Assembly (NCBI RefSeq): GCF_009765275.1
Contig: NZ_VOPH01000002.1
Span: 496,001-560,000, forward strand
DNA: 64,000 bases
Reading direction: 5' to 3'
Source: Chachezhania sediminis
Lineage (GTDB): Bacteria; Pseudomonadota; Alphaproteobacteria; Rhodobacterales; Rhodobacteraceae
Within the stretch, counting starts at the first letter, position 1. Every line of letters begins with the position of its first letter. The position numbers and the translations under genes were made by a program. Of this stretch, positions 1 to 64,000 are shown piece by piece. The notes beneath the pieces were generated by a model, which had not been told where the DNA came from, ran no database searches, and saw nothing but the letters and a program-made list of their open reading frames with translations.

Positions 1-2
1 TT

Positions 3-2510
<2,508 letters not shown>

Positions 2511-2630
2511 CTGGCAGGTCTCCGGGCGGTGACGGATGCCCGGATGGCGGCGCCGTCAGCGCGTGCGCCGAATAAGAGGATTTCGGCACCCCCGATCAAG
2601 CCCGCGCGCTGTCGCGGCCGGCCGGGATCG

Positions 2631-2657
2631 CCTGTCCCGTTCCCGGGGACGGGTCAA
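2631..2657 (-). promoter_or_regulatory. Candidate MerR/CueR-type promoter dyad upstream of copA
   Basis: On the minus strand a TTGACC hexamer (complement of 2652-2657) overlaps a near-perfect 18-base dyad at 2636-2653 (CCCGTTCCCGGGGACGGG). A -35 element running into a GC-rich dyad is the architecture of CueR/HmrR-controlled copA promoters. The half-sites differ from the usual CCTTCC/GGAAGG, no good -10 is seen, and the copA start lies about 120 bases downstream. The same dyad might instead be a hairpin after hpaR, though no T-run follows it. Confidence 0.3.
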
Positions 2658-2667
2658 GGGGTCCGGA

Positions 2668-3129
2668 TCAGCCGGTGTCCTTGCCGGCCTCTGGTGCGGC
2701 GTGCAGCGTGTTCAGGTCGCCCAGGATGTCCAGCAGCAGTTCGTAGCGGTCCTGCCCCAGATGGGTACGTACGGCATCGGCCAGTTGCTGGCTGGAGGAC
2801 AGGTTCCGGTCGATCAGTTTCTGCCCGCTACGTGTGATCTCGACCACCTGGCGGCGCTTGTCCGAGGGATGCGCTTGGCGGACGATCAGTGCCTTTTCCT
2901 CCAGTTTCTGGAGGATCCGGGTCAGGCTGGGCAGCAGCAGGCAGGCCTGGTCGGCAATTGCGGTCGGCTCCATCGCGCCGCCTTCGTCCAGCACCCGCAG
3001 CACGCGCCATTGCTGTTCGGTCACGTCGGCATCGGCCAGCATGCCACGGATCGGGCCCATGACCCGCTCGCGTGCGCGCAAAAGGGCGATCGGCAGGGAT
3101 CGGTCGGTGGTTGGTGCAGACGAGGCCAT
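2668..3129 (-). CDS. hpaR: MarR-family regulator, HpaR type
   Basis: A 153-residue winged-helix repressor resembling HpaR, which controls homoprotocatechuate (4-hydroxyphenylacetate) catabolism. The family hallmark SLPIALLRARE follows the start, then TEQQWRVLRVL, a recognition-helix region LLPSLTRILQKLEEKALI (about residues 64-81) and the basic wing SDKRRQVVEIT. The start at MASSAPTT is preferred over an upstream in-frame one because HpaR proteins begin just before the SLP motif. It is transcribed away from the decarboxylase and HpaI aldolase genes, which are its likely targets given that HpaI belongs to the same pathway. No hpaBC, hpaE, hpaD or other pathway genes are adjacent, so the effector here is not settled. 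Confidence 0.82.
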   Translation of the reverse strand: MASSAPTTDRSLPIALLRARERVMGPIRGMLADADVTEQQWRVLRVLDEGGAMEPTAIADQACLLLPSLTRILQKLEEKALIVRQAHPSDKRRQVVEITRSGQKLIDRNLSSSQQLADAVRTHLGQDRYELLLDILGDLNTLHAAPEAGKDTG

Positions 3130-3218
3130 GACTCCAGCCTGCCTTGTCCCGATGCGCAGCGCAAGATGACACAGTTGACGTGACGTCCACCTGATGCGCG
3201 CCAACCTGCCGATCCCGG

Positions 3219-3257
3219 TTGACAGGTGATCGATTTAAGTGCACATGTTAAGTAAAT
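3219..3257 (+). promoter_or_regulatory. Candidate promoter and MarR-type operator before the decarboxylase
   Basis: TTGACA at 3219-3224 is a consensus -35 hexamer. Just downstream lies the only A+T-rich pocket of the 298-base hpaR/decarboxylase intergenic region, with the inverted repeat ATTTA (3233-3237) ... TAAAT (3253-3257) enclosing TTAA...TTAA around GTGCAC. No convincing -10 hexamer is visible. The position over the expected -10 region would suit repression by the adjacent HpaR. This leaves a leader of roughly 170 bases before the decarboxylase start. Confidence 0.35.
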
Positions 3258-3427
3258 TGCGGAGGGAGACCGGTCTCCGGTCCGGCCCCGGACCTCGCGC
3301 CAGGGGCCGACCGCGCGGCGCCTTCGGAACGGCCGGCCACAGGGGGTCTTGCGATGGCTTTGTCGTCGGGGCATCCCGATTGCAGGGGCCCGGTGCGCCA
3401 CCGGCAGGGAACTTGGGGGACACGGAA

Positions 3428-4846
3428 ATGAAATGGTCTGACTTCGCGGCATGGGGACGGAAGGTCGCCGACTGGACGCAGGACTATCACCTGACGGTGG
3501 GCCAGCGCCCGGTCCGCGCCCAGACCGAGCCGGGCGAGATCCTGAACGCCCTGCCTGCCGCGCCTCCGGAAGATCCGCAGCCGCTGGAAGACGTGTTCCG
3601 CGATTTCGAGAACATCGTCATGCCCGGCATGACCCATTGGCAGCACCCGCGCTTCTTCGCCTATTTCAACGCCAACGCCTCGCCCGCCTCGGTGCTGGCC
3701 GAATTCCTGACCTCTGCCGTCGCGGCGCAATGCATGCTGTGGCAGACTTCCCCGGCCGCGACCGAGATGGAAACCCGCATGATGGACTGGCTGCGCCAGT
3801 CGCTGGATCTGCCGACCCGCTTTTCCGGCGTGATCCAGGACAGCGCGTCCTCGGCCACGCTGGCGGCGGTGCTGACCATGCGGGAAAAGGCGCTGGGATG
3901 GACCGGAAACACGGCCGGTCTGGCCGGGCAGAAGCCGCTTCGGGTCTATGCCTCGGTCGAGGTTCATACCTCGGTCGACCGGGCGATCTGGATCGCGGGC
4001 ATCGGGCAGGACAACCTGGTCCGCGTACCGACCCAGGGTCCCATGCGGGGCATGGATCCGGCGGCGCTGGACGCGGCCATCACGGCGGACAGGGCAGCAG
4101 GGCTCTTGCCCGCGGGCGTCATCCTGGCCGTGGGCGGCACGGGGACCGGCGGAACCGACCCGATCGCCGACTGCATCGCGGTGGCCCACAGGCACGGTCT
4201 TTACGTCCATGTCGATGCGGCCTGGGCGGGTTCGGCGATGATCTGCCCGGAATTCCGCGACATGTGGGCGGGTATCGAAGACGCGGACAGCGTCGTCTTC
4301 AACCCGCACAAGTGGCTGGGGGTACAGTTCGACTGCGCCGCGCATTTCCTGGCAAACCCGGACGATCTGGTCCGCACCCTGGCAATCCAGCCGGAGTTCC
4401 TGAAGACCCATGGCAAGGACGGCATCGTCAACTATTCCGAATGGTCGGTGCCCCTGGGCCGCCGCTTCCGGGCGCTGAAGATCTGGTTCGTGCTGCGCGC
4501 CTACGGGCTGGAAGGGCTGCGGAACCGCATCCGCAACCATGTGACGTGGAGCCTTGATCTTCATGACCGCCTGAAGGCCACGCCGGGGTTCGAGATCGTG
4601 ACGGAACCGGTCCTGTCGCTTTTCACCTTCCGCTATGCGCCCGAAGGCGGCGACGCGGATGCGCTGACGCTGGCGCTGGTGACGGCGATCAACGACGACG
4701 GGCGTATCTACCTGACCCAGACCAGGGTGGGCGGTCAGATGGCGATCCGCTTTCAGGCCGGCCAGTTCGAAACGACCGAGGACGACGTGAAGCTGGCCTA
4801 TGACGTGATCCGCGACATGGCGGCGGCGCTGCCCTGCCCGGCCTGA
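3428..4846 (+). CDS. PLP-dependent amino-acid decarboxylase (aromatic-L-amino-acid decarboxylase family)
   Basis: A 472-residue group II PLP-dependent decarboxylase, the fold shared by DOPA/tyrosine/tryptophan decarboxylases. The PLP-binding lysine is K295 in FNPHKWL; D263 in HVDAAW should contact the pyridine nitrogen; H180 in VHTSVD stacks on the cofactor ring. N-terminal WQHPRFFAYFNAN and SSATLAAVL are further family motifs. The start at MKWSDF is preceded by a G-rich stretch (GGGGGACACGGAA); an in-frame extension upstream to 3239 is non-conserved-looking and rejected. The gene precedes hpaI by 94 bases and is divergent from hpaR, which suggests a role in making or using an aromatic amine, but the substrate cannot be read from sequence. 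Confidence 0.85.
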   Translation: MKWSDFAAWGRKVADWTQDYHLTVGQRPVRAQTEPGEILNALPAAPPEDPQPLEDVFRDFENIVMPGMTHWQHPRFFAYFNANASPASVLAEFLTSAVAAQCMLWQTSPAATEMETRMMDWLRQSLDLPTRFSGVIQDSASSATLAAVLTMREKALGWTGNTAGLAGQKPLRVYASVEVHTSVDRAIWIAGIGQDNLVRVPTQGPMRGMDPAALDAAITADRAAGLLPAGVILAVGGTGTGGTDPIADCIAVAHRHGLYVHVDAAWAGSAMICPEFRDMWAGIEDADSVVFNPHKWLGVQFDCAAHFLANPDDLVRTLAIQPEFLKTHGKDGIVNYSEWSVPLGRRFRALKIWFVLRAYGLEGLRNRIRNHVTWSLDLHDRLKATPGFEIVTEPVLSLFTFRYAPEGGDADALTLALVTAINDDGRIYLTQTRVGGQMAIRFQAGQFETTEDDVKLAYDVIRDMAAALPCPA

Positions 4847-4940
4847 CGGCTTGATTTCCGTGGCCGGGTGACCGACTGTCGCCGGGCCCGATGCGCCCGG
4901 GGCAGCGACCCCGGCTTGCGAACCCAAGGAGTGCTTTGCG

Positions 4941-5705
4941 ATGCCCGTACCCGTCAACACGTTCAAGGCAGCCCTGAAGGCGGGCGAGGTCGTCTGGGGC
5001 TGCTGGCTGTCGACCTGCCATATCGGCGTGGCCGAACTGATGGGGGACACCGGCTTCGACTGGCTGGTGCTCGACGGCGAACATTCGCCCTATGACATCA
5101 CGGCGATCCGCGACCAGCTGATCGCGCTGGACCGCAGCCCGTCGACCCCCGTGGTGCGGGTCCCCATTGGCGAGCCGTGGATGATCAAGCAGGTGCTGGA
5201 TTCCGGTGCGCAGACGGTTCTGGTGCCCGTCGTCGAAAGCGGCGAACAGGCGGAGCTTCTGGCGAAGTCGATGATCTATCCCCCCGCGGGCATCCGCGGC
5301 GTCGGGGCCGCAGTTGCCCGCGCGTCCCGCTTTTCCGGCATCAAGGACTACAGCGCCACGGCGGATGCGCAGATGTGCCTGATCGTCCAGGTCGAAACCC
5401 GCAAGGGCCTGGCGGCCCTGGACGACATCTTGGGCGTAGAGGGCGTCGACGGTGTCTTCATCGGCCCGGCGGACCTGTCCGCGGACCTGGGCCACATGGG
5501 CAATCCGACCCACCCCGAGGTGCACGACAAGATCATGGACGCGATCCGCCGCATCCGCGCCGCGGGCAAGGCGCCCGGGATCATGTCGCTGGGCGACCGC
5601 TCGGCCGAATATATCGAGGCCGGGGCCCAGTTCCTGGCCATCGGTGCCGACGTGTCGATCCTGTCGGACGCGGCCAAGGCGCTGGCGGCCTCGGTCAAGG
5701 GCTGA
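4941..5705 (+). CDS. hpaI: HpcH/HpaI-family class II aldolase
   Basis: A 254-residue metal-dependent pyruvate aldolase of the HpcH/HpaI family; the type enzyme splits 4-hydroxy-2-oxoheptanedioate into pyruvate and succinate semialdehyde, the last step of homoprotocatechuate meta-cleavage. The catalytic set is complete: H48 (DGEHSPYD), R73 (VVRVP), and the metal ligands E152 (QVETR) and D178 (GPADLS), matching H45, R70, E149 and D175 of the E. coli enzyme. A ribosome-binding AAGGAG lies just before the start. It follows the PLP decarboxylase in the same direction. Many family members accept other 4-hydroxy-2-oxo acids, so the true substrate is open. Confidence 0.88.
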   Translation: MPVPVNTFKAALKAGEVVWGCWLSTCHIGVAELMGDTGFDWLVLDGEHSPYDITAIRDQLIALDRSPSTPVVRVPIGEPWMIKQVLDSGAQTVLVPVVESGEQAELLAKSMIYPPAGIRGVGAAVARASRFSGIKDYSATADAQMCLIVQVETRKGLAALDDILGVEGVDGVFIGPADLSADLGHMGNPTHPEVHDKIMDAIRRIRAAGKAPGIMSLGDRSAEYIEAGAQFLAIGADVSILSDAAKALAASVKG

Positions 5706-5728
5706 CCCCGGCGGCGGCGCAGCGGGAA

Positions 5729-5793
5729 GCCCCCTTTCGGAAGGGGCCTCCCAAGCGGCCCCTCGCCGCCTGCAAGGCGTTTCGAAACGCCTT
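5729..5793 (+). terminator. Two hairpins downstream of hpaI
   Basis: The first hairpin (5729-5747) is a GC-rich stem CCCCTT/AAGGGG with a TCGG loop. The second (5774-5793) is a perfect 20-base palindrome, AAGGCGTTTCGAAACGCCTT. Neither is followed by a long T-run, so termination is plausible rather than shown; they sit between hpaI and asd, both on the plus strand. Confidence 0.4.
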
Positions 5794-5882
5794 CTCCCCA
5801 AGCCTTTCCCCGCGCGAACGTTTCCTGTATAGCGCCCCGGTCGGCCCCGGCCCGGGGCCGGTACACCTGTTGGAGAAAGAAA

Positions 5883-6932
5883 ATGGGATACCGTATCGTC
5901 GTTGCGGGTGCCACGGGCAACGTGGGCCGCGAAATGCTGAACATCCTCGCCGAGCGCGAGTTTCCGGTTGATGAGATTGCCGCGCTGGCGTCGCGAAAAT
6001 CCATCGGGACCGAGGTCAGCTTCGGCGATAAGACACTGAAGACCAAGGACATCGACACTTTCGACTTCACCGGCTGGGACATCGCGCTTTTCGCGATCGG
6101 CTCCGGCCCGACGAAGGAATACGCGCCGAAGGCTGCCGCCGCCGGCTGCGTCGTGATCGACAATTCCTCGCTCTATCGCTACGATCCGGACATCCCGTTG
6201 ATCGTTCCGGAAGTGAACCCGCAGGCCGTCCACGGCTACGCGAAGAAGAACATCATCGCCAATCCCAACTGCTCGACCGCGCAGATGGTCGTGGCGCTGA
6301 AGCCGCTGCACGACCGCGCAAAGATCAAGCGCGTCGTGGTGTCGACCTACCAGTCCGTCTCGGGCGCGGGCAAGGACGGCATCGACGAACTCTGGGACCA
6401 GACCAAGGCGATTTACAACCCGACCGCCGAATACGAACGCAAGAAGTTCACCAAGCAGATCGCCTTCAACGTGATCCCCCATATCGACGTCTTCATGGAC
6501 GACGGCTCGACCAAGGAAGAATGGAAGATGGTGGCCGAAACCAAGAAGATCATCGACCCCAAGATCAAGGTCACCGCGACCTGCGTCCGGGTCCCGGTCT
6601 TCGTCGGTCACTCCGAAGCCGTCAACGTCGAGTTCGAGGATTTCCTGGACGAGGACGAAGCCCGCGACATCCTGCGGGAATCGCCCGGCTGCATGGTGAT
6701 CGACAAGCGCGAGGACGGCGGCTATGTCACCCCGCTGGAATGCGTGGGCGACTTTGCCACCTTCATCAGCCGCATCCGTCAGGATTCGACGATCGAGAAC
6801 GGCCTGAACATGTGGGTCGTCTCGGACAACCTGCGCAAGGGTGCCGCCCTGAACGCGGTCCAGATCGCCGAGCTTCTGGGCCGCGAGTGCCTGAAGAAGG
6901 GCACGCCCGCAGTCGCAACCGTGGCAGAGTAA
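5883..6932 (+). CDS. asd: Aspartate-semialdehyde dehydrogenase
   Basis: A 349-residue NADP-dependent enzyme reducing aspartyl-4-phosphate to aspartate semialdehyde, the branch point to lysine/diaminopimelate, threonine and methionine. The Rossmann motif GATGNVG is at residues 9-15, the catalytic cysteine is C130 in NPNCST, and the catalytic histidine is H243 in VGHSEAVN. Length and motifs fit the bacterial Asd family without indels. A GGAGAAAG ribosome-binding site lies just before the ATG. It is a single gene here, followed by a strong terminator; dapA, the next lysine-branch enzyme, lies far away at 58740-59615. Confidence 0.96.
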   Translation: MGYRIVVAGATGNVGREMLNILAEREFPVDEIAALASRKSIGTEVSFGDKTLKTKDIDTFDFTGWDIALFAIGSGPTKEYAPKAAAAGCVVIDNSSLYRYDPDIPLIVPEVNPQAVHGYAKKNIIANPNCSTAQMVVALKPLHDRAKIKRVVVSTYQSVSGAGKDGIDELWDQTKAIYNPTAEYERKKFTKQIAFNVIPHIDVFMDDGSTKEEWKMVAETKKIIDPKIKVTATCVRVPVFVGHSEAVNVEFEDFLDEDEARDILRESPGCMVIDKREDGGYVTPLECVGDFATFISRIRQDSTIENGLNMWVVSDNLRKGAALNAVQIAELLGRECLKKGTPAVATVAE

Positions 6933-6985
6933 GCTTTCCAGGGTAGCGGTGGGTGCGGGACCCGCACCCCTACGGCAATGATCGG

Positions 6986-7022
6986 CCCGGACGCTGGAAG
7001 CGGCGTCCGGGCTTCTTCTTTT
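6986..7022 (+). terminator. Intrinsic terminator after asd
   Basis: A 9-base-pair stem, CCCGGACGC (6986-6994) with GCGTCCGGG (7003-7011), and an 8-base loop, followed directly by CTTCTTCTTTT. This is the classical rho-independent form. The T-rich tail is also the first part of an intergenic repeat copy. Confidence 0.75.
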
Positions 7023-7076
7023 CGAAAATAATCCGGGGGAATCGCCCGGCACGGGCGATGGGGGCGGAGCCCCCGC
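7011..7076. repeat. Intergenic palindromic repeat, copy A (half element)
   Basis: Contains CTTCTTCTTTTCGAAAATAATCC followed by a GGGGGAATCGCC / GGGCGATGGGGGCGGAGCCCCC GC-rich stem region. It is one half of the composite element seen in full at 21703, 36685 and 39239. It lies between the convergent genes asd and the carbonic anhydrase. Confidence 0.6.
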
Positions 7077-7151
7077 TTGCGCCGGCCTCACCTGTCCCTG
7101 CCCCGGGTACGGTGCGTGGCCGCACGCGCCGCCGCTTGTCCTGCCCCGTAG

Positions 7152-7172
7152 GGTGCGTGGTCCCCACGCACC
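7152..7172. repeat. Short perfect inverted repeat GGTGCGTGG/CCACGCACC, copy 1
   Basis: GGTGCGTGG, a TCC loop and CCACGCACC, preceded by GTAG. A related imperfect version lies at about 7111-7130. The same unit recurs at 10725-10745, and a GGCGGGG version at 36819-36840. It may form a hairpin for the carbonic anhydrase transcript or be a small REP-like repeat. Confidence 0.6.
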
Positions 7173-7193
7173 GCCCCCCCGGGAGGCCAAGGA

Positions 7194-7844
7194 TCAAATC
7201 GGCTGGTAGGTCCCGCTCTGCGGATCGAAGGCTTCCAGCGCGCCGGCGCCGATATCATGCCACAGCCCGTGCAGGGTCAGCGACTTGTCCTTCACCGCAT
7301 TCGAGATGAACGGGAAGGTCATCAGGTTCTCCAGCGACGCCAGGACCGCCTGACGCTCCAGCGCGCGCGCCTGCTGGTCCGGATCCTCGATCTCTGCCAC
7401 GCCCTCGAATTTCGGCACCAGGATGTCCATCCAGCGGCCGACGAAGCTGTCCTTCGCCTTCAGCTGCGGGGCATGGCCCTTGCACATGTCGATGCAGCCC
7501 TGCACCCCGCCGCAGCCGGAATGGCCCAGCACGATCAGGTGCGCCACCTTCAGAACGGTCACGGCATATTCCACCGCGGCCGAGGTGCCGTGGTGATCGC
7601 CGTCCGGTTCATAGGGCGGTACAAGGTTCGCGATGTTGCGGTGAATGAAGAACTCGCCCTGATCGGCCCCGAAGATAGAGGTCACATGCACCCGGCTGTC
7701 GCAGCACGAGATGATCATGGCGCGCGGGTGCTGGCCGTCCGTGGCCAGGTGGCGATACCAGGCCTCGTTCTGGACATAGGACGTGGCCTTCCAGCCGCGA
7801 TAGCGCTGGACCAGATAGGAGGGCAGGGGGCGGGCAAAATCCAT
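7194..7844 (-). CDS. Beta-class carbonic anhydrase
   Basis: A 216-residue beta-carbonic anhydrase interconverting CO2 and bicarbonate in the cytoplasm. Zinc ligands are C47 (CCDSR, with the D49/R51 dyad), H108 and C111 (GHSGCGGV), the complete set for the family. The start at MDFARPLPSY is chosen because the region upstream in frame has no family similarity. The family usually supplies bicarbonate for carboxylations. It is convergent with asd, and its 5' end faces a small unknown gene. Nothing about regulation is visible. Confidence 0.93.
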   Translation of the reverse strand: MDFARPLPSYLVQRYRGWKATSYVQNEAWYRHLATDGQHPRAMIISCCDSRVHVTSIFGADQGEFFIHRNIANLVPPYEPDGDHHGTSAAVEYAVTVLKVAHLIVLGHSGCGGVQGCIDMCKGHAPQLKAKDSFVGRWMDILVPKFEGVAEIEDPDQQARALERQAVLASLENLMTFPFISNAVKDKSLTLHGLWHDIGAGALEAFDPQSGTYQPI

Positions 7845-8011
7845 GTCGCTGGGCGTCCTTCGAGATGGGGTCGTCAGACGGTCTATCCGTCCTTGCCGGG
7901 ATAATCGACGCAAAAAATGCCCCCGCTTGTCCCCGAGGGTCAATGATTTGGCAAGACCGCCGTGCTCTGCTGTCATGGGGTGAGGGGCATCACAAAGTGG
8001 AAGACCGTGCA

Positions 8012-8401
8012 ATGAAGGCCGTAGCGACGATCAATGCGATCAACACGATGGAAACGGTCCGGCTGGACCCGGACTGTCTGACCCGTCTTTACTGCCAACT
8101 GGGCGAAACCGGGGCCGAAGACGTGATCGGCCGCGCGGTGGAGGAACTGGCCGTCCGCCTGGCCCAATGCACGCTTCAGCGCTGCAACGACGACATGGTC
8201 GGCCTCCGCAAAAGCGTTCGGGCCGTTGCCGCGATTGCCGAACAGATCGGCATGAACACCCTGGCACGGGTCGCCCGCGACGCTTCGGAAGTCATCGAAA
8301 ACGGCGACGACATCGCGCTCGACGCGATCCTCGCCCGGCTCATGCGTATCGGGGAAAGCTCGCTGACGGCGGTCTGGGATCTTCACCACCTGCCGGTCTG
8401 A
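8012..8401 (+). CDS. Conserved-looking small helical protein, unknown function
   Basis: A 129-residue protein I do not recognise. It is predicted mostly helical, has no signal peptide or membrane segment, and carries two cysteines in a short stretch (LAQCTLQRCNDD, residues about 50-61). The helical middle, AVRAVAAIAEQIGMNTLARVARD, loosely recalls the four-helix Hpt fold of phosphotransfer proteins, but no clear phospho-accepting histidine motif is seen. The start at MKAVATINAIN is chosen over an in-frame extension reaching 7865 that overlaps the carbonic anhydrase start region. It stands 95 bases before the leucyl aminopeptidase gene on the same strand, so the two may share a transcript. Confidence 0.7.
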   Translation: MKAVATINAINTMETVRLDPDCLTRLYCQLGETGAEDVIGRAVEELAVRLAQCTLQRCNDDMVGLRKSVRAVAAIAEQIGMNTLARVARDASEVIENGDDIALDAILARLMRIGESSLTAVWDLHHLPV

Positions 8402-8496
8402 TCATAGCTGACCCGCGTCCGGTGGGACTTCCGGTCCGCGGATCGCGGGGCTAGGCTGGTGCCGACAGTGTACCATCCAAGACCGAAGAGGCCCGC

Positions 8497-9891
8497 ATGT
8501 CCGATCCCGAAGCCTGCACGTTCGACCGTTCCGATGCCCCGGCCGTCCCCCTTCACGTGATCGAGCTCGACGCGCTCGACGGTTGGCTGGCCGCTCAGAC
8601 CGATGCGGTGAAGGCCTGGGTTCAGGCGGCCGGCTTCACCGGCGCGCGGGGGCAGTCGCTGCTGGTCCCGGGTCCCGATGGGGGGCCGGCCATGGCGCTG
8701 GTGGGCTATGCCAATGCCGGCCAGCGGTCGCGCCGCCGCTACATGCTGGCCATGGGCGCCGAGTCCCTGCCTGCCGGCAGCTATGCCATCGCCTCGGGTC
8801 TGGATGCCCCCGCGCTGGAGGTCGAATGCCTGGGCTGGCTGATGTCCGGCTACCGCTTCGACCGCTATCGCAAGCAGCCCCCTTTCGCTCCGCGGCTCAA
8901 ACCGCCTGCCGGTGTCGATGCCGACAAGCTGGAAAAGATCGCCGCGGCCGAGATCCTGATCCGCGACCTGATCAACACCCCGGCCGAGGACATGGGCCCG
9001 GCGGAACTCGAAGCCGCCGCCCGCGCCCTGGCCGGTGATTTCGGTGCCGCCATCGAGGTGACGGAAGGCGACGCCCTTCTCGACGCCAACTTCCCGATGA
9101 TCCACGCGGTCGGCCGTGCCTCGACCCGCGCGCCGCGGCTGATCGACATGCGCTGGGGCAAGTCCGGCCCGACCCTGACCCTGGTCGGCAAGGGCGTCTG
9201 CTTCGATACCGGCGGGCTCGACCTGAAACCTGCCAGTTCCATGCTGAACATGCGCAAGGACATGGGCGGCGCGGCCAATGTGCTGGGTCTGGCCCGGATG
9301 ATCATGTCGCTGGAGCTGAACCTGCAGTTGCGCGTCCTGATACCGGCGGTGGAAAACGCCGTCGCCGGCAACGCCATGCGCCCGGGCGACATCCTTAACT
9401 CGCGCAAGGGCCTGACGGTCGAGGTCAACAATACGGACGCCGAAGGCCGCCTGGTCCTGGCCGATGCGCTGGCCCTTGGCGCCGAAGAAAATCCCGACCT
9501 GATGATCTCCATGGCCACGCTGACCGGCGCGGCCCGCGTGGCGGTCGGCGCCGACCTCGCCCCCTACTTTACCGACAGCGACGCCGTCGCCGCGGCATTG
9601 GATGCCGGTGGGAAGGACCTGGCCGATCCGGTCTGGCGCCTGCCGTTCCACGATCCCTACGAGCTGAAGATCGAACCGCCCTATGCCGACCTCGACAACG
9701 CGCCGTCGGGCGGGCAGGCCGGGGCCATCACCGCGGCACTGTTCCTGCGCCGTTTCGCGGGCGAAGGGACCTATGCCCACTTCGATATCTTCGCCTGGTC
9801 GATGTCGAACCAGCCCGGCCGGACCAGGGGCGGCATGGGCCAGGGCGTGCGCGCGGTCCTTGCCGCGCTGACCCCGGTGCTGAAACTGTGA
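8497..9891 (+). CDS. Leucyl aminopeptidase family protein (peptidase M17)
   Basis: A 464-residue cytoplasmic di-metal aminopeptidase removing N-terminal residues from peptides. The signature NTDAEGRL (residues 312-319) supplies metal ligands D314 and E316 and R318. Upstream, GKGVCFDTGGLDLKP (231-245) and KDMGGAA supply the catalytic lysine and further ligands. Length is in the usual range of 460-500 with the variable N-terminal domain present. It overlaps the next gene by four bases (GTGA), so it is translationally coupled to the NlpC/P60 peptidase. Together the two could recycle peptides, including cell-wall peptides, but a specific substrate is not shown. Confidence 0.92.
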   Translation: MSDPEACTFDRSDAPAVPLHVIELDALDGWLAAQTDAVKAWVQAAGFTGARGQSLLVPGPDGGPAMALVGYANAGQRSRRRYMLAMGAESLPAGSYAIASGLDAPALEVECLGWLMSGYRFDRYRKQPPFAPRLKPPAGVDADKLEKIAAAEILIRDLINTPAEDMGPAELEAAARALAGDFGAAIEVTEGDALLDANFPMIHAVGRASTRAPRLIDMRWGKSGPTLTLVGKGVCFDTGGLDLKPASSMLNMRKDMGGAANVLGLARMIMSLELNLQLRVLIPAVENAVAGNAMRPGDILNSRKGLTVEVNNTDAEGRLVLADALALGAEENPDLMISMATLTGAARVAVGADLAPYFTDSDAVAAALDAGGKDLADPVWRLPFHDPYELKIEPPYADLDNAPSGGQAGAITAALFLRRFAGEGTYAHFDIFAWSMSNQPGRTRGGMGQGVRAVLAALTPVLKL

Positions 9892-10715
9892 CGGACCCCC
9901 GCCGCTGGCCGGCCAATCCCCGCGTCGCCGCCGCCCGCCTGGCCGGCGTGCCCGAAGGTGTCGAACGGGTCGAGGGCGAGGCGCGCATGGTCCTGCGTCC
10001 TCTGGCCAACCTCTGCCGCACGCCGGCCGGGGCGCTCGATCGTCAGATCCTCTTCGGCGCCCCGGTCACGGTCTACGAGGACCGCGGCGGCTGGAGCTTC
10101 ATCGAAACCGTCGACGATCCCTATGTGGGCTATGTCGAAACCGCGGCGCTGGGATCGCTCCGCGCCGCCACGCACCGCGTTTCGGCCGCCTCGACCCGGC
10201 TCTACAGCAACCCGGATCCCAGGGCCTTTGCCGGTCCCGCGCTGACGCTGAACGCGCGGGTCACCGTCGACGCCACCTTCGGCCGCTTTGCCGAGACGGA
10301 GGACGGCTTCATCCCGCTCTCCCACCTTCGGGCCATCGGCACGCCAGAACCCGACCCGGTCGCCGTCGCCGAACGTCTGCTGGGCACGCCCTATCTCTGG
10401 GGCGGCAACAGCCGCGCGGGCATCGACTGTTCCGGCCTGGTCCAGGCCGCCTGCCGCGCCTGCGCCATCCCATGTCCCGGCGACAGCGACATGCAGGCCG
10501 CCGAACTGGGCGAGGCGCTGCCCGACGGAACCCCCCGCCGGCGCGGCGACCTGCTGTTCTGGAAGGGCCACGTCGCCTTCGTGTCCGACCCTGACACATT
10601 GCTGCATGCCAACGGCTACCACATGGCCGTGGCCTATGAACCTGCCGAAGACGCCATCGCACGCATCGCGGCTGCCGGTCATCCGGTCACGGTCCACCGC
10701 CGCCTGTCGTCGTGA
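9888..10715 (+). CDS. NlpC/P60-family cysteine peptidase (C40)
   Basis: A 275-residue peptidase expected to cut D-Glu-meso-DAP type linkages in murein peptides. Residues about 30-130 look like tandem bacterial SH3 modules. The C-terminal catalytic domain holds C181 in GIDCSGLVQ and H228 in KGHVAF. It starts with GTG overlapping the aminopeptidase stop. No signal peptide is seen at the N-terminus, so it may act on imported muropeptides in the cytoplasm, which fits its coupling to an aminopeptidase. That role is inference. Confidence 0.88.
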   Translation: MTDPRRWPANPRVAAARLAGVPEGVERVEGEARMVLRPLANLCRTPAGALDRQILFGAPVTVYEDRGGWSFIETVDDPYVGYVETAALGSLRAATHRVSAASTRLYSNPDPRAFAGPALTLNARVTVDATFGRFAETEDGFIPLSHLRAIGTPEPDPVAVAERLLGTPYLWGGNSRAGIDCSGLVQAACRACAIPCPGDSDMQAAELGEALPDGTPRRRGDLLFWKGHVAFVSDPDTLLHANGYHMAVAYEPAEDAIARIAAAGHPVTVHRRLSS

Positions 10716-10724
10716 ATGCGGAAC

Positions 10725-10745
10725 GGTGCGTGGATACCACGCACC
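10725..10745. repeat. Short perfect inverted repeat GGTGCGTGG/CCACGCACC, copy 2
   Basis: GGTGCGTGG, ATA loop, CCACGCACC, followed by CTAC. It begins nine bases after the NlpC/P60 stop and may act as its transcript-end hairpin, though no T-run follows. Same unit as at 7152-7172. Confidence 0.6.
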
Positions 10746-10834
10746 CTACCTGCCGTCGGAAGGCGAGAGCCGTCAGGGGAACCTTGCCCGGGTAAACGGC
10801 CCAAGGGCGCCGGCTTCACCGCCCAACGCCCCCA

Positions 10835-10898
10835 CTTCTTTGATCTTCAAATATCCTCGGGGGAGTCGCGCCAAAGGCGCGGCGGGGGCAGAGCCCCC
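10835..10898. repeat. Intergenic palindromic repeat, copy B (half element)
   Basis: CTTCTTTGATCTTCAAATATCCTCGGGGGAGTCGCGCC...GGCGCGGCGGGGGCAGAGCCCCC (internal stretch abbreviated). Nested GC-rich inverted repeats follow an A+T-rich CTTC/CAAATAT segment. It lies between the convergent NlpC/P60 and DUF2794 genes; nearly identical to the right half of the copy at 39239-39354. Confidence 0.7.
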
Positions 10899-10912
10899 AA
10901 CAGCAACGCCGG

Positions 10913-11257
10913 TTACTCGACGATCCGGATCAGCTTCCGCTCCAGCACTCGCAGCACGGTCTTCAACTCGTTCCCGCGCTTCAGGATCTGTCCGTCCATG
11001 GCGACGACTGCATACTGTCCCTGCCGCCCGCGCAGCTTGGGCCGTTTCTCGATCCGGTAAAGCGGATTTTCAGCTGTCCGCCGGAAGACCGAAAACACCG
11101 CCATGTCCGTCAGGCAGGATATCCCGTAGTCCCGCCATTCCCCGGCGGCCACCATGCGACCGTAAAGCGACAGGATGACCGACAATTCGCGCCGGTCGAA
11201 GGCCACCTGGGCAGGAACGGGGCCGGTTTGCAGGGGACTGGGGGGCTGGAATGTCAT
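10913..11257 (-). CDS. DUF2794 domain protein
   Basis: A 114-residue protein of the alphaproteobacterial family DUF2794, of unknown function. The family core is visible as ELSVILSLYGRMVAAGEW (about residues 24-41) followed by DMAVFSVFRR (51-60), and a basic C-terminal half. No signal peptide, membrane segment or catalytic motif is seen. It is 24 bases downstream of paaX on the same strand, so it may be carried on the paaX transcript, but nothing links it functionally to phenylacetate. Confidence 0.85.
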   Translation of the reverse strand: MTFQPPSPLQTGPVPAQVAFDRRELSVILSLYGRMVAAGEWRDYGISCLTDMAVFSVFRRTAENPLYRIEKRPKLRGRQGQYAVVAMDGQILKRGNELKTVLRVLERKLIRIVE

Positions 11258-11281
11258 ACCCTCAGCCTCGCGCCAAAAGGT

Positions 11282-12064
11282 TTACAAATCAAGCCCGCCG
11301 AAGCGTCCCGTCGCGGCCCGCTTGGCGGCGGATGTGGGCCAGTCCGTGCCCAGCCAGCGTTCGGCCGCGGGGCTGAGATGCCGGTAGGTATCGGCCACCG
11401 CCGTGCGCGGATCGCGCAGCGGCGTATCGTCGGGCATCAGCTCGGGCGCCATGTCGGGCCAGCGCAGCACGATCCGCCGCCAGCGGTGGATCAGCAGCAT
11501 CCGTGCCGCCGCGGCCTCCAGCGGATTGGGGGGGACTGCAGCCAGCACCGGCAGATCGGCTGCCAGACCTTCCAGCGCCGCGCGCCGTTCGGCCGTCAGC
11601 AGGGTCGCGCGATAGGCGGGGCTGAGCGCCGCCAGTGTCCCCACGACCCGCAGGTCCGCCGCCTCTCCCTGAAAGCCTTCGGGGTCCAGCCTCAGGTCGG
11701 GGCTGCCATTGCCGTTCAGATAGGCCGACAGGACCCAGCGCTTTACCGGATCCGTCCGCGGCGGGGCATAGATGCGGGACGTGGCGGGCGCGAATTCCCG
11801 CACGCCGTCGGGGGTCAGCCTGTACCGGCTGGTCCGCCCGTCCCGCTCCGAAGTCACCCAGCCGTCGCGGGCCAGCCGCGACAGCGCCGTGCGCAGCGCC
11901 CCCGGTTCCACGCCGACCCGGCCCAGGATTTCCCCCAGCTGGCCGGTCGTGATCTCGCCCCCCCGATGCTGGACCAGGTCGCCGAAGACGGTGATCACCA
12001 GTGACCAGACGCGCAGGCGGCCTTCGGAATGCAGGGCGGTGACAAGGGGCGCTAATGGATCCAT
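11282..12064 (-). CDS. paaX: PaaX-family transcriptional repressor
   Basis: A 260-residue regulator of phenylacetate degradation; family members are repressors released by phenylacetyl-CoA. The N-terminal winged helix (about residues 17-75) includes LVITVFGDLV and the recognition region LRTALSRLARDGWV, followed by the wing RDGRTSRYRLT. The C-terminal ligand-binding part is typical in length. It lies nine bases downstream of paaZ on the same strand, so the two form one unit. A second candidate regulator (TetR type) closes the plus-strand half of the block at 17178-17747. Confidence 0.9.
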   Translation of the reverse strand: MDPLAPLVTALHSEGRLRVWSLVITVFGDLVQHRGGEITTGQLGEILGRVGVEPGALRTALSRLARDGWVTSERDGRTSRYRLTPDGVREFAPATSRIYAPPRTDPVKRWVLSAYLNGNGSPDLRLDPEGFQGEAADLRVVGTLAALSPAYRATLLTAERRAALEGLAADLPVLAAVPPNPLEAAAARMLLIHRWRRIVLRWPDMAPELMPDDTPLRDPRTAVADTYRHLSPAAERWLGTDWPTSAAKRAATGRFGGLDL

Positions 12065-12073
12065 CGCGCCGGT

Positions 12074-14101
12074 CTAGCGCGAGAAGGCCACCATGGTCAA
12101 AAGCTCGTAATTCGCCACCTGCTCGTCGCCCTCGTTGAACAGCGTGACGTCCCAGGCCACCTCGCCATAGGTGGGCGTCCGCCGGGTCTTGCGCTTGACC
12201 GTCAGGCGGACCTTCATCACCTCGCCCGGGCTGACCGGCTTCTGGAAACTCAGGGAATTCAGCCCGGTATTCGCCAGCACCGGACCGGGATCCGGTTGCA
12301 CGAAAAGGCCGGCCGCGAAGGACAGCAGAAGGTAGCCATGGGCCACGCGGCCGGGGAAGAACGGGTTCGCCTTGGCCGCGTCTTCGTCCATGTGGGCATA
12401 GAAGGTGTCGCCGGTGAACTCGGCGAAGTGCTCGATGTCTTCCAGCGTGACGGGACGCGACGCGGTGCGGATCGTCTCGCCGATCGACAACTCGTCATAG
12501 GTGCGCTGGAACGGGTGGTCGGGGCCTGTGACCTCGGCCGCGCCGCTCTGCCACTGGCCGGTGATCGCGGTGATCACGTCCGGGCTGCCCTGGATCGCGG
12601 TGCGTTGCATGTAGTGCAGGACGCCACGGATACCGCCCAGTTCCTCGCCGCCGCCGGCCCGTCCCGGGCCGCCGTGGATCATGAAGGCCAGGGGCGCGCC
12701 GTGGCCGGTCGATTCCTTGGCCGAGGACGCCCCGGTGATGTAAAGCCGCCCGTGCCACGCGGCCGTGGCCAGCGTGACGTCCCGGGCCACAGCCGGGTCG
12801 TCCGTCACGAGAGAGGCGACCAGCGACCCGCCGCCGCGATTGGCCAGCGCCGAGGCATGGTCCACGTCGCGATAGGGCATCAGCGTCGACACCGGGCCGA
12901 AGGCCTCGACCGAATGCACGGCCTGTGCCGCGTCCGGGTCTTCGCAACGCAGCAGCGTCGGCGCCAGGAAGGCGCCGTTATTGTCGGCGCCGATCAGGTC
13001 GATCTCTTCCGGGCTGCCGGTCAGGCGGGTGGTTTCCGAACTGAGGACATCCAGCTTGCTCAGCACATCGACCTTCTGGCTGTTCGAGGCCAGCGCACCC
13101 ATGCGCACATCGGGCGAGGCCGGATCGCCGATGGTCACCTTGGCCAGCCGCGCCAGCAATGCGTCGGCCACGTCGCCCATCATCGATTCCGGCACGATGA
13201 TCCGGCGGATGGCGGTACATTTCTGGCCCGCCTTTACCGTCATCTCGGTCCCGGCTTCCTTGATGAACTGCTCGAACGCGGGCGACCCCGGCGCCACGTC
13301 GGGGCCCAAGATCGTCGCGTTCAGGCTGTCCTGTTCGGAATGGAAGCGCACCGAATTCCGGATCAGGTTCGCATTCACCCGCAGAGTTTCCGCGGTCGAG
13401 GCCGAGCCGGTGAAGCCCACCACGTCCTGCGGTCCCAGCCGGTCCAGCATGTCGCCCAGGCCGCCCACGACCAGCTGCACCGACCCTTCGGGCAGGATGC
13501 CGCTTTCGATGATCATGCGAAAGCAGAGTTCGGTCAGATAGCAGGTCTGGGTCGCGGGCTTCACGATGCAGGGCACGCCGGCGATGATCGCGGGGGCCAG
13601 CTTTTCCAGCATTCCCCAGACGGGAAAGTTGAAGGCGTTGATATGGACGGCCACGCCCTGCAGCGGCACGGCGATATGCTGGCCGATGAAGCTGCCGCCG
13701 CGGGACAGGTGTTCCACGCTGCCGTCGACATAGACCTGTCCGTCCGGCAGTTCCCGCCGCGCCTTGGACGCGAAGACGAACATCGTGCCGATGCCGCCTT
13801 CGATATCCACCGCCCCGTCGCGCCGCGTGGCGCCGGTCAGCGGGTTCAGGGCGTAAAGCTCTTCCTTGCGGCCGTCGATGTACTGGCCCAGGTCCTTCAC
13901 CAGCCGCGCGCGGTCGTGAAAGCCCATGGCGCGCAGGGCCGGTCCGCCCACGCTGCGTGCCCAGTCCAGCATCGCCTGTGCGTCGGGCGCCGGGCCGCCG
14001 GCCTCGGCAATCATCTCGCCCGTGACGGGGCCATAGACGGGCCGAGCGCCGGTCCCTGGCGCGATCCACGACCCAGCGGCAAAGCTTTCGGGTTTCAGCA
14101 T
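12074..14101 (-). CDS. paaZ: Oxepin-CoA hydrolase / 3-oxo-5,6-dehydrosuberyl-CoA semialdehyde dehydrogenase
   Basis: A 675-residue bifunctional ring-cleavage enzyme of aerobic phenylacetate catabolism. The N-terminal aldehyde dehydrogenase domain (about 1-515) has E256 and C295 (KAGQKC), the same numbers as in E. coli PaaZ. The C-terminal MaoC-like hydratase domain (about 540-675) keeps the catalytic pair as D565 and H570 (GDTFYAH), against D561/H566 in E. coli. Both activities should therefore be intact. The start at MLKPESF is set by homology and has a GAGGGAGGATCC stretch ahead of it. It is divergent from paaI across 122 bases that contain a candidate operator, and upstream of paaX. Confidence 0.95.
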
Positions 14102-14165
14102 GACGGATCCTCCCTCGCGTCTTTGCGCCGACACTACAGGGATCCGGGCCGAACGCAATACTCTT

Positions 14166-14177
14166 GACCGTCCGGTC
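14166..14177. promoter_or_regulatory. Candidate operator palindrome in the paaZ-paaI divergent region
   Basis: GACCGTCCGGTC is a perfect palindrome of two five-base arms around TC, set in TTGACCGTCCGGTCGGG. It lies in the 122-base gap from which both halves of the paa block are transcribed. Its form is typical of TetR-family operators and TTGACC could be a plus-strand -35, so repression by the paa-linked TetR protein is the simplest guess. PaaX is the alternative. Confidence 0.45.
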
Positions 14178-14223
14178 GGGTTTGTGCAAGGGATTCGCCA
14201 GGAGAGAGATCGGGGGGAAGCGC

Positions 14224-14652
14224 ATGACGCCACAGGAGCGGGCCGAGCGCAGTGCGCAGGCCATGTGGGCCAACGACCGGGCATCGAAATGGCTGGGCAT
14301 GACGCTGGACGCCGTGGGCCCCGGCACCTGCACGATGTCCTTCGAGGTTCAGGATCACCATCTGAACGGCCATTTGATCTGTCACGGCGGTTATATTTTC
14401 ACGCTGGCCGACAGCGCCTTTGCCTTTGCCTGCAACAGCCACAACAAGAACGCCGTCGCCCAGCAGAACCAGATCAGCTTTCTCAGCCCCGGAAAACCGG
14501 GCGAACGACTGGTGGCAGTGGCCGCCGAAGTCTCGCTTTCTGGCCGGTCGGGGGTGTATGACGTGGTCGTCACCGGGGCTGACGGCCGTCAGGTGGCTTT
14601 GTTCCGCGGCCTGAGCCGTATCATCAAGGGCCATCATTTCGAGGAAGAATGA
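14224..14652 (+). CDS. paaI: Hydroxyphenylacetyl-CoA/phenylacetyl-CoA thioesterase
   Basis: A 142-residue hotdog-fold thioesterase thought to rescue CoA from dead-end acyl-CoA intermediates of the phenylacetate route. The motif CHGGYIFTLADSAFAFACN (residues about 53-71) holds the HGG turn and the catalytic aspartate D63. The start at MTPQERAERS is favoured by the strong GGGGGAAG ahead of it over the in-frame start at 14164. Its stop overlaps the paaJ start (ATGA), giving coupled translation. Confidence 0.93.
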   Translation: MTPQERAERSAQAMWANDRASKWLGMTLDAVGPGTCTMSFEVQDHHLNGHLICHGGYIFTLADSAFAFACNSHNKNAVAQQNQISFLSPGKPGERLVAVAAEVSLSGRSGVYDVVVTGADGRQVALFRGLSRIIKGHHFEEE

Positions 14653-15851
14653 TCATGACCAACGCTTATCTCTGCGACGGTATCCGTACCCCCATCGGCC
14701 GTTTCGCCGGTTCCCTGTCCAGCGTCCGTCCGGACGACATGCTGGCCCACGTGATCAAGACCGTGGTGGCCAAGTATCCCGATCTGGTGGTGGACGAGGT
14801 GCTTATGGGCTGCGCCAACCAGGCGGGCGAGGACAACCGCAACGTGGCCCGCATGGCGGTGCTGCTGGCGGGCCTGCCGGACACGGTGCCGGGCGGCACG
14901 ATCAACCGCCTGTGCGGATCGGGCCTGGATGCCGTGGGCACCGCCGCGCGCATGATCCGGAACGGCGAGGCCGACGTGGTGATCGCCGGTGGCGTCGAAA
15001 GCATGAGCCGCGCGCCCATGGTCATGCCCAAGGCCGACAGCGCGTTTTCGCGCAAGGCGGAAATCTATGACACCACCATCGGCTGGCGCTTCATCAACAA
15101 GGCGATGCACAAGGCCTATGGCACCGACTCCATGCCGGAAACGGCCGAAAACGTCGCCACCGATTTCCAGATCAGCCGCGAGGACCAGGACGCCTTTGCC
15201 TATCGCTCGCAGGCCCGTGCCGCCGCGGCACAGGACAGCGGTCGCCTGGCGCGCGAGATCGTGGCGGTGACCATCCCGCAGCGGAAGGGCGATCCCAAGG
15301 TCGTCGACAAGGACGAGCATCCCCGCCTGACCTCGGTCGAGAAGCTGGCCGCGCTGCCGGCGCCCTTTGCCGAAAACGGTTCGGTCACGGCGGGCAACGC
15401 CTCTGGCGTGAACGACGGTGCCGCGGCGCTGATCATCGCATCCGAGGCGGCGGTCGAGAAGTACGGGCTGACCCCGATTGCCAAGATTTCCGGCATGCAG
15501 ACCGTGGGCGTGCCGCCGCGGATCATGGGGATCGGGCCGGCGCCCGCGACGCAGAAGCTTCTGGAGCGTCACGGCCTGAGCGTGGGCGACATCGGCACCT
15601 TCGAGTTGAACGAAGCCTTCGCCTCGCAGTCGCTGGCCGTGATGCGCCAGTTGGGCCTGCCGGATGACGCCGACCACGTGAATCCCCATGGCGGGGCCAT
15701 CGCGCTGGGGCATCCCCTGGGCATGTCCGGCGCCCGCATCGCGCTGAGTGCCGCGATCACGATGAAGGACAACGACATGGACCGCGCCGTCGCCACGATG
15801 TGCATCGGCGTAGGCCAGGGCATCGCGCTGCTATTGGAGAGAGCCGCATGA
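14649..15851 (+). CDS. paaJ: 3-oxoadipyl-CoA / 3-oxo-5,6-dehydrosuberyl-CoA thiolase
   Basis: A 400-residue thiolase that acts twice in phenylacetate degradation, releasing acetyl-CoA from 3-oxo-5,6-dehydrosuberyl-CoA and from 3-oxoadipyl-CoA. The nucleophile is C89 in [11 protein letters not shown]355 in GHPLGMSG and C385 in CIGVGQG complete the site. The first start (14649) overlaps the paaI stop; a second ATG two codons later is equally possible. The gene ends overlapping the paaK start. PcaF, the protocatechuate-pathway homologue, is nearly indistinguishable by sequence, so the assignment rests on the paa context. Confidence 0.92.
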
Positions 15852-17161
15852 AAGACCTGACACCCCCGCGGGACACCCTTGACCCGATCGAGATCGCAAG
15901 CCGCGACGAGATCTCTGCCCTGCAGCTGCAGCGCCTGAAGTGGTCGGTTCGGCACGCCTATGACAACGTGCCGTTCTACCGGGAGTCCTTCGACAAGGCG
16001 GGGGTGCATCCGGACGACCTGAAGGACCTGGCCGATCTGGCCAGGTTCCCCTTCACGGCAAAGCAGGACCTGCGCGCGAACTATCCCTTCGGGATGTTCG
16101 CCGTTCCCCGGGAACAGGTGAAGCGCATCCATGCCTCGTCCGGGACGACCGGCCAGCCCACCGTGGTGGGCTATACGGCCAATGATCTGGATGTCTGGGG
16201 CGCCGTCGTCGCGCGGTCGCTGCGTGCTGCCGGGATGCGCCCCGGGGACATCCTGCACAACGCCTATGGCTATGGCCTGTTTACCGGCGGTCTGGGTATC
16301 CATCTGGGCGCCGACCACCTGGGCCTGACGACCGTTCCGGTGTCGGGCGGCATGACCCAGCGCCAGGTCCGCCTGATCGAGGATTTCGGCGCCAAGGGGA
16401 TCACGGTCACGCCCTCCTATGCGCTGTCGATCCTGGACGAATACGCGGCGCAAGGCCTGGATCCGCGGAAGTCGCCGCTGGAAGTCGGCATTTTCGGGGC
16501 CGAACCCTGGACCAACGCGATGCGGAGAGAGATCGAGGACGCCTTCGACATGAATGCCGTCGACATTTATGGCCTGTCCGAGGTGATGGGCCCCGGTGTC
16601 GCCTGCGAATGCGTGGAGACGAAGGACGGCCTGCATATCTGGGAAGATCACTTCTATCCGGAGGTCATCGACCCGGTGACGGGAGAGGTGCTGCCGGATG
16701 GCGCAACCGGTGAGCTGGTCTTCACGTCACTGACCAAGGAAGCCTTTCCGATCATCCGCTATCGCACCCGCGACCTGACGCAGCTTCTGGCAGGATCCGC
16801 CCGGTCGATGCGGCGGATGGAAAAGATCACCGGCCGGTCCGACGACATGATCATCCTGCGGGGCGTGAACGTCTTTCCGACCCAGATCGAGGAACAGCTT
16901 ATGTCGGTCGACGGGCTGGCACCGCATTTCCAGATCGAACTCAGCCGGCCCGACCGGATGGACGTGCTGACGGTCCTGACCGAGGCGGTCGAGACCCACA
17001 GCCAGGCCGAGGCTCGAGATGCGGCCGCAAAGGACCTGGCGCATCGGGTGAAGGCGACCGTCGGGATCTCGATCCGGGTCCTGGTTGCCGATCCGGGCGG
17101 GGTGGAACGCAGCCAGGGCAAGGCGGTGCGCATCGTCGACAACCGGCCCAAGAGCGACTGA
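15848..17161 (+). CDS. paaK: Phenylacetate-CoA ligase
   Basis: A 437-residue adenylate-forming enzyme that activates phenylacetate with ATP and CoA, the entry step of the pathway. The ATP-binding loop SSGTTGQPT is at residues 97-105, preceded by the family motif [16 protein letters not shown] (67-82); [13 protein letters not shown] and the hinge/lid region [11 protein letters not shown] follow. The start ATG overlaps the paaJ stop. Length matches the family. It completes a coupled paaI-paaJ-paaK-tetR unit. Confidence 0.94.
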
Positions 17162-17177
17162 GCCGGGGAGGGCGGCC

Positions 17178-17747
17178 TTGGCACGCGGACTGGCCCGGGA
17201 CCACGAGGAGAAACGCGCAAGCCTGCGGAACGGGGCCGCGGCCTATTTCGCGGCCCATGGCTATGACCGTGCGTCCATGACGGGCGCGGCGCGGTCGGCC
17301 GGTGTGTCGAAGGCGTTGCTCTACCACTACTACGACAGCAAGGAAGCGCTGCTTTACGACATCCTGCACACCCATCTGGCCGAACTGGCCGCGGTGGTCG
17401 AGGCTGCCCGGCCCGACGGTCTGCCGGGCCTGATCGCGGCAGTGCTGGACGCCTACGAGGATGCGGACGCCGCCCACAAGCTGCAGCTGGAAGCGCTGGA
17501 GGCGCTGCCGGACGAGATGCAGGCGCCGCTTCTGGCGCTGCAGCGGCAACTGGTGCGCGACATGGGCGACGCGGTCCGGGCCGAACGCCCGGATCTGGAA
17601 CCCGACCGGGTGCGCGCCGCGACGATGTCGGTCTTCGGCATCCTGAACTGGGTCTACATGTGGCACCGGCCGGGCCGGGGGCTCAGCCGTCAGGACTATG
17701 CCGTCCTTGCCGCCGATTTCGTCCGTGGCGGACTGGCGGCGATCTGA
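17178..17747 (+). CDS. TetR-family regulator of the paa block
   Basis: A 189-residue TetR-type regulator. The helix-turn-helix spans about residues 33-52 (SMTGAARSAGVSKALLYHYY), followed by the conserved SKEALL. A TTG start at 17178 is chosen because GGGGAGGG stands ahead of it and the only in-frame alternatives reach back into paaK. Gene order just after paaK suggests that it senses an acyl-CoA of this pathway, as PaaR proteins do, giving the block two regulators together with PaaX. The effector is not known from sequence. Confidence 0.85.
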   Translation: MARGLARDHEEKRASLRNGAAAYFAAHGYDRASMTGAARSAGVSKALLYHYYDSKEALLYDILHTHLAELAAVVEAARPDGLPGLIAAVLDAYEDADAAHKLQLEALEALPDEMQAPLLALQRQLVRDMGDAVRAERPDLEPDRVRAATMSVFGILNWVYMWHRPGRGLSRQDYAVLAADFVRGGLAAI

Positions 17748-17770
17748 CCGGACACGTTGATCGGACCGGG

Positions 17771-17800
17771 CCGCGAAGACGATTCAAATCGGCTTCGCGG
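17771..17800. terminator. Long hairpin between convergent tetR and sulfotransferase genes
   Basis: CCGCGAAG (17771-17778) pairs with CTTCGCGG (17793-17800), and inside it CGATT pairs with AATCG around a CA loop, with one A/G mismatch. The position between two convergent genes suits a bidirectional terminator, but there is no T-run on either side. Confidence 0.5.
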
Positions 17801-17812
17801 GAGGTCGCCCGG

Positions 17813-18631
17813 TCAGTCTCCCAGCTTGGCGTGAACCTCGTCCAGGTCGATTTCGCCCACGGGCATCTTGTTCGACGGATCTTCGAAGTCGTACTTGAAC
17901 AGGTCGAAATCGCGTTTGTAGATCTCGTACATCATGTGCATCGACAGATCGTCGAAGTAATCCTCGACCGGGTGCGCCCGCTTTGGCCCGTGCCCTTCGC
18001 TTTCGTTGAAGCGCGGGATCTGGTCCAGGTCGACCTTGTGCGGCGTCTCGATCGCGTCCAGCACCGACTGCATGCCGGGATTGAAATCCTCGGTCCAGAA
18101 GATCCTGTCGTAGCGCCCGCCGTTGACAATGAAGGTCGACACGTGGCCCGACATCGCGGACCAGTGGATGTCCGGCTCCATCGGGCGCCGCCAGCGGATG
18201 GTGTCGCGGGCGAACAGAAGGAAGCGCCGGAACGATTCGATCTGGTCGAATTCCTGCTTGCCGTCGTCGCCGCCGACCTCGATCCCGTAGCGATAGATCA
18301 GCGTCGGCACCAGGTTGCCGCGATACCGCTTGCCGTTCCGCTGTATGCCGCAGATCTTGTCGAAGAACGAGGACAGGATCCGCGTGTACGGATTGCGCAC
18401 GCAGGTGAATGCGTAGGTGTTCTGCGCCTGGACGTTCCGTGTGATCAGGTCCTGGCTTTCGGTCACGGACCACTTGTGCATGCCCTCGCGGGCGTCGTGG
18501 ATGTCGCCGTCGAAGAACCGGCCGTGGTCGGAATAGAACATGATCTGTCCGATGGTCGAACATGCGCATTTCGGAACGACCCGATAGACCATGCTTTCGG
18601 ATTCGGTCATCCAGGTTCCGGGAAAACCCAT
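17813..18631 (-). CDS. Sulfotransferase family protein
   Basis: A 272-residue PAPS-dependent sulfotransferase of the Sulfotransfer_2 type. The 5'-phosphosulfate loop is VVPKCACSTI (residues 18-27), and the 3'-phosphate site is CVRNPYTRILSSF (77-89) with the key arginine and serines. Enzymes of this group sulfate carbohydrates. No membrane anchor or signal peptide is seen, so it should act in the cytoplasm. GAGGAGG precedes the start. It is divergent from a GT14 glycosyltransferase gene across 145 bases, which suggests a joint job on a glycan; the acceptor is unknown. Confidence 0.85.
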   Translation of the reverse strand: MGFPGTWMTESESMVYRVVPKCACSTIGQIMFYSDHGRFFDGDIHDAREGMHKWSVTESQDLITRNVQAQNTYAFTCVRNPYTRILSSFFDKICGIQRNGKRYRGNLVPTLIYRYGIEVGGDDGKQEFDQIESFRRFLLFARDTIRWRRPMEPDIHWSAMSGHVSTFIVNGGRYDRIFWTEDFNPGMQSVLDAIETPHKVDLDQIPRFNESEGHGPKRAHPVEDYFDDLSMHMMYEIYKRDFDLFKYDFEDPSNKMPVGEIDLDEVHAKLGD

Positions 18632-18776
18632 AGTACTCTGCCTCCTCGCCCAGTGTTGCCGTATTATGCTTGGGGAGCCGAGGGCCAGTTGAAAACAAAT
18701 TTACCGGCGTTCTTCAATTGCCAATCGCACTTGTCATCGCGTACGGCAGAATAATCGTTGTTTGCCGGGGTCCGTC

Positions 18777-20354
18777 GTGTCGAAAATCGCTTATATCCTT
18801 CTTTGTCACAAGGAACCGGAAGCGATCATCCAGCAGGCGCAGCGGCTGACGGCAGTAGGCGACTACATGTCGATCCATTTCGACGCGCGTGCCAAGCCGG
18901 AACACTATGCCACGATCCGCAAGGCCCTGGACGGCAATCCGAACGTCACATTCGCCCACAAGCGGATCAAGTGCGGCTGGGGCGAATGGTCCCTGGTCCA
19001 AGCCTCGCTCTACGCCATCGAAAGCGCGGTCGAGGCCTTCCCGCGCGCCACCCATTTCTACATGCTGTCGGGCGATTGCATGGCGGTGAAGACCGCCGAA
19101 TACGCCCATGCCTTCCTGGATGGCGACGACTGCGATTACATCGAAAGTTTCGATTTTTTCGAAAGTGACTGGATCAAGACCGGGATGAAAGAAGACCGGC
19201 TGATTTATCGCCACTGGTTCAACGAGCGCACCCAGACATGGCGTTTCTATACCGCGCTGGAGCTGCAGCGCCGCTTCAAGCTGACCCGCGAGGTGCCCAA
19301 GGATATCCAGGTCATGATCGGCTCGCAATGGTGGTGCCTGCGCCGCCGCACCGTCGAATGGATCCTGGATTTCACCCGCAAGCGCCGGGACGTGATGCGC
19401 TTCTTCCGTACCACCTGGATCCCGGACGAGACGTTCTTTCAGACGCTGGTCCGTCACCTTGTGCCAGAGCGCGAGATCCGCACCCGCACGCTGACCTTCC
19501 TGATGTTCTCCGACTACGGGATGCCGGTCACCTTCTACAACGACCACTATGACCTGCTGGTGGGGCAGGATTTCCTGTTCGCGCGCAAGATCAGCCCCGA
19601 GGCGGCAGAACTGCGCGCCCGCCTGGGCCGGCTTTATTCGGCCGAGGACGTGACCTTCCAGGTCTCGAACGAAGGCCGCGATCTTTACCCGTTCCTGACC
19701 GGCCGCGGCCGGATCGGCCGCCGCTTCGGCGCCCGCTTCTGGGAGACGGAAGGATCGCTGGGCCGCGACCGCGAGCTGATGATCGTCATCTGCAAGAAAT
19801 GGCATGTCGCCAAGCGCCTGCTGGAGCGGATCCGCCAGGTCACGAACGTGCCGGCGGTCGAATACCTTTTCAACGAGGAAGCGACGCCGCTGCCGGACCT
19901 GGGCGGCATCCAGACAACGCTGGAAAAGCGCACCCGCCACCGGCGTGCGCTGATGCGGATGCTGTTCGAGTATTTCGAGAACGACCGCATGATCATCTGC
20001 CTCGACCCCGCCAGTTTCGACCTGCTGGAGGATTTCTATGGCGACCGGTCGGTGACGAGGATGCTGGACGTCCAGTGCGATTTCTCGGACGATTACCTGA
20101 TCGGCCATGCCAAGCGCGTGGGCCTGGCGGGCGAACATACGTCGTCCGCGACGCTGGAGCGGATCCTGCCCACCTTGCGGAACGACCTCGCCTACGAGGC
20201 CGACCGCATCCGCGACGGGGATTTCGACCGCTTCAATCGCATTCGTCAGTCCGACAGCGTCGACAAGATGGCGGAACGGATTGCGGATTTCCTGTCGATC
20301 CCGCTGGAATCTGCGCTGGAAATCGCGCGGACCGATCACCTGTTCGCAGAATAG
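18777..20354 (+). CDS. GT14 (core-2/I-branching type) glycosyltransferase with DUF5928-like C-terminal region
   Basis: A 525-residue two-part protein. Residues about 1-275 match the GT14 family of beta-1,6-N-acetylglucosaminyl/xylosyl transferases: IAYILLCHKEPE at the start, SIHFDARAK, KCGWGEWSLVQASLYAIE, HFYMLSGDC, GSQWWCLRR and WIPDETFFQ in family order. Residues about 285-525 form a separate region that I associate with DUF5928, seen in Rhodobacterales. It has a beta-strand/turn/helix ELMIVICKKWHVAKRLLERI (333-352) and ends with a helix KMAERIADFLSIP reminiscent of sulfotransferase C-termini. The GTG at 18777 is preferred over TTG at 18762. It is divergent from a sulfotransferase, so a sulfated surface glycan is a reasonable but unproven product. 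Confidence 0.85.
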   Translation: MSKIAYILLCHKEPEAIIQQAQRLTAVGDYMSIHFDARAKPEHYATIRKALDGNPNVTFAHKRIKCGWGEWSLVQASLYAIESAVEAFPRATHFYMLSGDCMAVKTAEYAHAFLDGDDCDYIESFDFFESDWIKTGMKEDRLIYRHWFNERTQTWRFYTALELQRRFKLTREVPKDIQVMIGSQWWCLRRRTVEWILDFTRKRRDVMRFFRTTWIPDETFFQTLVRHLVPEREIRTRTLTFLMFSDYGMPVTFYNDHYDLLVGQDFLFARKISPEAAELRARLGRLYSAEDVTFQVSNEGRDLYPFLTGRGRIGRRFGARFWETEGSLGRDRELMIVICKKWHVAKRLLERIRQVTNVPAVEYLFNEEATPLPDLGGIQTTLEKRTRHRRALMRMLFEYFENDRMIICLDPASFDLLEDFYGDRSVTRMLDVQCDFSDDYLIGHAKRVGLAGEHTSSATLERILPTLRNDLAYEADRIRDGDFDRFNRIRQSDSVDKMAERIADFLSIPLESALEIARTDHLFAE

Positions 20355-20395
20355 GCCAGGGCAGCGGACCTCGCGGCCCGCGCGCCCGGGCCGGA

Positions 20396-21040
20396 TCAGG
20401 TCCGCCGCCGGTCCCGCCAGTCGCGATAGTCGCGCCGTTTGTCGCGGAACCACAGGCCCAGATCTATGAACCAGTCGTCGATCCGGTCCAGCACCGGGTC
20501 GATTCGCCGCTCCCGGAACCGGCGCCACCGCCGCCACAGCGCCACCATGATCATCACGAATCCTGCGATGAAGATGATGTTGAACCAGTTGATGACCTTG
20601 TGGTCCGGGCTGTCGACCGCCCAGACCTTGACGGCATTGGGATAGAGCGAGCGTAGATTGAACCGCCAGCCATAGTAGCGCACCAGCACCCATTTCGGCG
20701 CCTCCGCGGTCGAGACCATGGATTGCGCTTTGGCCTGCAAATCGGCCGAGTTGAACTTGAAGTAGGGCGGCCAGTGCCAACCGGTGTCCTGGTTGCGATA
20801 GACGCGCGGCTGCCCGTTGGGGCGGATCGCGTTGATCATGTAGACGTCGGCCGTGTTGTCCTGCCCGACCTCGCCCCCGGTCGAGACGGTGGACCAGAAC
20901 CAGGAATTGCCTTCGAAATTCACCCGCTTGATATCGGTGCCGGTGATCTGAACGACATCGTGCCGCGGCAGGGTGTACCACAGGAACACGGCGATGACGC
21001 TCCAGATCAGAAGCGTGAAGAACCATTTGATGTAGAACAT
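20396..21040 (-). CDS. DUF1523 family membrane protein
   Basis: A 214-residue protein of the DUF1523 family, function unknown. One membrane segment lies at residues 4-24, followed by a predicted periplasmic domain (about 25-150) containing [13 protein letters not shown] and many aromatic residues. A second membrane segment is at about 152-169, and a strongly basic cytoplasmic tail ([24 protein letters not shown]) follows. The start at MFYIKWFF is set by the first membrane helix. It is convergent with the GT14 gene and divergent from smpB. No functional link to either is evident. Confidence 0.85.
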
Positions 21041-21197
21041 GTCTGGCCCCCGGGCTGCCCCTGTTCGTGCGCGTTTTCGTTCGCCTGTGCTTGCCCCAGA
21101 TGAAGGCGGCGGATCCGGGATGTCAACGCGGCGCGGTTGCATCCGTTCCGTTCAAGGACCTTGCGGCGGGGCGCCGGGCAGCCTACATCCAGCCGCC

Positions 21198-21674
21198 ATG
21201 GCACAGGGCAAGTCGGATCCGAATTACAGGGTGATCGCCGAGAACCGGCGTGCGCGTTTCGATTATGCGATCGAAAGCGATATCGAGTGCGGCATCCTGC
21301 TGGAAGGCTCCGAGGTGAAGTCGATGCGCGCCCATGGCGCCAACATCGCCGAAAGCTATGCCATGGTCGAAAACGGCGAGCTGTGGCTGACCAACAGCTA
21401 TGTCGCGCCCTACGAGCAGGCCAAGACCTTCGGCCACGAGGAGCGCCGCAAGCGCAAGCTTCTGGTGTCGCGGAAGGAACTGGCGGATCTGTGGAACGCG
21501 ACCCAGCGCAAGGGCATGACCCTGGTGCCGCTGGTGATGTACTTCAACCACCGCGGCATCGCCAAGATCAAGCTGGGCGTGGCCAGGGGCAAGAAGAACC
21601 ACGACAAGCGAGAGACCCAGGCCAAGCGCGACTGGTCGCGGGACAAGCAGCGCCTGCTAAAGGAAAACCGCTGA
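21198..21674 (+). CDS. smpB: SsrA (tmRNA)-binding protein
   Basis: A 158-residue OB-fold protein that binds tmRNA and delivers it to stalled ribosomes for trans-translation. Family motifs are [32 protein letters not shown] and the basic C-terminal tail [20 protein letters not shown] that enters the decoding channel. The start at [10 protein letters not shown] is set by homology; a longer in-frame extension upstream is not family-like. No tmRNA gene is seen in the window. Confidence 0.96.
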
Positions 21675-21702
21675 GATCCGGCCACATGCCGGCCGTCGCC
21701 GT

Positions 21703-21824
21703 GGGGGGCGCTGCCCCCCGCCCGCCCGTTCCGGGCGGACTCCCCCCGGAGGTATTTGTGAAGAGAAGAAGGGTCGGGCGCGCCCCTGGCTTCTTCTCTT
21801 CGAAAATACTCCCGCCGGAGGCGG
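21703..21824. repeat. Intergenic palindromic repeat, copy C (full composite element)
   Basis: A GGGGGGCGCTGCCCCCC stem, then CCCGCCCGTTCCGGGCGG, then the central inverted repeat GTATTT...AAGAGAAGAAG / CTTCTTCTCTT...AAATAC around GGGCGCGCCC (21776-21785), then a CCGCCGGAGGCGG stem. It lies between smpB and sseA. This is the clearest full copy; halves or full copies recur at 7011, 10835, 29113, 36685, 39239 and 50485. Confidence 0.8.
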
Positions 21825-21942
21825 TCCGCGGTCTGCAGTAAGACCCGTTTTCGGAAGGAAGGCGCATACCTTGGCGCGGCTTCGCCTTGTCAGCCTCTGC
21901 GTCAATCTGTAACCAAGCTGGAAACGCCTTAGGGAGGGTTCC

Positions 21943-22800
21943 ATGCAGGACGATCCGACGACTCTCGTCTCCACCGAATGGCTTGCAGCCCATCTGAAGG
22001 ATCCGGACCTGCGGGTGCTGGACGGTTCCACCTATCTGCCCGGTGCCGGCCGCGACGGAAAGGTGGAATACGGGGCCGCGCATATTCCGGGGGCGCGATT
22101 CTTCGACATCGACGACATCTCGAACCATCGCTCGGACCTGCCGCACATGGCGCCGCCGGCCGAGAAGTTCATGTCGCGCCTGCGCGCCATGGGCGTGGGC
22201 GACGGCCACCAGGTGGTGGTCTATGACGGGTCGGGCCTGTTTTCGGCGGCCCGTGTCTGGTGGCTGTTCAAGCTTATGGGCAAGACCGACGTGGCCGTAC
22301 TGGACGGCGGTTTCCCCAAGTGGCAGGCCGAAGGCCGCCCGGTCGAGGACATGCCCCCTGTGGTGCGGGACCGGCACATGACCGCGCGGGTCCGGAACGC
22401 GCTGGTCCGCGATGTGACCCAGGTCAGCCAGGCGATTAAGCTGGGCGATCACGAGATCATCGACGCGCGCTCGGCCGAGCGGTTCCGGGGCGAAGTGCCC
22501 GAACCGCGGGCCGGCCTTCGGTCCGGGCATATCCCGACCTCGAAGAACGTGCCCTATACCACGCTCTTGAACGGCGATGGGACGATGAAGTCCCCGGATG
22601 AGATGCGCGCAGTGTTCGAGGCTGCCGGCGTCGACCTGTCGAAGCCCGCGATCACCACATGCGGGTCGGGCGTCACCGCCGCAGTCCTGTGTCTGGCGAT
22701 GGAGCGGATGGGCAAGCCCGACTATGCGCTTTACGATGGGTCCTGGACCGAATGGGGTGCCTTCCCGACGCTGGCGGTCGAGACCGGGCCGGCGCGTTAA
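21943..22800 (+). CDS. sseA: 3-mercaptopyruvate sulfurtransferase
   Basis: A 285-residue two-domain rhodanese-type enzyme that moves sulfane sulfur from 3-mercaptopyruvate to thiols or cyanide. Domain 1 covers about residues 8-135 (catalytically silent, ending in VLDGGFPKWQ), domain 2 about 165-285. The persulfide cysteine is C240 in TTCGSGVTA, the loop sequence that marks mercaptopyruvate rather than thiosulfate preference. AGGGAGG precedes the ATG. It is followed 23 bases later by an aminotransferase on the same strand, which could feed it mercaptopyruvate from cysteine; that coupling is inference. Confidence 0.94.
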   Translation: MQDDPTTLVSTEWLAAHLKDPDLRVLDGSTYLPGAGRDGKVEYGAAHIPGARFFDIDDISNHRSDLPHMAPPAEKFMSRLRAMGVGDGHQVVVYDGSGLFSAARVWWLFKLMGKTDVAVLDGGFPKWQAEGRPVEDMPPVVRDRHMTARVRNALVRDVTQVSQAIKLGDHEIIDARSAERFRGEVPEPRAGLRSGHIPTSKNVPYTTLLNGDGTMKSPDEMRAVFEAAGVDLSKPAITTCGSGVTAAVLCLAMERMGKPDYALYDGSWTEWGAFPTLAVETGPAR

Positions 22801-22823
22801 GCCGTCCTTCTGGAGATACGGAC

Positions 22824-24008
22824 ATGTTCGAAGCCCTGCCGGTTCAGCCGGTCGATCCCATCCTTGCGCTGATGGAGGCCTATGGCGGCGACACGCGGCC
22901 CGGCAAGATCGACCTGGGCATCGGTGTCTATCGCAACGCGGCCGGCGTCACGCCGGTGATGCGCGCGGTCAAGGCGGCCGAGGAACGGCTGTGGCGCGAG
23001 CAGGAGACCAAGTCCTATATCGGCTTCCTCGGCGACGCGGCCTTCAACGACGCGATGACCGGGCTGGTGCTGGGCGATGCGATCCCGCGGGCCAACGTGG
23101 CCGCAGCGGCGACGCCCGGCGGCACGGGCGCCGTGAGGCAGGCCTTCGAGGCGATCCAGGCCGCCAATCCGGTGGCGCGTGTCTTCATCAGCGATCCGTC
23201 CTGGGTGAACCATGCCTCGATGCTGGACCACCTGGGCCTGGCGCGCAGCTATTACCGCTATTTCGACCCGGAGACTCGGGGCGTGGCTTTCGACGCGATG
23301 ATGGCGGACCTGCAGGCGGTGAAGGCGGGCGATGTCGTGCTGCTGCATGGTTGCTGCCACAACCCGACCGGCGCAGACCTGAACCCGGTGGAATGGCAGG
23401 CGGTGCGCGACCTGATCGCAGACCGCGGCGCGCTGGCGATGATCGACCTGGCCTATATGGGCCTTGGCGACGGGGTCGAGGAGGATGCGGCGCTGGTGCG
23501 GGGCATGGTTTCCGGCCTGCCGGAGTGCCTGATCGCGGTCAGCTGTTCCAAGAACTTCGGTCTGTACCGGGACCGCGCCGGGCTGCTGATTGCCACGGCA
23601 CAGGATCCGGCGCTTCAGGGCCGGCTGAAGGGCACGCTCGCGCACCTGAACCGGCAGAATTTCTCGTTCCCGCCGGACCATGCGACGCGGACCGTTTCGA
23701 CCATCCTGCAGGATGACGCCCTGCGCGCCGACTGGCAGGCGGAACTGACCGAGATGCGGGGCCGCATCAACGGCGTGCGCCGGGCGCTGGCAGACGAACT
23801 GCAGCGGCTGACCGGGTCCGACCGGTTCCATTTCCTGGCGCAGCACCGGGGCATGTTCTCGCGCCTGGGGGCAACGCCGGACCAGATCCGCTATCTGCGG
23901 GATGAACATGCCGTCTACATGGTGGGGGACAGCCGCATGAACGTGGCCGGCCTGACCGAAGCCGCCGTGCCGGTGCTGGCGCAGGCGATCGTCGACGCGG
24001 GCCTCTAG
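22824..24008 (+). CDS. Aromatic/aspartate aminotransferase (class I, subgroup alpha)
   Basis: A 394-residue PLP-dependent transaminase of the AspC/TyrB group, moving amino groups between aspartate, glutamate or aromatic amino acids and 2-oxoglutarate. The cofactor lysine is K243 in CSKNFGLYRDRAG; LHGCCHNPTG is the pyridoxal-pocket motif; the C-terminal SRMNVAGL carries the substrate carboxylate arginine. The N-terminal IDLGIGVYRNAAG motif sets the start at MFEALPV. It follows sseA by 23 bases and probably shares its transcript. It overlaps the convergent GST gene by four bases. AspC and TyrB preference cannot be told apart here. Confidence 0.92.
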   Translation: MFEALPVQPVDPILALMEAYGGDTRPGKIDLGIGVYRNAAGVTPVMRAVKAAEERLWREQETKSYIGFLGDAAFNDAMTGLVLGDAIPRANVAAAATPGGTGAVRQAFEAIQAANPVARVFISDPSWVNHASMLDHLGLARSYYRYFDPETRGVAFDAMMADLQAVKAGDVVLLHGCCHNPTGADLNPVEWQAVRDLIADRGALAMIDLAYMGLGDGVEEDAALVRGMVSGLPECLIAVSCSKNFGLYRDRAGLLIATAQDPALQGRLKGTLAHLNRQNFSFPPDHATRTVSTILQDDALRADWQAELTEMRGRINGVRRALADELQRLTGSDRFHFLAQHRGMFSRLGATPDQIRYLRDEHAVYMVGDSRMNVAGLTEAAVPVLAQAIVDAGL

Positions 24009-24643
24009 GCGCGCAGTTCCTCGTAGTCGACCATGACATGCTCCCGGTAGGCCGGGCGCTGTACCAGTCGCGTGTAGTAGTCCGCCAGCGCGGGCAGAGG
24101 CGCGCGGTCGGTGTCGATATCGAAATAGCGATGGAGGACGTGGCCGAACTGGATGTCGGCCAGGGTGAAGCTGTTGCCGGCCAGAAAGGGCGACTGCGCC
24201 AGCCGGGTGTCGGCGATGGCCAGGAACCGTTCCAGCGCGGTGACGGCCTGGCGGATAGCGTCCGGGTCCCGCTGTGCCGCGGGTGTGCGGACGACGCGCC
24301 AGAAGACGGGCGCGGTGAAGCCCAGGGCCACGTTGATCTTGGCCCATTCCGCCCAGCGGTCGACATCCGCCCGCGCCACGGGATCGACCGGCCAGAACGT
24401 GTCCCGGGCATAGCGCCCGGCCAGGTAGCGCAGGATCGCACCGGTTTCCCACAGGGGCGGATCGTCCCCGTCCTGAAGGACCGGAACCGTGCGGTTCGGG
24501 TTCAGCGCGGCGAAGGCAGGCGTGTCGGTGACGCCGTAGCGGTGGCCCGCATTGTGGCGGATGAAGGGCAGGTCCAGTTCGCCGATGCACCACATCAACG
24601 CCTGCACGTTGGACGATGTCCTGCGTCCCCAGACTGTCAGCAT
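24005..24643 (-). CDS. Glutathione S-transferase family protein
   Basis: A 212-residue cytosolic GST: thioredoxin-like N-terminal domain (residues 1-80) with RRTSSNVQALMW at the glutathione site, NPNRTVPVLQDGD carrying the cis-proline, and LWETGAILRYL as the gamma-glutamyl-binding motif. The helical C-terminal domain follows, with FTLADIQFGH as the N-capping box. Substrate is not predictable. It converges on, and overlaps by four bases, the aminotransferase gene, so transcription from the two sides would interfere. Confidence 0.9.
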   Translation of the reverse strand: MLTVWGRRTSSNVQALMWCIGELDLPFIRHNAGHRYGVTDTPAFAALNPNRTVPVLQDGDDPPLWETGAILRYLAGRYARDTFWPVDPVARADVDRWAEWAKINVALGFTAPVFWRVVRTPAAQRDPDAIRQAVTALERFLAIADTRLAQSPFLAGNSFTLADIQFGHVLHRYFDIDTDRAPLPALADYYTRLVQRPAYREHVMVDYEELRA

Positions 24644-24670
24644 GTCCCCGATTCCGGAAGAGGTTCCATA

Positions 24671-24699
24671 TAAAAAGCCCGGGCGCGAGCGCCCGGGCT
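24671..24699 (-). terminator. Intrinsic terminator of the glnK-amtB unit
   Basis: AGCCCGGGCG (24676-24685) pairs perfectly with CGCCCGGGCT (24690-24699) around a CGAG loop. Read on the minus strand the hairpin is followed by TTTTTA. It lies 26 bases after the amtB stop. Confidence 0.8.
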
Positions 24700-24724
24700 G
24701 GAGTTTGGCTGATGGGAGGAGGTA

Positions 24725-26056
<1,332 letters not shown>

Positions 26057-26087
26057 TGTCCGTGTTCCCCTTGGTCCCTGTGCCGCC

Positions 26088-26426
26088 TTACAGCGCGTCG
26101 TGGTCGGTTTCGCCGGTGCGCACCCGCACGGCCTGTTCGACGTTCAGCACGAAGATTTTCCCGTCGCCGATCTTGCCCGTGCGCGCCGAAGTGGAGATCG
26201 TCTCGACGACCTTGTCCGCCATGCTGGCCGGCACGACGACCTCGAGCTTGATCTTCGGTACGAAGTTCACGGCGTATTCCGCACCGCGATAGATTTCCGT
26301 ATGTCCCGACTGGGAACCGAATCCCTTGATTTCGGTAACCATCAAGCCGCCGACACCGGCCTCGGTCAGCGCCTCGCGGACCTCCTCCAGCTTGAAGGGC
26401 TTGATCGTTGCGATAACGAGTTTCAC
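26088..26426 (-). CDS. glnK: Nitrogen regulatory protein P-II
   Basis: A 112-residue PII signalling protein. It senses 2-oxoglutarate and ATP/ADP and blocks AmtB when ammonium is plentiful; uridylylation is at Y51 in RGAEYAVNF on the T-loop. The GTG start at 26426 gives exactly the canonical length with MKLVIATIKPF at the front, and GGGGAAG stands ahead of it; the longer ATG start is rejected. Coupling to amtB favours GlnK over GlnB. Confidence 0.96.
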   Translation of the reverse strand: MKLVIATIKPFKLEEVREALTEAGVGGLMVTEIKGFGSQSGHTEIYRGAEYAVNFVPKIKLEVVVPASMADKVVETISTSARTGKIGDGKIFVLNVEQAVRVRTGETDHDAL

Positions 26427-26556
26427 GTCGCTTCCCCTTTTCTCCTTTGACCCCATCTCGGCCGTGTGGGGCCGTGGCGATTGCATACGCATTCATGCCG
26501 ACGCCGCAGGGAAAGATGAGCCGTCGCGCGCCTCCAAACGGCCCTCCCCCGGAGAT

Positions 26557-26575
26557 TGTGCGCATTTTTTGCACA
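26557..26575. promoter_or_regulatory. A+T-rich inverted repeat between glnK and the PBP1A gene
   Basis: TGTGC (26557-26561) and GCACA (26571-26575) flank GCATTTTTT. It is one of the few A+T-rich spots in the 269-base divergent region. An NtrC-type half-site arrangement is possible, but spacing does not match the usual consensus and no sigma-54 promoter follows. Confidence 0.2.
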
Positions 26576-26695
26576 GAAAATGGAAATCGATTACGAATTG
26601 ATCGATCTTGGAATGCACCTGCAGAATCCGCGGTCTCAACAATCCGGTCGGAACAGGTTATGGTGAACGCAACAATAAGCCGGGCAGGGCAGAGC

Positions 26696-29092
26696 ATGAC
26701 CGATTCATCCAGAGCGACACCGCCGCTCAGGGCCGAACGCCGCGGCAGCGGCGCGCCCGACGGGCAGTTGCGCGCCACGCGCGGTCAGACGTCGTCGGCG
26801 GCCGGCGGGGCTGCGCCGGGCAAGGGGCCGAGGAGACCCGGGAACGGGCAGAAGCCCGCGCCGAAGCCGGCACCGAAAAGCGCACCGAAATCAGCGGCCA
26901 AGACATCTGCAAAGCCGCCGGCCAAGGCCGGGCGGCGATCCGGTGGGGGCGGCGGAAGCGGCAATGGTGGCGGCAAGGGCGGCAGCGGGGGCCGCAAGAG
27001 GGGCGGCGGGGCGCGCAAGGGCCCGCTGGCCACGGTCGGCCGGGCCATCGGCCGGTTCTTCGGTTTCATCCTGCGGGTGATCTGGGGCTTCTTCTGGCGG
27101 ATCTCGCTGATCATGGCGGCGATCATCGGGATCGCCGTGGCCTATGTGTATGCCACGCTGCCCGACGCGTCGGACCTGTTGGACGGGCGGGCCCGCGGAT
27201 CGGTCACGATGCTGGACCACAATGGCGATGTCTTCGCCTGGCGCGGCGATCAATATGCCGGCGCGGTGACGGTCGAGCAGATGTCGCCCTATATGGGCGA
27301 GGCGGTCGTCGCGACCGAGGACCGGCGATTCTATTCCCACTTCGGCGTCGACCCGCGCGGCATCGCCAGCGCCGTGGCGATCAACCTGCGCGAAGGGCGC
27401 GGGCCGCTGTCGGGCCACGGCGGGTCGACGATCACCCAGCAGACCGCCAAGCTTCTGTGCCTGGGAGAGGATTACGATCCGTCCACCGGCCAGACCGAGG
27501 CCGAATTCGAGGCCGCCTGCCGCGAGACGACGATGGTGCGGAAGGTCAAGGAAGCGATCTTCGCCATGGCGATGGAGGCGAAGTACACCAAGAACGAGAT
27601 CCTGACGATCTACATGAACCGGGCCTTCCTGGGGGCGGGCGCTCGCGGATTCGAGGCGGCATCGCGGCGGTATTTCGACAAGTCCGGCGCCGACGTGACC
27701 CCGGCCGAGGCCGCGATGCTGGCGGGCCTTCTGGTGGCGCCGACGCGGTATGCGCCGACGGCCAGCCTGGAACGCGCACAGCGGCGCGCCTCGGTCATCG
27801 TGGGACTGATGGAGGATCAGGGCTATCTGACCAAGGCCCAGGCCGAAGAGGCGCGGGCGCATCCGGCGGTCCTGTCGGAAGCCGCGGCCGCGCGGGCGGG
27901 CGGCTATTTCGCCGACTGGGTGATGTCGACGGGCCCGGATTTCTTCACCCGGAAGACGACCGAGGACGTGATCATCCGCACCACGCTGGACCCGCATGTC
28001 CAGGCCGCGGCGGAAGAGGCGATGCAGATCATCTTCCAGGAGAAGGTTTCGCCCGAATCCCAGGCGCAGGCGGCGATCGTGGTGATGTCGCCCGATGGCG
28101 CCGTGCGCGCCATGGTCGGCGGGCGCGAAACGCGCGTGTCGGGCGCCTTCAACCGGGCGACGCAGGCCGTGCGGCAGCCGGGGTCGTCGTTCAAGCCCTT
28201 CATCTATGCCACCGCGCTGGAACTGGGCTATTCGCCGCTGGACACGGTGGTGGACGAACCCTTCTGCATGAACATCCCGGGATCGGGGCAGTGGTGCCCC
28301 GACAACTATACCCACAAGCACTATGGCCGTGTGACGCTGACAGAGGCGCTGAAGAAGTCGCTGAACATCCCTGCGATCAAGATTTCGGAGAGCGTGGGCC
28401 GGGACATGGTGAGGAAGGTCGCCGGCGATTTCGGCATCGCAAGCGACCTGGCCGATGGTCCGTCGCTGGCGCTGGGCGTGTCGGAAAGCACCCTGCTGGA
28501 GATGACCGGCGCTTTTGCGGGTATCCTGAACGGCGGATCCTCGGTCACGCCCTACGGGCTGGAGGAACTGCGGCTGCAGGGCGACGATGCACCACTGATC
28601 GGGGCGTCCGGCGGGATGGGCGAACGCGTGATCCGGCAGGAAGCGGCCGAGCAACTGGTCTGGATGATGGAAAAGGTCGTGTCCGAGGGTACCGGCGGGC
28701 GCGCGAAGCTGCCGGGCTGGGAAGCGGCGGGCAAGACCGGGACCAGCCAGTCGTCGCGGGATGCCTGGTTCATCGGCTTCACGGCGGATTACGTGACCGG
28801 GGTCTGGATGGGCTATGACGACAACTCGCCCCTGAAGGGCGTCACCGGCGGTGGCCTGCCGGCCGAGATCTGGCGCGAGACGATGATTCGGGCCGAGGAC
28901 GGCCGGACGCCCCGGCCGCTGCCGATGCGGGCACCGGAAGGAGCCTCGCAGGCGCGGGATCCGGATGCGACGACGGCCGGTGGGGCGCCGCAGGGCAGCA
29001 TCGCGCAGGGTGTCGACAAGGTGCTTCGGAGCCTGTTCGGCGGCGATGTCGGGGCTGGCAGCACAAGCGGGTTCCAGGGCGGAGACCGCTGA
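26696..29092 (+). CDS. Class A penicillin-binding protein (PBP1A-type)
   Basis: A 798-residue bifunctional murein synthase. An Ala/Lys/Gly-rich, probably disordered cytoplasmic head (about residues 1-110, with a run of GGG-rich repeats) precedes one membrane helix (about 132-155). The glycosyltransferase domain shows E208 in TEDRRFYSHFG and GGSTITQQ. The transpeptidase domain shows catalytic S497 in SSFK, and KTGTS (680-684). Start is uncertain: ATG at 26660 or 26696 are both possible with weak ribosome sites. It is divergent from glnK and followed by a repeat. The head is much more basic and low-complexity than in enterobacterial PBP1A. Confidence 0.92.
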   Translation: MTDSSRATPPLRAERRGSGAPDGQLRATRGQTSSAAGGAAPGKGPRRPGNGQKPAPKPAPKSAPKSAAKTSAKPPAKAGRRSGGGGGSGNGGGKGGSGGRKRGGGARKGPLATVGRAIGRFFGFILRVIWGFFWRISLIMAAIIGIAVAYVYATLPDASDLLDGRARGSVTMLDHNGDVFAWRGDQYAGAVTVEQMSPYMGEAVVATEDRRFYSHFGVDPRGIASAVAINLREGRGPLSGHGGSTITQQTAKLLCLGEDYDPSTGQTEAEFEAACRETTMVRKVKEAIFAMAMEAKYTKNEILTIYMNRAFLGAGARGFEAASRRYFDKSGADVTPAEAAMLAGLLVAPTRYAPTASLERAQRRASVIVGLMEDQGYLTKAQAEEARAHPAVLSEAAAARAGGYFADWVMSTGPDFFTRKTTEDVIIRTTLDPHVQAAAEEAMQIIFQEKVSPESQAQAAIVVMSPDGAVRAMVGGRETRVSGAFNRATQAVRQPGSSFKPFIYATALELGYSPLDTVVDEPFCMNIPGSGQWCPDNYTHKHYGRVTLTEALKKSLNIPAIKISESVGRDMVRKVAGDFGIASDLADGPSLALGVSESTLLEMTGAFAGILNGGSSVTPYGLEELRLQGDDAPLIGASGGMGERVIRQEAAEQLVWMMEKVVSEGTGGRAKLPGWEAAGKTGTSQSSRDAWFIGFTADYVTGVWMGYDDNSPLKGVTGGGLPAEIWRETMIRAEDGRTPRPLPMRAPEGASQARDPDATTAGGAPQGSIAQGVDKVLRSLFGGDVGAGSTSGFQGGDR

Positions 29093-29583
29093 GGCTTTGC
29101 GCTGGCTGGAGCGGGGGGGCGCTGCCCCCGTCCGCCCCTTCGGGTCGGACTCCCCCGGAGTATTTGTGAAAAGAAGAAGCGGCGGGCGCGCCAGGTTGTG
29201 GGCGGCGCGGCCGTTTTCCTGCGTTCGGGCGCGGTCTGCCATGCGGCAGGCCCGGATGACGCTGGCGATGCGCACACGGTCATCGGCGAAGGGGCCGGCC
29301 CGGGCTGCGTGGTGTCGGGCCCAGCCTGCGCCATCTGTGTAGCGGCTCTTCATCCCGGAGAACGGACAACGGCAGGAGTTTGCCCGGATGAGGGGGTTCT
29401 CGAAGCGTTCGATGCCGGGGACGCCGAGGATGGCCGTCACCACGGGGCCAGGCTTCGATGGCGGTCGAATCGTGGCGGCTTCGCGATATTGCCACGGGCT
29501 TGCCCAGATTGTGCCGGGTTCCGGTGGCAGGACCGGGACGGTGGATTGGGACGGTGAACCGGGTTTCGGAACGACTGTGCTGC
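29093..29583. other. 491-base gap between PBP1A and the broken LysR gene
   Basis: The first part holds repeat copy D (29113-29180). In 29181-29583 open frames exist on both strands but none resembles a known family or has a good ribosome-binding site. Since the adjacent lysR gene is broken, decayed former coding sequence is possible. Nothing else is visible. Confidence 0.5.
29113..29180. repeat. Intergenic palindromic repeat, copy D (half element)
   Basis: GGGGGGGCGCTGCCCCC, a CCGCCCCTTCGGGTCGG stem, then CTCCCCCGGAGTATTTGTGAAAAGAAGAAG. A GC-rich GCGGGCGCGCC follows but the second arm is degenerate. It starts 21 bases after the PBP1A stop. Confidence 0.7.
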
Positions 29584-30524
29584 ATGGATCGACTGACCGA
29601 AATGGAAGCCTTTGCCGCCGTGGTGGACCAGGGGGGCTTTACCGATGCCGCGCGGAAGATGGGGATATCCAAGTCCGCCGTGTCGAAACATGTGTCCAGC
29701 CTGGAGGCCCGGCTGGGGGCGCGGCTTCTGGACCGGACCACGCGGCGGGTCAGCCCGACCGAGATCGGCCTCGCCTATTACGACCGTGCGCGCGGCAGGT
29801 GCTGAACGATGCGGGGGCGGCCCAGGCGCTGGTATCGTCGATGCAATCTGCGCCGTCCGGCCTGCTGCGGATCGCGGCGGCGGGCGATTTCGGCAGTGCC
29901 TTCCTGTCGCCGGTGCTGGGACCCTTCCTTGCGCGCTATCCCGACATCACCGTCACCATGGAGCTGGGCGAACCGACGGCGGGGCCGATCCCCGAAGGTT
30001 TCGACGTGGCCGTACGGGTGGGGGCGCTGGAGAACAGCACGCTGCGCGCGCGGAGGCTGGCCCTGACGGTGCCGCGGCTGGTGGCCAGCCCCGCATATCT
30101 GACGCGGGCCGGGCGGCCGGCGCGGATCGACGATCTGGACGGGCACAGCCTGCTGCACCGGTCCGGGCGGCCCGGGGGCGCCACGTGGACGCTGGTGGAC
30201 CCGTCGGGCGAACTGCGGGCGGTGCGCACGGGCGGCGGGCTGTCGGTGAATGACGGGCCGTCGCTGCTGAATGCGGCCATTGCCGGGCTGGGGATCGCCT
30301 GCCTGCCCAGTTTCCTGTTCTGGGAAGCGATGGATCGGGGACTGGTCGTCGACGCCCTGCCCGCCCTGCCGGAGGTGCGGCAGGAGATCCACGCCGTCTA
30401 TCCTGCCGGCCGCTTTACCCAGCCCAAGGTCCGCGCTTTCATCGATTTCCTGGTGGAGACCTTCCGGGAGCAGGGCCCGATGCGCTGGGACCGGCCTGGA
30501 CTGATCCTGCCGGGATTGGCCTAG
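29584..30524 (+). pseudogene. LysR-family regulator broken by a frameshift
   Basis: The first frame encodes a normal LysR DNA-binding domain from MDRLTEMEAF through the helix-turn-helix MGISKSAVSKHVSSLEARLG to YYDRARGRC and a stop at about 29805. The second frame continues with QVLNDAGAAQALV and a full effector-binding domain, ending FIDFLVETFREQG. The break lies in GCGCGCGGCAGG near 29795-29802: removing one CG dinucleotide would give YYDRARQVLNDAG, the expected linker. So a two-base insertion in a CG run is the simplest cause; a one-base deletion is the alternative. The ends overlap the ompA stop by four bases. It may be a real pseudogene, a phase-variable tract or a sequencing error. Confidence 0.85.
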
Positions 30525-31507
30525 CCGTCGCCCAGGGTGATCAGCACCGCCTCGACCCGGCGGTTGGTTTCGGGGCCGCCTGGGGCGAGGTTCGATGCCC
30601 GCGGTGCCAGGTAGCCCACGCCTTCGGCCGTCAGCTGGCCGGCGGGGATGTCGTAGGTGTCGATCAGCCGCTGGCGCACGGCTTCGGCCCTTTTGCGCGA
30701 CACGGTCTGGTTCGCGATCAGCGATCCGGAGGTATCGGTATGGCCGACCAGCGCCACCTCGGCCCCCGGACGGGCCTTGAGGAAATCAGCCAGATCGGCC
30801 AGCGAGGCATAGGGATGGTCTTCCAGTGCCGAATGGCCGGTCGAGAATTGCAGGTCGTCCAGCGCCGCCATGCCCCGGTCGATCAGGGCGCGGCCCACGG
30901 CGCCGATAGGCCTGGACGCGACAATGGTCGCCGGGTCGCCGGTGGCGGCACGCGACACGGTTTCGGACCCTGCTTCGGGGGCCGTGGCGGGCGTGCCGGT
31001 CATGGGTGCGGCCCGGGCGGTGACGATCTGGACATAGGCGGCGGACCGGCTGCGGCTGACCAGTACGCTGGCCACGGTGCCGTCGGGCCGCCGGGCCGCC
31101 AGGAAGCGATAATCGCGCAAGTCGACATGCATGCCCGGCGCGGGCAGCACGTCGGTGCCGAAGCGGAAATCGAAGCCGCCGCAGGTCTGTGCCGCGCATT
31201 CGAAGACGGTTTCAAAGCCGGCTTCGGCCAGCTGTGCCTTCAGCGGCGCCAGGATCTGCGAGGGCGTCGAACGGTCCCCCACCATCTGCCAGCTTTGCCG
31301 ACGCACCTCGCCCTCGACCGTTTCGACCGGGACGGTGCCATCGGCGAAGGGGCCGGTCGGCAGGGCATAGCTGCCCAGGTCCTGTTGCTGGTCGACCAGC
31401 TGCCGTGCGCCCGCCGGAAGGGCAGGTGCAAAGACAGTGGCCGCCCCGGCGGGGACGGCCACGGCCAGAAGCACGGACAGGCAAAGGGCGCGGCGCGTCG
31501 GGATCAT
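30521..31507 (-). CDS. OmpA-family outer-envelope protein
   Basis: A 328-residue exported protein. A signal peptide covers residues 1-22 (ending VPAGA). The middle (about 25-165) has two cysteines (ECAAQTCGG), and sequence resembling envelope domains that precede OmpA modules (VASVLVSRSRSAAYVQIV). The C-terminal OmpA/MotB peptidoglycan-binding domain (about 210-325) has GHTDTSGS and NQTVSRKRAEAV with TNRRVEAVL at the end. It should tether the outer membrane or periplasmic complexes to murein. Its start overlaps the stop of the upstream peroxidase-like gene by four bases. Confidence 0.88.
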   Translation of the reverse strand: MIPTRRALCLSVLLAVAVPAGAATVFAPALPAGARQLVDQQQDLGSYALPTGPFADGTVPVETVEGEVRRQSWQMVGDRSTPSQILAPLKAQLAEAGFETVFECAAQTCGGFDFRFGTDVLPAPGMHVDLRDYRFLAARRPDGTVASVLVSRSRSAAYVQIVTARAAPMTGTPATAPEAGSETVSRAATGDPATIVASRPIGAVGRALIDRGMAALDDLQFSTGHSALEDHPYASLADLADFLKARPGAEVALVGHTDTSGSLIANQTVSRKRAEAVRQRLIDTYDIPAGQLTAEGVGYLAPRASNLAPGGPETNRRVEAVLITLGDG

Positions 31508-32076
31508 CTCGCCTGGGTGTGGTACTCGTCGTTCGGGCGCATGGCGGTGGCGCTGGCGACCCGGTTCGTCATGTTGAAGAAGCCCGCGACATTGGCGATA
31601 TCCCAGATGTCCCGGTCCGTGAAACCGGCATCGCGCAGGCGCTGGCGGTCGGCTTCCTCGATCTCGGCGCTGCCCGTGGTCATCTTGGCGGCGAAGTCCA
31701 GCATCGCGCGCTGGCGGGTGTCCAGCGGTGCCACGCGATAGTTCATGACCAGCATTTCGCCCAGTTTCGGATCGCCCGACATTTCGCGCACGGCGGCGCC
31801 ATGGGCCACCAGACAGTAGAAGCAGCGGTTGATCGACGACACGACCACCGCGATCATCTCGCGTTCCAGCTTCGTCAGGCCGGACGGCGCCAGCATCAGG
31901 TCGTTGTAGATGCCGGTGAAGGCATTCAGCTTGGCGATGTCGAAGGCATTGGCGCGCAGCACGTTGGGGATCATTCCCAGCTTTTCCACGCAGATGTCGA
32001 AATAACGCTGCGTTTCCGGCGGCAGCGGGTCCACCATCGGCAGATCCAGCGCGGTGGGCATATCGGTGTCGGTCAT
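31504..32076 (-). CDS. AhpD-like / carboxymuconolactone decarboxylase family, peroxidase-related protein
   Basis: A 190-residue all-helical protein of the AhpD/CMD fold. The redox motif CFYC in SINRCFYCLVAHGAAV (about residues 83-98) with the following histidine matches peroxidase-related CMD proteins, which reduce hydroperoxides with a two-cysteine site. The N-terminal LPPETQRYFDICVEKLGMIPNVLRA motif also fits that subgroup. It lies between a GNAT gene (16 bases upstream) and ompA (overlapping) on one strand. The electron donor is unknown. Confidence 0.88.
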   Translation of the reverse strand: MTDTDMPTALDLPMVDPLPPETQRYFDICVEKLGMIPNVLRANAFDIAKLNAFTGIYNDLMLAPSGLTKLEREMIAVVVSSINRCFYCLVAHGAAVREMSGDPKLGEMLVMNYRVAPLDTRQRAMLDFAAKMTTGSAEIEEADRQRLRDAGFTDRDIWDIANVAGFFNMTNRVASATAMRPNDEYHTQAR

Positions 32077-32092
32077 GGTGGGTCTCCTCGCC

Positions 32093-32836
32093 CTACGACG
32101 GTTTCACGGGTGGCTTGCGATAGTGGTACTGGCCCACGATCTTCATCCCAAGCCGGTTGTATAGCGCACAGGCCCCGACATTGTCGCGCCGGCAGATCGC
32201 CACCAAGTGCTTCGCACCATGTTCGGCCGCCCACAAGGCAGCCTTGCGCACGGCCCAGTTGGCGACGCCCTGCTTGCGGTGCTGCGGCACCACCTCCAGC
32301 GCGTGAAGCATCGCGATCTCGCCGTCGACAGCGACATAGCCCACGCCGGCGGGCTTGTCGCGGTTGCGCGAGAAGACGGCCGTGAACGGGCCCGGCGCGC
32401 GGGCCATCACCGCCAGACGGGCCGGGCCGATACCGCCGGCTTCCCAGATTTCCGTCATGATCGCCAGCGGCGGCCATATGGTGAAGGCGCGGACCGGGGG
32501 AATCGGTTCGGATGTCAGGTCGGCGATGTCGCCCTTGTAGATCACCACCGGGTCGTAGACGGAATAGCCGCGCCTGCCCAGTTCGATGTCCAGCTTCGGG
32601 TGATCGATGTCGCGGACCTGGAACAGCGGGGCCTGGCCCAGGTCGCGCATCCCTTCCTCGGCCTGGTCGAAGTCGACCGCAAGCGGCAGGCGATGCGGAT
32701 CCGTCAGCGTGGCCGAGGACACGCGGCTTCCGCCGCCCAGCCCTTCGCGCAGCGTCCAGATGCCTGCCTGCACCTTGCGGGCAGGCGACCAGGTGCCGTC
32801 GACAGCGGCGTAAAGGCGTTCGCGTTCGTCCCTCAT
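32093..32836 (-). CDS. GNAT-family N-acetyltransferase
   Basis: A 247-residue protein whose C-terminal half is a GNAT domain: VDGEIAMLHALEVVPQHRKQGVANW (about residues 169-193) includes the acetyl-CoA pyrophosphate loop QHRKQGVA, and NVGACALYNRLGM is the usual last helix. The N-terminal half (1-110) is less conserved and may hold acceptor specificity. Substrate cannot be told. Its start overlaps the cinA stop by four bases, so it is translated with cinA. Confidence 0.85.
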   Translation of the reverse strand: MRDERERLYAAVDGTWSPARKVQAGIWTLREGLGGGSRVSSATLTDPHRLPLAVDFDQAEEGMRDLGQAPLFQVRDIDHPKLDIELGRRGYSVYDPVVIYKGDIADLTSEPIPPVRAFTIWPPLAIMTEIWEAGGIGPARLAVMARAPGPFTAVFSRNRDKPAGVGYVAVDGEIAMLHALEVVPQHRKQGVANWAVRKAALWAAEHGAKHLVAICRRDNVGACALYNRLGMKIVGQYHYRKPPVKPS

Positions 32837-33555
32837 GTGCCCATCTCGGTCGCGAGGCGGGTCATCGCGGCGTCCACGCGGGCGCCTTCGGCGCCGCGGA
32901 TCACCACGTTGGCGCCATAGATGCCGTTCTGCTGGAACGGGTAGCAGCCGATCGACAGGTCGGAGAATTCGGCCGCCAGGCTGCCCAGGAAGGCCGCGAT
33001 CTCTCCCTCGCCCCGCAGGATGCGCAGGGACTGGGACAGAAGCGGCTTGCCGCCGGTCAGCGTCGGCAGGACCGATGCCACCATCGCCTCGAACACGGCT
33101 GGGACGCCCGCCATCACGTGGACATTGGCGATGGTGAAGCCGGGCGCGGTCGATACCGGGTTGTCGATCAGCGTGGCCCCGTCGGGGATCCGCGCCATCC
33201 GCAGGCGGGCTGCGTTCAATTCCGCACCGGTGCGCTTGTAATGCGCCTCCAGCAGGGCCCGGGCGTCGGCACGCACATCGATATGGGCATCGAAGGCGCG
33301 GGCGATGCAGTCGGCGGTGATGTCGTCATGGGTCGGGCCGATCCCGCCCGAGGTGAAGACGTGGTCGTATCGGGCCGACAGCGCCTTCACGGCATCGACG
33401 ATGGCATCGGCATCGTCGGCGACGACGCGCACCTCGGCCAGGTCGATGCCGACCTGCGTCAGTTGCTGCGCCAGGAAATACATGTTGCTGTCGCGGGTTC
33501 GACCCGAAAGGATCTCGTCCCCGATGACCAGCATCGCGGCGGTTGGGTTCGCCAT
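32833..33555 (-). CDS. cinA: Competence/damage-inducible protein CinA-like (MoaB/Mog domain)
   Basis: A 240-residue protein made of the molybdopterin-binding (MoCF-like) domain of CinA, without the C-terminal nicotinamide-nucleotide amidase domain found in full-length CinA. Motifs are VIGDEILSGRTRDSN (about residues 10-24) and TSGGIGPTHDDIT (68-80). Stand-alone MoCF domains of this type are common in alphaproteobacteria and may hydrolyse ADP-ribose; activity here is inferred. It is the first gene of a four-gene minus-strand chain and is divergent from sfsA across 48 bases. Confidence 0.88.
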   Translation of the reverse strand: MANPTAAMLVIGDEILSGRTRDSNMYFLAQQLTQVGIDLAEVRVVADDADAIVDAVKALSARYDHVFTSGGIGPTHDDITADCIARAFDAHIDVRADARALLEAHYKRTGAELNAARLRMARIPDGATLIDNPVSTAPGFTIANVHVMAGVPAVFEAMVASVLPTLTGGKPLLSQSLRILRGEGEIAAFLGSLAAEFSDLSIGCYPFQQNGIYGANVVIRGAEGARVDAAMTRLATEMGT

Positions 33556-33603
33556 GCAGGTCTCCCTTGCTTGCTCGGCCCGAACACGTATAGGGCGGCT
33601 GTC

Positions 33604-34314
33604 ATGCGCTTTGAAGCCCCCCAGAGTGCCCCGCTGGTCCCGGCGCGGCTGATCCGACGCTACAAGAGGTTCCTGGCCGATTGCGTGCTGGACGACGGGA
33701 CTGAGGTGACGGCCCATTGTGCCAACCCCGGCGCCATGACCGGGCTGGCCGATCCGGGGATGCGGATCTGGCTTCAGGATGTGGCCGACCCGAAACGCAA
33801 GCTGCGATGGAGCTGGAAGCTGGCGCAGACGGATGACGCCTTTGCCTGCATCGACACTGGCCTTGCGAACCGGCTCGTGGCCGAGGCGCTGGACGAAGGC
33901 CGCATTCCCGCACTGGCGGGCCATGACGGCTATCGGCGCGAGGTCGCCTATGGCACCGGCAGCCGGGTCGATTTCCTGCTGTCGCCCGGCGGCGTGGCCC
34001 CGGTTCACGTCGAGGTGAAAAGCGTCACGCTGCTGCGCCGGCCGGGCCTGGCCGAATTCCCAGATACCGTCACCGCCCGTGGCACCCGACACCTGGGCGA
34101 TCTGGCCGAGGTCGTTGCGGCCGGGGGGCAGGCCGTTCTGCTCTACCTTGTGCAGAGGACCGATGCGGATCGGGTCGGCGTCGCGGCCGATATCGACCCG
34201 GCCTATGCGGCCGCACTGGTTCGCGCACAGGACGCGGGGGTGCAGATCCTGTGCCACGCGGTGGACATGGATCCGATCGCGATTTCGGTCGGCGTACAGC
34301 TGCCCTTCGTCTGA
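33604..34314 (+). CDS. sfsA: Sugar fermentation stimulation protein homologue
   Basis: A 236-residue SfsA protein, with an N-terminal OB-like domain that can bind DNA and a C-terminal nuclease-like domain. Family motifs: RLIRRYKRFLADC (residues 17-29), HCANPGAMTGL (39-49), GSRVDFLL, HVEVKSVTL with the PD-(D/E)xK-like acidic residues, and FPDTVTARGTRHLGDL. Length is standard. Role in E. coli is tied to maltose gene expression; a general function is not established. It is divergent from cinA. Confidence 0.93.
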   Translation: MRFEAPQSAPLVPARLIRRYKRFLADCVLDDGTEVTAHCANPGAMTGLADPGMRIWLQDVADPKRKLRWSWKLAQTDDAFACIDTGLANRLVAEALDEGRIPALAGHDGYRREVAYGTGSRVDFLLSPGGVAPVHVEVKSVTLLRRPGLAEFPDTVTARGTRHLGDLAEVVAAGGQAVLLYLVQRTDADRVGVAADIDPAYAAALVRAQDAGVQILCHAVDMDPIAISVGVQLPFV

Positions 34315-34431
34315 CTGCACAGACCCTGTTCGCCTGTCGCGTGTACCAAGGGGTCGACCCGTGGCCCCCGGTCCCCCATCTTCCTGTCATCGAACGCCCC
34401 GACAACAGCCCCGGGGCGCAGGAGAGATCCG

Positions 34432-35391
34432 ATGAGCTGGAACCCGACCCAAGGCCCCGACTGCCCCGACCAAACTGGGGCCCTTGAAACGCTGATCATC
34501 CCCCGCGCCCGCGATCTGGGCGGGTTCGAGGTGCGTCGCGCGCTGCCATCGCCCAAGCGGCAGATGGTGGGCCCCTTCATCTTCTTCGACCAGATGGGCC
34601 CGGCAGAATTCATCACCGAAGGCGGGATCGACGTCCGCCCCCATCCGCATATCGGACTGGGCACGGTGACCTACCTGTATCAGGGCGAGTTCGAACACCG
34701 CGACAGCATCGGCACCCACCAGATGATCTATCCGGGCGAGGTGAACTGGATGACCGCAGGCCGCGGCGTGACCCACTCCGAACGGACCAGCGCCGAGACC
34801 CGCAAGCAGCCGCACCAGAAGCTGTTCGGCATCCAGACCTGGATTGCCCTGCCCAAATCGCACGAGGAGATGGCGCCGGACTTCGAACATCACAAGCAGG
34901 ACGCCCTGCCGGTGCTTCAGGATACCGGGGTCGAGGCGCGGCTGATCCTGGGCACCGCCTACGGGATGGAAAGCCCGGTCACCATGCATACCCAGACCTT
35001 TTATCTGGACGTCACGCTGGCGCCGGGTGCCGCGATCCCGCTGCCGGACGATCACGAGGACCGCGGGATCTATGTGACCCAGGGCTCGATCGAGGTGGCC
35101 GGCGACTTGTTCGAGGAAGGCCGCATGATGGTCTTCCGCCCCGGCGACCGGCTTTCGGCCAAGGCCGGTCCGGCGGGCGCGCGGCTGATGCTCCTGGGCG
35201 GTGCGACCTTCCCGGAACAGCGCTATGTCTGGTGGAACTTCGTGTCCTCGTCCAGGGAACGGATCGAGGAGGCGAAAGAGGCCTGGATGGCCGAGGACTG
35301 GACCAACGGACCCTTCCACCTGCCCCCGGGCGACGAGGCGGAGTTCATCCCGATCGACCCCGCCATGGCCCGGACGCGCCCCAAGGGCTGA
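34432..35391 (+). CDS. Pirin family protein
   Basis: A 319-residue bicupin. Metal ligands in the N-terminal cupin are H71 and H73 (RPHPHIGLGTVTYL), H115 and E117 (GRGVTHSERT), matching H56, H58, H101 and E103 of human pirin. The C-terminal cupin (about 185-280) is preserved as a fold with FYLDVTLAPGAAIPLP. Bacterial pirins are variously reported as quercetinases or as redox regulators; the function here is unknown. GGAGAGAT precedes the start. It stands alone between sfsA and map. Confidence 0.92.
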   Translation: MSWNPTQGPDCPDQTGALETLIIPRARDLGGFEVRRALPSPKRQMVGPFIFFDQMGPAEFITEGGIDVRPHPHIGLGTVTYLYQGEFEHRDSIGTHQMIYPGEVNWMTAGRGVTHSERTSAETRKQPHQKLFGIQTWIALPKSHEEMAPDFEHHKQDALPVLQDTGVEARLILGTAYGMESPVTMHTQTFYLDVTLAPGAAIPLPDDHEDRGIYVTQGSIEVAGDLFEEGRMMVFRPGDRLSAKAGPAGARLMLLGGATFPEQRYVWWNFVSSSRERIEEAKEAWMAEDWTNGPFHLPPGDEAEFIPIDPAMARTRPKG

Positions 35392-35646
35392 TCACCGGCA
35401 ACCGGCAGTCGCCGCAAGGCAGCAACGCGTCGGGCCGCCCCGCGGCAGCGGCCGCACTGGGCCTTGCGACCGTCTGGCCGGGCTGTTGGAAAAGGAGTGC
35501 GACATCGCGCACTTGTGCGCATTTTCCGGGATTTCCCGCCGTTGTGAACGGTTTCCCACGGCAAACGCTGCGGCTGCGCGGTCGCCCCTCTGGCGTTCGG
35601 GCCTTCTGTGACTTATGTTCCCGTCAAGGAAGGACCAAGGATCAAG

Positions 35647-36474
35647 ATGGAAAAGCGAGTGGACGACGCGCGCGGCAGGCTGACGAAGGACGGGATCCGC
35701 ATCTACGATTCGGCGGATTTTGCCGGCATGCATGCGGCAGGACGCGTCGCGGCCGATATCCTGGACAAGATGGCGGCCCATGTGTTCCCGGGCCAGACCA
35801 CGGGCGAGATCGACCGCATCATCACCGATCTGGTGAACGAGGCCGGGGTGATTTCCGCGACCATCGGCTACAAGGGCTATCAGCACGCCAGCTGCATTTC
35901 CGTGAACCACGTGGTCTGCCACGGGATTCCGGGACCGAAACAGCTGAAGGACGGCGATATCCTGAACATCGACGTGACGGTGATCGTGGATGGCTGGTTC
36001 GGCGATTCCAGCCGGATGTACGTGGCGGGCAAGCTGGGCCGCAAGGCGGAACGGCTGATCCAGGTGACCCACGATGCCCTGATGAAGGGGATCGAGGTCG
36101 TGCGCCCCGGCAAGACTTTCGGCGATATCGGCCACGCCATCCAGGCCTATGTCGAAGCCCACCGCATGAGCGTGGTCCGCGATTTCTGCGGCCACGGCCT
36201 GGGCCGGGTGTTCCACGCCGCACCCAACGTGCTCCATTACGGCCGCCCCGGCACCGGCGCGGTGCTGGAAGAAGGCATGTTCTTCACCATCGAGCCGATG
36301 GTGAACCTGGGCCGCCCGGAAACGAAGACGCTGGCCGACGACTGGACCGCCGTGACCCGGGACAAGTCCCTCTCGGCCCAGTTCGAACATTCGATCGGCG
36401 TGACGAAGGACGGGTGCGAGATCTTCACGCTCTCGCCGGCGGGCCGCTTCCACCCGACATACGACGCCGACTGA
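35647..36474 (+). CDS. map: Methionine aminopeptidase, type I
   Basis: A 275-residue di-metal enzyme removing the initiator methionine from new proteins. Metal-binding aspartates lie in ILNIDVTVIVDGWFGDSSRMY, the histidine in DFCGHGLGRVFH, and the two glutamates in FFTIEPMVN and FEHSIGVT; the substrate-gating histidine is in YQHASCISVNHVVCHGIPG. It is a type Ia form without the N-terminal zinc finger. ATG at 35647, preceded by AAGGATC, is preferred to GTG at 35608, but the longer form cannot be excluded. Confidence 0.95.
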   Translation: MEKRVDDARGRLTKDGIRIYDSADFAGMHAAGRVAADILDKMAAHVFPGQTTGEIDRIITDLVNEAGVISATIGYKGYQHASCISVNHVVCHGIPGPKQLKDGDILNIDVTVIVDGWFGDSSRMYVAGKLGRKAERLIQVTHDALMKGIEVVRPGKTFGDIGHAIQAYVEAHRMSVVRDFCGHGLGRVFHAAPNVLHYGRPGTGAVLEEGMFFTIEPMVNLGRPETKTLADDWTAVTRDKSLSAQFEHSIGVTKDGCEIFTLSPAGRFHPTYDAD

Positions 36475-36684
36475 TCCGCGGTCTGCTGGCGCAGCAGCGC
36501 CGGCAGCGGGGTATCCCCCTGCCAGGGCTGTACCGCATCTTGCAAGATCACTGGCTGCCGCTTCGGTGGCGCCGGGTCGGATACGGGTTTGTCCGGCCGA
36601 TGTACCGCCGACCAAAGGGCTTTCAGTGCAAATGTCCCATCCCGGGACGATCCCCCGGCAGCATCGCGTGTTTGGACGCCGGAA

Positions 36685-36801
36685 CCGCCTCCGGCGGGAG
36701 TATTTGGAAAGAGAAGAAGCCAGGCGCGCCTGCCCCCTTCTTTGGTCTTCAAATATCTCGGGGAAGTCCTCCCCGCAGGGGAGGGCGGGGGCAGAGCCCC
36801 C
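36685..36801. repeat. Intergenic palindromic repeat, copy E (full composite element)
   Basis: CCGCCTCCGGCGG, GAGTATTTGGAAAGAGAAGAAG, a perfect CAGGCGCGCCTG palindrome (36721-36732), CTTCTTTGGTCTTCAAATAT, then GC-rich nested stems ending GGGGGCAGAGCCCCC. It has the same order of parts as the copy at 39239 and, inverted, that at 21703. It lies between the convergent genes map and rsmD. Confidence 0.8.
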
Positions 36802-36818
36802 GTGGATATGAACGCCGC

Positions 36819-36840
36819 GTAGGGCGGGGTTCACCCCGCC
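36819..36840. repeat. Short inverted repeat GGCGGGG/CCCCGCC
   Basis: GTAGGGCGGGG, TTCA, CCCCGCC. It is a variant of the GTAGGGTGCGTGG...CCACGCACC repeat at 7148-7172, sharing the GTAGGG lead-in. It lies 19 bases after the rsmD stop as read on the minus strand and may help end that transcript. Confidence 0.5.
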
Positions 36841-36858
36841 ACCGCGATCAGCCCAAGT

Positions 36859-37416
36859 TCATCCCCGCCGCAGCAAGGTGACATGCGTGTCCCCATAGCG
36901 CCGGCTTTCATCCGGCAAGAAGCCCGCCGGTGCAGCCATGGGCGCGTTCTCTTCCCAGACGATCAGGGCATCCGGCGCGATCCAGCCCTGCTCTGCCAGC
37001 CGTTCCAGCACCGGGCCGCCAAGCCCCTTGCCATAGGGCGGATCCAGGAACACCAGGTCCGCCGGCAGGTCTTCTCCGGTCGCAGGTCCCAGCTTCTGCG
37101 CTTCGCGTCCTATGACGCGGGTCTCCTCCCGGACACCCAGAAGCGCCACGTTCGCCGCGATCAGCCGCCCCGCCGCCCGTCCGCTGTCGATGAAGACGGC
37201 CGAGGCCGCGCCGCGCGACAGCGCCTCCAGCCCCAGCGCGCCGGTTCCGGCAAAGAGATCCAGCACCCGCGCCCCGTCAATCGCATCGCGCGAGGCCAGC
37301 ATGGAAAACAGGCTTTCGCGCACCCGATCCGGCGTCGGCCGCAGATGGGCAGCCGGATCGCCCTTGCCGACCGGGGTTAGCGCCCGGCCGCGGAACCGTC
37401 CGGCGACGATGCGCAT
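36859..37416 (-). CDS. rsmD: 16S rRNA (guanine(966)-N2)-methyltransferase
   Basis: A 185-residue Rossmann-fold methyltransferase that methylates G966 of 16S rRNA. The N-terminal MRIVAGRFRGRAL and RPTPDRVRESLFSML are RsmD signatures; the SAM motif is VLDLFAGTGALGLEALSRGA (about residues 46-65), and the catalytic DPPY is in VFLDPPYGKG. The start shares one base with the stop of the upstream flavoprotein gene (TGATG), so the two are translated together. No functional link between them is obvious. Confidence 0.95.
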   Translation of the reverse strand: MRIVAGRFRGRALTPVGKGDPAAHLRPTPDRVRESLFSMLASRDAIDGARVLDLFAGTGALGLEALSRGAASAVFIDSGRAAGRLIAANVALLGVREETRVIGREAQKLGPATGEDLPADLVFLDPPYGKGLGGPVLERLAEQGWIAPDALIVWEENAPMAAPAGFLPDESRRYGDTHVTLLRRG

Positions 37417-38627
37417 CAGTTCTTCATCAGCTCCTTCAGGTCGGTCGCGGGATCCGCGACCTTCACCGGATCGGCCGTCTTGCCGGCCTCGATCAGGCGC
37501 TTGCCTACCATGTAGCCGCGCGGATCGTTCATCGCGTCCACGGCCACCAGCCGGTCGCCGGCATAGTACCAGAAGGACATGGTCTGACCCTCGCCCGGGC
37601 GTGTCACCACAGAGGTGTAGCCGCCGTTCAGCCCGGCGATCTGCAGTTTCACGTCGTACTGGTCCGACCAGAACCAGGGCTTTGGCACATAGACCGTGTT
37701 GCCGCCCAGCATGTTGCCAGCCACGCATTCCGCCATGTCGATGGCATTGGGCACGCTCTCCAGCCGCAGCCGGCTGGCGCCGTACGGGAAGGACGCGCAA
37801 TCGCCGGCCGCCCAGATCGATGCGTCAGAGGTCCGCCCGTGTTCGTCCACGGCAATCCCGTTGTCGATGGCCAGGCCCGCGGCCTGGGCGAGCGTCGTCT
37901 CGGGCACGATACCCACGCCCACCACGACGAAATCGACGTCAATCTCGGTCCCGTCCGACAGCTTCGCTCCGGTTACTTGGCCACCGGTGCCGATCAGCCG
38001 TTCAAGCCCCACGCCTTCGCGGATGTCGACGCCGTGGCCTGCATGCAGCGCGCGGAAATAGTCCGATGTCTGGGGCGCCGCCACACGTTGCAGGATCCGG
38101 TCTGCCATTTCGACGAGGGTCACCTGCACGCCGCGCTTGGCGGCGACCGCCGCGGCTTCCAGCCCGATATAGCCGCCGCCGACGATCAGAGCCTTCCTGC
38201 CCTCGACCACGACCGGCGCCATCGCATCGGCATCGGCCAGGTCCCGCATCACGAAGACGCCGTCCAGGTCGCCGCCGATGGACGCTGGCAGACGGCGCGG
38301 CGCCGACCCGGTGGTCAGCGCCAGCTGGTCATAGGAAATCACCTCGTCCCCGACGGTGACGGTCTTCGCCACCGGGTCGATCGCCGTCACCGGCGCGCCC
38401 AGCTTCAGGTCGATCTTCTCGTCGGGATAGAAGTGATCGGCGCGCAGGAACAGCCGTTCCAGTGCCATGTCGCCCAGCAGATAGGCCTTCGACAGCGGCG
38501 GCCGCTGGTAGGGCGGAACAGGCTCTGCCCCGATCAGCGTGACCTGGCCATCGAACCCGTCCTTGCGCAGTTTCGCCACCAGCGAGGCCCCGGCCTGCCC
38601 GGCCCCGATCACGACAATATGGCTCAT
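37416..38627 (-). CDS. FAD-dependent ferredoxin/rubredoxin reductase-like oxidoreductase
   Basis: A 403-residue NAD(P)H-linked flavoprotein of the putidaredoxin/rubredoxin reductase group. FAD-binding GAGQAG is at residues 7-12 (VIGAGQAGASLVAKLR) with PPYQRPPLSK, the NAD-binding motif is VGGGYIGLEAAAVA (about 148-161), and the second FAD motif is IWAAGDCASF. The C-terminal domain is full length. It would pass electrons to a small iron-sulfur protein, serving for example a P450 or dioxygenase, but no such partner gene is adjacent. Coupled to rsmD by TGATG. Confidence 0.88.
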   Translation of the reverse strand: MSHIVVIGAGQAGASLVAKLRKDGFDGQVTLIGAEPVPPYQRPPLSKAYLLGDMALERLFLRADHFYPDEKIDLKLGAPVTAIDPVAKTVTVGDEVISYDQLALTTGSAPRRLPASIGGDLDGVFVMRDLADADAMAPVVVEGRKALIVGGGYIGLEAAAVAAKRGVQVTLVEMADRILQRVAAPQTSDYFRALHAGHGVDIREGVGLERLIGTGGQVTGAKLSDGTEIDVDFVVVGVGIVPETTLAQAAGLAIDNGIAVDEHGRTSDASIWAAGDCASFPYGASRLRLESVPNAIDMAECVAGNMLGGNTVYVPKPWFWSDQYDVKLQIAGLNGGYTSVVTRPGEGQTMSFWYYAGDRLVAVDAMNDPRGYMVGKRLIEAGKTADPVKVADPATDLKELMKN

Positions 38628-38724
38628 GCCTGTTCCTCTTGCGATTTCATTGGCCCCGGGGGCGCAGGGAACCTATATCCGGCAGGGAAGACAATGCCAA
38701 ATCCTTGACCCGGGAGTTTTTCAG

Positions 38725-39213
38725 ATGACCATTACCACCGGCGACACGCTGCCCGAAGCCACGCTGATCGCTTTCGGCGAAGGCGGGCCGGAACCGGTCT
38801 CGATCACCGAGCGGACCAAGGGCCGCAAGGTCGTGATCTTTGCCGTGCCGGGCGCCTTCACGCCGACCTGCAGCGTGGCCCACGTGCCCAGCTTCATCCG
38901 CACCAAGGACCAGTTCGATGCAAAGGGCGTGGACGAGATCATCTGCGTCTCGGTCAACGACCCCTTCGTCATGAAGGCCTGGGGGGAATCGACCGGCGCG
39001 ACCGAGGCCGGGATCACCATGCTGGCCGACCCGCTGAGCACCTTCACCAAGGCCATCGGTCTCGATTTCGACGCGCCGCCGGCGGGTCTGATGGGCCGGT
39101 CCAAGCGCTATGCCATGCTCGTCGACGACGGCAAGGTCACGGTCCTGAACCTGGAAGAAAGCCCCGGCACCTGCGAGATTTCGGCCGGCGAAGGGCTGCT
39201 CGAAAGCCTCTGA
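38725..39213 (+). CDS. Peroxiredoxin, Prx5/AhpC-TSA type
   Basis: A 162-residue thiol peroxidase of the Prx5 subfamily that reduces hydrogen and organic peroxides. The peroxidatic cysteine is C49 in PGAFTPTCS, with VPSFI following. A possible resolving cysteine lies in SPGTCEIS near the C-terminus. Many bacterial members use glutathione/glutaredoxin. The start at MTITTGDTLP is set by homology. It is divergent from the flavoprotein and convergent with phhB, separated from it by a repeat that should end both transcripts. Confidence 0.93.
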   Translation: MTITTGDTLPEATLIAFGEGGPEPVSITERTKGRKVVIFAVPGAFTPTCSVAHVPSFIRTKDQFDAKGVDEIICVSVNDPFVMKAWGESTGATEAGITMLADPLSTFTKAIGLDFDAPPAGLMGRSKRYAMLVDDGKVTVLNLEESPGTCEISAGEGLLESL

Positions 39214-39238
39214 CGGCGCACACGCCGCTGATGGCGAT

Positions 39239-39354
39239 CCGCCTCCGGCGGGAGTATTTGCGAAAAGAAGAAGCCGGGAGCGCGTTCCCGGCTTCTTTGA
39301 TCTTCAAATACCTCGGGGGAGTCGCGCCGAAGGTGCGGCGGGGGCAGAGCCCCC
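39239..39354. repeat. Intergenic palindromic repeat, copy F (full composite element)
   Basis: CCGCCTCCGGCGG, GAGTATTTGCGAAAAGAAG, the hairpin listed at 39267-39298, TTTGATCTTCAAATACCTC, then nested GC-rich stems ending GGGGGCAGAGCCCCC. It lies between the convergent genes for peroxiredoxin and PhhB. Confidence 0.85.
39267..39298. terminator. Bidirectional terminator hairpin in repeat copy F
   Basis: AAGCCGGGA (39271-39279) pairs with TCCCGGCTT (39286-39294), and the stem extends outward through GAAG/CTTC. An A-rich stretch (CGAAAAGAAG) stands on the left and CTTCTTTGATC on the right, so either strand gives a stem followed by a U-rich tract. It serves the convergent peroxiredoxin and phhB genes. 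Confidence 0.65.
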
Positions 39355-39372
39355 AACCACTGACGCCACCGC

Positions 39373-39666
39373 TCAGACCAGCGCGTCGAACTTCCGCGCC
39401 AGGGTGACGTCCTTTTCCGACAGTCCACCCGCATCATGGGTGGTCAGCACCACGTCGACCGTCTTGTATACGTTGGACCATTCCGGATGGTGATCCATCT
39501 TCTCGGCCCAGAAGGCCGCGCGGGTCATCCAGCCGAAGGCCTCGACAAAGTTCTTGAAGACATAGGTCTTGGAGATGGCGTCTTTCCCGTCGACTGCCGT
39601 CCAGCCCTCGGCGGCCAGGGCCTCCAAGGCTTCTGTGCGGGCGGCGCCTTCCAGTTTATCCGTCAT
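39373..39666 (-). CDS. phhB: Pterin-4-alpha-carbinolamine dehydratase
   Basis: A 97-residue enzyme that dehydrates 4a-hydroxytetrahydropterin made by phenylalanine hydroxylase, restoring the pterin cofactor. The signature [26 protein letters not shown] is split across residues about 40-65 and contains the catalytic histidine pair in [29 protein letters not shown] completes the fold. It starts in a four-base overlap with the end of the FemAB-like gene. No phenylalanine hydroxylase gene is nearby. A moonlighting coactivator role is known in other species but not shown here. Confidence 0.94.
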
Positions 39667-40850
39667 TCCTGTTCCTCCACATGGGCGCGCCTGAAGGGAC
39701 CGTAATCCGTCAGGATCTCGATCTCTTCTTCCACGGCGCGGCGTTCCGCCTCCAGATAGCGGCCGACGGCCTTGGCAAAGCCCGGATCCGCGATCCAGTG
39801 CAGCGAATGGGTCTGGGTCGGCAGATAGCCGCGGGCCAGCTTGTGTTCGCCCTGCGCGCCGGCCTCGACCCGTGCGAGGCCGTGTTCGATGGCGTGTTCG
39901 ATGGCGCGATAGTAGCAGAGTTCGAAGTGCAGGCAGGAATGGTGTTCGATACAGCCCCAGTACCGGCCATAGAGAACGTCGCGGCCGATGAAATTCAGCG
40001 CGCCCGCGATCCAGCGGCCGTCGCGTTCGGCCAGGACCAGCAGGATGTCGCCGCGCAGCGTCTCCTGCGCCTCGTCGAAGAAGGCGCGGGTCAGGTAGGG
40101 GCGGCCCCATTTGCGCGATCCGGTGTCCTGGTAGAAGTGCCAGAATGCGTCCCAGTGTTCGGGTTCGATCCGGTCGCCGGTCAGGGCGTGGATCCGGCCG
40201 CCGAATGCGTTGGCGGTGCGGCGTTCCTTGCGGATCGTCTTGCGCTTGCGCGAGGAGAGGCTGTCCAGGAAGGCGTCGAAATCGGCATAGCCTTCATTGG
40301 CCCAATGGAACTGCTGGGTGGTGCGGACCATCAGGCCCATGGCGTGCCCGGCTTCGGCCTCTTCCTCGGTGCAGAAGGTCACGTGCAGCGAGGAGAGGTC
40401 GTTCTGGTCCGCCAGCTGCACAGCCGCCTGGACCAGGGCCGCGGCGCCCATTTCCTCGTAGCCCGGGCGGACCAGAAAGCGGCGGCCGGTGGCGGGCGTG
40501 AAGGGGACGGCGATCTGAAGCTTCGGGTAATATCGCCCGCCGGCGCTTTCGTAGGCATGGGCCCAGTTGTGGTCGAAGATGTATTCGCCCTGGCTGTGGG
40601 ACTTCGCATAAAGCGGCGTGACGGCCACGATCTGGCCGTCGTGGTGGACGGTCAGATATTGCGGTTGCCAGCCGCTTCCCCGCCCGACAGAGCCGGAGCG
40701 TTCCAGCGCCAGCAGGAACCGGTGGGTGGTGAAGGGATCGGCGGGCGGTCCGCCATCGGCGGTTTCGGGGCAGGCGCAGGCGTCCCAGTCGGCGGCCGGG
40801 ATCTGCTCCAGCGATGCCAGTACCTGCACTTCGATCTGCGCCTGATCCAT
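39663..40850 (-). CDS. FemAB-like / GNAT-type protein of the PF04339 family
   Basis: A 395-residue protein of a family annotated as peptidoglycan biosynthesis-like (FemAB_like, PF04339). Conserved segments are [17 protein letters not shown] (about 39-55), [50 protein letters not shown] and [18 protein letters not shown], ending with [10 protein letters not shown]. The fold is two GNAT-like domains; whether it uses aminoacyl-tRNA, as Fem proteins do, is not known. No signal peptide or membrane helix. It overlaps phhB by four bases. Confidence 0.82.
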
Positions 40851-41069
40851 GTCTGCCCGTGTTCCTTCGTCCTTCGTCCTGCGGCCTGCCGGCAGGGTGG
40901 CCGTCGCCGCGCCATCCCCCCCTTCGCCGCGCCCGAACTGTTACGGCGGCTTTGCGGCGCGACGGCCATGATGCGCGGCCCATGCGTGATACGCTTGGGT
41001 GTTTCCAGCGTTTGATTCCCGCCCCGTCGCCCCGCGCTGTTCCAGTATCTGTGCCCGATCGCCCGGCGA

Positions 41070-41840
41070 TCAAGCGCCCAGGGGCGGAAGATAGCCTTCG
41101 AAGGTCACGTTGTCGGCCCGGGCCCGGGCCTCTGCCTCTTCCTCGGGCGACCGGATCGTCCAGCACAGCACCGGCACGCCATCGCCCCACAGCTTTCGCA
41201 CCCGGGGCCGGGACAGGTCGGTCCAGTGGTGCGAAATGAAGCTGGCGCCCACCCGGTCGAAATCGGCGATCCGATTCAGGTGGTCGCAGGTTTCGGCCGG
41301 CAGGTTCCCGACCCCGGCGTCATAGAACATGGTGACCAGCCCGCGCGGGACCGCTGGCGCCAGGTCCGCCATTGCCGCGACAGAGGCCGGGTTGAACGAC
41401 ATCACCGCCACCGGCCCGGCATAGCCTGCCAGCGCCTCGGCCGCCGCGCGTTCCAGGACGCCGGTGCCGGGCGCGCCGTCGCGGTCCTGATCCTTGATTT
41501 CCACGAGCAGCGGCACGCGGCCCGCGACGGCTGACAGCACAGACGAGAACCGCGGGATGCAGGCGCCGCCGCCTCCCGTCAGCGGCGTGGCAGAGGCTTC
41601 GGCAGCCGTCAGGTCGCGCAGGAGCCCCGCGCGGCCTGTCAGGCGTTCCAGCGCATAGTCGTGAAAGACCAAGGCGTGCCCGTCCGACGTGACCTGCAGG
41701 TCGATCTCGATGCCGTATCCGGCATCCACTGCGGCCTGGATGGCCGGCAGGGAATTTTCCGGCCGGCCCGCAGACAGGTCGTGCAGGGCGCGGTGGGCGA
41801 TGGGCAGGCGCAGGAAGGCGTCGGGCAGGGGCGGGCGCAT
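41070..41840 (-). CDS. Glycerophosphodiester phosphodiesterase
   Basis: A 256-residue TIM-barrel GDPD that cleaves glycerophosphodiesters to glycerol-3-phosphate and an alcohol. Catalytic and metal residues follow the family: H16-R17 (AHRALHD), E45 and D47 (EIDLQVTSDG), H60 (VFHD), then LLVEIKDQ with the second glutamate. There is no signal peptide, so it should act in the cytoplasm on lipid-derived diesters. It lies five bases downstream of the Rid-family gene and shares its transcript. Confidence 0.9.
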   Translation of the reverse strand: MRPPLPDAFLRLPIAHRALHDLSAGRPENSLPAIQAAVDAGYGIEIDLQVTSDGHALVFHDYALERLTGRAGLLRDLTAAEASATPLTGGGGACIPRFSSVLSAVAGRVPLLVEIKDQDRDGAPGTGVLERAAAEALAGYAGPVAVMSFNPASVAAMADLAPAVPRGLVTMFYDAGVGNLPAETCDHLNRIADFDRVGASFISHHWTDLSRPRVRKLWGDGVPVLCWTIRSPEEEAEARARADNVTFEGYLPPLGA

Positions 41841-41845
41841 GGGGA

Positions 41846-42304
41846 TCACTTGATCTGGAAGATGCCTTCGATCTCGACCGCGACGCCCCGGGGCAGGGCG
41901 GCGGCCGAGACGGCAGAGCGGGAATGACGGCCGGCATCGCCCAGCGCCTGGACCAGGAAGTCCGAAGCGCCGTTGATCACTTCCGGCTGGTCGGTGAAAT
42001 CGGGGGTGGAATTGACGAAGCCGGTCAGCTTCACCACGCGCACCAGGTTCGACAGGTCGCCGCCGCAGGCCGCCTTGACCTGGGCCAGCAGGCTGATCGC
42101 GCAGGCGCGCGCCGCCGCGGCGCCGGCGGCCACGTCCAGGTCGGCGCCCAGCTTGCCCTTGATCGGACCGTCGGTGCCCTGGCTGATCTGGCCCGACACG
42201 TAAACGATGTCGCCCACCTGCACGAAGGGCACATAGTTTGCCGCCGGCGCGGGTGCGTCGGGCAGGGTGACACCAAGTTCGGCCAGTTTCGCTTCGATAC
42301 TCAT
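41846..42304 (-). CDS. Rid-family protein (YjgF_endoribonc type)
   Basis: A 152-residue member of the Rid superfamily, the longer subgroup with MSIEAKLAELGVTLPDAPAPAANYVPFV at the front (split here as SIEAKLAELG and APAANYVPF). QVGDIVYVSGQISQGTDG and VKLTGFVNSTPDF are core motifs. The arginine that RidA uses to deaminate enamines/imines (the VAR before LP) is replaced here: the sequence reads SAVSAAALPRGVAVEIEGIF, with alanine in that place. So RidA-type deaminase activity is doubtful. It is the first gene of a two-gene unit with GDPD. Confidence 0.87.
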   Translation of the reverse strand: MSIEAKLAELGVTLPDAPAPAANYVPFVQVGDIVYVSGQISQGTDGPIKGKLGADLDVAAGAAAARACAISLLAQVKAACGGDLSNLVRVVKLTGFVNSTPDFTDQPEVINGASDFLVQALGDAGRHSRSAVSAAALPRGVAVEIEGIFQIK

Positions 42305-42438
42305 GGGATCCTCCGTCAGGGCTGCGCGACCGCCGCACTGCGGTCGCGCCGGACGCTAGCCCGGCACGTGCGCCCCTTAAAGCCGGAAAATGTCACGGGA
42401 TTGCGACGGCCGCCGGGGGACCGGCTGCACGGCCAGGG

Positions 42439-43830
42439 TCAGCCTTCCTTGAACGCCTTCGCGAAATAGTCGGTGAAGGGCTTCAGCAGGTAGGACAGCG
42501 GCGTCCGCGCAGAGGATGAGATGAACGCCTCGACCGGCATGCCGGACACCAGCACCGTGCCTTCGGGCAGCTTTTCCAGCTCGCCGGGGTCCGGCAGCAC
42601 TTCGGCCCGGTAGAACGAGGCACCGGCATGCTGATCTTCGAACGTGTCGGCCGAAATCTGGTCGACCGTGCCATTCAGTTGCGGCGTGGTGCGTTGGTTC
42701 AGGGCCGACAGGTGCATGACCGCCTTTTGTCCGACGAAGATCTGGTCGATATCGGTCGGGCTGATCCGCACCACGGCGACCAGCGGCCGGTCCTGCGGCA
42801 CAAGGTGCAGCACCGGGTCCGCCGGGCGGATCACCGATTGCGGCGTCTTGAATTGGAGGCCATAGACGATGCCCGAAACCGGCGCCTTGATGTCCAGCCG
42901 GTCCAGTTTCTGCAGGATCGAGCGGCGTTCCTCGGCCAGTTCCAGTTCGCGGTACTGCAGGTCCCGCAGGCGCGTGGTTGCGTCCTCGCGCATCTGGGTG
43001 CCCAGTTGCAGGATCTGCAGATCGATCTCGGTGATGCGGCCTTCGTTCTGCGCGACCGAGGCGCTGAGTTCGCCCAGCGAGCCTTCCAGTTCCGCCTGAG
43101 CCCGTTGCAGCGCCAGCACGGTGCCGGATTGCGTCAGGCCCTTGGCCAGAAGCTGCTGCTGCTGGTCCAGCTCCTGTTCGATCAGCGCCAGCCGCTTGCC
43201 CAGCGAGGTCTGCTGCGCATTGATCCCGTCGATCTGGTTGGTGATCTGGGCGCTGCGCTTTTCCAATTGTTCGGTCTGCTTGTCTACCGACTCGCGGCGG
43301 GCCTTGAACAGCTTTTCCTGGCCCGCGACCAGTTCGGCCACGTCCTTGTTGCCGTCGGCGGCTTCCAGCAGGACCGGATCGAAGACGATGGTGTCGCTGT
43401 CGTCCTGTTCGGCTTCCAGGCGGCCGCGGCGGGCCATCAGTTCGAACAGTTGGCCTTCGGTGATCACCAGCTGCGACTTCAGCTGGGAATCGTCCAGCCG
43501 AACCAGCGTGTCGCCGGCCGCGACCAGGTCGCCCTCGTCCACCAGGATCTGGTCCACGATGCCGCCGTCCAGGTGCTGGACGACCTGCCGGCTGCTGTCG
43601 ACCTCGAACCGGCCGGGGGCCACCACGGCACCCGAGATGCTGGCGAAGACTGCCCAGGACCCGAACCCGCCAACCAGCAGCAACAGGCCGAAGGTGCCGA
43701 ACAGCACCGGCGCGCGGGCCGACCATTTCTGGGGGTGTGGCATGGGTGCGGCGGCCTTCTGGGGGGCGATCTTGCCCACCGTGGCCATCTTTGCGGGTTT
43801 CGGCATCCCGCCGCCGTTCTGCGCGTTCAT
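42439..43830 (-). CDS. Type I secretion periplasmic adaptor, HlyD family
   Basis: A 463-residue membrane fusion protein linking an inner-membrane ABC exporter to TolC. A cytoplasmic tail of about 40 residues rich in Pro/Lys/Ala is followed by one membrane helix ([20 protein letters not shown], about 42-61). The biotinyl-lipoyl half-motif [17 protein letters not shown], a long coiled-coil (about residues 120-310), the second half-motif [13 protein letters not shown] and a beta-barrel follow. It overlaps the ABC gene by four bases. No TolC or secreted substrate gene is next to it. Confidence 0.93.
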
Positions 43831-45551
43831 CGCACACCTCCCATCGAGGCGGTCTTCTGCAGTTCCTCGTGGTTCGACACCATCTGGCGCAGCACCTCGT
43901 CCTTGGGGCCGAAGGCGGCGCGGGTGCCGCTGTCGATCACCAGCAGCATATCGCATTCCTGGATTGCCGCGGGCCGGTGGGCCATGATCATCACCGCGTT
44001 CCCGGCGGCCTTCATTTCGCGGATGGCGGCGTTAAGCGCCATCGAGCCTTCGTTGTCGAGGTTGGAGTTTGGTTCGTCCAGGATCAGTAGCACCGGGTCG
44101 CCATACATGGCGCGGGCCAGGCCCACCCGCTGGATCTGGCCGCCGGACAGACGCCCGCCGCCCTGGGTGATCCGCGTGTCATAACCGTCGGGCAGGTTCA
44201 CGATCATGTCGTGGGCGGCGGCCTTCTTGGCGGCTTCCACGACCTTTTCGGCATCGGGTTCCTGTTCCAGCCGCGCAATGTTCTGCGCCACGGTGCCGTC
44301 GAACAGCATCACCCGCTGGGGCAGGTAACCGATGTGATGGCCCAGCACCGACGGGTCGTATTGATCCAGCGCCGCGCCATCCAGCCGGATCACCCCCCCC
44401 GCCGGGCGCCAGACGCCCGTCAGCGCCCGCGCCAGTGTCGACTTGCCTGACCCGGACGGCCCGATGATACCCACGGCCTGGCCCGGCTGAACCTCGAAGG
44501 ACAGTGTGCGCAGAACGGCCCGCGTCTCGCCCGGGGGAACAACGGTCAGGGACTGGACCTGAAGCCTGGCCTTGGGGCGCGGCAGTGCGGTGCGGGTGTC
44601 TTCGGCCGGGACATTGTCCAGAAGGCTGCTGAGCGAGCTCCAGCCTTTCATGGCGCGCTGCACGACGGGCCACTGGCCGATCGCCATCTCGATCGGGGCC
44701 AGCGCACGGCCCAGAAGGATCGAGCCCGCGATCATCGCGCCGGCCGACAGTTCGCCCTGCAGCACAAGATAGGCGCCAAGGCCCAGCATGGCCGATTGCA
44801 GGAACAGCCGCAGTGTCTTGGTCAGGGAAGAGAAGGTGCCGCCCACATCGTTGGCGCGCATGGTTTCGTCCAACGAGGCATTGCGCGCCACCAGCCAGCG
44901 GCGGAAGGCGGCCTGGCGCATGCCCATGGACTGGATCATCTCGGCCTCGGTCCGGATTTCCTCGGACAGGATGTTGGACCGGTTCGACGCCTGCCCGGCC
45001 TTCAGCATTGGCCGGCGGGTCAGGGTCTGGTTCAGCCAGGTGATCAGGATCAGAAGCGCGCCGCCGCCCATCGCCAGGTATCCCAGCCAGGGATGGAAGA
45101 ACGAGATGCCGACCAGGAAGACCGGGGTCCAGGGAATGTCGAAGACGGCCATCAGAACCGGCGAGGCGATCAGCCGCTGCACCGATTCGAGGTCCGCCAG
45201 CCCGGTCTGCGCCGCCGGATCGCGCGACACGGCAGAGCGACGGATCATCGCATCGAAGACCCTGTGGTCCAGTGCCGACTGGAACCGGGCCCCCGCCCGC
45301 GCCATGATTCGGCCGCGGGTATAATCCAGGATCCCCATGATGCCGTACAGGAACGCGACCAGCAGCGTCAGCGCCAGCAGCGTCGCCTCGGACCGCGATC
45401 CCAGCACGCGATCATAGACCTGCAGCATGTACAGCGGACCGGTCAGCATCAGCATATTTGCGAAGAAACTGAAGATTCCAACGATCCAGTACAGACCACG
45501 GCTTTGCTGCCGTGCGGCGATCAACTCGTCCTTGCCGCTGCGGTGGATCAT
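43827..45551 (-). CDS. Type I secretion ABC permease/ATPase (PrtD type)
   Basis: A 574-residue half-transporter exporting a protein with an uncleaved C-terminal signal. The six-helix membrane domain covers about 20-290. The ATPase domain shows Walker A GPSGSGKS (364-371), Q-loop near [10 protein letters not shown], signature LSGGQ (468-472), Walker B LLILDEP (488-494) and the switch histidine in MAHRP. No N-terminal C39 peptidase domain is present, so the cargo should be an RTX-like or other T1SS protein rather than a leader-peptide bacteriocin. Coupled to hlyD by overlap; the cargo gene is not in the window. Confidence 0.94.
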
Positions 45552-45834
45552 GGCGGTTGCTCTTTCCTGTAAACGTGTCGTCTTGAAATTCAGTTGATTC
45601 GTCTGCCGGCTGGGTTCAACGGATCTTTACTCAATAGAATGCACTAAGGGGTTGCACCACACCGCAAGCGGTTTCAATTCACAAGAAAATTAACTATCCA
45701 GTGCCCCGGACCGTCAGTGATCTAACAACTGGATCTCGCCGAATGACGGACTACATTAGACGAGGTTCGGTCCGACGCGCGGTGTGCGGGGTAGGGCACC
45801 ACCTGTTGGCACGAGAACGATTGGACGAGACGTG

Positions 45835-46656
45835 ATGCAAGTTTTGCGCCGCCCCCTGGCCGCCCTTTTCGCCGGCGCCGCCCTTCTGACGCTCGCGGCC
45901 TGTGCCGGTCCGAAGGCAGGGGAAGAGGTGTCCAGCGGGGTCTACGATCCGCTCGAAAAGATGAACCGGGCCACGCACCAGTTCAACCGCGGCATGGACC
46001 GTATCCTGTTCCGGCCGGCTTCCAAGGGCTATGTCGTCGTCATCCCGCAAAGCGTTCGGACCTCGGTCAGCTATTTCGCCGAGAACCTGGGCAAGCCGGC
46101 CGAGACGGTGGACTATATCCTGCAGGGCAAGCTGAAAGAGGCCGGGGTGACCGTCCTGCGCTTCGTCACGAACCTGACAATGGGCATCGGCGGCTTGGGC
46201 GATCCGGCGACCGAACTGGGCATCCCGAACTACGACACCGACTTCGGCGAAGTGCTCTATACTTGGGGCGTGGGCGAAGGTCCCTATGTTGAACTGCCGT
46301 TCTTCGGTCCCTCGACCGCGCGGGATTCCGCCGGTCTGGTGGTCGACTTTTTCACCAACCCGATCGCCTACGCGACCGGCGACCAGACCTTCCGCTATGT
46401 GCGCTACGGCTCTTATATCCTTGATCAGCTTAACTCTCGCGGCACGTATTCGGAGCTGATCGACTCCATCCTGTACGGCAGCGCGGACTCGTATTCGCAA
46501 GCACGGATCATTTACCTGCAGACCCGCCGTTACGAACTGGCGGGCGACGACGGCAGCACCTATCTTGAATCCGACGCCGATGCCAATGCCGACTCTTACG
46601 AGGATTTCTATGCAAATGCCTATGACGCCCCGCCCTACGGTGACCCGCCGCTCTGA
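45835..46656 (+). CDS. mlaA: MlaA-family outer-membrane lipoprotein
   Basis: A 273-residue lipoprotein that in the Mla system pulls misplaced phospholipids from the outer leaflet of the outer membrane. The lipobox LAAC gives lipidation at C23. Family motifs: VYDPLEKMNRATHQFNRGMD (split about residues 36-55), PQSVRTSVSYFAENLGKP, FVTNLTMGIGGLGDPATELG and FFGPSTARDS. The start is fixed by the signal peptide MQVLRRPLAALF. The tail (after about 245) is an acidic Asp/Ala/Tyr stretch. It directly precedes mlaC. Confidence 0.94.
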   Translation: MQVLRRPLAALFAGAALLTLAACAGPKAGEEVSSGVYDPLEKMNRATHQFNRGMDRILFRPASKGYVVVIPQSVRTSVSYFAENLGKPAETVDYILQGKLKEAGVTVLRFVTNLTMGIGGLGDPATELGIPNYDTDFGEVLYTWGVGEGPYVELPFFGPSTARDSAGLVVDFFTNPIAYATGDQTFRYVRYGSYILDQLNSRGTYSELIDSILYGSADSYSQARIIYLQTRRYELAGDDGSTYLESDADANADSYEDFYANAYDAPPYGDPPL

Positions 46657-46660
46657 CCGG

Positions 46661-47296
46661 ATGCGTTCCGTGGCCATGCCGCCCGCAAGCCTAAGCCGCC
46701 GCGCCGTCCTGACATCCGCAGCCGCGGGGGTCGGCCTTGCTGCCGTGCCGTCGCAGCTTCTGGCCCTGACGCAGGCCGGAGCAGAAGGCCTGCTGAACCA
46801 GCTGCTGGCCGAGATCAACAAGGTGATCGCGGACGTCGAAGCCGGTCGCAAGTCGGAAACGGCCGCGATCAACGACTTCCGCAAGCTGTTCGTGAAATAC
46901 GCCGATACGGCTTTCATGGCCTACTATGCGCTGGGCCGGGATGCCCGAAGCATTTCCAAGCCGAAGCTGCGCGAATTCACCGCCGCGTTCCAGACCTATA
47001 TTGCCAACACCTATGGCAGCCGCTTCCGCGAGTTCATCGGTGGTACGGTAACGATCAAGAGCACCCGCAAGGCCGGGTCCGATTACCAGATCAACGCCAG
47101 CGCCAACCTGGTGGGCCAGGCACCCTTCGACGTGACCTTCATCGTGTCGGACAAGTCCGGCCAGCCGCGGTTCTACAACATCTACATTGCCGGTCTGAAC
47201 ATGCTGCTGACCGAACGCGACTCCATCGGTCAGATGATGGACCGCAACGGCGGCAACATCGACAAGACCATCGCTCAGCTGAAGGCAAAGAGCTGA
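46661..47296 (+). CDS. mlaC: MlaC-family phospholipid-binding periplasmic protein
   Basis: A 211-residue MlaC/Ttg2D protein that shuttles phospholipids between MlaA and the inner-membrane MlaFEDB complex. The N-terminus SRRAVLTSAAAGVGLAAVP (residues about 12-30) has a twin-arginine followed by a hydrophobic stretch, suggesting Tat-dependent export, unlike the Sec signal in E. coli MlaC. Core motifs are FRKLFVKYADTAFMAYYALG and YIANTYGSRFREF. The start at 46661 is just after the mlaA stop; ATG at 46676 is possible. A strong terminator follows. The genes mlaFEDB are not here. Confidence 0.9.
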   Translation: MRSVAMPPASLSRRAVLTSAAAGVGLAAVPSQLLALTQAGAEGLLNQLLAEINKVIADVEAGRKSETAAINDFRKLFVKYADTAFMAYYALGRDARSISKPKLREFTAAFQTYIANTYGSRFREFIGGTVTIKSTRKAGSDYQINASANLVGQAPFDVTFIVSDKSGQPRFYNIYIAGLNMLLTERDSIGQMMDRNGGNIDKTIAQLKAKS

Positions 47297-47326
47297 GGCC
47301 GGTCAGTCCTGCCTGACGACCCTTCA

Positions 47327-47353
47327 GGGCCCCGGAGTTCCGGGGCCCTTTTC
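47327..47353 (+). terminator. Intrinsic terminator after mlaC
   Basis: GGGCCCCGG (47327-47335) pairs perfectly with CCGGGGCCC (47340-47348) around an AGTT loop and is followed by TTTTC. It lies 30 bases after the mlaC stop. Confidence 0.85.
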
Positions 47354-47461
47354 GTTGGCGGGTCGCCATTGTGTCCATTCCGCCTCTGGCCCGCAGCGCC
47401 GCCACGGGGTACATCGGGGCCAGGCCACAGCCGCACCCACAGCAAGACCGGAGACCGCGCG

Positions 47462-47944
47462 ATGACCCCGGAAGAGATCGCACGCCTGCCCTATCGCCCG
47501 AATGTCGGCGTCATGCTGATGAATCCGCAGGGCGCCATTTTCACCGCCCGCCGCAACGACCGCGACCATGACGCCTGGCAGATGCCGCAGGGCGGCGTGG
47601 ACAAGGGCGAGGACGCAAGGACGGCCGTCCTGCGCGAGCTGGAAGAGGAAACCGGCGTTCGCCCCGACCTGGTTAAGATCATCGCCGAGACGCCGGGCTG
47701 GCTGACCTACGACCTGCCGCACGAGATCGTGCCCTTCACCTGGAAGGGCCGCTTTCGCGGGCAGGAGCAGAAGTGGTTCCTGATGCGCTTCCTTGGCACC
47801 GACGACCAGATCGACATCGCGACCGAACATCCCGAATTCTGCGAATGGCAATGGCGCAGGCCGGATCTTCTGGTCGACGGCGTCGTGGCCTTCAAGCGCC
47901 AGGTCTACCGCCAGGTACTGGACGCTTTCGCAGACTATCTCTGA
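47462..47944 (+). CDS. rppH: RNA pyrophosphohydrolase
   Basis: A 160-residue Nudix hydrolase that removes pyrophosphate from the 5' triphosphate of mRNA and so starts its decay; alphaproteobacterial members are also called IalA. The Nudix box runs from G44 to V66 ([10 protein letters not shown]...RELEEETG). WQMPQGG ahead of it and the C-terminal FAEHPEF-like [10 protein letters not shown] motif mark RppH rather than other Nudix enzymes. It is preceded by the mlaC terminator, so it has its own promoter. Confidence 0.94.
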
Positions 47945-48109
47945 GGTCCGGAGAAGGGCGTACTACTCGGTCGCAGGTCGGGTTGCGGCCGCCCCATCCT
48001 CGTGGGTCGGCCCCTTCGCGACGGCCGCTGGCCTTCCTGCTGAAACGTCAGACGTCCCGCCGCGCAGATTTCGGATTCTGCGCAGAGGGCGAGTCTTGTT
48101 CTTTGATGG

Positions 48110-48706
48110 TCAGGGACGGACCAGCGGGATCTGCGGGGCGCAGTGCTCGGGGATCAGGCCCTTCAGGCGCGGGTCGGGCTGGTGTTCGAATTCCCGGGCA
48201 TAGGGGACGAAGCCGGATCGCATGTAGAACGGCACCGCCTTCTGATCGTCGAAGGTGCAGGTATGGACCCAGAATCGCGTGATCGGGCGGGACCAGGCCA
48301 GGATGACCGCAAGGTTCATCAGCGCCCGTGCTGCCGTCGTGCCGATCATGGGCCCGCTGACGCCGAAGAACTTCAGCTCGCATTCGCCCATTGTGCGGAA
48401 ATCCAGCTCCATCAGCCCTTCGGCCTGGCCGTCGACCATCAGCGCGTGAACCTGCACCTCGGGGTCGTGGAGGATCGCGGTCAGGTCCGCGTCGCTCATC
48501 TCCAGGCGGGAAGACCAGATATAGGCCTCGCCCACACGCCGGAACAGCGCGCGATACCAGTCCGGATCCGGTCGTTCGACCCGTTCGATCCGGGCGCCCT
48601 CGGGCGGGGTGGCGGGACGGATCGGCGCCCGTTCCAGCATCTGCATATGGGTGATCACACAAGCCACGTGGCCGGGCGGGACGGGAAGGACGGTGATGTC
48701 GGTCAT
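48110..48706 (-). CDS. GNAT-family N-acetyltransferase
   Basis: A 198-residue GNAT-fold protein. Segments MVDGQAEGLMELDF (about 88-101) and CELKFFGVSGPMIGTTAARALMNLAV (108-133) give strand 4 and the acetyl-CoA region, and CTFDDQKAVPFYMRSGFVPY is the characteristic end. The N-terminal THMQMLERAPIRP motif recurs in close relatives. Substrate is unknown. It follows the adenosine kinase gene by four bases on the same strand and belongs to the unit nth-kinase-GNAT. Confidence 0.87.
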   Translation of the reverse strand: MTDITVLPVPPGHVACVITHMQMLERAPIRPATPPEGARIERVERPDPDWYRALFRRVGEAYIWSSRLEMSDADLTAILHDPEVQVHALMVDGQAEGLMELDFRTMGECELKFFGVSGPMIGTTAARALMNLAVILAWSRPITRFWVHTCTFDDQKAVPFYMRSGFVPYAREFEHQPDPRLKGLIPEHCAPQIPLVRP

Positions 48707-48710
48707 CGAA

Positions 48711-49703
48711 TCAGAGCAGCCCCGCGTCCTTCATCAGCGCCGCGACCGAAGTCTCGGGCCGGGGGCCGATATGGGAAATCACCTCGCGCGCGGCGACATT
48801 GCCCATGCGCGCGGCGGTTTCCATGTCGCGGCCGGTGGCCATGCCATAGAGGAAACCCGCCGCGAACTGGTCGCCCGCGCCGGTGGCATCGGTGACCTTG
48901 ATCTTTTCCACGGGTACGTCGATCCGCCGCGTGCCCTGCATGACCGACACGCCGTCGCCCGACCGGGTGCAGACCACCAGATCGCAAAGCGCGGCGGTCA
49001 GGGACAGCGCGTCCTCCAGTCGGTCGGTCTGGAACAGGGAACAGATCTCGGCCTCGTTGCCGATGACATAGTCCATTTCGTGTTCGATCAGGCCCAGGAA
49101 GTCGCCGCGATGGCGGTCGACGCAGAACGGGTCGGAAATCGCGATCCCGGTCTTGCCCCCGGCCTTGCGGCAGGCGCGCGCGGCCTTGCGGAACGCTTCC
49201 TTCCCCTTGTCCTTGTCGAAGAGATATCCTTCGAGGAACATCAGTTCGGTGTCGGCCGCGATCTCCTCGGGCACGTCTTCGGACCCAAGTTCGGCCGAGA
49301 TGCCCAGATAGGTGTTCATCGACCGCTCGCCATCGGGCGAGACGAAGATCATCGAGCGCGAGGTCGGCAGTTCGCCCGACGGGATCGGTGCGTTGACGAA
49401 GGTGACGCCGTCCTTTTCCATCGCTTCGGCGTAGAACTTGCCCAACGAGTCGTCGCGGACACGGCCGATGAAGGCGGTCCGGAGCCCCAGCGCGCCGGCG
49501 CCGGCGATGGTGTTGGCCAGGGACCCGCCCGGCGTCTGGACGCGTTCGCGCATGGCGGCATAGAGCACTTCGGCCCGTTCGCGTTCGACAAGCTGCATGA
49601 TCCCCTTTTCGATTCCCATGTGATCCAGGAAATCGTCGTCATGCTGCGAGATGACATCGACGATGGCATTGCCGATGCCGACAAGCTGGTAGGTCTTCTT
49701 CAT
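48711..49703 (-). CDS. Adenosine kinase (PfkB/ribokinase family)
   Basis: A 330-residue sugar/nucleoside kinase. PfkB signature 1 lies around TPGGSLANTIAGAGALG (57-73), and signature 2 is DATGAGDQFAAGF (272-284), with catalytic D278. VGIGNAIVDVI at the front and SMNTYLGISAEL are typical of the adenosine-kinase subgroup, which phosphorylates adenosine to AMP. Relatives such as inosine/guanosine kinases are possible. The start overlaps the nth stop by four bases. Confidence 0.9.
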   Translation of the reverse strand: MKKTYQLVGIGNAIVDVISQHDDDFLDHMGIEKGIMQLVERERAEVLYAAMRERVQTPGGSLANTIAGAGALGLRTAFIGRVRDDSLGKFYAEAMEKDGVTFVNAPIPSGELPTSRSMIFVSPDGERSMNTYLGISAELGSEDVPEEIAADTELMFLEGYLFDKDKGKEAFRKAARACRKAGGKTGIAISDPFCVDRHRGDFLGLIEHEMDYVIGNEAEICSLFQTDRLEDALSLTAALCDLVVCTRSGDGVSVMQGTRRIDVPVEKIKVTDATGAGDQFAAGFLYGMATGRDMETAARMGNVAAREVISHIGPRPETSVAALMKDAGLL

Positions 49704-50347
49704 AGCTGGGTCTTGTCCTCGAATTCGCAGAGATCGGCGATCAGGCAGGTCGGGCACTGCGGCTTGCGCGCCTTGCAGTGATAGCGACCGTGCAGGATCA
49801 GCCAGTGATGGGCGTGAAGCTGGTAGGGGGCCGGGATATTGTCCTCGATCGCCCTTTCGACAGCGTTGACGTCCTTGCCGGGCGCGATGCCCGACCGGTT
49901 GCCGACCCGGAAGATGTGGGTGTCGACCGCCTGGGCCGGAAAATGCCACCACATGTTCAGCACCACATTGGCCGTCTTGCGCCCCACGCCCGGAAGCGAT
50001 TGCAGCGCTGCGCGGGAGGACGGGACCTCGCCCCCGTACTGCTCGACCAGGATCCGGCTGAGCGCCATCACGTTCTTCGCCTTGTTGCGGTAAAGCCCGA
50101 TGGTCTTGATGTGCTGGATCAGCTGCTCCTCGCCCAGGGTCAGCATCTTTTCCGGCGTGTCGGCGATTTCGAACAGCGCCTTCGTGGCCTTGTTCACGCC
50201 GGCATCGGTGGCCTGCGCGGACAGCGCCACGGCGACCAGCAGGGTGAAGGCATTGGTATGGTGCAATTCGCCCTTGGGTTCGGGCTCGGCCGCGTGGAAG
50301 CGGGCGAAGATCTCGCTGATCGTGGTGTAATCGAGCTGTCGGGCCAT
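49700..50347 (-). CDS. nth: Endonuclease III
   Basis: A 215-residue DNA glycosylase/AP lyase removing oxidised pyrimidines in base excision repair. The helix-hairpin-helix LPGVGRKTANVVLN carries the Schiff-base lysine K124, and the catalytic aspartate is D142 in VDTHIFRV. The [4Fe-4S] cluster cysteines are C191, C198, C201 and C207. ATG at 50347 (MARQLDYTT) is preferred to GTG two codons earlier. First gene of the unit nth-adenosine kinase-GNAT. Confidence 0.95.
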   Translation of the reverse strand: MARQLDYTTISEIFARFHAAEPEPKGELHHTNAFTLLVAVALSAQATDAGVNKATKALFEIADTPEKMLTLGEEQLIQHIKTIGLYRNKAKNVMALSRILVEQYGGEVPSSRAALQSLPGVGRKTANVVLNMWWHFPAQAVDTHIFRVGNRSGIAPGKDVNAVERAIEDNIPAPYQLHAHHWLILHGRYHCKARKPQCPTCLIADLCEFEDKTQL

Positions 50348-50432
50348 GAGCACGAGCTATGCCCGTTTGACCCGCGTGGGGCAAGGGAAGGCTGCAGGGT
50401 GCGGGGATGGCGCGCACCTTTGGCGGAAAGGC

Positions 50433-50456
50433 GGTGCGCGGGAACCACGCAACCCA
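50433..50456. repeat. Degenerate GTGCG inverted repeat upstream of repeat copy G
   Basis: GGTGCGCGGGAACCACGCAACCCA resembles the GGTGCGTGG...CCACGCACC repeat at 7152 and 10725 but has mismatches. A further GGTGCG...CGCACC pair lies at about 50398-50418. Both are in the nth/ada divergent region. Confidence 0.35.
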
Positions 50457-50484
50457 CGGGGCGGTTTGCGTGTTGCGGTCGACG

Positions 50485-50549
50485 GGGGGCTCTGCCCCCG
50501 GCCGCGCCTTTGGCGCGACTCCCCCGGAGGTATTTGGAAAGAGAAGAAG
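50485..50549. repeat. Intergenic palindromic repeat, copy G (half element)
   Basis: GGGGGCTCTGCCCCCGG, a CCGCGCCTTTGGCGCG stem, then ACTCCCCCGGAGGTATTTGGAAAGAGAAGAAG. It is the only copy lying between divergent genes (nth and the Ada-like gene), about 70 bases before the latter. Confidence 0.7.
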
Positions 50550-50619
50550 GCGCAGGTTTCGGGTCGATTGGCGGGGCAGGGCGGCGTATTTTCCGGGAAA
50601 GCCAGTTGGAGTCTTTGTC

Positions 50620-51489
50620 ATGAACATCCAGGCCGTCGAGCCCGCAGAAGACGGGTATCATTACCAGGTGATGCGCCGCGCGATCGAGCTGATCGATGCC
50701 GCGGACCGGGACGGGGCGCAGCTGACGCTGGAGGCGCTGGCGCGGCAGATGGACATGAGTCCCGCGCATTTCCAGCGCCTGTTTTCGGCCTGGGTGGGCG
50801 TGTCGCCCAAGCGCTACCAGCAATACCTGGCGCTGGGCCATGCCAGGACCCTGTTGCGGGACCGCTTCACCACGCTGGAAACCGCCCATTCGCTGGGACT
50901 GTCGGGGACGGGTCGGTTGCACGACCTGTTCCTGCGCTGGGAGGCGATGAGCCCGGGCGAGTTCGCACGGAAGGGCGAGGGGCTGACGATCTTCTGGGGC
51001 TGGTTCGAAAGCCCGTTCGGCCCGGCGCTTGTCATGGGGACCGAGAAGGGGATCTGTGGCCTGGGTTTCGCCGCCGAGAACGGCGCCGAAGAGGCGATGT
51101 CCGATCTTGTCGGGCGCTGGCCCCATGCCACCTTCGTCGAGGATGCGACCATGCTGCGGCCCTGGGTGCTGGAGGCCTTCGGCGCCGAACGGACCGAGTT
51201 GAGCCGGGCGCCCCTGTTCCTGATCGGGGCGCCGTTCCAGATCAAGGTCTGGGAGGCGCTTTTGCAGATCCCGTCGGGGCAGGTCACGACCTATTCCGAG
51301 ATCGCGAATTCCATCGGGTCGCCCCGTGCGGTGCGGGCGGTGGGGACGGCGGTGGGCCGGAACCCGGTCAGCTGGCTGATCCCGTGCCACCGGGCGCTGC
51401 GGAAAAGCGGGGGGCTGGGCGGCTATCACTGGGGGCTGCCGGTGAAACGGGCGCTTCTGGCCTATGAAACCGCCCGGGCCGAGGCCTGA
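50620..51489 (+). CDS. AraC-HTH / O6-methylguanine-DNA methyltransferase fusion (Ada-like)
   Basis: A 289-residue protein with an AraC-type helix-turn-helix domain (about residues 10-110, with LEALARQMDMSPAHFQRLF) joined to a DNA methyltransferase domain (about 125-285). The acceptor cysteine is C256 in IPCHRALRKSGGLGGY. Compared with E. coli Ada it lacks the N-terminal zinc/phosphotriester domain that senses methylation to switch on transcription. So it can repair O6-methylguanine, but how it would act as an activator is unclear. The start at MNIQAVEP is set by a GTTGGAGT ribosome site. It stands alone. Confidence 0.92.
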   Translation: MNIQAVEPAEDGYHYQVMRRAIELIDAADRDGAQLTLEALARQMDMSPAHFQRLFSAWVGVSPKRYQQYLALGHARTLLRDRFTTLETAHSLGLSGTGRLHDLFLRWEAMSPGEFARKGEGLTIFWGWFESPFGPALVMGTEKGICGLGFAAENGAEEAMSDLVGRWPHATFVEDATMLRPWVLEAFGAERTELSRAPLFLIGAPFQIKVWEALLQIPSGQVTTYSEIANSIGSPRAVRAVGTAVGRNPVSWLIPCHRALRKSGGLGGYHWGLPVKRALLAYETARAEA

Positions 51490-51645
51490 GGGGGCCAAAA
51501 AGCGCATTTCGGGGCCCTGGCAGTGCAATTGGTGCCTTTAGCCGGTGCAGCATGCCGTGTAATCTACCGCCTATATGTCCTGCCGGGAAGCGAAGCCCTA
51601 TATCGGGGGCCGGCGGCAGGATGCGAGCAGAGGACCACGCGTATC

Positions 51646-52344
51646 ATGACCCGCCAAGTTTCCGGCGCCCGGCGTCGATTCAGAACCTTGCCTTTCATCG
51701 TGCCCGCCCTGGCCGGGGCGCTGGCTCTGTCGGCCTGTACCGATCCGGCGAAGCTGGGGACCGATCTGGCCCCGGGCAATGCCCACCAGAACCGGAACAA
51801 CGCGGCCGTCGCCGGCGGCATCGTGGGCGGCGGTCTTGGGGCGATCTTCGGCGGTTCGACCACCGCGGCCGTGGCGGGCGCTGCCGTCGGTGCCATGGCC
51901 GGTGCCGCAATCGGGGACGAACTGGACAAACAGGCCGCCCAGCTGCGCAACCAGCTGACAAGCCAGGGCGTGACCGTCCGGCAGGATGGCCAGCGCGTGA
52001 TCGTGACGCTGCCGCAGGACATCACCTTTGCCACCAACAGCTTTGCCGTCAAGGACAGCCTGAAGCCGGATCTGGCCCGGCTGGCGCAAAGCATGAATGC
52101 CTATCCGAACAGCACCGCGCAGGTCATTGGGCACACCGACAATACCGGCGATGCGACCTACAATATCGGGCTGTCGCAGCAGCGGGCCGAGGCGGTATCG
52201 AACATCCTGATCATCGACGGCGTGGCGGCCAGCCGGCTGCGGACCGTGGCGGCTGGGGAATCCTCGCCCATCGCGTCTAACCTGACGGAAGAGGGCCGCG
52301 CCCAGAACCGTCGGGTCGAAGTTGTGATCACCCAGAACAACTGA
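51646..52344 (+). CDS. OmpA-family lipoprotein with glycine-zipper segment (YiaD-like)
   Basis: A 232-residue outer-membrane lipoprotein. The lipobox LSAC puts the lipid on C31 after a long basic n-region. Residues about 54-94 are a glycine-zipper (AVAGGIVGGGLGAIFGG and AAVGAMAGAAIGDE), a motif that packs in membranes. The C-terminal OmpA domain (about 115-230) has GHTDNTGDATYNIGLSQQRA and NRRVEVVI for peptidoglycan binding. It probably fastens the outer membrane to murein. The start is fixed by the signal peptide. Confidence 0.92.
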   Translation: MTRQVSGARRRFRTLPFIVPALAGALALSACTDPAKLGTDLAPGNAHQNRNNAAVAGGIVGGGLGAIFGGSTTAAVAGAAVGAMAGAAIGDELDKQAAQLRNQLTSQGVTVRQDGQRVIVTLPQDITFATNSFAVKDSLKPDLARLAQSMNAYPNSTAQVIGHTDNTGDATYNIGLSQQRAEAVSNILIIDGVAASRLRTVAAGESSPIASNLTEEGRAQNRRVEVVITQNN

Positions 52345-52355
52345 TCGCCGGTCGC

Positions 52356-52382
52356 GCGGCGGTGGCGCAATGGTGCCGCCGC
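52356..52382 (+). terminator. GC-rich hairpin after the OmpA lipoprotein gene
   Basis: GCGGCGG (52356-52362) pairs with CCGCCGC (52376-52382) around TGGCGCAATGGTG. It lies 12 bases after the stop. Only CAAAG follows, so the T-run is missing and the call is weak. Confidence 0.3.
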
Positions 52383-52484
52383 AAAGACGCGGTTCGGACG
52401 GCCAAGGGTTGAAACCCTGTCCGGGCCTGCGAGGATGGGTCCGGGCGGTGCGCCGATGGCACCGCGATGACAGAGAGACATGCG

Positions 52485-53027
52485 ATGACCGACACGCCCC
52501 GCCTTCTGGGCCTTTGCGGCGCGCTGCGCGCCGGCTCGACCAACCGGATGCTGATGCTGGAGGCGGCGCGGCTGTTCGGCCCGGCCGACTTTTCCGCCGC
52601 GGATCTGGACCTGCCGCTCTACGATGGCGATCTGGAGGACAGTGCGGGCATTCCCGACAAGGTCGCCGCCCTGGCCGAGGCGATCAAGGCTGCGGATGCG
52701 GTGATCATCTCGACGCCCGAGTACAACAAGGGGATCACGGGCGTCCTGAAGAACGCGTTGGACTGGGTCAGCCGGACCAAGCTGGCGCCGTGGTCGAACA
52801 AACCGGTGGCGGTGGTGTCGGCGGCCGCTGGGCGGTCGGGGGGCGAGCGCGGACAGGCGATGCTGCGCCAGTGCCTGGTGCCGTTCCAGCCGCGGTTGAT
52901 CAGCGGTCCCGAGGTGCACCTGGCGAATTCGTCGAAGGAATTCGACGAGGAGGGCCGCCTGACCAGCGAGGTCTACACGAAGACGCTGGCCACGCTGATG
53001 GAAAAGCTGCGGGCCGATATCGGCTAG
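52485..53027 (+). CDS. NADPH-dependent FMN reductase (chromate/quinone reductase type)
   Basis: A 180-residue flavodoxin-fold reductase. The FMN phosphate loop is GALRAGSTNRMLM (about residues 12-24); STPEYNKGITGVLKNALDW is the family signature with the isoalloxazine loop, and SAAAGRSGGERGQAMLR the third loop. Members reduce quinones, chromate or azo dyes with NAD(P)H. ATG at 52485 is preceded by AGAGAGA; the ATG at 52467 would add six residues. It stands alone. Confidence 0.9.
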   Translation: MTDTPRLLGLCGALRAGSTNRMLMLEAARLFGPADFSAADLDLPLYDGDLEDSAGIPDKVAALAEAIKAADAVIISTPEYNKGITGVLKNALDWVSRTKLAPWSNKPVAVVSAAAGRSGGERGQAMLRQCLVPFQPRLISGPEVHLANSSKEFDEEGRLTSEVYTKTLATLMEKLRADIG

Positions 53028-53240
53028 GGGGCATCGTCTTCGAAATGAATGTCCTACCCGGCCGCGGGGCAGGGTAGCGGTCGGCCTGCCCCCGCCGAAT
53101 TCATTTGGCGGCGGCCGTTTCGCGGGCTTTCCGTGGGTCGGCCGCTGCCGTTTTCGCGATGGCGCAGGACGTCCCGCCGATCTGGCGTTGCGCCGCACGA
53201 AGATGTTGCGCGGTGCAGCCTTCAATCCGTGCAGGCATCC

Positions 53241-53642
53241 TCAGCCGGCGTTCGAAATCTCGACCAGGTTTCCGTCCGGATCCCGCAGGTAAATCGAGGT
53301 CAGCGGCCCCGTGGCCCCGGTGCGCGGCACGGGGCCGTCCAGGACGGACAGGCCGATTGCCTCCAGATGCGCGATCCAGATGTCGACAGAGGTGTCCGAC
53401 AGGAAGCACAGGTCGGCCGTCCCGGGCAGGGCGACCAGCGCCTTCGGCTCGAAGGGGCTTTCCGCCGGATGAAGATTGATCTTCTGGCTGCCGTATTTCA
53501 GCGCCAGACGTTCGGTCCCGTCGGTGACGGTGAAGCGTTCCGCCTCCATGCCCAGCCCGTCGCAATAGAAGGCCAGGGTGCGGTCGATATCCGCCACGGT
53601 CAGGACCAGATGGTCGAGGGCGGACAGGGTCGGGGTTTGCAT
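53241..53642 (-). CDS. VOC-superfamily (glyoxalase/bleomycin-resistance fold) protein
   Basis: A 133-residue protein of two beta-alpha-beta-beta-beta modules. DHLVLTVADIDRTLAFYCDGLGME carries the first candidate metal histidine, INLHPAESPF the second, and SIYLRDPDGNLVEIS at the end holds the last glutamate. It may be a metalloenzyme such as a lyase, dioxygenase or virulence-associated VOC protein; the substrate is unknown. It lies 16 bases downstream of the FAD oxidase gene on the same strand. Confidence 0.87.
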   Translation of the reverse strand: MQTPTLSALDHLVLTVADIDRTLAFYCDGLGMEAERFTVTDGTERLALKYGSQKINLHPAESPFEPKALVALPGTADLCFLSDTSVDIWIAHLEAIGLSVLDGPVPRTGATGPLTSIYLRDPDGNLVEISNAG

Positions 53643-53658
53643 GATTTTGCTCCGTAGC

Positions 53659-54690
53659 TCAGAACGAGGTTTCGACGGCGAAGGCGGGGGGATAGGTGAC
53701 GCGGCCGTCCAGGATCAGGTCGGCCATGCACTGGGCCACCTTGGGCGCCATGCCGAACCCGATCTTGAAGCCGCCATTGGCAATGAAATGGCCGGGCCTT
53801 TCGGGCCAGGGGCCCAGCATCGGCGCCCGGCTGCGGGCGCGGGGGCGCAGGCCGGCCCAGCGGTCGATCACCGGCGCACCGAAAAGGGCAGGCACCAGTT
53901 CCACAGCCCTGGTCAGAAGGCCGTCCAATTGCGCATCCGTGCCGGTAGGGTCGTCAAAGATCCGCTCTGTCGTTGAACCGATGGCGACGGTTCCGTCCGC
54001 GTGGGGCACGATATGAACGCCGTCCGCGAAAATCTGCGGCATGTCGGGGGCGGCAAAGCCCAGCAGCGCGGACTGCCCCTTGATGCCCTGCCCGACGATA
54101 CGCGGGCGATCCCGGGACAGGGCGTCCAGACCCGCGGCACCGGTCGCCCAGACGACGGCGCCACGGTCCGGGCCTTCGGCATGGATCGAAACGCCGCGCA
54201 CCTTCAGCGCAGCCACCAGCGCCGCCACGCCGGCACGGGGCGAAACGCGGGCGGTCAGGGTGTCATGGACGTAGAGGCCGGTCGGGCTGGGCGGGACGAA
54301 GCCGCCGTCGGGGCGCGGGATCACTTCCCAGATTGCCGCACCTTTCCAAAGTGCTAGCGCAGATGCGGAACGGTCGCGGGCCAGGTCCACCGCGCGGTCG
54401 TCGGCCAGCGGTTGCAGCCGGCCGGTCCGGGCATAGCCCGGATCGCGGCCGCCGGCTTCGGCAATCCCGGCCCACATGGATTCGGCCAGCAGGAGGCTAT
54501 CGTATTGAAAGGCTTTCTTGTCGTTCCAGTTCTCGGGCACATGGGGGGCGAGCGCGCCGACATGACCGCCGCTGGCGCCCGCACCGGGCCCGGCCGGGTC
54601 CACGACCTGGACCTTTGCGCCGCGCGCCACAAGCGCCCATGCGACCGACAGGCCAAAGACGCCCGCCCCGCGTACCGTGACATCGACCAT
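53659..54690 (-). CDS. FAD-dependent oxidase of the DadA/MnmC1 type
   Basis: A 343-residue flavoprotein of the D-amino-acid/glycine oxidase group. VRGAGVFGLSVAWALVARG (6-24) is the FAD dinucleotide motif, GASGGHVGALAPH follows, and GLRPRARSRAPMLGP and FIANGGFKIGFGMAPKVA near the end match the MnmC oxidase domain. In E. coli the MnmC oxidase trims cmnm5U to nm5U in tRNA, and is fused to the methyltransferase that makes mnm5U. Here the oxidase gene is divergent from a separate methyltransferase gene (54746) across 55 bases, so MnmC1 function is likely but inferred from neighbourhood. Confidence 0.8.
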   Translation of the reverse strand: MVDVTVRGAGVFGLSVAWALVARGAKVQVVDPAGPGAGASGGHVGALAPHVPENWNDKKAFQYDSLLLAESMWAGIAEAGGRDPGYARTGRLQPLADDRAVDLARDRSASALALWKGAAIWEVIPRPDGGFVPPSPTGLYVHDTLTARVSPRAGVAALVAALKVRGVSIHAEGPDRGAVVWATGAAGLDALSRDRPRIVGQGIKGQSALLGFAAPDMPQIFADGVHIVPHADGTVAIGSTTERIFDDPTGTDAQLDGLLTRAVELVPALFGAPVIDRWAGLRPRARSRAPMLGPWPERPGHFIANGGFKIGFGMAPKVAQCMADLILDGRVTYPPAFAVETSF

Positions 54691-54745
54691 TGCCAAACCC
54701 CTTCCGGCAGGCCACATTCGCGCCTCCTGAGAGGAGACAGGATCC

Positions 54746-55459
54746 GTGGTAGGCGAACATTTCGACGAGGGCCAGCAGGCTTGGCTGGCTGGCCCGACGG
54801 GCTTGACCTGGACTCCGGGCGGCGTTCCGATCTCGCGTCGGTTCGAAGACCCGTATTTCTCGTTGTCGGACGGCTTCGAGGAAACGAAGCACGTCTTCCT
54901 GTCAGGCAACGATCTTCCCGCCCGTCTTGTTCCCGGCTTCCGCATCGCCGAACTGGGTTTCGGAACGGGCCTGAACCTGCTGGCGACGGCGCAGATGCTG
55001 CGCGACAACGGCCTGCGCGGCCCGCTTTATTACACCACTTTCGAAGCTTTCCCCCTGTCCAAGGCCGAGGCCGCGGCGGCATTGTCGGCCTTTCGGGTGC
55101 TGGACGGTCCGGCCTCGGAACTGCTGGAGGTCTGGGACGATCTGGGCACCCGGCCGGTGTCCTTGTCAAACGGGCTCTCTCTTGAGGTGATCGTCGGCGA
55201 TGCCCGCCAGACCCTGCCGCAGTGGGCGGGGCAGGCGGATGCGTGGTTCCTGGACGGTTTCGCCCCGGCACGGAACCCGGAGCTGTGGGAGCCGAGCCTG
55301 CTGCAGGCGGTGGCGCGCCACACCGCGCCGGGCGGGACGGCCGCGACATATACGGCAGCGGGCCGGGTACGGCGCGCGCTCGACACGGCGGGCTTTGACG
55401 TCGAGCGGGTGGAAGGATATGGGCGCAAGAGACATATGACCAAGGCCCGCCTTCGATGA
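54746..55459 (+). CDS. mnmD: tRNA 5-(aminomethyl)-2-thiouridine methyltransferase, stand-alone MnmD
   Basis: A 237-residue SAM-dependent methyltransferase, corresponding to the N-terminal MnmC2 domain of E. coli MnmC, that finishes mnm5(s2)U34 in tRNA. Motifs: DPYFSLSDGFEETKHVFL (about 34-51), ELGFGTGLNLLAT SAM site (69-81), DAWFLDGFAPARNPELW (164-180) and YTAAGRVRRALDTAGF. The GTG start is preceded by GAGAGGAG. The oxidase half is the divergent gene at 53659-54690. It overlaps the DMT transporter start by four bases. Confidence 0.92.
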   Translation: MVGEHFDEGQQAWLAGPTGLTWTPGGVPISRRFEDPYFSLSDGFEETKHVFLSGNDLPARLVPGFRIAELGFGTGLNLLATAQMLRDNGLRGPLYYTTFEAFPLSKAEAAAALSAFRVLDGPASELLEVWDDLGTRPVSLSNGLSLEVIVGDARQTLPQWAGQADAWFLDGFAPARNPELWEPSLLQAVARHTAPGGTAATYTAAGRVRRALDTAGFDVERVEGYGRKRHMTKARLR

Positions 55460-56328
55460 GTCCATCCGAAAGCCAGACGCGCGCCGGGATCCTTCTGATG
55501 ATCGGCGCGACACTGGTTTTCGCGACGCAGGACGGTCTCTCGCGGCATCTTGCCAGTGAATACAACACCATCATGGTGGTGATGATCCGTTACTGGTTCT
55601 TTGCCGCCTTCGTCATCGCCATCAGTGCCCGCAAGGCTGGCGGCCTGCGCGCCGCAATCCGCACAGAACAGCCGCTGTTGCAGGCCTTCCGTGGCTTCCT
55701 TCTGGCGGGCGAGGTCTGTGTCGCGGTCTATTCGTTCACGCTTCTGGGCCTGATCAACAGCCAGGCGATCTTCATCGCCTATCCGTTAATGGTGGCGGCC
55801 CTGTCGGGGCCGGTGCTGGGCGAACAGGTCGGGTGGCGGCGCTGGACGGCCATCGGCATCGGCTTCGTGGGCGTTATCCTGATCCTGCAGCCGAACGATG
55901 GCGTGTTCGAACCCGCGGCCATCGTGCCGGTGATCTCGGCCACGATGTTCGCGCTCTACGGTCTGTTGACGCGCTACGTGGCGCGGAAGGACACGACGGC
56001 CACCAGCTTCTTCTGGACCGGCACCATGGGGGCCGTGATGATGACCGTCGTCGGCCTGCCCTTCTGGGAGCCGATGGCGGCGTCGGACTGGTCGTGGATG
56101 GGGATTCTTTGCGTCACCGGTGTGCTGGGGCACTGGCTGCTGATCCGCTGCTACGAACTGGCCGAGGCCTCTGCCGTGCAGCCCTTCGCCTATCTTCACC
56201 TTGTCTTCGCCGCGATCATAGGCACAGCCGTCTTCGGCGAGGTGATCCGCATGAACGTCGCCATCGGCGCCGCCATTGTGGTCGGCGCGGGCCTGTTCAC
56301 CTTGTGGCGGGAACGCGTGCGGGGGTAG
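55456..56328 (+). CDS. DMT-superfamily (EamA) transporter
   Basis: A 290-residue inner-membrane exporter with two EamA repeats (about 8-140 and 150-285), giving ten predicted helices. GILLMIGATLVFATQDGLSRHLA begins the first and YGLLTRYVARKD opens the second; AYLHLVFAAIIGTAVFGE is a typical repeat end. Members export amino acids, metabolites or nucleotides; the substrate is unknown. It is translationally coupled to mnmD, without an obvious functional link. Confidence 0.9.
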   Translation: MSPSESQTRAGILLMIGATLVFATQDGLSRHLASEYNTIMVVMIRYWFFAAFVIAISARKAGGLRAAIRTEQPLLQAFRGFLLAGEVCVAVYSFTLLGLINSQAIFIAYPLMVAALSGPVLGEQVGWRRWTAIGIGFVGVILILQPNDGVFEPAAIVPVISATMFALYGLLTRYVARKDTTATSFFWTGTMGAVMMTVVGLPFWEPMAASDWSWMGILCVTGVLGHWLLIRCYELAEASAVQPFAYLHLVFAAIIGTAVFGEVIRMNVAIGAAIVVGAGLFTLWRERVRG

Positions 56329-56521
56329 GTCCGGCATGGCCCGGACGGAACGTCAGACTTTCCAGCAATCAGACGAGCGGCCGCCCCGAGGGGGGGGCTG
56401 GTCGCCCGCGACCTGGCCTGCGGCCGGTTCGCCCCTGAATTCTGTGAAAACCTCGACCTTTCTGCGGATCGCCCGCGACCCCGCTTGCTCAAACGGCAAC
56501 GTCCCGCTGCATTCGGAACGA

Positions 56522-58516
56522 TCACTGCTTTCGCGCGACCTTCAACAGGGATCCCTTCAGTTCTTCCGAGAACGGCACCGGCAGCGGCTCCAGCCCCAGC
56601 CGGGCGCGGTAGATCGGCAGGCTTTCGGTCACCCGCATGACATAGTTCCGGGTCTCGTCGAAGGGGATCGCCTCGATCCAGTCGACTACATCGACATCGG
56701 CCCGGCGCGGGTCGCCCATCTGGGCCATCCAGCGTACCGGCCGTCCGGGACCCGCGTTGTATCCGGCCGACATCAGCACCGGATTGCCGTCGAACTGGTC
56801 CGACAGTTTTGCAAGGTATTCCGCGCCCAGCGTCGCATTGTAGCGCCAGTCGGTGATCAGCCGGTCGGTCGAATGACCGTCGTCCAGATCCAGCGACACG
56901 GCCACCGCCTGCGCCGTGGCCGGCATCACCTGCATCAGCCCCCGCGCGCCCGCGCCCGAAATCACCGTGGGGTCGAACTCGCTTTCCCGCCGGGCGATGG
57001 ACAGGACCATTTCCGGCGCCATGGCCAGGCGCATCCGGCCGACATCGTGGACCGGGTAATAGGCCTCGGCCAGGACCACACCGTCCTGCGCCGCGCGCTT
57101 GGCGATCATGACGGCCAGGTGGGGGTGGTCTTCCTCGATCGCCCAATGGCCCAGCTGAGCGGCCGATACCGGGTCCAGCCCTTCGACAAGATGGGTCAGG
57201 AAACGTTCGCCCAGCACCGCGTCGCCGGCGTCCAGCAGCATCTGGCCGGCCTCGAAGACAGAGGAGTTCAGGAATGGCGCGCTGTCCAGCGGCGGCACCT
57301 CGGGCGGGTCGACCAGTTCGGGATCGAAGGGCCGGCCCAGCTTCTCGGCCGCCAGCAGGCCGTAGTAGGACGTCTGTTGCAGCGCGCCTTCGGCATAGGC
57401 CAGGTCCGCCATTTCCCGGTCGCCCATCGCCTCGTAGGCGCGGCCCCGCCAGTACCCGCCGCGTCCCTTGGAAATCGGGGTTTCGACCGCCGCGTCGAAC
57501 AGCTCGAAATGGCCGGCGGCGCGTTCGGGGTCCTTCAGCATGGTCAGCGCGACATAGCCCGCGATCCAGTGGAGGTCGGCATAGACATAGCCGTCCGCAG
57601 GGCTGAGGAACCCGGTTGAGGCCAGCTGATAGGCGCGCTTCGCATGGCCGGCCAGCATTTCCGTCCTTGCGTAATCCGCGCGGCGGCGGGCCCAGGCGGC
57701 AGGCTCGCCCAGGGACGCGGCGTTCCTGCCTTGCTGGATCAGCAGTTCCATCGCGTCGGCGCGTCGGCCCTTGCGGGCCCGCCATTCGAAACGCGCATGC
57801 GCCAGGCCCGGGGCGCTGGACCAGGGCGCCGGCACCTCGGCGATCAGCGTGTCGACATTGCCGGCGCCGGTATAAAGCCCGATCCGCGCCTGGGCGAGCT
57901 TTTGCGGACCTTCGCCCACCAGCATCAGGAGCTGCCGCGCGCTGGCCAGGTGGCCGTCCCACAGCATCCGATCCAGCCGCGACTCGGTATGGGGGCGCAG
58001 CAGGTCGCCGTATTTCGACAGATATTCGGCCTGAACGTCCGCGCCCATGGCCATGGTGCGCCAGGCCAGGACCAGGTTCGCCTCGGCCTCGCCCACCTCT
58101 CCGTCGTCGATCAGGGCACGGGCCTGGATCAGCACGCCTTCGGGGCTTTGCGCCATCTCGTCCCCGAAGAATTCCCGGACCTGGGATGACGGAGCGGTAA
58201 GGAACGCGGCCTCGCTCTTTTCCCGCAGCCAGTCGAGGCCCGGCCAGTCCGGGTTGCGGGCCAGGAAATCCATCACCTCGTCCGGCGTGCCCTTGCCGGC
58301 GCGAAGATAATACCATTCGATCACGTCGCGGCCCGGGCTGTCTTCCGGCCCCGCATAGTCGCGCGCCAGATCCCAGTCGCCCGAACGCAGGGCGTCCATC
58401 GCGGCGCCAAGGTCCGGTGGCGCGGCCAGGACCGGGCCGGCTCCGGCCAGGGGCAGGCAGGTCAGGGCAAGCACAGAGACGGTGCGTCGAACGTGGCGAA
58501 AGATGGCCGGGGCCAT
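56522..58516 (-). CDS. slt: Soluble lytic murein transglycosylase
   Basis: A 664-residue periplasmic Slt-type enzyme that cuts the MurNAc-GlcNAc bond with 1,6-anhydro product. A signal peptide covers about 1-31 (ending VLAA). The long alpha-helical superhelix (about 35-480) is rich in LAYAEGALQQTSYYG-like repeats. The catalytic SLT domain (about 495-640) has the glutamate in ARRESEFDPTV, GARGLMQVMPATAQ and AGYNAGPGRPVRW. Length matches the family. It is divergent from dapA across 223 bases, a sensible pair since dapA feeds murein precursor synthesis. Confidence 0.94.
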   Translation of the reverse strand: MAPAIFRHVRRTVSVLALTCLPLAGAGPVLAAPPDLGAAMDALRSGDWDLARDYAGPEDSPGRDVIEWYYLRAGKGTPDEVMDFLARNPDWPGLDWLREKSEAAFLTAPSSQVREFFGDEMAQSPEGVLIQARALIDDGEVGEAEANLVLAWRTMAMGADVQAEYLSKYGDLLRPHTESRLDRMLWDGHLASARQLLMLVGEGPQKLAQARIGLYTGAGNVDTLIAEVPAPWSSAPGLAHARFEWRARKGRRADAMELLIQQGRNAASLGEPAAWARRRADYARTEMLAGHAKRAYQLASTGFLSPADGYVYADLHWIAGYVALTMLKDPERAAGHFELFDAAVETPISKGRGGYWRGRAYEAMGDREMADLAYAEGALQQTSYYGLLAAEKLGRPFDPELVDPPEVPPLDSAPFLNSSVFEAGQMLLDAGDAVLGERFLTHLVEGLDPVSAAQLGHWAIEEDHPHLAVMIAKRAAQDGVVLAEAYYPVHDVGRMRLAMAPEMVLSIARRESEFDPTVISGAGARGLMQVMPATAQAVAVSLDLDDGHSTDRLITDWRYNATLGAEYLAKLSDQFDGNPVLMSAGYNAGPGRPVRWMAQMGDPRRADVDVVDWIEAIPFDETRNYVMRVTESLPIYRARLGLEPLPVPFSEELKGSLLKVARKQ

Positions 58517-58739
58517 GATGTGACAATATCCTTTTGGCAGAGAGTTGCGGCGCAGGCCCCCAACGCCCCTTGCATTTTCCGCCGGGGTGAGGCTAGAGGC
58601 ACAGCAATCGTTCCCGTCCGTCCCGCGCTGAACAACTCAAAAATGCGGGAGATGGCGCAAGAAGGCGTAAACCCGCGCGGCATCTGATAGGGATATGGGG
58701 CGATCCGGGTGCAACTCAACCAGCGACAGGAGAGCGCAG

Positions 58740-59615
58740 ATGTTCAAAGGCTCGATGCCGGCCCTCGTCACACCGTTCCGTAACGGCGAGCTGGACCTGG
58801 ATGCACTCAAACAATTGGTCGAATGGCATATCTCGGAAGGGTCCTCGGGCCTGGTGCCGGTGGGCACGACCGGGGAAAGCCCGACCCTGTCGCATTCCGA
58901 GCACGAGATCGTGGTCGAAACCGTGGTCAAGGCCGCAGCCGGCCGGGTGCCAGTGATCGCAGGCGCAGGATCCAACAACACGATCGAGGCGATCCGCCTG
59001 ATCCGCCACGCGGAAAAGGTCGGCGCCAGCGCGGCACTGGTCGTGACGCCCTATTACAACAAGCCCACCCAGCGGGGGCTGATCGCCCATTTCACGGCGC
59101 TGCACGACTGCTGCACACTGCCGATCGTGATCTACAACATCCCGCCGCGATCGGTCATCGACATGACCCCGGCCACGATGGGTGAACTGGCGAAACTGCC
59201 GCGGATCGTGGGCGTCAAGGACGCGACCGGCGACGTGACCCGTGTCAGCAAGCAGCGCGCGACCTGCGGACCGAATTTCGTCCAGCTGTCGGGCGAAGAT
59301 GCCAGCGCGCTGGGCTTCAATGCCCATGGCGGCGTCGGCTGCATCTCGGTCACCGCGAACGTGGCGCCGCGGCTTTGCGCCGAATTCCAGGCGGCGACAC
59401 TGGCCGGCGACTATGCCAAGGCGCTGGAATACCAGGACAAGCTGATGCCCCTCCACGACGCGATCTTCCTGGAGCCGGGCCTTGTCGGTGCGAAATACGC
59501 CATGTCCAGACTGGGCCTGTGCAGCGCCGAGGTCCGCCTGCCGCTGACCGGCCTGACCGACGCGACCTGTGCCGCGATTGACGCGGCCATGGCCCACGCC
59601 GGCCTCGTCGGCTGA
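58740..59615 (+). CDS. dapA: 4-hydroxy-tetrahydrodipicolinate synthase
   Basis: A 291-residue Schiff-base aldolase condensing pyruvate with aspartate semialdehyde, the first step of the lysine/diaminopimelate branch. The pyruvate lysine is K160 in [10 protein letters not shown]132 in VIYNIPPRS and T43/T44 in GTTGESPTL form the proton relay with Y106 (TPYYNKP). All residues of the family are in place. AGGAGAG precedes the ATG; a longer in-frame start is rejected. A GC-rich hairpin follows the stop. Confidence 0.96.
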
Positions 59616-60047
59616 CCCTTGGGCATCGGGGCGGGTTCGACCTGCCCCGACCCGCCGGGCCGTGCCGCTGCGCCGGTCCCGTAATCTTTCCTATTTCTGC
59701 CAGCCTTTCGCCACGGGGCCGAAGGCCCGGGCACAGGCAAGCTGGACGCGCATCTGACCGGCCAGGCAAGGGCCGGCACTGCCTTTGCCCTGTCCGGCAT
59801 GACCGTCACAGCCCGCCGGGATAACGAAAAAGCCTGACGCAGGGCTTCCGCGCGACCTTCGCCTTGCCGACAGTCTGGCGGCACTGTTCCCCACGGCCGA
59901 GACGGTGCAGTGCGACAGTGGGTCGGACACACGTTCCAGAGATTCGTCGGGTATCGGGAGATTTTCCCGTCATTGCGCAGAAGGGGAAGAAATTCTCTCG
60001 CCTGAGGGGAAATGGCGCGCTACGCTCCGCCCAGTTTCGGAGAACCC
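59616..60047. other. 432-base gap between dapA and the molybdoenzyme operon
   Basis: A hairpin stands at 59627-59649. Frames of 60-80 codons exist on both strands (for example minus 59691-59930) but show no family similarity and no good ribosome site. The last about 100 bases, less GC-rich (GAGATTTTCCCGTCATTGC...), should hold the promoter of the downstream operon; no clear hexamers were found. Confidence 0.5.
59627..59649 (+). terminator. GC-rich hairpin after dapA
   Basis: CGGGGCGGGT (59627-59636) pairs with ACCTGCCCCG (59640-59649), one G-T pair included, around a TCG loop, 11 bases after the stop. No T-run follows. Confidence 0.35.
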
Positions 60048-62849
60048 ATGACCCCGACCAAGACCCCGACTGCCCCCGCGTCCCCGTTCGCTGACGAGAT
60101 CCGCAAGACCACCTGCTACATGTGCGCCTGCCGGTGCGGGATCGACGTCCATATCAAGGACGGGCGGGTTGCCTATATCGACGGGAACCGCGACCATCCC
60201 GTGAATGGCGGGGTGCTGTGCGCCAAGGGATCGGCGGGGCTGAAAAGCCACACCGCGCCGTCCCGCCTGCGCGCGCCCCTGCGCCGGACCGGCCCCCGCG
60301 GTTCGGGGGAATTCGAGGAAATCACCTGGGAAGAGGCGCTGTCGACCGCTGCCGACTGGCTGCGGCCGATACGGCAGGACGCGCCTGAAAAGCTTGCCTT
60401 CTTCACCGGGCGTGATCAGTCGCAAAGCTTCACCGGATTCTGGGCGCAGGCCTATGGCACGCCGAACTATGCCGCCCACGGGGGCTTTTGTTCGGTCAAC
60501 ATGGCGGCGGCCGGGATCTACACGATGGGCGGCGCCTTCTGGGAGTTCGGGCAACCGGACTGGGACCGGACGAAGCTGCTGGTGCTGTTCGGCGTGGCCG
60601 AGGATCACGACAGCAACCCGATCAAGGTGGGCCTGGGCAAACTGAAGGGCCGCGGCGCGCGGGTGATTTCCGTCAACCCGATCCGCACCGGCTACAGCGC
60701 CATCGCGGATGACTGGTACGGGATCACGCCAGGGACCGACGGGCTGCTGATCCTGTCGCTGATCCACGTGCTGCTGAAGGCCGGGAAGGTGGACCTGGAC
60801 TACCTTGCCCGCTGGACCGATGCGCCAGTCCTGCTGAAGGAGGCGCCGGGCGCCCCCGATCACGGGCTGGTCTTGCGGAACGACGAGGGCAAGGCGCTGG
60901 TCATCGACCGCCGCACCGGCCAGCCTGCGCCTTTCGACGCGGCCGGCGTGCGGCCCGATATGGGCGGGCGGCTGGTGAAGGACGGCACGTCCCACCGCAC
61001 CGTCTTCGACAAGCTGATCCGCCGCTACATGGATCCGATCTATGCGCCCGAGGCCGTGTCGCGCGCCTGCGGCATCGCCCCCGACCGGATCCATGCGCTG
61101 GCCGCCACGCTGGCCGATGCGGCCTTTTCCGAACCCGTGACCATCGCCCAGCCCTGGACCGATTTCCGCGGCGAACGGCACGAGGAAATGACCGGCCGCC
61201 CGGTGTCGATGCACGCGATGCGCGGGATTTCGGCCCATGCCAACGGATTCCAGACGGCGCGCGCGCTGCATGTGCTCCAGATCCTGCTGGGCACAGTCGA
61301 AACCCCCGGCGGTTTCCGGTTCAAGCCACCCTATCCGAAGCCGTTCCATGCCCATCCCGTGCCCCACAGCGCCTGCCACCCAGGCACGCCCCTGGCCGGC
61401 CCGCATCTGGGCTTTGTCCGCGGGCCCGACGATCTGGCCCTGAAGGACGACGGGACGGCGGCGCGGATCGACAAGGCCTTCACCTGGGACAACCCGATGT
61501 CGGCCCATGGGCTGATGCACATGGTCATCGCCAACGCCCATGCCGGTGACCCTTACAAGATCGACACGCTGTTCCTCTACATGGCGAACATGGCGTGGAA
61601 TTCGTCGATGAACACCGCCGGCACGATGCAGATGCTGACGGATACCGACGAAAACGGCGACTATGTCATCCCGCGGATCATCTATTCCGACGCCTACGCG
61701 TCGGAAATGGTGGCCTATGCCGACCTGATCCTGCCGGATACGACCTATCTGGAGCGGCACGACTGCATCTCGCTTCTCGACCGCCCGATATCCGAGGCCG
61801 ACGCCGCCGCCGATGCGATCCGCTGGCCGGTGGTCGAACCCGAAAGGCCGGGCCATGAAGGCGTCCGTGGCTTCCAGTCCGCACTGCTGGATCTTGGCGT
61901 GCGGCTGGGCCTGCCCGGTTTCGTGGATGGGGACGGTCAGGCGCTTTACAGCGATTACGCCGACTACATGGTCCGCCACGAACGCCGCCCCGGTATCGGT
62001 CCGCTGGCCGGTTGGCGTGGCGAGGACGGAAGCAGGGAAGGGCGCGGCGCACCGAACCCGGATCAGCTGCAACGCTATATCGACAATGGCGGCTTCTGGG
62101 TCGGGCACATGCCGGACGAGGCGCGGTTCTTCAAGCCGTGGAACAGGGCCTACCAGGACTGGGCGGTGAAGATGGGGTTCTATGACGCCCCGCAGCCCTA
62201 TCTTTTTTCGCTTTACTGCGAACCGTTGCGGCGGTTCCAGCTGGCGGCCGAAGGTCATGGCGAGCGTCAGCCGCCCGAACGCCTGCGCGCCCGGATCAAG
62301 GCGCAACTGGACCCGCTGCCGCTTTGGTACCGGGCCGAGGCGGAAGGCGACACCGACTATCCGATCCACGCCCTGACCCAGCGGCCGATGGCCATGTACC
62401 ACAGCTGGGGCAACCTGAATGCCTGGCTGCGTCAGATCCACGGGGCCAATCCGCTTTACGTCCCGCTGGAGATCATGGAACAGCACGGCCTGAAGGACGG
62501 CGACTGGGCGCACGTGACTTCGCCCCACGGGCGGATCACGGTGCCGGTCGTGGGGATGGCGGCGGTCAACGGGAAAACCGTCTGGACCTGGAACGCCATC
62601 GGCAAGCGCAAGGGCGCCTGGGCGCTGGACGACGGCGCGCGCGAAGCGACCGAAGGGTTCCTGTTGAACCACCTGATCCACGAATTGCTGCCGCCCAAGG
62701 GCGACGGGCAGCGCTGGTCGAATTCCGATCCGGTCACCGGGCAGGCCGCATGGTTCGACCTGAAGGTCCGGATCGAGAAGGCCGCGGTCCAGCCCGAATC
62801 CCAGCCCGCCTTTCCGCCCCTGAAACGCCCGCCGGGGATCCGCCCATGA
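60048..62849 (+). CDS. soeA: Molybdopterin oxidoreductase catalytic subunit, SoeA-like
   Basis: A 933-residue bis-MGD enzyme of the DMSO-reductase superfamily. The N-terminal [4Fe-4S] cluster motif is CYMCACRC...CAKGS (first cysteine near residue 23). HGGFCSVNMAAAG provides the candidate cysteine ligand to molybdenum. MARTVEYADLILPDTTYLE-type text is seen as VAYADLILPDTTYLE, and HSWGNLNAWLRQIHG marks the C-terminal cofactor domain. There is no twin-arginine signal, so it should face the cytoplasm, as SoeABC sulfite dehydrogenase does and unlike DmsA or PhsA. It overlaps the iron-sulfur subunit gene (ATGA). Sulfite as substrate is the best guess from subunit make-up; other sulfur or organic substrates are possible. 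Confidence 0.82.
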   Translation: MTPTKTPTAPASPFADEIRKTTCYMCACRCGIDVHIKDGRVAYIDGNRDHPVNGGVLCAKGSAGLKSHTAPSRLRAPLRRTGPRGSGEFEEITWEEALSTAADWLRPIRQDAPEKLAFFTGRDQSQSFTGFWAQAYGTPNYAAHGGFCSVNMAAAGIYTMGGAFWEFGQPDWDRTKLLVLFGVAEDHDSNPIKVGLGKLKGRGARVISVNPIRTGYSAIADDWYGITPGTDGLLILSLIHVLLKAGKVDLDYLARWTDAPVLLKEAPGAPDHGLVLRNDEGKALVIDRRTGQPAPFDAAGVRPDMGGRLVKDGTSHRTVFDKLIRRYMDPIYAPEAVSRACGIAPDRIHALAATLADAAFSEPVTIAQPWTDFRGERHEEMTGRPVSMHAMRGISAHANGFQTARALHVLQILLGTVETPGGFRFKPPYPKPFHAHPVPHSACHPGTPLAGPHLGFVRGPDDLALKDDGTAARIDKAFTWDNPMSAHGLMHMVIANAHAGDPYKIDTLFLYMANMAWNSSMNTAGTMQMLTDTDENGDYVIPRIIYSDAYASEMVAYADLILPDTTYLERHDCISLLDRPISEADAAADAIRWPVVEPERPGHEGVRGFQSALLDLGVRLGLPGFVDGDGQALYSDYADYMVRHERRPGIGPLAGWRGEDGSREGRGAPNPDQLQRYIDNGGFWVGHMPDEARFFKPWNRAYQDWAVKMGFYDAPQPYLFSLYCEPLRRFQLAAEGHGERQPPERLRARIKAQLDPLPLWYRAEAEGDTDYPIHALTQRPMAMYHSWGNLNAWLRQIHGANPLYVPLEIMEQHGLKDGDWAHVTSPHGRITVPVVGMAAVNGKTVWTWNAIGKRKGAWALDDGAREATEGFLLNHLIHELLPPKGDGQRWSNSDPVTGQAAWFDLKVRIEKAAVQPESQPAFPPLKRPPGIRP

Positions 62850-63580
62850 CCTGCCTGCCGACGACAACCGACCGCAAGCTGGGTCTGGCCATCGACCTGG
62901 ATACCTGCGTCGGCTGCCATGCCTGCGTGATTTCCTGCAAGGGCTGGAACGCGGGCGATGACGGCGCGGGGCTGGGCGATGCCGACCCCTATGGCGCCGA
63001 TCCCCTGGGTGCCTTCCTGAACCGGGTCCACACCTTCGAGGTTCAGCCAGAGGATGCGCCGGCCCAGATCGTCCACTTCCCCAAGTCCTGCCTGCATTGC
63101 GACGACGCGCCCTGCGTCACAGTCTGTCCCACCGGCGCCAGCCTGAAGCGGACCGAGGACGGGATCGTTCTGGTGAACGAGGCCGACTGCATCGGTTGCG
63201 GCCTGTGCGCCTGGGCCTGCCCCTATGGCGCGCGCGAAATGGACCCGGTGGCCAAGGTCATGCGCAAGTGCACGCTGTGCGTCGACCGGATCTACAACGA
63301 CGCCCTGCCCGAGGAAGATCGTATTCCGGCCTGCGTCCGCACCTGCCCGGCCGGCGCCCGGCATTTCGGCGACTTCGCGGATCCCGACAGCCATGTCAGC
63401 CGCCTGACCGCCGAACGCGGCGGGTTCGCCCTGATGCCGGAACAGGGGACCCGGCCGGTCAACCGCTATCTGCCGCCCCGGCCCCGCGACCGGGCGCCCG
63501 AGGTGCCGATGCTGACGCCGGTGGCCGAGGAACCGACCGGTTTCCTCGCCTGGCTCGACCGCGCGCTGGAGAAGCTCTGA
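62846..63580 (+). CDS. soeB: Iron-sulfur electron-transfer subunit, SoeB-like
   Basis: A 244-residue ferredoxin-like subunit with four cysteine clusters of the DmsB/PhsB/NrfC type: CVGCHACVISCKGWN (about 22-36), CLHCDDAPCVTVCPTGA, CIGCGLCAWACPYGA and CTLCVDRI...CVRTCPAG. It should carry electrons between the molybdenum subunit and the membrane anchor through four [4Fe-4S] clusters. The start overlaps soeA, and the stop abuts the start of the anchor gene with no gap. No signal peptide. Confidence 0.87.
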   Translation: MTCLPTTTDRKLGLAIDLDTCVGCHACVISCKGWNAGDDGAGLGDADPYGADPLGAFLNRVHTFEVQPEDAPAQIVHFPKSCLHCDDAPCVTVCPTGASLKRTEDGIVLVNEADCIGCGLCAWACPYGAREMDPVAKVMRKCTLCVDRIYNDALPEEDRIPACVRTCPAGARHFGDFADPDSHVSRLTAERGGFALMPEQGTRPVNRYLPPRPRDRAPEVPMLTPVAEEPTGFLAWLDRALEKL

Positions 63581-64000
63581 ATGCACCCCGCACCGTCCGT
63601 GATCCTGTTCACCTCGCTCAGCGGGCTGGGCTTCGGCCTGCTGGTGTTCCTGGGCCTTGGCCTGCCGCCCGTCACCGGCTGGGTCGCCTTTGTCTTCTGG
63701 CTGATCGGCTACGTGCTGGCCTGTGGGGGGCTGATCGCCTCGACGTTCCATCTTGGCCACCCGGAACGGGCGCTGAAGGCCTTCACCCAGTGGCGGTCCA
63801 GCTGGCTGAGCCGCGAGGCCTGGGGATCCGTGATTGCCCTTGTGCTGATGGCCATCACCGGCATCGGCGCCGTCTTCCTGGGCGCGCGCTGGGCGCTGCC
63901 CGGCGTGCTGGGCGCACTGGTCTGCCTGGGGACGGTCTTCATCACGTCCATGATCTATGCACAGCTGAAATCCGTGCCCCGCTGGCACAGCGCATGGACT
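63581..64000 (+). CDS. soeC: Membrane anchor subunit, SoeC/DmsC-like (partial, runs off the edge)
   Basis: The first 140 residues of a DmsC-type quinone-reactive anchor. The start MHPAPSVILFTSLSGLGFGLLVF follows the soeB stop directly. Four membrane segments are visible: about 9-25, 33-55, 80-100 and 106-125. GLIASTFHLGHPERALKAFTQWRSSWLSREA (about 47-77) is the conserved loop with HLGHPERA. It should pass electrons from sulfite oxidation to the quinone pool. The 3' end lies beyond the window. Confidence 0.85.
   Translation, partial: MHPAPSVILFTSLSGLGFGLLVFLGLGLPPVTGWVAFVFWLIGYVLACGGLIASTFHLGHPERALKAFTQWRSSWLSREAWGSVIALVLMAITGIGAVFLGARWALPGVLGALVCLGTVFITSMIYAQLKSVPRWHSAWT

Follow-up and report, generated by a model that had tools for sequence, protein, structure and literature searches.

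A conserved divergent pair of sulfotransferase and GT14-DUF5928 genes in Rhodobacteraceae, with a candidate role in making a sulfated envelope glycan

The window analyzed here is a stretch of 64,000 nucleotides from Chachezhania sediminis, within which two genes diverge from a short intergenic region. The features of this locus are the following:

17813..18631, (-) strand: sulfotransferase gene, ATG start, 272 aa; PAPS-dependent, Sulfotransfer_2 family, soluble
18632..18776: divergent intergenic region of 145 bp, holding a degenerate copy of a conserved element of ~45 bp
18777..20354, (+) strand: GT14-DUF5928 gene, GTG start, 525 aa, soluble; Pfam Branch and DUF5928 domains
18777..19511, (+) strand: GT14 (GT-A) catalytic domain, aa 1-245, with the invariant WIPDE motif (E218)
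19584..20351, (+) strand: DUF5928 domain, aa 270-525, of which aa 318-525 have a predicted P-loop sulfotransferase/kinase-type fold (AlphaFold)

An earlier note on this DNA had described a sulfotransferase and a GT14 glycosyltransferase diverging from a 145-base region, and we confirm this arrangement at 18632-18776. The longest open frame of the GT14 gene begins with a TTG at 18762 (530 aa) and is the less likely model; the GTG at 18777 is the start common to relatives, yields the protein of 525 aa, and makes the gap to the sulfotransferase gene exactly 145 bp. A search for known RNA families within 17-21.5 kb of the window returned none.

The co-occurrence of the two genes in other genomes, the check proposed in the earlier note, was assessed in a family sample of one genome per genus from 198 genera of Rhodobacteraceae. 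When all hits are counted, 162 genera have DUF5928 and 164 have a relative of the pair's sulfotransferase. With very weak hits dropped, 157 genera carry both genes, 35 carry neither and six carry only one (four the GT14, two the sulfotransferase). The genes are adjacent and divergent in 144 of the 146 genomes with both positions listed; in the two exceptions the genes fall on separate contigs, and a contig end truncates one of the hits. The pair comes close to being a core locus of Rhodobacteraceae. In a class-wide sample DUF5928 was found in 4 of 289 genomes, all four of them Rhodobacteraceae, and in none of the ~285 genomes of other alphaproteobacterial families. The distances between sulfotransferases and those between the corresponding GT14 proteins are correlated (r = 0.83, 109 loci), as expected of co-inheritance.

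Adjacency could also arise without a functional link, if two old housekeeping-like genes had stayed neighbours by chance, and gene order near conserved genes such as polA and smpB is often stable throughout a family, which counts for this explanation. Against it, the flanks change between genera, with at least two neighbourhoods represented (between nth/PfkB and HIT/polA in many genera, beside smpB/sseA/DUF1523 in others, including the window), and the pair stays together whichever genes flank it. The two genes are also jointly present or jointly absent in 192 of the 198 genera, and retention of the adjacent divergent order in 144 of 146 genomes means that the arrangement is not attributable to chance. 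We regard chance adjacency as extremely improbable and as largely refuted; the co-occurrence and the retained order support the earlier note in treating the two genes as a functional unit.

In 26 of 40 genera a HIT-family gene directly follows the GT14 gene on the same strand (at a distance of 11 bp in Paracoccus sp. SMMA_5); in the window no such gene adjoins the pair. HIT enzymes (histidine triad nucleotide-binding) include some that act on adenylylated compounds, and a link of this gene to sulfonucleotides is conceivable.

The gap between the two genes has a median length of 145 bp across 113 related loci, equal to that in the window. Of 108 loci, 84 have a conserved element of ~45 bp in this gap, AAAAAAGCAAAnAAAnCCTGTTTATTCAAT...TTCACC.TTATC, whose place is constant, ~70 bp upstream of the GT14 start. 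The core pattern of this element occurs about once per genome, at the pair's gap, and almost nowhere else in the 17 genomes searched; the copy in the window has diverged (GAAAACAAATTTACCGGCGTTCTTCAATTG). The element is probably a shared bidirectional promoter or a regulatory site (operator). CtrA-type sites and the sigma-70 consensus were also considered for the gap, and neither was found consistently.

The sulfotransferase matches PF03567 (Sulfotransfer_2) at 130.4 bits against a cut-off of 22 (E = 1.7e-37), over profile positions 3-252 of 252, so the earlier assignment to the PAPS type stands. Across 16 genera there is little or no variation in its 5'-phosphosulfate motif, VPKCACST, or in its 3'-phosphate motif, VRNPYTRILSS. 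The full-length family match and the two PAPS-binding motifs liken it to the Sulfotransfer_2 carbohydrate sulfotransferases, from which it differs in being soluble (zero transmembrane segments) and bacterial and in having no near relative in sequence among solved structures. Identity to the window copy has a median of 83.5% over 117 loci, and at the same loci the mean identity to the window copies is 84% for the sulfotransferase, compared with 81% for SmpB and 77% for SseA. An identity of ~84% is unusual for enzymes that act on variable surface sugars, and it suggests that the acceptor of this sulfotransferase may be invariant. Conservation at this level suggests that these genera share a conserved sulfated molecule, which is apparently undescribed.

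In the partner protein, the Branch domain covers aa 4-245 (77.9 bits against a cut-off of 23.4, E = 1.1e-21), in agreement with the GT14 family named in the earlier note, which made no mention of a second domain that occupies half of the protein. This second domain, DUF5928, matches its Pfam profile over the full length (aa 270-525, E = 9e-130) and is a better marker of the GT14-DUF5928 family than the Branch domain. The AlphaFold model of the GT14 resembles mouse core-2 GlcNAc-transferase (2gam; Z = 17.4, rmsd 3.0, 218 residues) and human xylosyltransferase 1 (6eja; Z = 16.0, rmsd 3.6, 243 residues) about equally, whereas the sequence prefers xylosyltransferase, the best PDB sequence match being human xylosyltransferase 1 (E = 2e-5). 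A core-2-like branching enzyme with UDP-GlcNAc or UDP-Xyl as donor, in line with the earlier note, is a candidate reading of this domain. E218 of the WIPDE motif, invariant in 20 genera, aligns with the xylosyltransferase motif PAESFF, and we take it to be the catalytic acidic residue (PDE/PAE motif) of the GT14 domain. The window enzyme thus shares the Branch domain, the GT-A fold and the PDE/PAE acidic residue with the animal GT14 enzymes (core-2 beta-1,6-GlcNAc-transferases and xylosyltransferases), but it is cytosolic, bacterial, without a signal anchor and fused to DUF5928, at 16-20% identity. In one locus (L067:6541-8118) GT14 and DUF5928 appear as separate adjacent frames of 263 and 259 aa, in the same reading frame, so that the fusion is split, and in Paracoccus ferrooxidans (CP038202.1, 636706-639133) an ISPme2 (IS5-like) element interrupts the GT14-DUF5928 gene.

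Modelled alone, DUF5928 reaches a pLDDT of 87.8 in AlphaFold, and its best fold matches are the sulfotransferase domains of olefin synthase (4gox, Z = 11.2) and curacin synthase (4gbm, Z = 10.3), with an rmsd of 3.9 over 185-188 residues. Adenylate kinases follow close behind (Z = 9.9), and because they share one fold class with sulfotransferases, the fold is claimed as P-loop sulfotransferase/kinase-type only; within this class the models favour, but do not prove, the sulfotransferase side. The canonical 5'-PAPS loop is absent from DUF5928, where an invariant KKWH directly follows strand 1, and so is the arginine of the 3'-phosphate motif, with LDP or MDP standing where R(N/D)P would be expected; there is no glycine-rich P-loop. 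Kinship between DUF5928 and the pair's sulfotransferase at the sequence level was rejected (hhalign probability 0.2), which places their relation at the level of the fold only. On the model, DUF5928 is probably a sulfotransferase-fold domain lacking canonical PAPS binding, which would bind or position the acceptor or the partner sulfotransferase. An active nucleotide-dependent domain, kinase-like or sulfotransferase-like, would make the GT14 protein bifunctional, and the P-loop-type fold together with invariant polar residues (KKWH, KR.RHRR, D410 and GHA.R), as in an active site, would suit it. The missing P-loop glycines and 3'-phosphate arginine, the nearly level scores of adenylate kinases and sulfotransferases, and the lack of a sequence match to the pair's sulfotransferase speak against such an activity, which we consider doubtful.

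The genome has one other GT14 gene, a GT14-DUF5927 on the same contig ~300 kb away. It is paralogous to the GT14 of the pair (hhalign probability 100), with homology reaching well into the C-terminal half. We compared the gene content of this second locus in 12 loci from different genomes: CysQ and GalU are present in 12 of 12, PF13704 GT2 enzymes and a two-domain sulfotransferase are each present in 11 of 12, and several loci also have KdsB, GalE and an ABC-2 permease. CysQ and GalU score above the NCBIfam equivalog cut-offs. In nine of the 12 loci the cluster is convergent with ptsN-hpf-lptBAC; the names lpt, hpf, ptsN and kds here are what we take these genes to be from our own reading of the sequences. 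The earlier note had stated that no other glycan genes are nearby, which holds locally and fails for the genome as a whole. Its argument from the missing glycan genes, that a protein or a lipid could serve as acceptor, is unsupported, because glycan genes occur at the distant locus and are present or lost with the pair.

The permease of the second locus has six hydrophobic segments and matches VexB (3.3e-8) and KpsM (3.9e-5), both below the curated cut-offs, so that we name it a capsule-type (VexB/KpsM-like) permease as a candidate only; a partner ATPase was not found within the cluster. The N-terminal half of the second sulfotransferase matches a structure named LPS sulfotransferase NodH (E = 8e-13), and its C-terminal half is of the Sulfotransfer_2 type, with a weak match (1.5e-7) to the pair's own sulfotransferase from a relative. 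With a candidate VexB/KpsM-like permease, glycosyltransferases and GalU, and with kdsB/kdsD/lpt adjoining in most genera, the second locus resembles the KpsMT/VexB-type ABC capsule and LPS clusters. Here, in contrast, the pathway would be split over two loci with two GT14 and two sulfotransferase genes, and no KpsC, KpsS, KpsE or KpsD was recognisable in the second-locus stretches read. The N-terminal domain of the second sulfotransferase likewise recalls the NodH-type enzymes of rhizobial sulfated LPS and Nod factors, but the protein differs in its added Sulfotransfer_2 half and its link to GT14 enzymes. Outside the Rhodobacteraceae, plasmids of Shinella carry GT14-GT2 pairs in the company of a sulfotransferase and of genes for polysaccharide export or rhamnose.

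The two loci are strongly associated, although the counts are uncorrected for descent: 154 of the 198 genera have both GT14s, 29 have neither and 15 have only one. Two GT14 matches were found in 139 of 148 near-complete genomes of the order sample, and the second sulfotransferase is present in 0 of 13 tested genomes without intact GT14s and in nine of nine others. Part of this co-occurrence reflects shared descent, as the family probably inherited both loci from its ancestor. Joint loss is seen even between congeners, and three cases (G256, G242 and G184) carry more weight than the counts. In G256 the sulfotransferase and GT14 of the pair, and the GT14-DUF5927 and GT2 of the second locus, survive as fragments only while galU, galE and cysQ are kept, and its congener G219 has both loci intact; G242 has neither locus and its congener G241 has both. 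In G184 an insertion cuts the pair's sulfotransferase after aa 93 (L061, near 5337) and a GT2 gene of the second locus is split by an insertion with stops (L183, near 11153-11370). A pseudogene status of the GT14-DUF5927 in G184 was rejected, as the reported stop lies only near the natural end; the GT14s of this genome are intact or nearly so, and it is counted only for the damage to its sulfotransferase and GT2. Discordant genomes include G273, which has the second locus and no pair, and G290, in which the pair is intact but a deletion has removed most of the GT14-DUF5927 coding sequence. A minority of the family, comprising G051, G101, G174, G283 and ~25 further genera, lacks both loci fully. 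APS kinase is present in the window genome, so that PAPS can be made; PAPS supply was rejected as a co-varying trait, since APS kinase is nearly universal both among genomes that have the pair and among those that lack it.

Membrane segments are absent from the pathway enzymes of either locus and are found in the permease only. PAPS is made in the cytosol, and together these two points lead us to expect sugar addition and sulfation in the cytosol, before export, while the permease and the lpt/kds neighbours suggest a glycan of the envelope. Taken with the Shinella plasmids, the cytosolic enzymes and this context favour one sulfated, ABC-exported glycan, and a sulfated glycan, as the earlier note proposed, appears to be the best reading of the comparative evidence. 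On balance we find it somewhat likely that both loci make a single cytosolically assembled, ABC-exported, sulfated envelope glycan of Rhodobacteraceae. In this pathway GT14-DUF5928, acting in the cytosol, would attach a sugar, which may form a branch, to a glycan intermediate onto which the divergent sulfotransferase would move sulfate from PAPS, with DUF5928 perhaps holding the acceptor or the sulfotransferase in place. The second locus would contribute the remaining steps through GT14-DUF5927, the two-domain sulfotransferase and the GT2 enzymes; GalU and GalE would provide UDP-sugars, CysQ would remove the PAP product, and the capsule-type ABC-2 permease would export the glycan.

The main rival, which we judge possible and on the whole unlikely, is that the pair is a unit with its own acceptor (a conserved envelope lipid, a peptidoglycan-linked sugar or a protein), independent of the second GT14 locus, with both loci inherited together and dropping out when envelope functions decay. 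The second-locus sulfotransferase is conserved at 41-60% identity and that of the pair at ~84%, so the acceptors of the two enzymes may differ, that of the pair being the more invariant. The ~45-bp element is likewise not common to the two loci, being absent from the second locus in 13 loci scanned, and the discordant G273 and G290 also fit separate roles. What argues for a shared product is the repeated joint absence or decay, even within genera, of loci at least ~300 kb apart, and the persistence of the housekeeping genes galU, galE and cysQ while both loci decay.

Modification of a protein, as in proteoglycans, would have the xylosyltransferase-like GT14 add sugar to a cytosolic protein and the sulfotransferase sulfate the glycoprotein. 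The match to human xylosyltransferase 1 in both sequence and fold, and the lack of membrane segments in the enzymes, are in its favour; yet the core-2 GlcNAc-transferase fold fits at least as well, and the sister GT14 clusters with sugar-nucleotide enzymes and a capsule-type permease. We regard this reading as very unlikely. Returning to the shared envelope glycan, a bolder version would have nearly all Rhodobacteraceae make one conserved glycosaminoglycan-like sulfated envelope glycan by a pathway of two loci that is composed of duplicated modules of GT14 and sulfotransferase fold, the GT14s being fusions with a repurposed sulfotransferase-fold domain, and the glycan would be a family hallmark used at the surface, for instance in attachment or as a receptor for phage or gene transfer agents. 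This version is speculative, and we think it rather improbable.

All of these enzymes fall into established families, and bacterial glycans bearing sulfate have been described; the pair is a real, conserved and uncharacterised variant of sulfated-glycan machinery. In the literature searched we found no papers naming DUF5928, DUF5927, PF19349 or PF19350, and nothing on these genes in work on roseobacter sulfated polysaccharide or LPS sulfotransferases; a study of Phaeobacter motility mutants (PMC12363192) does not mention glycosyltransferases or sulfotransferases. Nor did this literature describe the GT14-DUF5928 architecture, the pairing of the two genes throughout the family, the putative promoter element private to the pair, or the co-loss of two loci. 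The proposed pathway makes a testable prediction, namely sulfate in an envelope glycan that is lost on deletion of either locus. It would give bacterial GT14 enzymes a biological setting and name an activity for two "domains of unknown function".

Rhodobacteraceae, which include the roseobacters, Paracoccus and their relatives, rank with the most abundant bacteria of the sea and are also common in soil and fresh water. A contig labelled as a Rhodopirellula sp. MAG (L118) encodes a GT14-DUF5928 with 73% identity and is most likely a misbinned Rhodobacteraceae contig. Named carriers of the pair include Roseovarius, Sulfitobacter, Ruegeria, Leisingera, Phaeobacter, Shimia and Thalassovita, and Paracoccus carries it on large replicons, some of which are extra replicons in strains that can be cultivated.
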